Shown: positions 1 through 34,108, counted from the first letter of the stretch. The stretch is 34,108 bases of DNA from a virus (IMGVR_UViG_3300042465_002345:1-34108), one strand, 5' to 3'. The notes: generated from the sequence alone by a model not told the origin. Numbers and translations: made by a program.

Positions 1-14
1 CAAATTGTCGGGGT

Positions 15-227
15 CTACGACACCCGCCACACCCTAACTCCCTCGACTTCTTTCCTCGCTATGAACTGCATCCCTAACCGCTTGGATGCCCTGTAATTGG
101 CATTGCACACCACTTGCAATTTCCCGCTGTCCACAAAGAAACTGTCGCCAATATCCATACTGGCGTATGGATACCGCTTCTTGGCTTCAGGCAGCGGCAC
201 TGACTTCTCTACTTCTAAGTTAATCAT
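15..227 (-). CDS. DUF7303-type phage protein (left copy)
   Basis: A 70-residue protein with no signal peptide or membrane segment. It has the pattern common in small phage proteins: an N-terminal VEKSVPLPE segment, YPY followed by a GDSFFV core, and a C-terminal GVRVWRV ending; I recognise this as the DUF7303 type, of unknown function. The start is set by GAGGGAT seven bases upstream of the ATG. It is a second version of the gene at 33660-33872; the ends of the two proteins are identical and the middle differs (KRYPYASMDIG here, KRYPYKEMEIG there). If the genome is circular, this and the right copy are one locus, the first gene of the leftward late operon. Confidence 0.8.
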   Translation of the reverse strand: MINLEVEKSVPLPEAKKRYPYASMDIGDSFFVDSGKLQVVCNANYRASKRLGMQFIARKEVEGVRVWRVS

Positions 228-263
228 ATCTATCCCTCATAACCAATATACACACTATAGACG

Positions 264-292
264 AAAAAAAGGGACCCCACAAGGGAGGTCCC
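264..292 (-). terminator. Leftward intrinsic terminator
   Basis: Read on the minus strand, a GGGACC/GGTCCC stem (271-276 with 287-292, 10-base loop) is followed directly by seven U residues (264-270). It lies upstream of the gene at 15-227, so it would stop leftward transcripts arriving from the early region and insulate the late operon. The right-hand copy of this locus carries an unrelated tandem terminator at the same place. Confidence 0.7.
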
Positions 293-295
293 AAA

Positions 296-349
296 ATGAC
301 TACGCCAAGCGAGAAAGAATGCGTAGCCAACACAGAAGGAGAATCATGA
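296..349 (+). CDS. Possible 17-residue leader peptide
   Basis: A 17-codon ORF beginning MTTPSEKECV, preceded by AAGGGAGG nine bases upstream and ending in an ATGA overlap with the next small ORF (ATG at 346). The same ORF exists in the right-hand repeat (from 33981) with one Glu to Lys change. The Shine-Dalgarno site and the coupled overlap favour translation; the tiny size and lack of a family make it uncertain. Confidence 0.3.
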   Translation: MTTPSEKECVANTEGES

Positions 350-589
350 CGATTCCGAAAACGAGATTACCAGAATCTCAGAAAAACACATATTTTTTTT
401 GGGGGGAAACATGAATGGGGCACTCACCCACAGACCCCCAAGCCCCACTCAAAGGGCAACAGGCGGCGTGTCATCGTATGCAAGCTGTCAACCCCTACCC
501 AGAGTCCAGAACTGGCTAACGTAGGCAGTCTGATGCCATGCAATGCAGGTAATCAGTCATCACAGGGCGACCCAATACCCAATTGTTAA
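346..589 (+). pseudogene. Frameshifted left allele of a small ORF
   Basis: An ATG at 346 with AAGGAG upstream opens an ORF that stops at 412-414 after 22 codons. The right-hand copy of the same ATG (34031) has one base fewer near the start and stays open; if the ends are joined that frame continues from 425 to a TAA at 587-589, giving about 80 residues. In this left copy the downstream frame (RDYQNLRK, then HEWGTHPQTP, then MPCNAGNQSS) is intact but has no in-frame ATG. The frame crosses T8 and G6 runs at 393-406. An overlapping ORF in another frame, 411-524, is also open. Coding status is uncertain. Confidence 0.35.
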
Positions 590-607
590 ATCTCGGAGGG
601 CAGAGAG

Positions 608-636
608 TTGACAATCACTCAAGCTATCCGTTTAAT
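608..636 (+). promoter_or_regulatory. Early sigma70-type promoter P608
   Basis: Consensus -35 TTGACA (608-613), 17-base spacer and TTTAAT (631-636, five of six matching TATAAT). It points into the early region, with transcription expected from about 643. The -35 is followed by AATCACT, resembling the AATCTA(C/T) that follows the -35 of the other early promoters. Confidence 0.65.
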
Positions 637-639
637 GAT

Positions 640-769
640 AGGTTAGTGCTTAATATATTTAATACAGTACATACTCATACTATATAGTTATGATGTTTAT
701 ATGTTTATTATAATATATAGTAACTATGATATGTAGATAATCGATAAATAAATACAATATATTTATCCA
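640..769. other. AT-rich stretch between early promoters
   Basis: About 130 bases made almost only of A and T, without a plausible gene. It contains related short repeats, TATATAGTTATGAT near 680 and TATATAGTAACTATGAT near 713, plus several TAATATAT-type words. Such a segment could be a DNA-unwinding element or regulator-binding region; no initiator gene is recognisable in the genome, so an origin role is only an inference. Confidence 0.3.
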
Positions 770-797
770 TTGACATAATCTATATAATCACTATAAT
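770..797 (+). promoter_or_regulatory. Early sigma70-type promoter P770
   Basis: TTGACA (770-775), 16-base spacer and perfect TATAAT (792-797). Expected transcription start is about 804, giving a leader that carries the TTCCTAACC element before the ATG at 843. The spacer begins TAATCTATATAA, almost the same as in the promoter at 2823 (TAATCTACATAA), suggesting a shared regulator or duplicated promoter. Confidence 0.85.
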
Positions 798-819
798 AGG
801 TATCAGCAACAAAGAAATG

Positions 820-836
820 TTCCTAACCTTTCGGAG
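820..836 (+). promoter_or_regulatory. TTCCTAACC leader element 1
   Basis: TTCCTAACC at 820-828 followed by GGAG at 833-836 and the ATG at 843. First of five early leaders with the same nine-base word, 14 to 20 bases before a start codon. Confidence 0.6.
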
Positions 837-842
837 ATAACC

Positions 843-920
843 ATGCAATCAATCATAGATACTGTTGTCGTAATAGTTCTATCTTTATCATTTCTTAAAG
901 TTTTAACACTTTTTATTTAA
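843..920 (+). CDS. 25-residue membrane peptide
   Basis: A 25-codon gene starting MQSIIDTVVV and ending LKVLTLFI. Residues 4 to 25 are almost all hydrophobic, so it should insert as one transmembrane helix. The start is supported by GGAGATAACC directly upstream and by the TTCCTAACC leader; it is the first gene after promoter P770. No family is recognisable. Together with 932-1102, 1409-1495 and 2341-2454 it makes a set of tiny early membrane proteins, a kind often found among phage host-takeover genes, but the role here is unknown. Confidence 0.6.
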   Translation: MQSIIDTVVVIVLSLSFLKVLTLFI

Positions 921-931
921 GGAAAAACAAA

Positions 932-1102
932 ATGATTCACTTCAAAGATTCTACCGCTCTGATTTTAATTTCGATAATGTTTTTCATTCTCACAATCTTA
1001 GCCTGTCTTGGCTCTGCTCCAATACTTGGTTGTCTTGCATTATGTATTTCAGGTTTAACGATTATGGCATTCGGTTTTTATAATTTATCTAACGATAATT
1101 AA
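932..1102 (+). CDS. 56-residue two-helix membrane protein
   Basis: A 56-codon gene beginning MIHFKDSTAL. Two hydrophobic stretches, about residues 8-28 and 30-50, are separated by a short GSAP turn, so it is predicted to be a hairpin inner-membrane protein with a charged tail (NLSNDN). GGAAAAAC upstream is a weak ribosome site, and the gene lies 11 bases after the previous stop, suggesting coupling. A hairpin (1111-1129) follows. Function unknown. Confidence 0.6.
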   Translation: MIHFKDSTALILISIMFFILTILACLGSAPILGCLALCISGLTIMAFGFYNLSNDN

Positions 1103-1110
1103 ACAAAGCT

Positions 1111-1129
1111 TGCCAGAGCTTATCTGGCA
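1111..1129 (+). terminator. Weak terminator or attenuator hairpin
   Basis: Perfect seven-base inverted repeat TGCCAGA/TCTGGCA with a five-base loop, followed only by TTTCC. It sits between two early genes and directly abuts the TTTCCTAACC leader, so partial termination or RNA processing is more likely than full termination. Confidence 0.4.
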
Positions 1130-1147
1130 TTTCCTAACCTTTTGGAG
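1130..1147 (+). promoter_or_regulatory. TTCCTAACC leader element 2
   Basis: TTTCCTAACC (1130-1139), TTTT, then GGAG (1144-1147) before the ATG at 1155. Spacing between the word and GGAG is four bases, the same as in element 1. Confidence 0.6.
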
Positions 1148-1154
1148 ACTTACT

Positions 1155-1406
1155 ATGATTGCAATTCACACTAAATGCTTGCCAGTTACTAACACTCGCG
1201 GCACTCGTATCAAGGCTTACACGTCAAGCGGCTTTGAAGCAACTATTTCTTATCCATACGCTGAATCATACGAGCAAGCACACTTTCAAGCCGTAAAAGC
1301 ACTCATTGAAAAGCACAAATTAGACTGGAATCTAGACAATATGCGCTTTGGTGATAGTGCCGACGGCAAGGGCTACGTGTTCTGTTTTGACCATTCAAAG
1401 GTATAA
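1155..1406 (+). CDS. Small early protein, unknown
   Basis: An 83-residue soluble protein starting MIAIHTKCLP. The ATG at 1155 is chosen over an upstream TTG at 1110 because it is preceded by the TTCCTAACC leader and GGAG, and because the TTG lies in the hairpin. The sequence mixes a beta-like N-terminus (RIKAYTSSGFEATISYPY) with a helical middle rich in Ala and Lys, and resembles small phage proteins that act on host factors only in size and location. No motif allows a function to be assigned. Confidence 0.75.
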   Translation: MIAIHTKCLPVTNTRGTRIKAYTSSGFEATISYPYAESYEQAHFQAVKALIEKHKLDWNLDNMRFGDSADGKGYVFCFDHSKV

Positions 1407-1408
1407 CC

Positions 1409-1495
1409 ATGCCTAATTCATTTACTGAAATGTTAATGGGCTTAATTGGATTTTTAGTTCTATGGGGCTTTCTTGTTCTTTTGCTTTCTTTCTAA
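1409..1495 (+). CDS. 28-residue membrane peptide
   Basis: A 28-codon gene, MPNSFTEMLM then a continuous hydrophobic stretch to the C-terminus (LIGFLVLWGF and on), predicted to be a single transmembrane helix. It begins two bases after the previous stop codon, so translation is probably coupled. The stop region (TTTCTAAC) continues into the TAGGGGATAACC ribosome site of the next gene. Function unknown. Confidence 0.5.
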   Translation: MPNSFTEMLMGLIGFLVLWGFLVLLLSF

Positions 1496-1509
1496 CTTAG
1501 GGGATAACC

Positions 1510-1695
1510 ATGATTCAATTATCTGATGAAATATCTATCTATTGGCACTTTACTGACATTCAAGAAGTCGACGATTCATTGACTGATGATGAAGCTAGAC
1601 AAGTTTTACAGCTAATCAAAAAGAACCATGATGCAACCATTGGCATTAATTGGGACATTATTAGGGCATGGATTGATTATTTTAAAACTGTTTAG
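1510..1695 (+). CDS. 61-residue acidic early protein
   Basis: Starts MIQLSDEISI with a strong TAGGGGATAACC ribosome site. The middle is acidic (EVDDSLTDDEA) and predicted helical, and the C-terminus is aromatic (WDIIRAWIDYF). No membrane segment and no family that I recognise. Acidic small early phage proteins are often host-protein inhibitors or DNA mimics, but nothing here proves that. Confidence 0.7.
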   Translation: MIQLSDEISIYWHFTDIQEVDDSLTDDEARQVLQLIKKNHDATIGINWDIIRAWIDYFKTV

Positions 1696-1712
1696 AGACG
1701 TTTTACCACTTA

Positions 1713-1738
1713 GGGGTTACCTGACTATGGGTAACCCT
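1713..1738 (+). terminator. Hairpin after the acidic gene
   Basis: An eight-base perfect inverted repeat, GGGTTACC (1714-1721) with GGTAACCC (1730-1737), eight-base loop, followed by TATTTAAT. The tail is A/T rich but not a clean U-run, so it may be a leaky terminator or an RNA-processing site that splits the early operon. Confidence 0.45.
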
Positions 1739-1758
1739 ATTTAATCGCCGTATACGCC

Positions 1759-1776
1759 GTTTAAAGGGGTTTAAAC
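1759..1776 (+). promoter_or_regulatory. Ribosome site displayed in a hairpin loop
   Basis: GTTTAAA (1759-1765) and TTTAAAC (1770-1776) are a perfect inverted repeat whose four-base loop is the GGGG of the Shine-Dalgarno site; the ATG follows at 1777. The weak stem would sit over the initiation region and could bind a regulator or modulate initiation. Confidence 0.5.
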
Positions 1777-2022
1777 ATGGGTAAGTTAAAAAACCAAATG
1801 ATTGATATTGAATTAGAAGTCCAGAATCGGGTATTTAAACGATTAGAGACTATGAGAGACATTGAACTGTTAGCTAGTTCAGTTAATCCGGCTGTCGGGC
1901 TTTTAGAGGGCAGGGAATGGATTCCAGCAAATAATACTGATGTCACGCGCACTTGGCGTCGATTCGGCTGGCGTCCCATTGCTGAAATCAAAGCAGAAGG
2001 GAAGGAGATTAATAAAAAATGA
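1777..2022 (+). CDS. 81-residue early protein, unknown
   Basis: Starts MGKLKNQMID. The N-terminal half is predicted helical (IELEVQNRVFKRLETMRDIE) and the C-terminal half contains TRTWRRFGW, a basic aromatic segment that could contact nucleic acid. The start is fixed by AAAGGGG in the loop just upstream. It overlaps the next gene by ATGA. No family is recognised. Confidence 0.7.
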   Translation: MGKLKNQMIDIELEVQNRVFKRLETMRDIELLASSVNPAVGLLEGREWIPANNTDVTRTWRRFGWRPIAEIKAEGKEINKK

Positions 2023-2213
2023 ATGAAAAAGACATTGTGCGATTAGCAGAAGAAGCAGAGTTATGGTTGCATACCGATAGAAAGTATGAAGCTGTAGAGA
2101 AGTTTGCCAACTTAGTCGCAGCAGCAGAGCGCGAAGCGTGTGCTGTTATTGCTTTTAACGCTAAAACATACATTGAAGCAGCCGAGGCCATCCGCGCAAG
2201 GGGGCAGGGATGA
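2019..2213 (+). CDS. Small helical phage protein
   Basis: A 64-residue, almost entirely helical protein: LAEEAELW near the N-terminus, KFANLVAAAEREAC in the middle and AEAIRARG at the C-terminus. The AAAEREAC plus AIRARG pattern is widespread in small phage proteins of unknown function, often next to recombination genes. It overlaps both neighbours by ATGA, showing tight translational coupling. Confidence 0.75.
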   Translation: MNEKDIVRLAEEAELWLHTDRKYEAVEKFANLVAAAEREACAVIAFNAKTYIEAAEAIRARGQG

Positions 2214-2341
2214 GTCTACAGTGCTATCGATGCAGTATTAAATTAAAACTAGGTGAAATTTACTATAGTGATGCGCCTAACATTATTTACCATTGGAAAT
2301 GCTATATAGCGGACATGAATGAACTTTTTAAAATCAAATAA
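2210..2341 (+). CDS. 43-residue zinc-finger-like protein
   Basis: Starts MSLQCYRCSI in an ATGA overlap with the previous gene. C5 and C8 form a CxxC knuckle, and H29 with C32 (HWKC) form a second pair about 20 residues later, the spacing of a treble-clef or LIM-like zinc site. It is too small for an enzyme and is probably a nucleic-acid or protein adaptor. It shares its stop with the next start (TAATG). Confidence 0.6.
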   Translation: MSLQCYRCSIKLKLGEIYYSDAPNIIYHWKCYIADMNELFKIK

Positions 2342-2454
2342 TGCTTACTATTATTTTCACATTATTAATATCGGGGATATTTATGGGGATGGGAATAATG
2401 CTTTTGACAATCGTTGCATGGATTCTTTGGACTTTTTTAACGCCGCCTGATTGA
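2341..2454 (+). CDS. 37-residue membrane peptide
   Basis: Starts MLTIIFTLLI at a TAATG junction. Residues 2 to 34 are hydrophobic with a GIFMGMG bend near residue 15, so one long or two short transmembrane helices are expected, ending TPPD. It closes the first early operon; the TTGACA of the next promoter overlaps its last codons. Function unknown. Confidence 0.5.
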   Translation: MLTIIFTLLISGIFMGMGIMLLTIVAWILWTFLTPPD

Positions 2455-2480
2455 CAATCTACCCCCCGCGCGTGTAGATT
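2451..2480 (+). promoter_or_regulatory. Probable promoter P2451 with inverted repeat
   Basis: TTGACA (2451-2456), 18-base spacer and TAGATT (2475-2480, four of six matching). The spacer and -10 are spanned by an inverted repeat AATCTAC/GTAGATT. The -35 runs straight into AATCTAC, the word also found after the -35 of the promoters at 770 and 2823. Transcription would start near 2487, just upstream of the long hairpin. Confidence 0.45.
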
Positions 2481-2486
2481 CGGGCT

Positions 2487-2584
2487 GTTGTCGTGGAAAA
2501 CAACAAGTCAAGGCCGTTTGAATCTGTCTCTTGCCCCGCCGATAAAGGGGTTTCCACCAAGAGGCAGTTTCAAGCGGCTTTTTT
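2487..2584 (+). ncRNA. Candidate short RNA ending in a long hairpin
   Basis: If promoter P2451 is active, it would give an RNA of about 98 bases with a small hairpin (TGTTGT/ACAACA) and then the giant terminator hairpin. The loop of the latter contains CCCC and AAAGGGGTTT; the second is identical to the ribosome site of the gene at 1777, and CCCC is complementary to the GGGG ribosome sites used throughout this phage. No protein ORF with a ribosome site fits here. An sRNA or decoy role is inference. Confidence 0.35.
2511..2584 (+). terminator. Long intrinsic terminator of the first early operon
   Basis: The arm GCCGTTTGAA-T-CTGTCTCTTG (2513-2533) pairs with CAAGAGGCAG-T-TTCAAGCGGC (2558-2578): about 20 pairs with two G-U wobbles and one central T-T mismatch. 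A 24-base loop holds an inner CCCC/GGGG. Six U residues follow (2579-2584). This is much longer than a usual terminator stem and could also be an RNase III substrate. Confidence 0.8.
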
Positions 2585-2744
2585 GTTGCCCATAACAATC
2601 GCCCATTATGTCGGGGACTCAACGACAGGTAGCGGGGGACAGTCGGTACTGTGGGAAAGCGTTGAGATACCGAACATGGCGGCGAAGTCAGCACCATGAC
2701 GCGAAAGGCTGGCGAGTATGTGCGGCTCCGTCCGGCATTAAAGG
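2585..2744 (+). other. Non-coding, possibly structured region
   Basis: About 160 bases, richer in G and C than the flanks, between two long hairpins. CTCAACG (near 2618) pairs perfectly with CGTTGAG (near 2660), enclosing ACAGT-CGGT-ACTGT; an alternative CGGTA/TACCG pairing would exclude the inner stem. A 47-codon ORF from ATG 2608 has no ribosome site and I do not support it as a gene. No known riboswitch or tRNA pattern is visible. Confidence 0.35.
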
Positions 2745-2779
2745 AACTTAGTCATCCGTCTAAGGATGGCTGAGTTTTG
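2745..2779 (+). terminator. Second long hairpin with U-run
   Basis: ACTTAGTCATCC (2746-2757) pairs over all 12 positions with GGATGGCTGAGT (2764-2775), including two G-U pairs, around a six-base loop, and is followed by TTTG. It lies just upstream of promoter P2823 and would end any RNA made from the region before it. Confidence 0.6.
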
Positions 2780-2822
2780 CTCACCATCTGGCATAGGTGT
2801 AGTAAAGGGTTATGAAGATATG

Positions 2823-2851
2823 TTGACACTAATCTACATAACCTATATATT
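2823..2851 (+). promoter_or_regulatory. Strong promoter of the recombination operon, P2823
   Basis: Consensus TTGACA (2823-2828), exactly 17 bases, TATATT (2846-2851). Start expected near 2858, so the TTTCCTAACC element (2861) would be almost at the 5' end of the RNA. The spacer contains TAATCTACATAA, and CTACA/TGTAG flank the -10 as an inverted repeat, a possible operator. Confidence 0.85.
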
Positions 2852-2860
2852 GTAGTTGTA

Positions 2861-2880
2861 TTTCCTAACCATCAAAGGGG
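2861..2880 (+). promoter_or_regulatory. TTCCTAACC leader element 3
   Basis: TTTCCTAACC (2861-2870) then ATCAAAGGGG and the ATG at 2886. It begins three bases after the predicted transcription start of P2823. Confidence 0.6.
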
Positions 2881-2885
2881 TAACT

Positions 2886-3122
2886 ATGAAACTTTGCATT
2901 GACTGCAAGCATTTGAAAGACCGTAAGTGTCACCATCCCATAACTGGCATTGACTTGGTTGAAGGCGGTATCCGCACAGAAACCGCAGCCGTTATGCGTC
3001 TTGATTCTCAACTATGTAAGACCGAAGCACTATTGTTTGAAGCAATGGAGCCTGTCATCTATGACCTTGCTGCACTATTTCCAGACACCATATTTCCTAA
3101 CATCAAGGGAGAATCCCAATGA
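2886..3122 (+). CDS. Small zinc-binding early protein
   Basis: A 78-residue protein starting MKLCIDCKHL. C4 and C7, then C15 and nearby H16 and H17 (KCHHP), form a metal-binding knuckle; the CxDCKHL start followed by C(x)HP and a later Cys is a pattern common in small phage proteins. The start at 2886 is set by AAAGGGGTAACT. First gene of the recombination operon; it overlaps the next gene by ATGA, and its last codons contain another CCTAAC leader. Confidence 0.75.
   Translation: MKLCIDCKHLKDRKCHHPITGIDLVEGGIRTETAAVMRLDSQLCKTEALLFEAMEPVIYDLAALFPDTIFPNIKGESQ
3093..3110 (+). promoter_or_regulatory. TTCCTAAC leader element 4
   Basis: TTTCCTAACATCAAGGGAG lies inside the 3' end of the preceding gene, before the ATG at 3119. 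Apart from two single-base gaps it matches element 3 (TTTCCTAACCATCAAAGGGG), although here it also has to encode protein. Confidence 0.5.
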
Positions 3123-3340
3123 CCATCCAAACCATGAACCTAGAAGGTTTCAGCCCAATAAGCGTTCAAGACCTTCTTAGACCATTTGATAAGGTTGAAT
3201 ACTCAGCATTTGAAAGAAGTTTGATTGAAGAAAAAGCTCAAATGCGTGACCAGATAGAAATGCTTGAACGCGAGGTAGACCGTCAGGAAACAATCATTGA
3301 CGCTCTTGTTAAAGCAATTAAAGTTATTGAGAGAGGTTAA
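3119..3340 (+). CDS. Coiled-coil small protein
   Basis: 73 residues starting MTIQTMNLEG; residues 30-70 form a continuous charged heptad-like helix (EEKAQMRDQIEMLEREVDRQ). This implies a dimeric coiled coil. No enzymatic motif. Coupled to the previous gene by ATGA and followed two bases later by another coiled-coil gene, so the two may form a complex. Function unknown. Confidence 0.7.
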   Translation: MTIQTMNLEGFSPISVQDLLRPFDKVEYSAFERSLIEEKAQMRDQIEMLEREVDRQETIIDALVKAIKVIERG

Positions 3341-3342
3341 TC

Positions 3343-3672
3343 ATGACTACCAAACAAACACCAAAAAAGGGCAGAGGAAGACCCAAGAAGGTAGTCAACA
3401 TCCAAGATGAAAAGCTGGCTGATTTAGAAACCATCAGTAAACAAAAAAAACGTATTGATTATCTAAATGAACAAGCAATAAAACTTCATAAAGATAATGT
3501 TCAGTTTAGAAAAAAATTAGAGGAAGCTGTCAGCAAAATTGAACGTGCAAATGGTTACATTGCAGATTTAACTGAAAAACTAAAGGACGCAGAAAAAGAA
3601 ATGAATAAACAAGACAGGATTATCTTGTTGCTTTCTAAGATTTTATTCCTAACCAATGGAGGTAACATTTAA
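3343..3672 (+). CDS. AT-hook plus coiled-coil protein
   Basis: 109 residues. The N-terminus has a clear AT-hook core, GRGRPKK at residues 10-16, known to bind the minor groove of AT-rich DNA. Residues 25-95 are a long charged coiled coil, and the C-terminus (ILLLSKILFL) is hydrophobic. A dimeric AT-rich DNA binder is therefore likely; the AT-rich stretch at 640-769 is an obvious candidate target, but that link is inference. Its stop overlaps the next start (TAATG). Confidence 0.75.
   Translation: MTTKQTPKKGRGRPKKVVNIQDEKLADLETISKQKKRIDYLNEQAIKLHKDNVQFRKKLEEAVSKIERANGYIADLTEKLKDAEKEMNKQDRIILLLSKILFLTNGGNI
3645..3662 (+). promoter_or_regulatory. TTCCTAACC leader element 5
   Basis: ATTCCTAACCAATGGAGG within the end of the preceding gene, ten bases before the ATG at 3672. 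The word is retained even though it must also encode FLTNG. Confidence 0.5.
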
Positions 3673-4574
3673 TGGCTAACGCACAATCAGATTTCGCACC
3701 AGAGGTACGCAATAGCGCATGGTGGAGCGGTGACAGTAGAAAAGCAGCCAACGGTAGAGGTAATGAAGCTGTCCTAGAGAAGCTAGGATTGAAAGAGCGT
3801 CCAGACCTGTCTCAAGTGGAAGCTGTCCAAATGGGTCACGTTATGCAGCCAACTATCGGCAGACTAGCCCAAGACAAGTTAAAGATTGAATTGAAGGACG
3901 CCGACTATGCTCTTACACATCCGAAAGAGGAATGGCTTAAATCTCACTTTGACTTTATCTCTGCCGACGGCAAGGTACTTGTTGAAGCGAAAAATTACAA
4001 CGCTGCGGTACGCAACAAATTCGATGCAGAAGCCCTTATCATCCCTCCGGCTGATATGGCGCAGCTTATTCATGAAGCTGCTTGCCATAACGTGCAAAAG
4101 ATTGTCCTTGCAGTCCTATTCGGTGGGCAAAACTTTGAGACGTTCGAGTTTAATATTTCCGAAGCTCAAAAAGAGGAACTAATCAAAGATATGGCTAAGT
4201 TTTGGGGTGCTGTAGCCACTAAAACACCCCTAGAAGCTGAAAACACCGAGCAGACCAAGCTCATCTACGCCCAAGATGCCGGAACGTCTGTAGTGGCTCC
4301 TCAGCCGATTGAGAAAGCAGCCGAAGCTCTGAAGTTTATTAAAGATGAAATCAAGCGTCTTGAGGAAAAAGAGGAGCATCTGGTAACAGCGTTGCAAAAC
4401 CATATGCAATGGAGTTCTGAATTAGTATCTTTCGATGGAAAAGTTCTCGCTACATGGAAAAACAGCAAAGGCAGCAAACGATTCGACGCTAAGTTATTCC
4501 AAGCCCAACACCCCGACATTTACGAGAAGTTTGTCTCGGAAACGGCAGGTTCTCGCCGCTTCTTACTCAAGTGA
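3672..4574 (+). CDS. YqaJ-like phage exonuclease
   Basis: A 300-residue member of the YqaJ/lambda-exonuclease type of PD-(D/E)XK nucleases, which digest one strand of linear double-stranded DNA for recombination. Visible are the N-terminal GRGNEAVLEKLGL region, D94 in HFDF, E105 and K107 in VEAKN (the ExK core), and Q131 in QLIHEA followed by a beta strand LAVLFGG. The usual Glu of the helix-1 motif is replaced by Gln in MGHVMQP. The C-terminal third is an extra helical domain (DEIKRLEEKEEHL). It lies two genes upstream of a RecT-like protein, the classic exonuclease and annealase pairing. Confidence 0.85.
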   Translation: MANAQSDFAPEVRNSAWWSGDSRKAANGRGNEAVLEKLGLKERPDLSQVEAVQMGHVMQPTIGRLAQDKLKIELKDADYALTHPKEEWLKSHFDFISADGKVLVEAKNYNAAVRNKFDAEALIIPPADMAQLIHEAACHNVQKIVLAVLFGGQNFETFEFNISEAQKEELIKDMAKFWGAVATKTPLEAENTEQTKLIYAQDAGTSVVAPQPIEKAAEALKFIKDEIKRLEEKEEHLVTALQNHMQWSSELVSFDGKVLATWKNSKGSKRFDAKLFQAQHPDIYEKFVSETAGSRRFLLK

Positions 4575-4581
4575 GGCTGAT

Positions 4582-4776
4582 ATGTTTGCTTATCCTTCTG
4601 GACACAATCCAAAAACAGGTACGCAAGAATCAGGGATGAAATTGCGTGATTACTTTGCTGCTGCTGCCCTGACAGGGATGCTTGCTGAGAACGGTGGCGG
4701 TGCTTTACATAACCAAGAACTAGCCGAGTTTGCATACAAGCTCGCAGATGCCATGATGGAAGTGAGGGACTTATGA
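4582..4776 (+). CDS. Small phage protein between exonuclease and RecT
   Basis: 64 residues starting MFAYPSGHNP. The C-terminal half, LRDYFAAAALTGMLA then AYKLADAMMEVR, is a helical pattern frequent in small proteins of phage recombination regions; function is not established. GAGG sits seven bases before the ATG, and the gene overlaps the RecT-like gene by ATGA. Confidence 0.75.
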   Translation: MFAYPSGHNPKTGTQESGMKLRDYFAAAALTGMLAENGGGALHNQELAEFAYKLADAMMEVRDL

Positions 4777-5570
4777 CAGCCTTAGTGCCAATAAATGAGA
4801 TACGCGAAATGGCTGAAGTTGCAGCCAAGAGCAAGATGTTCGGCTTTAAATCGACTGAGGAAGCAATGGCTATCATGCTCCTCTGCCAAGCTGAAAATAT
4901 GCACCCTGCTATTGCTATGAGGGATTTTCATGTCATACAAGGACGCCCTGCTTTGAAGGCTGATGCCATGCTTGGACGTTTCCAGCAAGCCGGTGGTTCA
5001 GTCAAATGGGAGGAATACACGGATGAAAGAGTTATTGGTACTTTTTCTCACCCCAATGGCGGGTCTGTTACTGTCACTTGGACATTCGAGATGGCAAAGA
5101 GAATCGGACTTACGTCTAAAGATAACTGGAAGAATTACGCCAGAGCTATGCTCAGAGCCAGATGCGTTTCCGAAGGGGTTAGAACAGTTTATCCGTCGTG
5201 CGTCGTTGGAGTTTACACGCCAGAAGAAGTTGAGACGTTCAAAACGCCTAGCCCGACTGTCAAGGACATGGGCGAAGCGGAAATCGTTATTGAGGAACCG
5301 GTAAGCGAGTATCAGCTATTCCTGCCTGACGGTAGCGTTTACGCTAATTGCACTGATTGGCAAGACTATATCGAGCGTTATGTAGCCATGCTTGACGCTA
5401 TCGAGAATTCGCCGAAGCTAAAGAAAGAAGAAAAGTCAGAAAAGCGAAAAACTTGGGAGGCGGGGAACGCTGACGCAATTAAGCGCATGGATGCTGTGAC
5501 CAAGACACAATTTATAGCAGCCAAACAAGGTGTAGATACCTTTGCAGACTTGGAGGACGCTATTGAATAA
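4773..5570 (+). CDS. RecT-like single-strand annealing protein
   Basis: 265 residues. The core MHPAIAMRDFHVIQGRPALK, followed by ADAMLGRFQQAGG and WKNYARAMLRARCVSEGVR, is characteristic of RecT-family annealases; RecT proteins anneal single strands produced by the partner exonuclease. Residues 1 to about 165 are the RecT domain; the rest is an acidic then Lys-rich tail, compatible with partner binding. Being coded close to the YqaJ-like nuclease supports the assignment. Possible roles are genome circularisation, recombination-driven replication and gene exchange. Confidence 0.88.
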   Translation: MTALVPINEIREMAEVAAKSKMFGFKSTEEAMAIMLLCQAENMHPAIAMRDFHVIQGRPALKADAMLGRFQQAGGSVKWEEYTDERVIGTFSHPNGGSVTVTWTFEMAKRIGLTSKDNWKNYARAMLRARCVSEGVRTVYPSCVVGVYTPEEVETFKTPSPTVKDMGEAEIVIEEPVSEYQLFLPDGSVYANCTDWQDYIERYVAMLDAIENSPKLKKEEKSEKRKTWEAGNADAIKRMDAVTKTQFIAAKQGVDTFADLEDAIE

Positions 5571-5585
5571 TTTCCGGCATACCTC

Positions 5586-5603
5586 GCCCCAAAGCATCGG
5601 GGC
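5586..5603 (+). terminator. Short hairpin after the RecT-like gene
   Basis: GCCCC/GGGGC with an eight-base loop, followed by ATTTCT. Too short and U-poor to be a confident terminator; it may reduce expression of the downstream genes. Confidence 0.3.
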
Positions 5604-5631
5604 ATTTCTACCCAAAATAAAGGAACCAATA

Positions 5632-5913
5632 ATGAGTGAAGCAAAAGAATACACAAAGTTTATTCCCCAAGAACTGAAGGGGCGTATTACGCATAACAAA
5701 TACAAACAGAAGGATACCGACCCCGACCTAAAGGGAACCCTGTGCGTCAAAGGCCAGATAGTGAATTTCGGTATCTGGAAGAATGATGGACCTCATGGCG
5801 AATACTTCAACATCAAGGTATCTGACCCTGATTGGAAGGATAAGCAGAAGGATTCTCAGTATCCAAAAGAGATAACGCCAAAGAATAAGATGGCTGGCGA
5901 TATTCCTTGGTAA
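5632..5913 (+). CDS. Unknown protein in the recombination operon
   Basis: 93 residues starting MSEAKEYTKF; the ATG at 5632 follows AAAGGAACC. The middle, TLCVKGQIVNFGIWKNDGPH then EYFNIKVSDPDWK, looks like alternating beta strands, which would suit a small OB-type single-strand-binding protein, a gene often found between RecT and a resolvase. That is an inference from position and predicted strands only. The acidic tail typical of SSB is missing; the protein ends GDIPW. The stop overlaps the next start (TAATG). Confidence 0.7.
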   Translation: MSEAKEYTKFIPQELKGRITHNKYKQKDTDPDLKGTLCVKGQIVNFGIWKNDGPHGEYFNIKVSDPDWKDKQKDSQYPKEITPKNKMAGDIPW

Positions 5914-6296
5914 TGCACGTATGGCTTGAGTTGCCGTTCCCGCCTTCAATGAATACTTATTGGAGGAACTTTAGAGGGAGAACTGTTCTCTCAAAGAATG
6001 GACGGCAATTCAAGATAGCTGTGCAGGACTACATCATTGAAAAGAACATTCCTAAATTTGGGGACAAGAAGTTGAAGATAACAATGATTTTGCGCCCTAG
6101 AGATAAGAGGAAAATTGACATCGATAACCGGATTAAGGCAGTCCTAGACAGCCTTCAAGACGCAGGGGTTTTCGATGATGATTTTCAGGTAGACCACATT
6201 GAGATGATTCGAGGAGAACAAATCAAGGGTGGCCTTATACGGGTTTTGATTGAAGAATTACCAGACCCCCGTCAGACCGAAGGCGAGTCCCTCTGA
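5913..6296 (+). CDS. rusA: RusA-like Holliday junction resolvase
   Basis: 127 residues from the ATG in the TAATG junction at 5913. RusA-family resolvases cut four-way junctions and branched phage DNA before packaging. The N-terminal PFPPSMNTYWRN, the RPRDKRKIDIDN segment with D69, D71 and N72, and AVLDSLQDAGVFDDD with acidic residues around D90 match the RusA catalytic set. Length is normal for the family. It completes an exonuclease, annealase and resolvase set. Confidence 0.9.
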   Translation: MHVWLELPFPPSMNTYWRNFRGRTVLSKNGRQFKIAVQDYIIEKNIPKFGDKKLKITMILRPRDKRKIDIDNRIKAVLDSLQDAGVFDDDFQVDHIEMIRGEQIKGGLIRVLIEELPDPRQTEGESL

Positions 6297-6360
6297 GGAC
6301 AGGTTAGGAACGCTTGGGCAACGTTTCGGTCAGCCCACTAATTCAACTAAAGGGGATTAC

Positions 6361-7101
6361 ATGAATAAGCATCTATTTGTCGCCACACCAATGTACGGCG
6401 GTTTATGTTACGGCTTTTACACGCAATCGTGCTTACAGCTTCAAATGCTGTGCAAGAACGCAAACATGAATGTGAGCTTTTCCTATTTGTTTAACGAATC
6501 ATTGATTCAACGGGCTAGAAACCTGCTAGTGCATCATTTTCTAAAGTCTGATGCTACTCATATGATGTTTATTGATGCTGACATCAGGTTCAATCCAAAC
6601 GACATTTTCCCGATGTTGGAAGCCGACAAAGACATCCTCTGCGGCATCTACCCAAAGAAAGAAATCAACTGGCAAACCGTCCGTAACGCAATTTCTGCCG
6701 GTGTAACCAATGAGCAGCTAAAAAACCATACAGGGGCGTTTGTAGTCAATCTGGTGGACTATCAAACCGAGGTCACAGTGCCGGTTAATCAGCCGGTTGA
6801 GATTTGGAACGGTGGCACAGGATTCATGTTGATTAAGCGTGAAGTTATTGAGGGTTTAATCGGGAAAGTGCCGATGTACTTAAATAACGTGTTGGACTTG
6901 CAGAGCAACCAGAACGGCGAAACCATCCATGAGTTCTTTGCTACGCAGATTGAGCCAGAATCCAAGTTATTGCTGTCCGAGGACTACGATTTCTGCAAAA
7001 AGGCTAGAAACAACGGATACAAGGTATGGGCAGCTCCTTGGGTGCAATTAGCCCACGTTGGCACCTACGCATTTGAAGGCACTTTGCTACAAACGCCATG
7101 A
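6361..7101 (+). CDS. GT-A type glycosyltransferase
   Basis: 246 residues from ATG 6361, which follows AAAGGGGATTAC. The sequence HMMFIDADIRF (DxD at 72-74) after a helical VHHFLKSDAT segment, the GTGFMLIKR block and LLSEDYDFCKKARNNGYKVW near the C-terminus are typical of GT-A glycosyltransferases of the kind many phages carry. It should bind a nucleotide sugar and a metal ion. The acceptor is unknown: host surface, virion protein or modified DNA are all possible. It is the second-to-last gene of the rightward operon and overlaps the next by ATGA. Confidence 0.85.
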   Translation: MNKHLFVATPMYGGLCYGFYTQSCLQLQMLCKNANMNVSFSYLFNESLIQRARNLLVHHFLKSDATHMMFIDADIRFNPNDIFPMLEADKDILCGIYPKKEINWQTVRNAISAGVTNEQLKNHTGAFVVNLVDYQTEVTVPVNQPVEIWNGGTGFMLIKREVIEGLIGKVPMYLNNVLDLQSNQNGETIHEFFATQIEPESKLLLSEDYDFCKKARNNGYKVWAAPWVQLAHVGTYAFEGTLLQTP

Positions 7102-7451
7102 TGCGCGATAAGTACGCTCCCCATGTTGATTTTGGGGAGTTGTCCGGCTTGCTTGGCAAGGTTTTGCCGTCAAATCTAGATATGGTCCTAGAACGCAAGG
7201 GACACTTCCTATTCGGCGAGTGGAAGCGAGACGGGGAGAAGATAAGCAAAGGCCAAGAAATCCTCTTAAAAGCCCTCTCAGGGCTTCCTAGGGCTACTGT
7301 TTTAGTGATTAATGGTGATACTGATAATGGGATGCGTGTAGAGCGTTTCTGGAGGATTTTGCCGGACGGCAGCTACACCCAATCCGGCAAAGGCTTAATA
7401 GAGTTTAAAGACTATATTACTGAATGGTACTTAGTAGCTGATATAGGATAA
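7098..7451 (+). CDS. PD-(D/E)XK nuclease-like protein
   Basis: 117 residues. D28, then FLFGEWKR with E41 and K43, then SKGQEILLKAL with Q53, and a following hydrophobic strand (RATVLVI) reproduce the order of a VRR-NUC or related PD-(D/E)XK fold. The rest (VERFWRILPDGSY) is unlike known families that I can name. Last gene of the rightward operon, its stop inside the terminator hairpin. The nuclease call is motif-based and moderately sure only; a non-catalytic relative is possible. Confidence 0.55.
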   Translation: MMRDKYAPHVDFGELSGLLGKVLPSNLDMVLERKGHFLFGEWKRDGEKISKGQEILLKALSGLPRATVLVINGDTDNGMRVERFWRILPDGSYTQSGKGLIEFKDYITEWYLVADIG

Positions 7452-7478
7452 TGTTGCAGCGCAACATACAGTTTTTCT
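7451..7478 (+). terminator. Terminator of the rightward operon
   Basis: Perfect seven-base stem ATGTTGC/GCAACAT (7451-7457 with 7461-7467) and a U-rich run (7472-7478). It ends rightward transcription 17 bases before the convergent late gene ends. The reverse strand lacks a U-run, so it works one way only. Confidence 0.8.
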
Positions 7479-7494
7479 TGGGGGATGGGCCAGC

Positions 7495-8010
7495 TTATTT
7501 AAATCCCCAAAAATACAGGTCTTTGGCATCTTCGTTCGTGCTGAACTCATAATAATAAAACTGGCTTAAGTCGCAATCCCTGCGAATGTCTTCTTCCGTG
7601 ATGTTGCGGTAGTAGTCGTGAGCCGTGAACGGGGAGTCCCAAGGGTTTGTTTTTGTGGTTCCGTGTTCAGGCCGTCCGGTTGTAGCACAAGTAAAGAACA
7701 CTAGTTTGGATGACATCCTAGCCATGTTATTGAATATCCTAGCCCACTCAGGAGCGTGTTCAAAGCACTCACAAGAGGCTACAACGTCGAAAGAACCGTC
7801 GCTATAGTCCAAGTCCTCACCTTTGCCGACAACGTCAACGCAGGGGCCTTTAGCTAGGTCTACGCCGATGTAGGTGCATTGCTCAAAAAAGTCTCTTATT
7901 GTGCCATTCAGATTCAAACTGCCCACTTCTAGGACAGATTTATTCCTAAACATATCAGGAAAGCGTTCCTTCAGACCGGCTATAAAAGCCAGTTGTGCTG
8001 GATGTGACAT
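7495..8010 (-). CDS. SAM-dependent methyltransferase
   Basis: 171 residues starting MSHPAQLAFI after TAGGGGATAACT. Motif I is VLEVGSLNLNG (residues 26-36), D51 in YIGVD is the ribose-binding acid, and GEDLDYSDGSFDVVASCECF covers motifs II to IV, all typical of class I methyltransferases of the Methyltransf_11 type. No DNA-methylase catalytic motif (DPPY or PC) is visible, so the substrate is more likely a small molecule, sugar or protein. It is the last gene of the late operon. Confidence 0.85.
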   Translation of the reverse strand: MSHPAQLAFIAGLKERFPDMFRNKSVLEVGSLNLNGTIRDFFEQCTYIGVDLAKGPCVDVVGKGEDLDYSDGSFDVVASCECFEHAPEWARIFNNMARMSSKLVFFTCATTGRPEHGTTKTNPWDSPFTAHDYYRNITEEDIRRDCDLSQFYYYEFSTNEDAKDLYFWGFK

Positions 8011-8030
8011 AGTTATCCCCTATGATTTAA

Positions 8031-8183
8031 TTAACGGCGACCTTTTCGTGCCGTCTTCTTTGACTTCCTAAATGCTGCTGCTGTCGGCGCACCTTTGCTG
8101 CCAACTGGCCTCATGCGTTCACCGGAACCCTTGGCAATGCGTCTACGTTTAGCGTGAATGTTTGCGTATAAGCCTTTTTTCAT
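8031..8183 (-). CDS. 50-residue basic protein
   Basis: Starts MKKGLYANIH in an ATGA overlap with the upstream gene. About one third of residues are Lys or Arg (AKRRRIAKGSGERMRPVGSK, then RKSKKTARKGRR). This arrangement, KGLYANIHAKRRRIA followed by GERMR, recurs in many small phage proteins of unknown function. Probably binds nucleic acid, perhaps packaged DNA; that role is inferred from charge only. Confidence 0.75.
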   Translation of the reverse strand: MKKGLYANIHAKRRRIAKGSGERMRPVGSKGAPTAAAFRKSKKTARKGRR

Positions 8184-8404
8184 CTGCACCCCCAACGACG
8201 TCTAGCTGCCTTACCTCTCTCACCCTTCCAGCTCTTAGACCTTGCACAGAAAGACTTGTGTCTTGGTCCTGATTTGGTTGGGGCTTTTAGTTTGCTACCG
8301 GTAGCACGGTTGTATTTGCGCCTACCCTTGGCTGTCAGACCACCGCCAGCTTTAACAGATAGCTTCTCACCTCTGCCTACAGATAGGTTGGTGTCTTTAG
8401 ACAT
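8180..8404 (-). CDS. DUF6321-type basic protein
   Basis: 74 residues. The order VGRGEKLSVKAGGGLTAKGR, YNRATGSKLKAP, RHKSFCARS, RRRWGC matches what I know as the DUF6321 family of small basic phage proteins, whose function is unknown. Strongly positive, with two Cys near the end. Its start overlaps the end of the gene at 8404-8808 by one base, and it overlaps the 50-residue gene by ATGA. Confidence 0.8.
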   Translation of the reverse strand: MSKDTNLSVGRGEKLSVKAGGGLTAKGRRKYNRATGSKLKAPTKSGPRHKSFCARSKSWKGERGKAARRRWGCR

Positions 8405-8808
8405 TATCTAGCTCCCTTTATCATCTGGAGCATAAGTTCTTGCCTACGTTTCTCGACAGCTTCTCTAAGCATTTCTGCTTTTACTTGATTAAAGTATTCA
8501 CTTCTAGCCTGTGCTGCTTTTTCAGCTTCTTCAACGGAAGGGAAGTTAGGAAACCTAAATCCTTGAGAAGCCTGTTTCTGAACGTAGTTTTTAATGGCTT
8601 CGTATTGAACAGGGTCTTGAGGGTTGTAAATCTTCCCCTCATAAATGGAGGGAACATTGTAAAAACCCTCGCCGGGCAAACCTAAATCTGACGCGCTTTC
8701 CGTAATAGAAAGTTCAGTGTGAGGGTCTAATTTACCCTCATCAAAAACAACAGGTCTATCCATTTCAATAGGATAACCGTGCGGGTCAAGAACTTCTTTA
8801 TTAGCCAT
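8404..8808 (-). CDS. Unknown phage protein with EEAE-AQARS motif
   Basis: 134 residues. The centre (GFYNVPSIYEGKIYNP) and the FPNFPSVEEAEKAAQARSEY segment (about 86-105) form a module seen in many phage proteins, often at the end of virion or lysis-region proteins; its function is not known. The C-terminus is a charged helix (REAVEKRRQELMLQM). It lies between the endolysin and the small basic genes. Confidence 0.75.
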   Translation of the reverse strand: MANKEVLDPHGYPIEMDRPVVFDEGKLDPHTELSITESASDLGLPGEGFYNVPSIYEGKIYNPQDPVQYEAIKNYVQKQASQGFRFPNFPSVEEAEKAAQARSEYFNQVKAEMLREAVEKRRQELMLQMIKGAR

Positions 8809-8838
8809 TATTCTTCTCCCCTGACTGCATTAACTTCT

Positions 8839-9177
8839 TTAGACATTGCGCTCAAAGTGTGGACAATCAACAAGACTCTTAAAGTTACCGCCCCAACGGT
8901 TTTTGGGATACAAAGATTCCCAATAAGCACCCAATGGAGCAAGCACCGCTTTATCCCAAATGATTTTGCCGTCTTTGAAGAAGTTTAAGTCGATTGCACA
9001 CCGCTTCAAATGAATACTGTTCATGGTCTTAGAGCGACCTGTCTTGAAGTAAATGGCTTGTTGCTCTGGAGTACGGGCTAACTCACCGCCAGTAACAACG
9101 AACCCTTGTTCTGTTGCGTACTGAATCAGTTTGCACGCATCTAAAAGGAAGGCGGCTTGTTCTTGTGCAAGACTCAT
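8839..9177 (-). CDS. M15 peptidase endolysin (VanY-like)
   Basis: 112 residues. It has the peptidase M15 zinc site: H56 and D63 in SIHLKRCAIDLNFF, and H107 in VDCPHFE, the usual SxHxxxxAxD and DxxHFE pattern. These enzymes cut peptide cross-links (L-alanyl-D-glutamate or D-Ala bonds) in peptidoglycan. There is no signal peptide or membrane anchor, so it needs the holin encoded just upstream, with which it overlaps by ATGA. Length is slightly short for the family but the site is complete. Confidence 0.88.
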   Translation of the reverse strand: MSLAQEQAAFLLDACKLIQYATEQGFVVTGGELARTPEQQAIYFKTGRSKTMNSIHLKRCAIDLNFFKDGKIIWDKAVLAPLGAYWESLYPKNRWGGNFKSLVDCPHFERNV

Positions 9178-9692
9178 TTGTCCCCCTTGTTACGCAACTC
9201 CATAACCTTTTCAACCGTGCGACCACCAAAGTAAGCCGTCATAACCAACATACCCCACTGGCCTAGCAATGCAACATACGATTCTTGGACGTTAATCCCT
9301 GCCGCACTCAAGCCAGCAAACAAAAGGTACGCAGTCAAAATGTAAACTAGCGTCATAGGGCGAATGTTCTTAGACAGCCAAGAATCAGACGCCATATCAG
9401 CCTTCCAGCGGTCACTGACATTGTTTTCTTGATTGGCTTGCGCTACTAACAACGCATTTAATTCTTCTTGCTCTATCTTTGCTTTCTCAATGCCAAGCTC
9501 TAATAGTCTTTCTTCATGTTCGTATTGAAGTTGACGCAAACTCTCAACATCAGCCGGTGTTGGATTGTCAGGTATCTTTACACCTAACTTATCTTCAACA
9601 ATCTGCTTTCCCTTAGCTTGAATTGCACTAGAAAGTAGGGTCAGACCATTTTCAGCTAACGTGCCAAGTAAGGCACCAACAATAGGAATCAT
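9174..9692 (-). CDS. 3TM-type holin
   Basis: 172 residues. An amphipathic N-terminal segment (MIPIVGALLG) is followed by a coiled middle (about 50-95), the conserved DRWKADMASDSWLSKNIRP block (94-112), and two transmembrane helices (about 114-131 and 139-157). This is the layout of the GTA-type three-transmembrane holin family that makes the inner-membrane lesion for endolysin release. It overlaps endolysin and the upstream gene by four bases each. Confidence 0.85.
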   Translation of the reverse strand: MIPIVGALLGTLAENGLTLLSSAIQAKGKQIVEDKLGVKIPDNPTPADVESLRQLQYEHEERLLELGIEKAKIEQEELNALLVAQANQENNVSDRWKADMASDSWLSKNIRPMTLVYILTAYLLFAGLSAAGINVQESYVALLGQWGMLVMTAYFGGRTVEKVMELRNKGDK

Positions 9693-9949
9693 CTTTTAGC
9701 TCTTTCTTCCATTAGTTTGATGCGAACTTGCAAGTCATGAAGGTCTTTGTAAATGTCTTCTTTTAACTTGTGCCTAGCCTCTGCGCTTAATGGACTATCC
9801 GTAGGAACTCCCTGCGGAGTAATCAACGTTGGCATCTGGCCTTCAATCTTGGTCAGTCTGGTATTGAATGAGCCAACCTCGCCGAGAAGCCAAGCTAGGC
9901 TGGCAACCACTATCGGAATAATCGCCTTTAGTGCGTCAGCCCAACTCAT
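9689..9949 (-). CDS. Membrane-anchored coiled coil, spanin-like candidate
   Basis: 86 residues: a transmembrane helix at about 8-25 (AIIPIVVASLAWLL) followed by a linker and a C-terminal coiled coil (LKEDIYKDLHDLQVRIKLME). A single N-terminal membrane helix with a periplasmic coiled coil next to the holin resembles an inner-membrane spanin, which links the membranes at the end of lysis. No matching outer-membrane lipoprotein is seen, so the role remains a candidate. Confidence 0.6.
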   Translation of the reverse strand: MSWADALKAIIPIVVASLAWLLGEVGSFNTRLTKIEGQMPTLITPQGVPTDSPLSAEARHKLKEDIYKDLHDLQVRIKLMEERAKR

Positions 9950-10290
9950 TACAAGCCCTCACCCGGAGTTACGTAAATAGTTCCTGTGCCACTAGCAATA
10001 ATGGCTGATACATACAACACGGCTGTATTTGTCGATTGTTTAGGCGCAGTAAAAATATTCGTTGCATTGTTATGCAAAACAAAACCATAGGCAGGAGTTC
10101 CAGCCGTAGGAATAACAACGTCATCCGTACTAGCCGTGCCTAAACGAACAAATATATCAGCAGCCGTTCCGTTATGAATCCTTACTTGATTAGCAGGACT
10201 GTCAGACAAAATAGCAACCGTATTTGCTGACGTTGTGACATTTATCCGAGTGGTTTTACCCATCGGTTGAAAAGCAATGTTATTAGCCAT
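9949..10290 (-). CDS. Small beta-rich virion-type protein
   Basis: 113 residues, rich in Thr, Ala, Asn and Val, with strands such as QVRIHNGTAADIFVRLG and a C-terminus GTGTIYVTPGEGL. The last part is almost the same as in the protein at 18564-18893 (GTATIYITPGDGL), so the two are paralogues. Proteins of this type occur among phage fibre and decoration genes. A structural role is likely but not proved; it lies next to the lysis genes. TAATG overlap with upstream gene. Confidence 0.7.
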   Translation of the reverse strand: MANNIAFQPMGKTTRINVTTSANTVAILSDSPANQVRIHNGTAADIFVRLGTASTDDVVIPTAGTPAYGFVLHNNATNIFTAPKQSTNTAVLYVSAIIASGTGTIYVTPGEGL

Positions 10291-10541
10291 TAGTACACCT
10301 TTTTACCGCCACCAGATGTCTTACTGATTTTGGTTGAATAGTTTCCGTCCTCGAAACAGAAGACAGAACGATAGCCACCTTTAGGCATAGTGCCTGTTTC
10401 CCACTTAGGCTGACCGCCTTGCGTGTTGTCGGATGGCTTCTGTGGACGAACTGGCTTAGACCACTTCTGCGACCAGTTCAGATTGTCACCGCCTTGCGGA
10501 ACACTACTCTTGCGTTCCAAATCCCTTGGGTCTTTCATCAT
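10290..10541 (-). CDS. Unknown hydrophilic protein
   Basis: 83 residues, with two possible starts (MMKD); AAAGGA lies upstream and the second ATG has the better spacing. Low complexity, rich in Gly, Lys, Ser, Pro, ending KTSGGGKKVY. The protein at 26250-26435 has a similar Pro/Asn/Gly-rich composition and ends PGDGKKVI, so the two could be distant relatives. Overlaps the gene upstream by 38 bases. Function unknown. Confidence 0.65.
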   Translation of the reverse strand: MMKDPRDLERKSSVPQGGDNLNWSQKWSKPVRPQKPSDNTQGGQPKWETGTMPKGGYRSVFCFEDGNYSTKISKTSGGGKKVY

Positions 10542-10731
10542 TATTCCTTTCTTTCGTTTTTACCAAAAGGTAACTGAATATCACGAATATCGCTAGAGTT
10601 GATACCCGTTCCCACAATGGGTTCCACATTGTCCAACCACACATTACGCTTGACGCTATCAGTGCCAAAATTGTAATCAAGCGGTCTGAGATGACTCTGA
10701 GCGCAATAGTAACGACTTGGATTCCGTCCAT
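10504..10731 (-). CDS. Small two-helix membrane protein
   Basis: 75 residues starting MDGIQVVTIA after TAGGGGATAAAT. Hydrophobic stretches at about 17-36 (LITILALIASSVMCGW) and 44-58 (STLAIFVIFSYLLV), then a charged tail (KTKERNNDERPKG), give an inner-membrane protein. A nearby overlapping frame was rejected because it lacks a ribosome site. Close to the lysis cluster, so an accessory holin or antiholin is possible; no sequence feature proves it. Confidence 0.7.
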   Translation of the reverse strand: MDGIQVVTIALRVISDRLITILALIASSVMCGWTMWNPLWERVSTLAIFVIFSYLLVKTKERNNDERPKGFGTQE

Positions 10732-10762
10732 ATTTATCCCCTAAATAAAAGAGATTCACAGT

Positions 10763-10972
10763 CTAATCCTTATCGTCCTCATCGTCCATACCAAAGCCAG
10801 AACCCCACTCATCGTCCGACAGCTTGAGCTTAATTGCCTCCAGCTTTAATGCCCTATCCAAAACCTTTGTCTTGTCTGTAATGGACGCCATCGGGTCATT
10901 CATTACAGCAATCAACATATGAGCAATAGCACTCTCAAGCTCTGGATTTATCCCCTTTTGTTTCTTAGCCAC
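10763..10972 (-). CDS. Small helical protein with acidic tail
   Basis: 69 residues, GTG start at 10972 ([10 protein letters not shown]). Helical core [15 protein letters not shown] and [16 protein letters not shown], then an acidic tail ([17 protein letters not shown]). Resembles small phage proteins near structural genes but no family can be named. It overlaps the upstream basic gene by eight bases. Confidence 0.7.
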
Positions 10973-11129
10973 GCTTTACCTTTCTGAGCTTCCTACGAGC
11001 TTTCTTTTGAGCTTTCCTAGCAGACGTCAAGGAAGCCGCTACAGCTTGTTTCTGCGGATAGCCTTCACGCATCATCTTGCGTATGTTCTTGCTGACAGTC
11101 TTTTGACTAGAACCTTTGGATAGCGGCAT
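10965..11129 (-). CDS. 54-residue basic protein (DUF6496-like)
   Basis: Starts [30 protein letters not shown] is the pattern of small phage proteins I know as DUF6496-like (S-K-N-I-R-x2[11 protein letters not shown]). The C-terminal half is almost all Ala, Arg and Lys ([18 protein letters not shown]). A DNA- or RNA-binding protein is likely by charge. Overlaps the downstream GTG start by eight bases. Confidence 0.75.
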
Positions 11130-11131
11130 GA

Positions 11132-12511
11132 TTATTTCCTATCTGGCTCAATAATTTTTAATTCGTCTGGAGTAATCTGCGTATATTGCTGAACGGGAGA
11201 CAAGGCTTGAGCAGTACGCAAACGACTTTCTAACTTGCTTGTTGCTCTTGGCTGTAAACCAGTTTGCAATGCTTTGGCTAATGGAGATTCTGTAAACGTC
11301 TGCAAACCAGCCATAGCAAGGCCCTTTCTTGGCATAGACTTAGCTGGCATCAACTGACCAAACTCAGCCAAATCACCGTACAAAGGATTTCTAATAGGAT
11401 TGCCGCCAGTTCTATTCTTAATGACGTTTAACATGGCTTGAGGGTTTAATTGACCAGCAGCCGTCGTTCCTTCTTTACCAGCAAGACTAAAAGCATCTCT
11501 AATAGTTGCAAAAGAATTGTATTGCTTACGCCAATTCTCATAATCTTTTACTAATTTAGGGTCATATAACCTAAGATTAGTTTCAGCCAATTTTTCAAGA
11601 GAATCTTTTAAATCATGCAGCAACTTTGCTTCATTGCCTGATGCGCTAGATAGTCTGTCATTAACTTCAACAATGGCTGAACGTAAATCTTCTGCTTTGA
11701 ACTGTGGGCCAACCAATTCACCGCCAGTTCTTTTGCCGCCAATGTTCTTTTCAAGAATGGTCTTTACTACATTACCTTGTTGACCAAAAGCACCCTCTGC
11801 TTTGTAAGCTAAATTAGTAACCTCTTGTAAAAATGAAGGGTCAGAAATAAAAGTTTTGTTTGAAAATATACGATTAGCCTCGTTACCAAGAGACTTACCT
11901 GTTTTATTAACCCAACTTCCATCAACTCGGTCAACAGCACTTCCTGCACGTTTAGTTGCTTCCTTCGTAAACTTATTAAGATTACGAATAGCCATTTCCT
12001 CTGTTTCGCCAGCACCGTATTTCATGCCAGCAGCAGACCTTGCTCCGGGGCCAAACTCAAAAAGACTTTTACCTTTTTTGTAAAGCTCCTCAAGCTGAGG
12101 CTCAATAAATCCCGCTGTTTTACCGGCGACAGTACGGACAGCAGACGGTATGCTACCGCCAATAATTTCTGCAATAGGCTGATAACTTTCAGGAACACCA
12201 AATTCTTCTGCTGCTTGACCTAATGCTGTAGCACCAACAAGTCCAGCAGTTCCAACAATAGGATTTAAAGCCATTGCTGGAGCAGCATAAGGAAGATTAC
12301 GGAAAGTCCTACGGGTAAGTCTTTCTCCAAAAGACTCAGGCATAGGAAGCTCTGCTTTTTCAGCAATCTTTTCGCCAACAAAAGGAACTGCTTCAACAAC
12401 TCCTCTCCTAGCTATTTTTTCTGCCCTACGAATACCGGAGTCTGGTTCGGTAATCTTTACTTCATCAGAACGACTATCTGAGGGAGCAGTAATCTTAACT
12501 TCATCGTCCAT
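11132..12511 (-). CDS. Internal virion (ejection) protein candidate
   Basis: 459 residues. Ala- and Gly-rich hydrophobic stretch at about 75-100 ([20 protein letters not shown]), then a long helical body. Large helical proteins with one hydrophobic patch, encoded after the fibre genes in podoviruses, are typically ejected with the DNA; that is the basis of the call. Odd feature: the motif DEVKITxPD occurs twice at the N-terminus (3-8 and 16-24) and once, as DELKIIEPD, at the extreme C-terminus (449-457). Confidence 0.55.
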
Positions 12512-12513
12512 GA

Positions 12514-14109
12514 TTATTGCTCCACAATTTGACCGTTACGGACAATATATTTTTTCCCTTGGTATTCGGCCTTATATCCATCTGACTTTCCTTTTAAAGC
12601 TGCTGTAACTTTTTCTGGTACAACAGGGGCAGCAGGAGCACGGTCTTTAATATACTTATTAAAACTTTCCTGAGTGCTGGCCTCAATTAAAGGGAACCTT
12701 TCAGGCATTTCATTGCGCTCAACATTCAATTTGTAAATTTTTAAATTTCTATTATTTTCTTCGGCTCTTTCACGAATTATTTTTAATAAAGTGTTGGCTC
12801 TTGACGATTGGTCATAGAGATTTTGGAATTGTTTATCCAAATAAACTGAACCACGTTGTCCAGAACCTTGAACATCAGACAACGCCAATCCAAATAATCT
12901 CTTTTGCAACACTTTTGCTGCTTCAGCATCGTCTTTGGAAATAAGTCCTTTTTGAACTCCGGCATCCAATTGACGGTCAATCTCTGCTGCTTTAGCCGCA
13001 ACAACTGCACCCTCATCGTCATTTTGAAAACTCTTAATAGAGTCCACTTTAAGAAAGTTTTTGGCAGCAGCTAACGCTCCAACAGCTCTAGGATTCCTAG
13101 CAACAAAATCAGCAGTATTTTCAGATTCTTCAACTGCTCTAAAAGCACCTTGAATACGTTTCTTATCGTCGGGAGAAGCACCTACTAAAGTATTCGCCGT
13201 TCCATCTGGATACTGTTCTGCAATGTTTCTTAGTGCTGGACCAATAGATTCCAATGCTTTTTGGTCACGCCTTTCTTGAACAGCACCTTGTTTTAACAAC
13301 GTCATCTGCCTTCTTAATTCTTTGTCATCAACAGCTTTTTGCAAATTGTTTTGCAGAGTTACCATATTAGATACGGTGTCTTTTGTTTGATTAAGAACAT
13401 TGATAGTCTTTTCAATGCCAAGACGAGCAGTCATTTCTTTAATCAAAGGAGACTCAGAACGAGCAACAGCAATAGCTATAGCTTCTTCTCCGGCTTTCTG
13501 GTCGTAAATCCGTAGTTTCCTAGCTTCTTCTAATTCTTTAGTAGCAGATTCAACTTTAGCTTGTAGAGTTTTAAATTGTTTATCAAATTCTGCCGCTTCT
13601 CTTGTAAACAAGTCTTTACGGCCTTTTCTGTGTCCTTCCATCATGCCATTCATTGCGTACATACCTTGCAATGCGTTCTTCTTGCCAATGACCATGCCAA
13701 CCACACCCATTAAAGAGAATAGTCCAGCGATGTCTTGAATGTTGTCTCTGGTAGGCTCAAACTTAGCAGCCGCAAGGTCTTCTCTGGCTGCTTTTGCGGC
13801 AGCACGTTCCGGCATTGCTAATTCATCTTTTTTTTCTTGTTCGTAAAAAGATTTTTTTAATTCAGCAGTTTTTGCTGTTTCTTCTCTTTTAGCTTTTTCT
13901 ATACGAATATCAGATTCACCAAGCTGTTTTTGGGCTTCTGCTGTTTTAACGTCAATTTCTTGCAAAGCAGGAGCAATTTCTTTAGGTCCAACATATCCTT
14001 TAGGAGCTTTTGAAAAAGAGCTTGTCAACTTATTTGCTTGTGGCAAATAAGGTTCGTTAGAAGGCAAATCAAACATTCCAGTTTCATAATTTGAAGTACC
14101 GTTAGCCAT
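12514..14109 (-). CDS. Internal virion protein candidate, coiled coil
   Basis: 531 residues. Residues 50-115 and 150-215 are strongly charged coiled coils, flanking a small hydrophobic segment (GLFSLMGVVGMVIG, near 128-141). The C-terminus ends in a compact YKAEYQGKKYIVRNGQIVEQ domain that looks like a short beta hairpin. No enzymatic motif. Order and composition fit a second ejection or inner-core protein. It is separated by two bases from the previous gene and overlaps the next by one base. Confidence 0.55.
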   Translation of the reverse strand: MANGTSNYETGMFDLPSNEPYLPQANKLTSSFSKAPKGYVGPKEIAPALQEIDVKTAEAQKQLGESDIRIEKAKREETAKTAELKKSFYEQEKKDELAMPERAAAKAAREDLAAAKFEPTRDNIQDIAGLFSLMGVVGMVIGKKNALQGMYAMNGMMEGHRKGRKDLFTREAAEFDKQFKTLQAKVESATKELEEARKLRIYDQKAGEEAIAIAVARSESPLIKEMTARLGIEKTINVLNQTKDTVSNMVTLQNNLQKAVDDKELRRQMTLLKQGAVQERRDQKALESIGPALRNIAEQYPDGTANTLVGASPDDKKRIQGAFRAVEESENTADFVARNPRAVGALAAAKNFLKVDSIKSFQNDDEGAVVAAKAAEIDRQLDAGVQKGLISKDDAEAAKVLQKRLFGLALSDVQGSGQRGSVYLDKQFQNLYDQSSRANTLLKIIRERAEENNRNLKIYKLNVERNEMPERFPLIEASTQESFNKYIKDRAPAAPVVPEKVTAALKGKSDGYKAEYQGKKYIVRNGQIVEQ

Positions 14110-15158
14110 TATGTTATCGCTCCTTGAGTTGTTGCTGTTCTTGCTGGCTGAGGAGTCAATCCAGATGCTATGGCAAGCATATTTGTGTACATAGAATTAG
14201 TAAGCTGATTAACTGCTTGGTCAGCTTGCAATCCTGTGCGAATAGCACCTAAAGCAATATTGTCACCAATGCTAGACAGCTTGATTCCATAATCAAGTTT
14301 TTGTTGCAACAATGCTTGACGAGTATTTTCTAATTGAGCTTGAGCTTGAGCAACTCCAACGCCGCCTCTAGCCTCAACATTTTGCATTAATTGCGCTCTT
14401 GTTGATTGCAGTGCTTGCGCTTCTTGTGGGCTTAATTCACCAGCTAAAGCAGCACGTTGAGCTTCAGCACCTTGTTTTTGATATGGTGCGGCAAGAGCTT
14501 TTTGTTCAGCAGTAGATTCTTTAACTTGTTTTGATGCTCGTCTTGCTTGCAAAGCGTTTAATAAAGCTCCTACTCCGCTTACTCCTATTTTTGCTAATTC
14601 AGGATTTTCTTTAATAAATTTATTAACGTCCCGACCTCCCTCTTTTATAGATTTTAAAATATCTCCTGCTCTATCAGACAAACTTGGTGGGGTAGCAGGT
14701 GGTAGTTGTTCAGCCTGTCCAAAAGTTGCTGGAATTGGCGCACCTAAACCCGGAAAGCCGCCAGCAGAAATGTCAACAGGCGCAGCAGCAGGGGCAGAGA
14801 CAGGTTGTGAAGGTCCTGAATAATCGCCAAAAGTAGGCACAAAGCTAGAAGTATCTTGCCGCGTGGGTACTGAATAATCGCCAAAAACAGGCGTAGAGCT
14901 TGGCGCAGATTGATACGATGACGTAGGGTCTGTAGTTCCGTATCCACCAGACCAATCGTAGAACTCTAGCAAGCCCGTATCAGGATTGACTGTTCCGGCA
15001 CCGCCAGCCTCTTTTAATAAGCCGACTTCTCTTGGCGTTATGTGCGCTAACAAGGTGTCACCACCGCGCCCTTTACCGGCAAGCATTGCAGCGATTGACT
15101 TCAAATCACTGGTTTCTTGAATATCGGCCCGTAATAGCCGTGCTAGTTTTTTAGTCAT
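14109..15158 (-). CDS. Virion protein with GG-GT-NP-TGL motif
   Basis: 349 residues from the ATG at 15158, which overlaps the previous stop by ATGA and has AGGAG upstream. The N-terminal segment GDTLLAHITPREVGLLKEAG, then GTVNPDTGLLEF (about 34-66) is shared by many phage virion-associated proteins. A Pro/Ser-rich linker follows with repeated FGDYS (92-96 and 110-114), then an Ala/Gln-rich helical region (about 210-310). Probably an internal or tail-associated structural protein; exact role unknown. Confidence 0.65.
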   Translation of the reverse strand: MTKKLARLLRADIQETSDLKSIAAMLAGKGRGGDTLLAHITPREVGLLKEAGGAGTVNPDTGLLEFYDWSGGYGTTDPTSSYQSAPSSTPVFGDYSVPTRQDTSSFVPTFGDYSGPSQPVSAPAAAPVDISAGGFPGLGAPIPATFGQAEQLPPATPPSLSDRAGDILKSIKEGGRDVNKFIKENPELAKIGVSGVGALLNALQARRASKQVKESTAEQKALAAPYQKQGAEAQRAALAGELSPQEAQALQSTRAQLMQNVEARGGVGVAQAQAQLENTRQALLQQKLDYGIKLSSIGDNIALGAIRTGLQADQAVNQLTNSMYTNMLAIASGLTPQPARTATTQGAIT

Positions 15159-16873
15159 TTCTCTGCTCCTACGTCGCCCATATAGCGTAATGATTGAAGG
15201 TTCCAACCTGCCCTACGACCTTCTTCGTCTCTACCGAATATCGGTGCGCCAACATCACCGACCCGTAATGCTTGTGCTAATGCCGCTGTTCCCGGTGTTC
15301 CAGCTTCTTTAGCTACTGTTTTTGCTTTGCTGCTATATAAAGGAGAAGTAACATTTCTATTTATCAAAGACGTCAAAATCATGTCTTGACGCAATTTTTC
15401 CGGAGTCTTTTCCGCAGGAGCAGGTTCGTCTGCTGTTTTTGCTGTAGAAGAAGTAGAGGAAATTGATAAGTCTTCTGCAATATCTGGTTCATATCTACCA
15501 TAAACAGTTACTGGTGCTAATGACCGAGATTCAGTCGCCGATGTTCTTCTGGCTCCCGGAGTAAGGCTTAAATCTGCTCCGGCAGGCTGGTATACTGTTC
15601 CTGTTCCTGTTACTTCTACAGGGGCAAGACTTTTGCCATCAGTTTCTACACCTGTATATTGACCAGCCTGACCGTAAGGAAGTCCAGCAGTTTGTCCATA
15701 CGTTTGAGAAAGACCAACTTGTTCTGTAGTAAGTCCAGCGGTCTGCTGCTTCTGTCTTGCGGCAGCAGCTTCTATTTTTTGTTGTTCAGCAAGGTATCCT
15801 GTTGTAGCTTTTGCTAATGCTTCTTCATCTGTAAATCCTGCTGTTTTATATTGACCATATTCAGCAACAGCCCTAGACAATGATTGTATTAATGAATCGC
15901 TCATTGTTGGGCTAAGTTTTGCAAGACCTACGCCAACCAAATCAGCTAGAGTACCGCCAGCAAAACCAGCAGCGGCATTTTTTGCAATATCTTGACCAGT
16001 TATAAGCGCAGCAACAGCTTGTCTTTCAGCATTAATTAAACCGCTTTGAACTGTTGCTGAAACAAATCCGGGTCCAGCATCAGCTATAGCTTTGTTTATT
16101 TTTGATAATTCTGTTGGAATATTTTTAGAAGCCTCAACTCCCGGTATTCCTTTAGTTAATCCATCAGCAACAATAGTGGCAACAGTGTTTTTAAGAATCT
16201 CTTTTGGGTCTGCTCCTTGAGCAATAGAACTTGCTGCGTTATACGCAAGCTGCGTCCCCAAACTTAATCCAGAAGTTACCATCGCATTAACTACAGGAAA
16301 AGCAAACGCAAAAACTTTATCAAATCCAGCCCAAAAACCACTGTCTTTTGAATTGTCTAAATCTTTTTGAAAAACGCTAGACCATTTGTTAGAACCATCA
16401 TTTATTGGATTGAATAAATCAGCACTAGATAGTCCGGCTTGTGATGCTTGATTTACATAATTTTGTAACTGTGATTTTGTTTTATCAAAAACTTGTTGTG
16501 TATAACCTGTTTTAAATCTTTGATTTTCAAAATATGCTCCAGAATAATCATAAGCTGCACCTTTAAGAACTTTATTGTAAAAATCTTTTTTGTTGTCTTT
16601 GTATAACTCAACTGCTTTTTCAGGAGATAAATTTTCTACAACCCAATCATACGGTTTGGAATACTCAGATTTTTTTGGAGCTGGTTTTCCATTCGCTATT
16701 TTCCAAAAATCTGTTTGTGTTCTTCCCCAATAAAATTGATTTCCATCATAGTTAGCAAGACTAGCAATTCTATAAGCGTCATCAGCAAACGTGCTTGGAA
16801 TTTGAATTCCATAAGACTTCGCAGCAGCATTAGCCCTAGCTTGATAAGTATTTTTGTCTTGTACTGTTGCCAT
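15155..16873 (-). CDS. Large virion protein, internal core type
   Basis: 572 residues. The N-terminal 150 residues are rich in Tyr, Lys and Asn; a hydrophobic, Ala-rich stretch lies at about 185-260 (FAFAFPVVNAMVTSGLSLG). Low-complexity Thr/Gly/Pro segments follow. The C-terminus, GTAALAQALRVGDVGAPIFG then GWNLQSLRYMG, is a module I know from other phage structural proteins. Fits an internal virion protein. A 47-base gap with T9 and G-rich runs precedes its start. Confidence 0.6.
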   Translation of the reverse strand: MATVQDKNTYQARANAAAKSYGIQIPSTFADDAYRIASLANYDGNQFYWGRTQTDFWKIANGKPAPKKSEYSKPYDWVVENLSPEKAVELYKDNKKDFYNKVLKGAAYDYSGAYFENQRFKTGYTQQVFDKTKSQLQNYVNQASQAGLSSADLFNPINDGSNKWSSVFQKDLDNSKDSGFWAGFDKVFAFAFPVVNAMVTSGLSLGTQLAYNAASSIAQGADPKEILKNTVATIVADGLTKGIPGVEASKNIPTELSKINKAIADAGPGFVSATVQSGLINAERQAVAALITGQDIAKNAAAGFAGGTLADLVGVGLAKLSPTMSDSLIQSLSRAVAEYGQYKTAGFTDEEALAKATTGYLAEQQKIEAAAARQKQQTAGLTTEQVGLSQTYGQTAGLPYGQAGQYTGVETDGKSLAPVEVTGTGTVYQPAGADLSLTPGARRTSATESRSLAPVTVYGRYEPDIAEDLSISSTSSTAKTADEPAPAEKTPEKLRQDMILTSLINRNVTSPLYSSKAKTVAKEAGTPGTAALAQALRVGDVGAPIFGRDEEGRRAGWNLQSLRYMGDVGAEK

Positions 16874-16920
16874 TTGGTTATTCCAAAAATCAATTTTTTT
16901 TTGGGGCGGGGAAAACTTTT

Positions 16921-17271
16921 TTAACCCGTCTCAGAAATTCCTAGGGCAGCAACAATTTGTTCGTGAATGTACAAATGTGTAGCTATCCAATCGTAAAAAT
17001 CTGACTCATTATTAAAGTCTACATCCAACATATTGAACGGATTATTCAAATCTAAGAAGCCAGCAAACGCCTGATGTTCGACCTGATGAGCCAATAACCA
17101 GTCATCTAATTGGTCTGTTTCAGCGTCTATTAGGGGGTAAATAGGCACCGAAATGCCAGCATCCATGAATGTTTCTTGAAATAGCTTATGTTGTAGACCG
17201 TTCTCAAACAAAAACTCGCCCAAAGACTCATTGTTTCCAAACTCAACAGTAGATAACGTGTCCATGTTCAT
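16921..17271 (-). CDS. Unknown phage protein, 116 aa
   Basis: Soluble, acidic, helical. Conserved-looking pattern: LFENGLQHKLFQETFMDAGI, DWLLAHQVEHQAFAG, LNNPFNMLDVDF and FYDWIATHLYIHEQIVAALG, each His- and aromatic-rich; proteins of this type occur next to fibre genes in many podoviruses, without known function. The number of His residues (HK, HQ, H, H) invites a metal-binding test. TAATG-like junction with the next gene upstream. Confidence 0.75.
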   Translation of the reverse strand: MNMDTLSTVEFGNNESLGEFLFENGLQHKLFQETFMDAGISVPIYPLIDAETDQLDDWLLAHQVEHQAFAGFLDLNNPFNMLDVDFNNESDFYDWIATHLYIHEQIVAALGISETG

Positions 17272-17492
17272 TATTTGTCTGCCTTGTTCTCTAAGCGGTC
17301 AAATATCTTGCCTAACATCCCTTTGATTTCCGTAATGTCTGACTTGTAATCATCTTTGCTTACATATATGTGAGGTATCTCACGAATATCGTCATCTATA
17401 CGATTGAGCATTCGCGTAATGTTGTTTAACGTCCAGCCACCAAAGAACGCAGCAACACCCACAACAAAATTAAACAATGATTGCCCGTCCAT
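17271..17492 (-). CDS. Small membrane plus coiled-coil protein
   Basis: 73 residues starting MDGQSLFNFV one base after the previous stop. One transmembrane helix (about 8-22), then a charged helix and a C-terminal coiled coil (DITEIKGMLGKIFDRLENK). This is a common layout of small phage lysis or tail-associated proteins (spanin-like or anti-holin-like). A longer upstream start is possible but has no ribosome site. Confidence 0.65.
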   Translation of the reverse strand: MDGQSLFNFVVGVAAFFGGWTLNNITRMLNRIDDDIREIPHIYVSKDDYKSDITEIKGMLGKIFDRLENKADK

Positions 17493-17493
17493 T

Positions 17494-18540
17494 TTAAACA
17501 GCCGCAAAAATGTAGTAGTTAGAACCGTCTGATTGCAAGGTAACGCTCTTGTATATCGTAGCAAGCGTATATGTTAAGTTGCCATCAATAGTTTGTGAGT
17601 ATGTAGTGCTGACAGTTACCGCATTAGCAGAACTATCAATCTTCTTAATCTGATATTGCTGACCAACTACTGTTGAGGCTGACGGTAAGACAACGCTAAA
17701 CGGAGCGTCAGGGTAATTAACTAAAATGGTCGCATTGTTGTTAGTGACCGCATATGCTGTATTGGTCCACGTAACAACACCACTAGAATTGTTAATCCAC
17801 GACAGAACAGCACTAGTTGCATTTGTCCAAGAGATTGCTGTTCCAGCAACGACGGTAACAACATTAGAAACAACATTGCCTGTGCCGCCACCACCGCCAC
17901 CGCTAACAGCTACGTTTGCAGCCGCTGTAATGCGTCCCTGTGCGTCAACAGTAATCTGAGCTACCTGAGTCGAGCTACCGTAGCTTCCTGCCGTTACAGC
18001 AGTATTAGCAAGGTTGACTGTGACGTTGCTTGCTAAGTTACCGCCACCAGACAATCCTGTGCCAGCAAGTACATACACTGTATTGGCAACAGCACCAGAG
18101 ACATTGGCTACCGCTATGTTGATAGCTGTATTAGCAGCCGCAGTTAGCTGACCTTGAGCATTGACGGTGAACGTGCCAACCTGAGTCGCAGAACCGTAAG
18201 CAGCAGCAGTAACCGCTGTATTGGCTATTGAGATAGTGCCGGTAGACGTAACAGGACCGCCAGTTAAACCTGTTCCGGTATCGACCTGAGTAACTGTTCC
18301 TGTGCCGCCGGTAGTAATGCCGACATTGGACGCTGAAGTAATGCGACCTTGAGCATCAATCGTAATCTGAGGAACCGTTGTAGCGTTACCATACGTTCCC
18401 GCACTAACAGCCGTATTCGCTAAACTAACGGTTCCACTGGTTGTAATTGGGCCACCAGTAAGTCCAGTGCCCGTACTAACTTGGGTTACTGTACCTGTAC
18501 CGTTACCGCCACCCCCTCCACCGCCAGCTACCTTTAGCAT
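17494..18540 (-). CDS. Tail fibre protein with tandem repeats
   Basis: 348 residues. Three repeats of about 60 residues (16-75, 81-140, about 152-211) follow the pattern GTVTQVxTGTGLTGGP, ANTAVxAGxYG, then ITVDAQGRITAA. The first two are near-identical. A Gly linker then leads to a C-terminal domain (about 230-348) rich in Trp, Thr and Val strands. Repeats of this type form trimeric fibre shafts in phages. GAGGTG lies before the start. Confidence 0.85.
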   Translation of the reverse strand: MLKVAGGGGGGGNGTGTVTQVSTGTGLTGGPITTSGTVSLANTAVSAGTYGNATTVPQITIDAQGRITSASNVGITTGGTGTVTQVDTGTGLTGGPVTSTGTISIANTAVTAAAYGSATQVGTFTVNAQGQLTAAANTAINIAVANVSGAVANTVYVLAGTGLSGGGNLASNVTVNLANTAVTAGSYGSSTQVAQITVDAQGRITAAANVAVSGGGGGGTGNVVSNVVTVVAGTAISWTNATSAVLSWINNSSGVVTWTNTAYAVTNNNATILVNYPDAPFSVVLPSASTVVGQQYQIKKIDSSANAVTVSTTYSQTIDGNLTYTLATIYKSVTLQSDGSNYYIFAAV

Positions 18541-18563
18541 ACTACACCTCTGTTATCAAAATG

Positions 18564-18893
18564 TTAAAGTCCATCGCCGGGGGTAATGTATATCGTTGCT
18601 GTTCCGCTAGACGTTATGCCAGTGAAATACGCATTTGGCACAAACGTCAAAATCTCATCCGTACTTGGTAACAACGGCAAAGAATTTTGAGAGCTAGTAA
18701 CTACGACTGCATTGCTTGTAGCGTTAGCCGATGTAGACCCATATCCCAAAAATACCGTTACTGTGCCATTGTTAATGATGCGGTATTGGTTACCACCAAG
18801 AGTAGTAGATAACGCTTGAACGGGTGTGGGCGCAGTAGTGTCAGCAGCAAACGTAACCGTGTTGCCTGTCTTAGTAAACGCATTAAGTCCCAC
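18564..18893 (-). CDS. Small beta-rich virion-type protein, paralogue
   Basis: 109 residues, Thr, Asn, Val and Ser rich, ending GTATIYITPGDGL. Same ending and general plan (RIxNxGTxxVFxxYGxxS) as the protein at 9949-10290. It lies among fibre genes and overlaps the next gene, which suggests a fibre or decoration component. No other motif. Confidence 0.7.
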   Translation of the reverse strand: MGLNAFTKTGNTVTFAADTTAPTPVQALSTTLGGNQYRIINNGTVTVFLGYGSTSANATSNAVVVTSSQNSLPLLPSTDEILTFVPNAYFTGITSSGTATIYITPGDGL

Positions 18894-19248
18894 TTAATAC
18901 CTCCCATGCTTGATTAGTTTCATTCCATTGATAAAAATTATTATCTACAGGTTTTTTTACAGGAGGTTGCCATTGAGCATTAACATCTAATGTCCAGCTT
19001 GGATAAGGCTGCGGAGGAACAAACGCATCTATGTCGGCACGATATGTGTAATCTTTTCCAGCATAATTTTTACGAAAATTTCCGTTATAACTAGTTTGTT
19101 TCCAGTTCGTATAACCGCCAGACCAAGAAATTAGAAATTCAATACCTTTAGCTTCTAATTCAACGCCGTCAACTAAAAGTTCATTATTGTGAACACAATG
19201 AACTTCTAACACTACATTGTTGTCATCAAGTTTTGCAAAGTGCGCCAT
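18883..19248 (-). CDS. Phage structural protein of the WKQTSYNGNFRKNYAG type
   Basis: 121 residues starting MAHFAKLDDN. The core WKQTSYNGNFRKNYAGKDYT then PYPSWTLD is a sequence seen in many cyanophage and other phage virion proteins; the exact place in the virion is not established. It has an N-terminal beta domain (VLEVHCVHNNELLVD) and a C-terminal Trp-rich tail (NETNQAWEVL). Overlaps the previous gene. Confidence 0.8.
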   Translation of the reverse strand: MAHFAKLDDNNVVLEVHCVHNNELLVDGVELEAKGIEFLISWSGGYTNWKQTSYNGNFRKNYAGKDYTYRADIDAFVPPQPYPSWTLDVNAQWQPPVKKPVDNNFYQWNETNQAWEVLSGT

Positions 19249-19256
19249 GATTTACC

Positions 19257-20144
19257 TTAGAATGTAATTGAACCGTTACCGGTCCATTTGTAAATTCTAT
19301 TTCCTCCACTAACCGTTATTGTTGGAGAGCCAGTGGTTGATGTAGCGGCTGCATAACTGTCTGAATAACTAATAATTACAACACCGCTACCACCCGCATT
19401 ACCTGCCGTACTTTGTTTACCGCCGCCACCGCCGCCACCTGTGTTTGGGTCGCCAGCCGTACCAGTTGATGATGGACTATTGCCTCCTCCAGTACCACCG
19501 CCTCCTGTACCACCAGAACCACCAGCATTAGGAAAGCCAGCACCGCCTCCACCACCGGCGTAAGTTACTGATGAGCCTGAAATTGATGATGCGGTTCCAT
19601 TACCACCGTTACCGCCATTACTCCCTGTACTAGCATCACCACCGGAAGCGCCAGCACCACCGCCACCACCGCCTGATATACCTCCGCTAAACGCAGGAGT
19701 TCCACCAGCACCGCCAGCATTTCCTTGACCAGAAGGAGATGCAGCACCACCAGCAATTCCGCTAGGATTGCCTCCAGCATTACTACCACCGCCGCCACCT
19801 CCTGAACCACCAGCTAAACCGGGCTTTCCGGGGCCGTTATTACCTGAACCGCCGCCGCCGCCGCCAGTTGAAGTTATGCTGCTAAATACTGAATTTTCTC
19901 CATTACCACCGTCTGTCGTACTAGAATCCCCAGCAGGGCCGCCAGCACCAATAGTAACTGTATAAGAAGTTCCAGCAGAAACAGATAATGTTGATTCTCT
20001 ATACCCACCCGCACCGCCAGCACCGCCACGTTCACCGCCTGAACCGCCGCCTCCAGCTACAACAAGGTAACTAACGCTAGTAGGAGCAATAACAGCACCA
20101 GCCGAACCAATAGAAGCTAATAAGCCTTGAAGTATTCCTGTCAT
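19257..20144 (-). CDS. Glycine-rich tail tip or fibre protein
   Basis: 295 residues from an ATGA-coupled start. After a short hydrophobic start (GLLASIGSAGAVIAP), VSYLVVAGGGGSGGERGGAG begins a region in which nearly half of the residues are Gly, in blocks such as GGGGGG and AGGSGG. The C-terminus has an IISYS strand and a TVSGGNRIYKWTGNGSITF end. Glycine-rich adhesins of this type (polyglycine-II sandwich in T4-like gp38) bind host receptors. Receptor binding here is inference. Confidence 0.8.
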   Translation of the reverse strand: MTGILQGLLASIGSAGAVIAPTSVSYLVVAGGGGSGGERGGAGGAGGYRESTLSVSAGTSYTVTIGAGGPAGDSSTTDGGNGENSVFSSITSTGGGGGGSGNNGPGKPGLAGGSGGGGGGSNAGGNPSGIAGGAASPSGQGNAGGAGGTPAFSGGISGGGGGGAGASGGDASTGSNGGNGGNGTASSISGSSVTYAGGGGGAGFPNAGGSGGTGGGGTGGGNSPSSTGTAGDPNTGGGGGGGKQSTAGNAGGSGVVIISYSDSYAAATSTTGSPTITVSGGNRIYKWTGNGSITF

Positions 20145-20686
20145 GACAAACCTGCCCCTGAAATAATCCAAGAAGCGCTAGTTACTTTTACGCAAGTAGC
20201 AACTCCATTTGCAGTCAAAGTTCTAGTTCCTGTAGTTGCGGAGTTAGCTAATGTCATTGTGTCTGTAGTAACAGCAATGCTTACATTGTTTGCTGAACCA
20301 TTAACAATTGTAATAGCCGTTCCGGTAGTAAACGCAACATTTGAGTTTGCTGGAATTGTGTAGGTTGCAGCAGCTTGTCCGGCTGGATGATAAATATGTT
20401 TACCGGCATCACCAATAACGATGTTGTAGTTACCGTTCTGAGAGTTTTGAGGAATTCCCATGTAACCAACAACATTCACACTATCTACTGTTGCTGCCGT
20501 AGCATTAGCGTTAATTGTTCCGCTAGTAATAGATACGTTGGCAAATGTCATGTTGTTTAGCGTGGTAACGGTATTACCAAGCTGAACAGCCGTATTGCCA
20601 ATCGTAATTGGAGTAGCAAAGTTGTTATCTAACTGAGATAACGGGATTGATGTAGTTGCCGTAGCAAAAGTATATGTAACAGCCAT
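20141..20686 (-). CDS. Fibre-associated beta protein
   Basis: 181 residues. N-terminal IPLSQLDNNF, then a long beta-rich part and the C-terminal module GIPQNSQNGNYNIVIGDAGK, HIYHPAG, TYTIPANSNVAF, TGTAITIVNGSAN, ending VTSASWIISGAGLS. The C-terminal module is a well-known recurring phage fibre domain. Coupled by ATGA to the downstream glycine-rich gene, consistent with both acting in one fibre. Confidence 0.8.
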   Translation of the reverse strand: MAVTYTFATATTSIPLSQLDNNFATPITIGNTAVQLGNTVTTLNNMTFANVSITSGTINANATAATVDSVNVVGYMGIPQNSQNGNYNIVIGDAGKHIYHPAGQAAATYTIPANSNVAFTTGTAITIVNGSANNVSIAVTTDTMTLANSATTGTRTLTANGVATCVKVTSASWIISGAGLS

Positions 20687-22669
20687 TTAGAACCTCACTC
20701 TCAATTCATGTTCGTATTCAAAACCGTTGTACACAACGCCAGCATTGGTCGATGTCACGGTCATTCCCAAGTATTTGCCATACTGCTTGGCATCTGTTTT
20801 GTACAACGTGTACCCCGTAGAACCAGTAGTCCAATTAATTACTGTTGAACTATTGTTAATCCAAGGAATGGTAGCGGAAAAGTTATTTATCCAAGTTACT
20901 GTTTGACCCAATTCAACAGTAGGACTAGAACCTGTTTCAGAATCAACTGACACAGTAATAATTGAAGAATTAGTTAATGTCGCTTCAATACCAACTTTCA
21001 ACGCTTGTTTAGTTCTAATCGGGTCTTTCATCGGATTTAAAGACGTTTGAACATAACTATTAATGCTTGCCGTTGTGTTCGCATACATCTTTATGCACGA
21101 TGTTCCATCTGTACCGTACAACGTAATTCTTCCGCTTACCGGAACAGAAGTAACAAACTTTAGATTGTTTCCTGCGCTAGTAAAAAACCATTTCTTTTCA
21201 AAGAAAATAGCTTGTATATATCTATTGCTACTTGATGTTCCTAACCCACCTGTATACCGGAAATTAAACGCAGCACACAGAATGTTGTTTAGCAGAACCT
21301 GACCACCAGAAGTAGAGCCAGTAACAAAATCAACATTGGTAAATATGCCGTCCAGAGAGTCAGAAATCTTTGACGTTGTAGAGCCAACAAGCGCATAAAC
21401 ACCATACTCATTCATAAACAGCACAGAACGGAAGTACGGGAAAATGGCATACGCCAATTTAGTACCCACCGACGCACTGACGTTAGTATTAGTAAACAGC
21501 GTAGTTCCAGCCGTCGTTACACGAACATCTGAAAACACGTTAATGCTATCGTCGCCAAAAATATACAAAAAGTTATTGGCTGACAATAACTGAATAATGT
21601 TTCCGTGCAATGTCGCGTCAGTAAGCACTACCGTACCAGCCGATACTGTTACAAAGTCACTGTATGAACCAGCGGCTGAGTAATAAACTGTTCTACCACT
21701 AGAAATCCAAACCCGCCCTGAAAACGATTGAATACCTGAATTGGTTTCGGTATTAATAATCGCTTTGGCTGTTGCGTTGCTACCGCCGCCACCACTGATA
21801 GACACTGTGATGTTTGAGCTATTTGTGTAGCCAGTTCCGTTGTTTGTCATAATGACTTGCGTCACTATGTTGCCGCTAATAATGGCTATACCGGCTGCAT
21901 TGGTTCCACCACCGCCAGCAATACTGACAGAAATATTGGAAGAATTTGTATAACCAGTTCCACTATTAGTTACCAGAACAGATACAGTTCCTTGAGCAAA
22001 CGTCGTAACAGACGCCACTGCATTAGCACCAGAACCCCCGCCACCATTAAAGGTTACGGTCGGGGAAGACGTATAGCCAGAGCCAGCCTCAAGTAAAGTA
22101 ACAGACGAAACGGCATTAGCAGTAACGGTAGCGATAGCTGTAGCTTGTATTCCGTTCGTCTGATTCGGTGCTGAAATAATGACAGCAGGAGCAGATGTAT
22201 AACCTGAACCCCTACTAACAAGTCCAATAGAACCTACTGAACCAATAGAAATTAAGTTTGTTCCATCCCACGTAAAGTAACCTTTAGTCGGGTCACTAAT
22301 CAGTAATCTTTCGTTTTTCCATTGGCTTACATTTATGCCGCTAGTAGAAAACGTGCCAGCAGAGGCTAACGTACCTTTGGTATTGGTTGTCAGGTTGACG
22401 TACTCGCAACCACCGTTATCCTCAAACGCTATTAAATAATCATCTAAGCCAATGTTTGCTGAGAAGAAATTAACCACCGTATTTGAAAACGTAATGCTGC
22501 CCACATTGTCAAAAGTAGGCGTAATCTTTAAGTTGGCGTATCCCACCGGCATTGCGTTTTCAAGCCAGAAGAACTCATCGTCACCAATAGCCGTGCGGTT
22601 AGCTTTCGTGTTGACGCCACGAAAGTTCTTAACGACTTCATACGATTTCTTTTGTTCTGCGGCAGCCAT
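20687..22669 (-). CDS. Tail hub (head-completion type) protein with repeats
   Basis: 660 residues. The N-terminal part (VVKNFRGVNTKANRTAIGDD, ENAMPVGYANLKI) and the bulk, with YLIAF, RLLISDP, FLYIFGDDSINVF type strands, resemble large beta-rich podoviral head-completion or hub proteins. About residues 145-310 hold four copies of a GSGYTSxPxV-type unit (variants GSGYTSS, GTGYTNS, GTGYTNSS) ending in GGGG loops; they look inserted. C-terminal strands end FEYEHELRVRF. Assignment rests on size, order and composition. Confidence 0.65.
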   Translation of the reverse strand: MAAAEQKKSYEVVKNFRGVNTKANRTAIGDDEFFWLENAMPVGYANLKITPTFDNVGSITFSNTVVNFFSANIGLDDYLIAFEDNGGCEYVNLTTNTKGTLASAGTFSTSGINVSQWKNERLLISDPTKGYFTWDGTNLISIGSVGSIGLVSRGSGYTSAPAVIISAPNQTNGIQATAIATVTANAVSSVTLLEAGSGYTSSPTVTFNGGGGSGANAVASVTTFAQGTVSVLVTNSGTGYTNSSNISVSIAGGGGTNAAGIAIISGNIVTQVIMTNNGTGYTNSSNITVSISGGGGSNATAKAIINTETNSGIQSFSGRVWISSGRTVYYSAAGSYSDFVTVSAGTVVLTDATLHGNIIQLLSANNFLYIFGDDSINVFSDVRVTTAGTTLFTNTNVSASVGTKLAYAIFPYFRSVLFMNEYGVYALVGSTTSKISDSLDGIFTNVDFVTGSTSGGQVLLNNILCAAFNFRYTGGLGTSSSNRYIQAIFFEKKWFFTSAGNNLKFVTSVPVSGRITLYGTDGTSCIKMYANTTASINSYVQTSLNPMKDPIRTKQALKVGIEATLTNSSIITVSVDSETGSSPTVELGQTVTWINNFSATIPWINNSSTVINWTTGSTGYTLYKTDAKQYGKYLGMTVTSTNAGVVYNGFEYEHELRVRF

Positions 22670-22672
22670 GAC

Positions 22673-23518
22673 CTAGTACGCTCTGGAATAAGGGTCAGGC
22701 AGTCTCCGAGTGTAGATGGACGCCTGAACCGCTTGAATTTGCTGTTTGTACTGCCCTAAATAAATCTCAGCCTCACCAAACGACTGTTCATAGTATTTAG
22801 CGAGATAAGCAGCATAAAACTTAACTGGAGAAGAAAAGGGTTCGTTAATATTATCCGCATCAGACAGATTCACTAAATCTGTTGGCAGGAGAACCGTATC
22901 TAAATCAATTGTGTAAGCTATGTCAGGAACGGGTCCAATATAGATTTGAGATTGCCCGTAAATACTAAAAGCAACCGGCGTTCCGATGCGGTTCTGCCAG
23001 TAACGCAACTGTGCGTTAAAGTCTGTCCAAGGCATATAGCGCAACGGTATTCTGGAATTTCCCCAATAGAGGTTAATGTTGATGACGTCCAGAGTCAAAG
23101 TTCCAGACGGCAAGCAAGAATAATTTATTAATTCTGAAGGGCCAGCGTACTGAATCGTAGCCGTTCCGCTAGTAAACGGTGTGCTTGGCGGGTAAATGTT
23201 ATATGAAGAAGGATAATCGGGAGCATCTCCCAAAACACCGCCAACAGTTACCGCATAAATAAAGATATTGGAAAATACGTAATCACCCGCACTTACAACT
23301 AAGCCGGATGACCAAATTACAGGGTTACTACCGCCAGCCACCGGGGTGCAAGGCGTTTGGCTTGTTTGAACCGTGCGGAGACACCCTGTATCACGAACAA
23401 CTCGCGCTCTAGCACCATTGATGTAGTCAGTTAGCTGACTGTTGGTGTAAAAGTTTGCGTTTGCATCGTGCAACAGGTATCTAACAGCAGTAATGTAGCT
23501 TTGCAGGGTCTGCGACAT
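22673..23518 (-). CDS. Head-tail adaptor protein
   Basis: 281 residues. The N-terminal helix-rich part (SYITAVRYLLHDANANFYTN, LTDYINGARARVVRDTG) is the pattern of podoviral adaptor proteins that dock to the portal. A Pro-rich beta middle with IYIGPVPD and a C-terminal helix (KFYAAYLAKYYEQSFGEAEI) follow. Located between capsid-side and hub genes, as expected. It is followed immediately by the hub gene. Confidence 0.75.
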   Translation of the reverse strand: MSQTLQSYITAVRYLLHDANANFYTNSQLTDYINGARARVVRDTGCLRTVQTSQTPCTPVAGGSNPVIWSSGLVVSAGDYVFSNIFIYAVTVGGVLGDAPDYPSSYNIYPPSTPFTSGTATIQYAGPSELINYSCLPSGTLTLDVININLYWGNSRIPLRYMPWTDFNAQLRYWQNRIGTPVAFSIYGQSQIYIGPVPDIAYTIDLDTVLLPTDLVNLSDADNINEPFSSPVKFYAAYLAKYYEQSFGEAEIYLGQYKQQIQAVQASIYTRRLPDPYSRAY

Positions 23519-23530
23519 TTACGGTCCATA

Positions 23531-23863
23531 TTAAGCTGCTACGTTGACTTTTCCCCCGACCTCTTTAGGAGGAAGGGGTACTCTTTCAACCACCGGGGAT
23601 AACGAGTGGACTTTCTTTGGCGGCTGGTCCGTAATCAGAAACTTCTCAAGGATTTTTAATCCGGCAGGAATATCTGCTTTAGTCTGAATCATCGCCAACC
23701 GCGCCATATACGGTTCTTTATCAGGGTCGTTATGCCCGAATATGTGACAAACAGCCTCCAGAGGTGCCTCCACACTCTCACCCACCGGAAATGTGTAAGG
23801 TATGTAGTTATAGCTAAAGGTTATGGGTTTTTCCCATTTGTTTGTCACATAAACGGTTTGCAT
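23531..23863 (-). CDS. Small structural-region protein
   Basis: 110 residues starting MQTVYVTNKW; the start at 23863 lies two bases after the previous stop. YIPYTFPVGESVEAPLEAV then GHNDPD and AGLKILEKFLI. This short module is common next to adaptor genes in such phages; probably a head-tail joining or virion component, function unknown. Pro/Lys-rich C-terminus. Confidence 0.7.
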   Translation of the reverse strand: MQTVYVTNKWEKPITFSYNYIPYTFPVGESVEAPLEAVCHIFGHNDPDKEPYMARLAMIQTKADIPAGLKILEKFLITDQPPKKVHSLSPVVERVPLPPKEVGGKVNVAA

Positions 23864-23865
23864 AA

Positions 23866-24318
23866 TTAGAAGCTCACAACGTCGCCATATACGCAAATAT
23901 CAACGGTGTTTGCATTGTTAGCAATCGCGTTAATGTTCACATACAGGCATTGGGTTACGCTACCGGAAACAACATTGCTTGTGTATGGTGCTGCTGCATT
24001 GATGTCAACATAGCGACCAGTGGTGGACATAACTGACAATACGGTGTTAGCCGTAATCAGGTTTGCGCCATCACCAGTTGCGGAGATGCTTACATTTGCA
24101 TTAGACACATTACCAGTACCATTTTGAATCGTCACTCGACGAACAATAACGCCACCGGAATTAGCTACACCACCGCCGTTAGTTAAACCACCGCTCAAAA
24201 TTGGAATGGTGATAACTGCGTTACCAGCGGTGTTTAGCGTTGTGCCACGAACAACACCAAGACGACCAAAGCTAAAACTGTCAAGATATAGTTGCGATAC
24301 TGCGTCAGAATTAGCCAT
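23866..24318 (-). CDS. Decoration-type beta protein
   Basis: 150 residues. Rich in Val, Asn, Thr and Gly, strands such as RLGVVRGTTLNTAGNAVITI and VDICVYGDVVSF. No membrane segment. Position right after the major capsid region and its beta-rich composition suggest a capsid decoration or head-fibre protein. This is inference from context. Confidence 0.65.
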   Translation of the reverse strand: MANSDAVSQLYLDSFSFGRLGVVRGTTLNTAGNAVITIPILSGGLTNGGGVANSGGVIVRRVTIQNGTGNVSNANVSISATGDGANLITANTVLSVMSTTGRYVDINAAAPYTSNVVSGSVTQCLYVNINAIANNANTVDICVYGDVVSF

Positions 24319-24327
24319 GACGCCCCC

Positions 24328-24654
24328 TTACGATGCGTAAGTGCTGCTGACGTTCTGACCACCATTGGTAGCCAACAACGTAACGGTATCTGCTGCCGCA
24401 GTAGATTTTGCATATACGTTTACGCCATCAGAAATGATGACGCCACCAGTATTAGCAGCAATCAATGTTGCATTAGACGAACCGTTATAAGCAATTACTG
24501 AAGTATTTGCTTGCGGGAACATCAGATAAACACCGGCTGGAATAACCGTACCGTTACCTGTGCTAGTCGAGGTAAGAGTAGTGGTTAAAAAATAGGCACC
24601 AGCAGTGTTCGACTGTGCGCCAGCAAGAATGATTTTATTGGTACTTAGTGACAT
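24328..24654 (-). CDS. Decoration-type protein next to the capsid gene
   Basis: 108 residues starting MSLSTNKIIL; the ATG at 24654 has AAGGAGCTAACC upstream. Beta-rich, low in charge, ending NGGQNVSSTYAS. It lies immediately after the major capsid gene, the usual place of a head decoration protein. No family is recognisable. Confidence 0.65.
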   Translation of the reverse strand: MSLSTNKIILAGAQSNTAGAYFLTTTLTSTSTGNGTVIPAGVYLMFPQANTSVIAYNGSSNATLIAANTGGVIISDGVNVYAKSTAAADTVTLLATNGGQNVSSTYAS

Positions 24655-24664
24655 GGTTAGCTCC

Positions 24665-25666
24665 TTATATGCTGAGAGAGTTGTAACCCGACACCACTGA
24701 CATCGACTTAGGCTTAGTTGAAACCAACTCAGCAATCATCAATACAGCACCAACATAACCAATCTGCCAGTTAGGTAGAGTCGATTCAAAACCAGTAAAC
24801 ACGAACGAACCTTGCTCATGGATATAAAGCGACAGGTAGTTGGTGTTCAGGAAGTAAACCGTACCTTCTGGACAGTAGGGGTCAGGATAAATAGGTACAC
24901 CAGCGACCATCAAAGCACGGAAAGCTGCTTGTGGGCCGTTGGAATCGCTATCAAAACCGGAACCGGGAGTGATAACGTATTGCTCTTGACCAACAAAGTC
25001 TTGCGCCAACAGAGTCCATGTACCAAAACCGCAAACACCAAACGAAGGCACTTCAGCACCGTTTTTAACAGTACCAGAAATGTATTGCAGGATGTTTTGA
25101 CGAGTTGGGTTTACGTTACCTGCTGAGTACGACTTTGACTGCCACCAGCTATAAGCAGAACGGCTAATATTGCCGTAAGTGCCAGAAGCCGAAACAGCGG
25201 CTGGCAAGCCAGTGAACTGTTGCGTGTTTGTGCTGTTGGTGTACAAGGCAGTTGCCATTGCATCCATCATCACGTTAGTCGCATCGTTCATACGGGCTTC
25301 AATCAATGGAATGATTGCAGCGTCTTGCTGAACTGCACCTTCCATACCGAGAAACGGTACTGGAGCAATCATCAGCTTCAGGTCGAATTCAGCGTTGAAA
25401 GCACCTTGCTGGACTGACGGCTGGTTAAACGAACCAGAGTAGTCAGACCATTGTGCGTTCACGAACTGTGCGCCTTGAACGGGAACGGTTACGGAAGAAA
25501 CACCACCGGAAGCCTGTTGCGAGTTAGCAATCAGAGCCGCCATGAGCGGAGTCGAGTTATATAATTGAACTACCAGCTTCGGAATGAACGCACGCCGCGT
25601 GACGTAAGTCAACTCGGTATATTGCGTACTACCTGTTGCTGGAATGATACCGCCACCAATAGGCAT
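24665..25666 (-). CDS. Major capsid protein (HK97-fold)
   Basis: 333 residues starting MPIGGGIIPA. The N-terminal YTELTYVTRRAFIPKLVVQL, the long beta-rich middle, FRALMVAGVPIYPDP and YIHEQGSFVF near the C-terminus follow the HK97-fold capsid pattern of podovirus-like phages. The leader is unusual: TAGGGGATAAAG and TAGGAGATAACC, two ribosome-site-like words in a row, precede the ATG. This agrees with very high expression. No protease or delta-domain is seen. Confidence 0.85.
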   Translation of the reverse strand: MPIGGGIIPATGSTQYTELTYVTRRAFIPKLVVQLYNSTPLMAALIANSQQASGGVSSVTVPVQGAQFVNAQWSDYSGSFNQPSVQQGAFNAEFDLKLMIAPVPFLGMEGAVQQDAAIIPLIEARMNDATNVMMDAMATALYTNSTNTQQFTGLPAAVSASGTYGNISRSAYSWWQSKSYSAGNVNPTRQNILQYISGTVKNGAEVPSFGVCGFGTWTLLAQDFVGQEQYVITPGSGFDSDSNGPQAAFRALMVAGVPIYPDPYCPEGTVYFLNTNYLSLYIHEQGSFVFTGFESTLPNWQIGYVGAVLMIAELVSTKPKSMSVVSGYNSLSI

Positions 25667-25700
25667 GGTTATCTCCTAAAAAACTTTATCCCCTACTAAA

Positions 25701-26231
25701 TTAAAATCCAATGGGTCGCTTATTTTGACGCAACTCTTGGAGTGCTTTTGATGCTTCGTCTCTAGCTGCGCCGACAGGGTTCTTGTAGTATTTACCTAGG
25801 TCGAACTTACTGACGGCTGACGGGTTGTAACCTGTTGGCGTTGGTGTAGCGGATTGTTTCATCCACTGCCAGTATTCCGCAGCCGATTCGTGGTTGGTTA
25901 TGCCTTTTTCCAGCATAATTTTCTCCACTTCGTGAATATCGTCTTCATTCTGCACAAAACCTTTTTTCATCAACTTGTTACGGCGTGATTCAAGGTCGCG
26001 CACAGCGTCTTGCTCTCTGTCTTTTGCATCACGTTCCATAAGCCGCTGTTCTAGCTTATCGACATACGATTTAGTGGTATTTTCAATATCCAGTTCAGGA
26101 ATGACGAGGTCTGGCTTTAATTGCTTAGTCAAACGCAAAACATCTTTTCTGGTTGCTGGATTATCGGAAAGTTCACGCATCAACAACGCTAATTGGTCGC
26201 GCTGCTCAAAAGACATATCTTCAAGACTCAT
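25701..26231 (-). CDS. Scaffold-like coiled-coil protein
   Basis: 176 residues. Mostly a charged helix with coiled-coil character (VDKLEQRLMERDAKDREQDA, RDLESRRNKLMKK), followed by a short Pro-rich part and a basic end (QELRQNKRPIGF). Scaffolding proteins of tailed phages are elongated, helical and charged and are coded just before the capsid gene, as here. TAGGGGATAAAA precedes the start. Confidence 0.6.
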   Translation of the reverse strand: MSLEDMSFEQRDQLALLMRELSDNPATRKDVLRLTKQLKPDLVIPELDIENTTKSYVDKLEQRLMERDAKDREQDAVRDLESRRNKLMKKGFVQNEDDIHEVEKIMLEKGITNHESAAEYWQWMKQSATPTPTGYNPSAVSKFDLGKYYKNPVGAARDEASKALQELRQNKRPIGF

Positions 26232-26249
26232 TTTTATCCCCTAACTACG

Positions 26250-26435
26250 TTAGATTACTTTTTTACCGTCACCGGGTTTTTGAACACCCATCTTATTTTT
26301 GCTACCAATTTTGTTAGCAGCATTAAGACCGCCAAATTCTTCATAGCGGGGAGGGTTCGTTACAACACCGTTTTGCTGGTTGTTGTCGGTAGGACGGCGA
26401 GGGCTATTAGCACCTCTTGGTTTAAACAGGTCCAT
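26250..26435 (-). CDS. Small unknown protein
   Basis: 61 residues, starting MDLFKPRGAN after AAGGA. Hydrophilic, Pro/Asn/Gly/Lys-rich, ending QKPGDGKKVI. It lies between two scaffold-like genes. Composition is like that of the protein at 10290-10541. Function unknown. Confidence 0.6.
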   Translation of the reverse strand: MDLFKPRGANSPRRPTDNNQQNGVVTNPPRYEEFGGLNAANKIGSKNKMGVQKPGDGKKVI

Positions 26436-26444
26436 GTTTTTTCC

Positions 26445-26945
26445 TTACATTGGAGTGGGTTGAGGTGAAGCACCGCCACCACCGGCACCGGGCATACTCA
26501 TCGGAGAAGGTGCTGCTCCGGGCATTGGCGGGAGGTTCGGGACCATCGGAGCTTGCGACATTGCACGGCCTTCAGGTGTTGCGCCACCGGCTTGCGGCAA
26601 GTTCTGTAGCATCTGGATAATCTCAGATTGCTGGAGTTCATTTGTTTTTTGCTTGCGAGGGCCAATCAAGCCACTCAACGCACGAATAGCGTTTAATGCT
26701 TTTTGACCTTCTGGAGATTCACTACCTAGATTTGGCAATGCTTGCTCAATCAAATCCATTGCCATTGCAATGTTTACCATCGCACCTTCACGATTTCCCA
26801 TCTTAGGTTCTGGCGTAGACATAGGCGCAGACATAGGGGCCGTTGTCGGGTCAGACATTGCGGTGGTGTCAGGTGCAGGGGCTTCAGCAGGATTACCCTG
26901 TTGCTTGCCAATCAATTCCATTAACTTATCGGGTGGTACGCTCAT
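26445..26945 (-). CDS. Scaffold or assembly-type protein
   Basis: 166 residues. Pro/Ala/Met-rich at both ends (TTAPMSAPMSTPEPKMG; PMPGAAPSPMSMPGAGGGG), with a helical core (NIAMAMDLIEQALPNLG and KALNAIRALSGLIG). First gene after the promoter at 26975-27002, ahead of the capsid. Disordered-helical-disordered plan fits an assembly or scaffolding protein; no family can be named. Confidence 0.6.
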   Translation of the reverse strand: MSVPPDKLMELIGKQQGNPAEAPAPDTTAMSDPTTAPMSAPMSTPEPKMGNREGAMVNIAMAMDLIEQALPNLGSESPEGQKALNAIRALSGLIGPRKQKTNELQQSEIIQMLQNLPQAGGATPEGRAMSQAPMVPNLPPMPGAAPSPMSMPGAGGGGASPQPTPM

Positions 26946-26974
26946 AAATAACCTCTATCGTCTAACTAGACGCG

Positions 26975-27002
26975 ATTAGACCAGACTATCAGCAAATGTC
27001 AA
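26975..27002 (-). promoter_or_regulatory. Late promoter before the capsid cluster
   Basis: On the minus strand, TTGACA (27002-26997), 16-base spacer, TCTAAT (26980-26975, five of six matching TATAAT). Start expected near 26968, in front of the gene at 26945. The start region is a perfect inverted repeat GTCTA-AC-TAGAC (26960-26971), a possible operator. Confidence 0.6.
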
Positions 27003-27004
27003 GT

Positions 27005-27046
27005 GGGGGAGTATTTCCCCTCCCCCTTGGGATTAATCCACAAGGG
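27005..27046. other. Two mutually exclusive hairpins upstream of the late promoter
   Basis: GGGGGAG (27005-27011) pairs with CTCCCCC (27020-27026); the alternative is CCCTTG (27024-27029) with CAAGGG (27041-27046), around a GGATTAATCC palindrome. The two share the 27024-27026 bases. Neither has a U-run on either strand, so an RNA-processing or regulatory role is more likely than termination. Confidence 0.4.
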
Positions 27047-27051
27047 ACTAA

Positions 27052-27093
27052 TTACTTACGACCTTTACGGCCTTTACGTTTCATGCGTGCCAT
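27052..27093 (-). CDS. 13-residue polycationic peptide
   Basis: Encodes MARMKRKGRKGRK, eight of 13 residues being Lys or Arg, then TAA. TTGGAGATAAACC before the ATG is a strong ribosome site of the same kind used by the large genes. The upstream gene ends 69 bases before. Too short for homology, but it is one of two similar peptides in a row, which argues against chance. Confidence 0.55.
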   Translation of the reverse strand: MARMKRKGRKGRK

Positions 27094-27161
27094 GGTTTAT
27101 CTCCAATAAGCAGCGGCCAACTTAAAAGAGGAAGTCAGCCATACCTCATCCCTTGCGGGAA

Positions 27162-27203
27162 TTAACGACGTGTCTTACGACCACGCTTCATTTTTTTGTA
27201 CAT
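27162..27203 (-). CDS. Second 13-residue polycationic peptide
   Basis: Encodes MYKKMKRGRKTRR, again eight of 13 residues Lys or Arg, stop TAA. TAGGAGTACATC precedes the ATG; the TAG is the stop codon of the upstream 54-residue gene, so translation is coupled. The two peptides share the MKR and GRK elements. Probably nucleic-acid binding. Confidence 0.55.
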   Translation of the reverse strand: MYKKMKRGRKTRR

Positions 27204-27212
27204 GATGTACTC

Positions 27213-27377
27213 CTATCGTTCACCCATACGGCCCGTCCTTCTTGCTTGACGGGGATTAAAAGACTTAATGCCCGATACGCGATATTGCATACTCGGCGCA
27301 GCTTCAGTCCTCTTTAGTTCGCCGGTCTGTACTCTCGGCTGGTCTGCTTTTGGCGAATAATCAGGTTTAGTTGCCAT
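27213..27377 (-). CDS. 54-residue protein downstream of portal
   Basis: Starts MATKPDYSPK at a TAATG junction with the portal stop. Hydrophilic; ends with a basic tail (FNPRQARRTGRMGER). GGAGGGATA precedes the ATG. Its stop codon is part of the ribosome site of the next peptide. No family is known, but context and ribosome site make it a real gene. Confidence 0.7.
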   Translation of the reverse strand: MATKPDYSPKADQPRVQTGELKRTEAAPSMQYRVSGIKSFNPRQARRTGRMGER

Positions 27378-28999
27378 TATCCCTCCACCGCTTTCAAATC
27401 TGGTTTACCTTCGGGTTTTGCTTGAGGCTGTTGCGCTTGCATCTTTTCGCGCTTTTTCAATTTATCTATTAACAATTGTTTCATTGGAGGCTCTAGCAGG
27501 TCAAGCAGAGATTCCTTGTCGATAGCCTGTGCTTTAAACAAATTGAACGCCAACTGACGCATATCTTCCGTAAATATCGGGCTGTTGGAATGAGCGTCCA
27601 CTTTCACGACAAAATCTTTGGTAAATTGTTCAGCAATGAACTTGTTACCTTCTTCGTCCGTGAAATGCGTGTTGTCATAGGCTTGTATCAACTTTAGGTA
27701 CAGAGTAGCTACCTTTTCTAAGCTGTCTTCGACAATTAAGGCGCGTTTCTTTGCGCGAGAACTTCCAAGACGGGCCAACTGAGAAGCATGACCAGCGGAG
27801 CGTACACCCTGCTCACCACGACCAGACAGAACACTTGATATTCCAGATGCTTCTGCAAACATTGCGTCAATTTCATGGATGACCTCAAATAATGACGCTG
27901 GCATCTCCGGTGCAATAGAGTCTACCTTCGCGTTAGGCATATCACTGGAGACAAACGAACCCGGACGATTAAAGGCAAAGGCTTTTTCATCCGTGATACC
28001 CATGAAGCCAGAGAATACCTTTGGAGGAGACACCTGCTTGGATAACAAATCCAATATCTCTGACATTCGGTTATTTCGTACAGCTTGCAACAAGTTCAGA
28101 CGAGCAACTTCACTCTGACCCCAATAATAATCAAACTGTGGGTTAGGGCAGATTTGAATGAATGGCAGTTCGCCTTTTAGGAATACAGACGCACCCGGAC
28201 GGTCATAGATAAAGATGTCAGGGTCAGCCATTGTGACCACTTGGTAATCCTGAGTCTCATCGTTCCACACCCACAACTCATACATCTTCACGGTGTCTTC
28301 AGCAACACGGGCCTTGTAGCGGTTTGTGCCGTACAAGTCTAAGTTGACGTTACCAAAGATGGTTGGGTTTGACTGAGAGATGATAAGACGGTCAAGACCT
28401 TCTGGCATATCTTCGGTCTTGGTGTGCATTGCTACTTGTATCTTCTTTACGATTTCTTCCCGTTTAGGGTGACTATACAATCGGTTATATAAATCAGATT
28501 TCGTAATGTAATAGGTTTGAACTATTGCTTCTTGTCGGTCAGTGTAGGTAACGTCTTCACGTAGAACGCCTATTGAGCTAGGTTCTACCATGTAGGGATG
28601 GATACCGTTGTTGACAACGAGTTTGATAAAGGTCGAGTTAAATACCAAGGCCCACGTTAGGGCAGACGAGAATACTTGGTCGGCATTGGAGTTTAGCCAC
28701 TCATCATTCAAGGCTGAAGTCAGCCTAGGAATCTTGATGTGTTCTTGTCCGGCAACTGCTGCGCCTACATTGATAGAAAAGCGTGTTGTCTCAGCGGAAT
28801 ATAAGAACGATGTTAGCTGGTCGATGTGCGGATAAATCTTATTGAACAGGGCAGGGTTTTCATCGGGTCCAGCACCGAACAAAAACCAAGCACGCAGAGA
28901 AGCATAATCCCCTTTGCGCTCAATCAAAGACACCATGCACTTTTCGATTAAGTCGCGGTAGAAGAACTCCCGTTCTAGGTCTTTGGTTGGTATCCGCAT
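27377..28999 (-). CDS. Portal protein
   Basis: 540 residues. Recognised from the order terminase, portal, scaffold, capsid and from the character of the protein: an N-terminal charged helix, ENPALFNKIYPHIDQLTSFL, WALVFNSTFIKLVVN, a YDRPGASVFLKGELPFIQIC middle, DYYWGQSEVARLNLLQAVRN and a long helical C-terminal half. A portal forms the dodecameric DNA channel. The C-terminus is a disordered Gln/Pro/Lys-rich tail. Length is normal for a podoviral portal. Confidence 0.85.
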   Translation of the reverse strand: MRIPTKDLEREFFYRDLIEKCMVSLIERKGDYASLRAWFLFGAGPDENPALFNKIYPHIDQLTSFLYSAETTRFSINVGAAVAGQEHIKIPRLTSALNDEWLNSNADQVFSSALTWALVFNSTFIKLVVNNGIHPYMVEPSSIGVLREDVTYTDRQEAIVQTYYITKSDLYNRLYSHPKREEIVKKIQVAMHTKTEDMPEGLDRLIISQSNPTIFGNVNLDLYGTNRYKARVAEDTVKMYELWVWNDETQDYQVVTMADPDIFIYDRPGASVFLKGELPFIQICPNPQFDYYWGQSEVARLNLLQAVRNNRMSEILDLLSKQVSPPKVFSGFMGITDEKAFAFNRPGSFVSSDMPNAKVDSIAPEMPASLFEVIHEIDAMFAEASGISSVLSGRGEQGVRSAGHASQLARLGSSRAKKRALIVEDSLEKVATLYLKLIQAYDNTHFTDEEGNKFIAEQFTKDFVVKVDAHSNSPIFTEDMRQLAFNLFKAQAIDKESLLDLLEPPMKQLLIDKLKKREKMQAQQPQAKPEGKPDLKAVEG

Positions 29000-29497
29000 T
29001 TAAGACTTCACTTGTAGGTTTTCATGGTCAGCTATATAACTCGCCGCCTTGGGTCCTGTCAAGTTTCCTGCGTCTTTTGGGTTCATACCGACGGATTCGC
29101 CCATGACAGACCGTACAGCCCCGCCTTTTAGCAAGTTACCCATGCTGTAGCGGCTATCACCGCCCCAAATGGCTGCGTCACCCGGTCTAGCCTCTCTTGG
29201 ACGCTGTTCTGCCTCTCTAGCTTCCTTCTCAAGCTGCTTTTTGGATGTTTTGTTCTTTCTGGTGAAGTATCCGGCCTGATTTTCGCCTTCACGGGTCGAT
29301 TTGACGTTTGTCATGTCAAAGTCCATCGCTAACTGCTTAATTGTCTTGTCGTTCTTTTTTGTACCGTCCGACATGAGTCCAACAGGCTGCAAATAGACGA
29401 TTGATACCTCCTCGGCACAGTCTTTCATGGGGCATTGCCCCTTTCTGCTCTCAAAATAGCCGTGTTTTGGGCATTTGTAGTCATGTAGAACTGCCAT
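29000..29497 (-). CDS. Zinc-ribbon-like protein near portal
   Basis: 165 residues from ATG 29497, preceded by GAAGGGGATAAC. The N-terminus YKCPKHGYFESRKGQCPMKDC has a C-x2-H and C-x4-C type metal knuckle. The rest is charged (TSKKQLEKEAREAEQRPREA) and ends in a low-complexity helical part. Such proteins lie next to terminase and portal genes in related phages; function unknown. It stops one base before the portal start. Confidence 0.7.
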   Translation of the reverse strand: MAVLHDYKCPKHGYFESRKGQCPMKDCAEEVSIVYLQPVGLMSDGTKKNDKTIKQLAMDFDMTNVKSTREGENQAGYFTRKNKTSKKQLEKEAREAEQRPREARPGDAAIWGGDSRYSMGNLLKGGAVRSVMGESVGMNPKDAGNLTGPKAASYIADHENLQVKS

Positions 29498-29888
29498 TGT
29501 TATCCCCTTCAAATAATGGTGGTTGCGAATAATCGTCTATATTCCTCATACCCAATCTAATCCCTATCTTGCCATTAATCATTTGTAGGCCAGTAGTGGG
29601 TAGTATTCTAGGTTTAGCTTCCCTGCGGTATTCAATGTATTTGCTACGGTTACGCAATTGCATGATAGCTACCTCGCCGCGCTGCCATGCCTTGTATCCT
29701 TTATCGACTCTGCGCTGGATATATTCGGTCAATGGTTCAGAACGATACCAAAAGACGTCTAGCAGGTGGGCTTTGTTGACCCCACACAAGTCTGCAAAGA
29801 GCTTCATAGAGATGCCGCGCTCCTTGTCCCGAATAAAGCGACGCATTTGCGTCATCAATTCACGCTTGGTAAGAACCGTTTGCGACAT
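29481..29888 (-). CDS. Helix-turn-helix-like protein
   Basis: 135 residues. MKLFADLCGVNKAHLLDVF and the following PLTEYIQRRVDKGYKAWQRG look like a helix-turn-helix of the XRE type, followed by a basic C-terminal half (RNRSKYIEYRREAKPR). A DNA-binding regulator or packaging factor is likely; a small terminase role cannot be excluded. Overlaps both neighbours. Confidence 0.6.
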   Translation of the reverse strand: MSQTVLTKRELMTQMRRFIRDKERGISMKLFADLCGVNKAHLLDVFWYRSEPLTEYIQRRVDKGYKAWQRGEVAIMQLRNRSKYIEYRREAKPRILPTTGLQMINGKIGIRLGMRNIDDYSQPPLFEGDNNGSST

Positions 29889-30660
29889 AGTTGAGTATGT
29901 AACCTTTGGTTTGCAAGAAATCTAAGAACTCTGTTTCTCGGTAGGCTTTTTCAATACCCATCGGCAAGAGAATCTCATTGTCTCGGATTAGCTTTCTGCT
30001 TGTTGAGTGATGACCAAGGAGTTTAGAAAAGTCCATATCGTCATGAAACTTGGGAGCGATGTGTTCCATTGAAAAGTATTTAGCAACTTCATTGGGCGCG
30101 TATTTAAATCCCAAGGACTCAAAGAGTCCGCGCTTTAGGCAAGACAATTGAATGTCTTCATTCCAGAGATGTATTTCTTCAGAATAGTTCTGAACAATGC
30201 CGAGCTTACTCGGAGCTTCTAAAAAGCGTTTGCTACGCAAGGAAAAGCCGCCATTCAAGACAAGCGTAGGGTATTCAAACTTAGTCCATTCAAAGCCTAG
30301 ATGTAATGTGTTGCCCACCATACCAGCATGAGTAATGCCGCCAATGTAATCGTAGGTGTAATAGTCTTCTCTCCAGTTAGTGCCGTCCAAAACCCAACCA
30401 TCATCTTGAACAATCAGGCAGAAGTCAGTCATTATGTATTCATGCAAACAGTGCATGATGAATGTGCTGTAACCCCGGTAGTCAAAAGGAAAGCAACGCA
30501 TCCAAAGGATGTGTTCTGGCAGATTCTCTGGTTTTGATGGAGAAATGAGCAAGCCTTTTGAACCCGGCAACTCTCGCATACTGCGAACAATGGACGGCAA
30601 GGTGGCTGACCCATCTGTGTGTCCATGAACTGACACAATGGTTAATTGATTATGCGCCAT
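29860..30660 (-). CDS. DUF5672-type glycosyltransferase
   Basis: 266 residues starting MAHNQLTIVSV. The blocks LIVQDDGWVLDGTNW, YDYIGG and LVLNGGFSLRSKRFLE are the hallmark of DUF5672 (GT-A like) glycosyltransferases. It lies between large terminase and portal, an unusual place for a non-packaging gene. The start overlaps the terminase end by 11 bases and has only a weak ribosome site; an in-frame TTG nine bases upstream is an alternative. Substrate unknown. Confidence 0.8.
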   Translation of the reverse strand: MAHNQLTIVSVHGHTDGSATLPSIVRSMRELPGSKGLLISPSKPENLPEHILWMRCFPFDYRGYSTFIMHCLHEYIMTDFCLIVQDDGWVLDGTNWREDYYTYDYIGGITHAGMVGNTLHLGFEWTKFEYPTLVLNGGFSLRSKRFLEAPSKLGIVQNYSEEIHLWNEDIQLSCLKRGLFESLGFKYAPNEVAKYFSMEHIAPKFHDDMDFSKLLGHHSTSRKLIRDNEILLPMGIEKAYRETEFLDFLQTKGYILNYVANGSYQA

Positions 30661-32410
30661 ACACACCAATCGCTTTCAAATAATTTGATACGCCTTTGCC
30701 TACAGACAGTTGTTCCGGGGTTTTTGCTTCTAGCTCTCTGGATACTTTTCGGCTTAGTTTGCGCTGAATTAACTGGGGTTGAACTTGCTCCGAATAAGCA
30801 GCGCACGCCAAGGCCATTGCCATTACTCTGTCATCCTTATTGCGACCAGAAGCCTCGATAGATGCGCCGTCACGGATGATGGTCTTCATCTCCTCAATCG
30901 TATCAACGGAATAGACGTCAAGCATTTGGCGTTCAAACAAGTCTTTGGTGTAACTCATCATTCGCTCTTTAGTTGCAGCCGTTGTTAGCCAGCCTAATGA
31001 GTTAGAAATGCCGCCCATCGTGTCATTACGCCGCCAGATATAGTTCGACATCGAACCATATACATCCATCAGACTCTTGCCCATTGCGTTACCCATGCTA
31101 GCAGCTTGACGTCGTAAGTTCTTAATCTCATTTAGAACAGCCTGTCCCGGCCCATTAACTTCAAGATTAAGCGTCGAGTTCTTGTAGGCTCCAGCAAGAT
31201 GCGCGATAACCCACGCAAACTGGTACGTATTAAGTTCAGAGGTCGCAAACTCAGCCACCTGTTCCATTCCGTCAGAGTAACAACGGAAGACTTGAATGCA
31301 GAACCTATCAGCCCAATCAGAAGAACCATAAGCAGGGTCTGCACCGATAACATAATAAGCCGTGTCAATGGGGTCCTCCCAAACCTTTAGTGTTGACAGA
31401 CGCTCAGTGGACTTCAACACTTCCGTGTCTTGAAAGTTGACACCCATCGCGTAACGGTAATGGTCGCAGTCAATCTTCTTAGCAATCTTCATGGCGTCAG
31501 TACACCGCGAGTTTGAGAAGAAGGATGTGCCGGTCATGACAAACGCATAGTCTTCTGTCGGCGGGAACTCTTGATACATCAAGGAGTCATCCTTAATGCC
31601 TTCCAACATCTTCCAACGCCACCACGCCATCTGGCGAGAATTAATCTCAAAGTTGTAGAGCTTCTTAATATCTCGCGTCCACTCTTTTTCTTCTGGCGTT
31701 AGTTTGCCGTCCCAATAGACTTTGTAGACATCAGTGTCAGGTGCAGCAGAATAAAACTCATTGCGCCACCAGCCGCAGAAGATTGCTTTCTGAGTTCGCG
31801 CTCTCTTAGCGGTCACGTACATATCGTGAAACATATTAAAGCCGCGAGCAGTGGACTCAAATATGTAGAGACGCTTTGGATTAGTTTCAGCTAAAGACGC
31901 CAGCAATGATGCTAGTCCTTCTTCATCGCCCCACGAAGACGTCTCTGTGCCGTGAAGGAATGTGATGCCCTTGCCACGACCAAGACTTCCTTTCGCTCTA
32001 AGCCCTGCGACTTGATAAAAGATACGGCTGCGGTTCTTGAGGGCCAGTGAGTTTCTATTGTGTGCAAGTATGGGTATTTTGAATTCTTTTGGTAAACCAT
32101 CCATGTAGCTGCCGAGCGTTCCTCGGAACATATCTCGGTTTTCTTCTGTGTCTGTAACAAGTGTTCCATTTAACCCCGCATTGATGTAGTGCCAGTAAAG
32201 GTCTAAGGCTAGGCTGATAGTAGTAATACCTAGCTGACGGCCTTTTAAGATAACGAAGAAATGGACACCATTCTCTAAGCCGGTAGCAATCTCATCCATG
32301 ACATAGGTCTGAGTTCCGAGAAGGTTATCCATCTTACGTAAGCCCTGCTCTTTGGTTTCAATCTTTAATTCAGAGCAGAAGGCGTAAAACTGTTTGAGAT
32401 TGAACTTCAT
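30650..32410 (-). CDS. terL: Terminase large subunit
   Basis: 586 residues. N-terminal ATPase: KGRQLGITT (56-64) is the deviant Walker A, HGTETSSWGDEE (153-164) lies at the Walker B position, and FESTARG (184-190) the coupling motif. Nuclease domain: GADPAYGSSDWADR with D358, LEVNG with E417 and KDDRVMAMALA with D526 and D527, the three acidic residues of the RNase H-like fold. It drives DNA into the prohead and cuts it. It overlaps the upstream gene by four bases. The packaging strategy (headful or cos) cannot be read from the sequence alone. Confidence 0.93.
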   Translation of the reverse strand: MKFNLKQFYAFCSELKIETKEQGLRKMDNLLGTQTYVMDEIATGLENGVHFFVILKGRQLGITTISLALDLYWHYINAGLNGTLVTDTEENRDMFRGTLGSYMDGLPKEFKIPILAHNRNSLALKNRSRIFYQVAGLRAKGSLGRGKGITFLHGTETSSWGDEEGLASLLASLAETNPKRLYIFESTARGFNMFHDMYVTAKRARTQKAIFCGWWRNEFYSAAPDTDVYKVYWDGKLTPEEKEWTRDIKKLYNFEINSRQMAWWRWKMLEGIKDDSLMYQEFPPTEDYAFVMTGTSFFSNSRCTDAMKIAKKIDCDHYRYAMGVNFQDTEVLKSTERLSTLKVWEDPIDTAYYVIGADPAYGSSDWADRFCIQVFRCYSDGMEQVAEFATSELNTYQFAWVIAHLAGAYKNSTLNLEVNGPGQAVLNEIKNLRRQAASMGNAMGKSLMDVYGSMSNYIWRRNDTMGGISNSLGWLTTAATKERMMSYTKDLFERQMLDVYSVDTIEEMKTIIRDGASIEASGRNKDDRVMAMALACAAYSEQVQPQLIQRKLSRKVSRELEAKTPEQLSVGKGVSNYLKAIGVYGA

Positions 32411-32673
32411 TTAAACTTTCGTCGGTCAGTGCTGAACTGCTCTAAGTTCCAGTTAGCTATCCGGTACCGTGCGTCTTTGTCTTTGGCAACCCGCAGCAAC
32501 TCCTCAACTATCTCAGGCTTATACATCTCACCCCAAGTCTGCAAGAGCTTACGCTTATCAGCAACCGTAATAGCCTTAGTAGCCCGAAGCATCTCATTTT
32601 TCAAGATGGTGCGGGAAAGCAGAAGTTCTTCTGCGTACCTATCAGTTGATGGTACTGAGTCGCTCAAGAGCAT
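32407..32673 (-). CDS. Small terminase subunit candidate
   Basis: 88 residues, all helical: SRTILKNEMLRATKAITVAD, KRKLLQTWGEMYKPEIVEEL. Located immediately before large terminase with an ATGA overlap, the classical place of the small subunit, which binds DNA and starts packaging. There is no clear helix-turn-helix, and it is short; the gene at 29481-29888 is an alternative candidate. Confidence 0.45.
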   Translation of the reverse strand: MLLSDSVPSTDRYAEELLLSRTILKNEMLRATKAITVADKRKLLQTWGEMYKPEIVEELLRVAKDKDARYRIANWNLEQFSTDRRKFK

Positions 32674-32848
32674 CCTTTAATCGTGCCGCCTCATCGGTTG
32701 CATCCCGCAGCAACTTAGCTGACTCAGTGTGAACACGCATAAGCTCATGAAATAGTTCTGCATGGCTCATCGTGTAGACCTTCTCCATGTAGGCTTTCTT
32801 TACGTCCTCCATTGCTAGAGGCATCATGGTTTGAATTGTTTCTGTCAT
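32642..32848 (-). CDS. Small helical protein
   Basis: 68 residues starting MTETIQTMMP. Helix-rich and charged, with a coiled coil (residues 30-66, ELMRVHTESAKLLRDATDE). It overlaps both neighbours, 32 bases with the small terminase candidate. Possibly a packaging partner; no family is recognised. Confidence 0.6.
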   Translation of the reverse strand: MTETIQTMMPLAMEDVKKAYMEKVYTMSHAELFHELMRVHTESAKLLRDATDEAARLKDALERLSTIN

Positions 32849-33441
32849 AGCAGTAACTCCGTTAGGTTTTGTGAATCTCCAATAACCCCTTCCAAGAAGG
32901 TGTTGAATGCAATACTGATTCTTGTATCTTCAGATTGAACCGTCTCAACCATGTGGGTTAGATGTGACGGGAATAAGACTACTTTGCCAGCATCCACTTC
33001 ATACCACCAGCTCTCGCTGTTCCATTGATTCCACGATTCCGTCTTAACCATAATCTGCTGGTAGCCATCCTTGTAAAAAAAGATACGGTCTTTAGCCGGG
33101 TCAGCAGCCACATAGAAGACGCCAGAGATAAAGCTATTAGGGTGTTGATGCTTGTGATGAAACTGACCCTTGTTCGTATAGTTAGCCCATGACTGAGTAA
33201 TGTAAGGCTTGACATTATGTTGTGGGGCATAGACTGCTTTGAAGTAATCCTGAACACACTGGTCTATAAAAGCAGCAATACGTTTCATCTCCTTGGACTT
33301 CAAGATATAGTTATTTAAGCTAGTCGTGTTTCCCTCATTTGTCCTTGTCTCCAAATCCTTAATAAACCTGACCTCCTTGTCAGACAAGGGCTTATCAAGC
33401 TCATAGAAGCCAACAGCAGTTGGGAACAGGTTCTCAATCAT
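32845..33441 (-). CDS. 2OG-Fe(II) oxygenase
   Basis: 198 residues of the 2OG-FeII_Oxy_5 type. Iron ligands: HQHP (H98 and H100) in QFHHKHQHPNSFISGVFYV, H163 in FPSHLTHMVE, and R174 in TRISIAFN binds 2-oxoglutarate. These enzymes hydroxylate proteins, nucleic acids or small molecules; similar genes are frequent in cyanophages and other phages. Target unknown. It overlaps the genes on both sides. Confidence 0.88.
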   Translation of the reverse strand: MIENLFPTAVGFYELDKPLSDKEVRFIKDLETRTNEGNTTSLNNYILKSKEMKRIAAFIDQCVQDYFKAVYAPQHNVKPYITQSWANYTNKGQFHHKHQHPNSFISGVFYVAADPAKDRIFFYKDGYQQIMVKTESWNQWNSESWWYEVDAGKVVLFPSHLTHMVETVQSEDTRISIAFNTFLEGVIGDSQNLTELLL

Positions 33442-33631
33442 CTTGTGGTTCAGGTGTACTCATGTAAGCCAGCAGCTCATGGCACGCACGACGAACCCTT
33501 GGGTCTTCCTCATACCTCAATACGTCGTTAAGCCGCCAGAGAATGTATTGGTCAAAGAATGTATCGACCGTCATATCTAGATTGAATACCATCATGCCTT
33601 TGTCTTCATCTTCTTCTATGCTGTTCTCCAT
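33434..33631 (-). CDS. Small acidic unknown protein
   Basis: 65 residues starting MENSIEEDED, with an acidic N-terminus and a helical body (MTVDTFFDQYILWRLNDVL; RRACHELLAYM). AAAGGGAAAAT precedes the ATG. Second gene of the leftward operon. Function unknown. Confidence 0.7.
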   Translation of the reverse strand: MENSIEEDEDKGMMVFNLDMTVDTFFDQYILWRLNDVLRYEEDPRVRRACHELLAYMSTPEPQDD

Positions 33632-33659
33632 ATTTTCCCTTTGGTCAAATTGTCGGGGT

Positions 33660-33872
33660 CTACGACACCCGCCACACCCTAACTCCCTCGACTTCTTTCC
33701 TCGCTATGAACTGCATCCCTAACCGCTTGGATGCCCTGTAATTGGCATTGCACACCACCTGTAACTTCCCTTCCCCAACAAAGAAGCTGTCACCGATTTC
33801 CATCTCTTTGTAGGGATACCTTTTCTTGCCTTCAGGCAGCGGCACTGACTTCTCTACTTCTAAGTTAATCAT
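33660..33872 (-). CDS. DUF7303-type phage protein (right copy)
   Basis: 70 residues, same type as 15-227. Differs in the central residues (EGKKRYPYKEMEIGDSFFVG). Ribosome site GAGGGAT as in the left copy. First gene of the leftward late operon; the terminator upstream protects it from early-region transcripts. Confidence 0.8.
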   Translation of the reverse strand: MINLEVEKSVPLPEGKKRYPYKEMEIGDSFFVGEGKLQVVCNANYRASKRLGMQFIARKEVEGVRVWRVS

Positions 33873-33908
33873 ATCTATCCCTCATAACCAATATACACAC
33901 TATAGACG

Positions 33909-33977
33909 AAAAAAAGCCAGCGGTAAACCGTAGCTCATTTTTGCAGGCAAAAAAAAGCCCACCTACAAGAGATGGGC
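33909..33977 (-). terminator. Tandem leftward terminators, right copy
   Basis: Minus-strand stem GCCCA/TGGGC (33957-33961 with 33973-33977) is followed by eight U (33949-33956); then AGCTACGGT/ACCGCTGGCT type stem (33915-33935) and seven U (33909-33915). Sequence differs from the single terminator at 264-292 in the left copy. Confidence 0.6.
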
Positions 33978-34030
33978 CAAATGACTACGCCAAGCGAGAA
34001 AGAATGCGTAGCCAACACAGAAGGAAAATC

Positions 34031-34108
34031 ATGACGATTCCAAATCGAGATTACCAGAATCTCAGAAAAACACATATTTTTTTTGGGGGGAAACATGAAT
34101 GGGGCACT
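34031..34108 (+). CDS. 5' part of a junction-spanning ORF
   Basis: ATG at 34031, 26 codons (MTIPNRDYQNLRKTH and on) up to the window end, with AAGGAAAA upstream. If the window ends join, the frame continues at 425 to TAA 587-589, about 80 residues in total. It contains T8 and G6 runs. The left copy of the same ATG is frameshifted. Function unknown. Confidence 0.35.
   Translation, partial: MTIPNRDYQNLRKTHIFFGGKHEWGT

Follow-up and report, generated by a model that had tools for sequence, protein, structure and literature searches.

A conserved double-pseudoknot RNA with a junction complementary to start-associated tags of early phage genes: a probable RNA-RNA pairing system

The early region of this phage probably encodes an RNA-RNA pairing system in which the exposed junction of a structured RNA would act as the guide and a short tag in the leaders of early genes as its target. 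We assign this reading a probability of about 0.85, a figure that is based on sequence comparison and does not include the sign of the regulation. The window, that is, the whole analysed stretch of 34,108 nucleotides (IMGVR_UViG_3300042465_002345:1-34108), carries the word TTCCTAAC(C) upstream of six early starts, with the copy at 1489 being weak, and one strong copy of the RNA. The early genes on the plus strand encode a RecE-like exonuclease, a RecT-like annealing protein, an SSB-like protein, RusA and a glycosyltransferase-like protein. The tags and the promoter-like sites among them are the following:

770-797, plus strand: promoter-like site with 12 of 12 consensus bases, upstream of tag 1
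820-828, plus strand: tag 1, TTCCTAACC, preceding the ORF 843-920 (25 aa, membrane-like)
1131-1139, plus strand: tag 2, TTCCTAACC, directly downstream of the hairpin GCCAGAGCTTATCTGGC and preceding the ORF 1155-1406
1489-1496, plus strand: tag 3, a weak copy, TTTCTAAC, preceding the ORF 1510-1695
2823-2851, plus strand: promoter-like site with 11 of 12 consensus bases, upstream of tag 4
2862-2870, plus strand: tag 4, TTCCTAACC, just downstream of this promoter-like site and preceding the ORF 2886-3122
3094-3101, plus strand: tag 5, TTCCTAAC, within the ORF 2886-3122 and preceding the ORF 3119-3340
3646-3654, plus strand: tag 6, TTCCTAACC, within the ORF 3343-3672 and preceding the RecE-like exonuclease ORF 3672-4574

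The six words reported in the initial annotation are all found at their positions (820, 1131, 1489, 2862, 3094 and 3646) on the plus strand, with exact TTCCTAACC at 820, 1131, 2862 and 3646 and with TTCCTAACA at 3094 and TTTCTAACT at 1489. They serve the ATG codons at 843, 1155, 1510, 2886, 3119 and 3672, and their placement shortly before a ribosome-binding site and a start codon holds, the measured spacing between tag and ATG being 13-17 bases with a GGAG or GGGG Shine-Dalgarno (SD) sequence immediately downstream of each tag. Two copies (3094 and 3646) are contained in the coding sequence of the preceding gene, as had been claimed, and a third (1489) overlaps the end of the ORF 1409-1495. 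The comparison with shuffled sequence that had been proposed as a check also favors the word: 13 sites with at most one mismatch are present in the window compared to 7.4 +- 2.3 in shuffled sequences, and none of the 100 shuffles reaches 13.

A search with the exonuclease as the query retrieved 447 related IMG/VR stretches, the best 80 of which were kept; the loci were picked by protein similarity, independently of the leader word. The phages of this family are uncultured and come from freshwater. Among the best 80 of the 447 relatives, TTTCCTAAC is the top 9-mer by the number of distinct contexts (119 on the plus strand and 3 on the minus strand), and 89% of its occurrences are followed, 18-31 nt downstream, by an ATG with an SD, compared to 4% in the background; this is the distance profile that the initial annotation had asked for. 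For the TTCCTAAC[CTA] words in the same set, the fraction at this distance is 84-97%, again against 4%. With leaders defined by a simple ORF and SD rule, the 8-nt tag is present in 32 of the 104 early-strand leaders and in 0 of the 256 late-strand leaders of seven near-complete genomes (P=1e-19), and across the relatives the tagged genes are of many different kinds. The core of the tag is (T)TCCTAAC, with the SD sequence outside the tag; from the end of the tag, the median distance is 4 nt to the SD and 16 nt to the start codon. The tag is likely to be a translation-control element. The short distance to the SD would also suit an extended ribosome-binding site or S1 enhancer that is read by host ribosomes, but this is the least probable of the readings considered here, given that the late genes of the same phages lack the tag altogether and that the word varies between phage lineages along with the phage RNA described below.

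Hairpins upstream of the tags are striking by eye and were considered as a part of the element; this candidate was dropped, as hairpins are equally frequent before untagged starts (0.42 for tagged and 0.44 for untagged starts, with no excess at the tags). A collection-wide scan for the combined tag, SD and ATG pattern was likewise set aside because, by our own estimate, the listed matches are mostly due to chance, and it was used only as the source of L059 and a few of its kin. The host is probably a betaproteobacterium; a scan for hosts over genome contigs yielded no match.

The exact reverse complement of the word, GGTTAGGAA, is indeed present at 6302-6310, upstream of the glycosyltransferase gene. 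In an alignment of the region upstream of this gene (46 different sequences), GTTAGGAA lies in a block where compensatory changes can be seen, and the fold model that was built by hand for this block consists of three hairpins and two pseudoknots:

6266-6336, plus strand: conserved double-pseudoknot RNA (covariance-model match 6262-6352)
6270-6285, plus strand: hairpin P0, 6270-6273 with 6282-6285, both-side changes in 3 of 4 pairs
6275-6281 with 6325-6331, plus strand: helix P1, the first pseudoknot, formed by the P0 loop, both-side changes in 7 of 7 pairs
6287-6300, plus strand: hairpin P2, 6287-6290 with 6297-6300, both-side changes in 3 of 4 pairs
6302-6310, plus strand: junction J, exactly complementary to the tags and, apart from its last A, unpaired in the model
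6310-6336, plus strand: hairpin P3, 6310-6312 with 6322-6324
6316-6319 with 6333-6336, plus strand: second pseudoknot, formed by the P3 loop, co-varying in clade 2

In this alignment, the fold comprises 25 pairs, with 96.1% of the cells paired, and 15 of the 25 pairs have changed on both sides; shuffled controls give 8.8 such pairs, and sliding the model along the alignment gives no more than 8. In a second, divergent clade, which was aligned separately, 98.6% of the cells are paired and 10 of the 25 pairs have changed on both sides, including the second pseudoknot, where GCCAGC/GCUGGC alternates with GGUGGC/GCCACC; the slid and shuffled controls are far lower than the observed values in both clades. 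Folded by minimum energy, the RNA by itself gives no significant signal (z 0.44), as is expected of pseudoknots, which the folding program cannot form; the covariation counts were used instead. No Rfam family matches the RNA, and the only family that reaches its curated threshold in the window is RF02932 (2600-2717).

As in most relatives, the RNA shares sequence with the 3' end of RusA (stop codon 6294-6296), and about 24 nt separate its end from the start of the glycosyltransferase gene at 6361. Some relatives carry a methyltransferase-like gene as an insert between RusA and the RNA, and in L288, L318 and L371 the gene downstream of the RNA is not the glycosyltransferase; the RNA is thus a module of its own. 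A shortened version without P2 is found in L348 and L366. The location directly upstream of the glycosyltransferase gene, in the window and in many relatives, could suggest a riboswitch or leader of this gene, with a ligand-binding junction that happens to be complementary to the tag. We reject this highly unlikely reading because the downstream genes differ and the junction changes together with the leaders; the insert that parts the RNA from RusA also speaks against it.

Evidence for pairing comes from this joint change. Without use of the leaders, the RNA was located in 105 loci as well as in GenBank record MW202753, most junctions being anchored on GUUAG, and 102 of the 106 were usable in the final test. 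The main clade combines the junction GUUAGGAA with the leader word TTCCTAAC, whereas L340, L303, L322 and their kin have GUUAGGUA and TACCTAAC, i.e. (T)ACCTAAC, and L285 and its kin have GUUAGGAC and GTCCTAAC (as GTCCTAACT). Further combinations are GUUAGAA with TTCTAAC in L296 and L381, CGUUAAGAA with three copies of TTCTTAACG in L392, AGUUAGUUAG with CTAACTAACT in L389, and GAGUUAGG with CCTAACTC in L260 and L245. At the base that follows GUUAGG, an A in the RNA goes with a T in the leader in 83 of 89 cases, and a U in the RNA with an A in the leader in 43 of 46. MW202753, an independent record that was inspected with the hypothesis already in place, agrees with it and contains AGUUAGGACACUU together with two GTCCTAACT leaders. 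The tag of a lineage, then, tends to be the complement of the junction of the same lineage.

When junctions were permuted among 36 exonuclease clusters (85% identity, one representative each), 88 leaders had a run of at least 8 pairs with their own junction compared to 38.5 +- 6.4 with permuted ones (P=5e-6), and among 15 junction types (one representative per distinct junction 9-mer) the corresponding values are 35 and 9.4 +- 3.9 (P=5e-6); with ten exonuclease clusters at 70% identity, the P values are 0.004 and 0.0005. The observed match was never reached by permuting junctions among lineages. The signal is also specific to the junction: in a scan of RNA 8-mers at 90 offsets that covered the RNA together with its flanks, complements in own leaders number 16, 37 and 30 at the junction offsets -2 to 0, and 0-5 elsewhere. 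Complements of the junction are present in 51 leaders that span 10 kb, compared to 23 sites elsewhere in 149 kb, with none on the minus strand. On the exonuclease tree, the A-to-U change in the junction is a single event; the junction 7-mer required at least 4 changes in the first data set, to which L392, L389 and L390 were added later, and the independent-pairs test on the tree had one usable pair. Taken across lineages, these comparisons show that selection acts on the pairing of J with the tag. The antisense pairing that the initial annotation had considered merely imaginable is strongly backed: the complement of the leader word lies in the junction that a conserved RNA with pseudoknots leaves exposed, and it co-varies with that word.

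Two readings that dispense with such pairing fit these data poorly. In the first, the tag would be a site for an RNase or for a phage RNA-binding protein acting as a translational repressor, and the complement in the RNA would be a chance match or a decoy. The placement upstream of the SD and the restriction to early genes are in keeping with this option, one that had been raised at the outset, but it predicts neither the complementarity nor its covariation, namely an exact complement in one invariant unpaired junction that changes with the leaders lineage after lineage, and we consider it very unlikely. The second, in which a phage repressor would bind duplex TTCCTAAC as a DNA operator, a single inverted copy being located towards the end of the operon, and the sites would drift with the protein, would account for the reverse-complement copy and for the concerted change. 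However, the leader copies are all in one orientation, fixed relative to the SD and the AUG, and many lack a promoter, and the 'inverted copy' lies in the unpaired junction of an RNA whose fold shows strong covariation, which makes an operator highly improbable.

Several lineages depart from the pattern. L276, L278 and L280 retain GUUAGGAAA but have AACTAAC leaders and are perhaps mosaic, and the match between junction and leader is only partial in L206/L207, L059, L247, L268/L270 and L390/L402. MW202825, L250 and L259 have no match to the RNA and almost no tags. A broad co-absence of RNA and tags, which had been considered, was abandoned: in most of the loci first counted as lacking the RNA, it is displaced by an inserted gene, and only these three cases stand.

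In the proposed pairing mechanism, the hairpins P0, P2 and P3, closed by the two pseudoknots, would leave GUUAGGA single-stranded between P2 and P3, and this strand would form 8-10 bp with the UUCCUAAC tags located a few bases upstream of the SD of several early genes. Because promoter-like sites are present at 770-797 (12/12) and 2823-2851 (11/12) and none was detected just upstream of the RNA, the RNA is likely to be set free from the 3' portion of the early transcript and to act on early mRNAs. The sign of the effect is less certain. An RNA bound to the tag, so close to the SD and the start codon, should hinder 30S binding, and for this reason we favor repression, at about even odds: the system would be a feedback timer that shuts down initiation of early-gene translation when transcription has passed through the last part of the early operon. 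Predicted folding provides a contrary hint, the tags partly occluding their own SD, so that the odds of repression are put no higher and activation is retained as a tentative option. Under activation, the CCU of the tag would fold onto its own GGAG or AGGGG, and the RNA would capture the tag, free the SD and turn early genes on. The SD is predicted to be unpaired with a probability of 0.31 in tagged leaders, lower than the 0.42 of untagged ones (P=4e-7); blocking the tag brings the tagged leaders to 0.49, a gain of 0.175 compared to 0.063 for pseudo-tags (P=7e-9). These values hint weakly at activation; IsrK of Gifsy-1, which has been reported to expose a ribosome-binding site in trans (PMC4825925), is a precedent. 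Against activation, the effect on SD accessibility is modest, with shuffled tags already at 0.35, tags without CC (TTCTAAC, CTAACTAAC and TTCTTAAC) retain the complement to the RNA but lose that to the SD, and the RNA is encoded downstream of the genes that it would have to start. The remaining share may belong to other outcomes, such as mRNA decay.

More speculatively, the pairing system might be a one-to-many RNA code, in which a double-pseudoknot guide RNA reads the tag of many early genes and lineages re-tune both; equally, it could be a translation-recruiting RNA, a phage-made accessory that lets the host ribosome select tagged mRNAs. If the proposed pairing is real, it would provide a new family of structured RNAs from a widespread group of uncultured phages, a compact RNA-only joint switch for several early genes, and a library of orthogonal tag and guide pairs that occur in nature. 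The naturally matched and mismatched combinations of tag and RNA make the function of the tag directly testable.

Phages have been known since 2011 to carry repeated start-associated words, to our knowledge without a partner; on comparative grounds, a partner for a start tag has now been found, with base-pair covariation in trans. In cluster K mycobacteriophages, the SAS word GGGATAGGAGCCC includes the SD, lies 3-7 bp from the start and is of unknown function, about half of the SAS sites are immediately preceded by the ESAS, a 17-bp inverted repeat, and no partner is given in the paper that describes them (PMC3203893). Like SAS, the tag is a short asymmetric word that occurs in one orientation, almost only before the starts of non-structural genes, and is common to unrelated gene families (32/104 early and 0/256 late leaders, with no sites on the minus strand). 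Unlike SAS, it excludes the SD, lies at a median of 16 nt from the start, and is accompanied by a complementary structured RNA; unlike with ESAS, there is no excess of hairpins upstream of the tags and no common 17-bp repeat in the contexts analysed here.

Small structured phage RNAs with a short exposed strand complementary to RNA of the same phage are represented by P4 CI and P1/P7 C4 (RF01695), which control immunity: C4 blocks translation of ant, and CI terminates transcription, acting at seqA/seqC near its own locus (PMC4825925, PMC10111431, PMC2864571). For P4 CI, processing out of a longer transcript has been reported (PMC4825925). The RNA described here resembles them in this general design, but its single strand would address several tagged genes, its fold is a different double pseudoknot, and the RF01695 covariance model has no match at E up to 5 in window positions 1-7200 or up to 0.5 in five divergent relatives. 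By sequence and by model, the tag/RNA system belongs to neither SAS nor C4/CI. IsrK, the prophage precedent for opening a ribosome-binding site in trans, differs in acting at a single locus and in its structure (PMC4825925). Targeted full-text searches, the reach of which mostly excluded subscription papers and bioRxiv, retrieved no one-to-many start-tag system, and none is included among the phage RNAs of section 2 of a 2025 review (PMC12197685). As described in that part of the review, P22 sar, lambda OOP, phi24B 24B_1 and VP882 VpdS pair with one phage target or with host RNAs (PMC12197685). The RNA proposed here would, like them, be phage-encoded and regulate by pairing, and compared to these RNAs as they are described there, it is distinguished by a repeated start tag that is common to a set of early genes.

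Downstream of RusA, the related phage contigs L243 and L244 encode a strongly diverged candidate RNA in which AUUAGGAG replaces GUUAGGAA, and several of their leaders read TTCCTAAT, so that this pair possibly represents one more compensatory change. The covariance model of the structured RNA gave no match to this candidate. Two other contigs carry a short version that lacks hairpin P2, with GGUUAGGAAG as the junction J, which may mark the minimal form of the structured RNA:

L348:9365-9446, short structured RNA
L366:3119-3198, short structured RNA

In several relatives (L129, L142, L149 and L168), a methyltransferase-like gene directly follows RusA, separating it from the structured RNA, which is retained farther downstream. 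Furthermore, tRNA genes adjoin the structured RNA on the upstream side in two lineages:

L270:8487-8560, tRNA gene
L280:8434-8506, tRNA gene

The two contig ends of the window encode very similar 70-aa proteins that start with MINLEVEKSVPLPE, as if these were a diverged terminal repeat or the join of two strain variants:

15-227, minus strand, ORF at one end
33660-33872, minus strand, ORF at the other end

Finally, the early region of the window contains a strong Rfam match (92 bits):

2600-2717, plus strand, Betaproteobacteria-1 RNA (RF02932)

RF02932 matches are likewise present in the relatives L148, L280 and L285. These sequences suggest a betaproteobacterial host and an sRNA family that moves along with phages.
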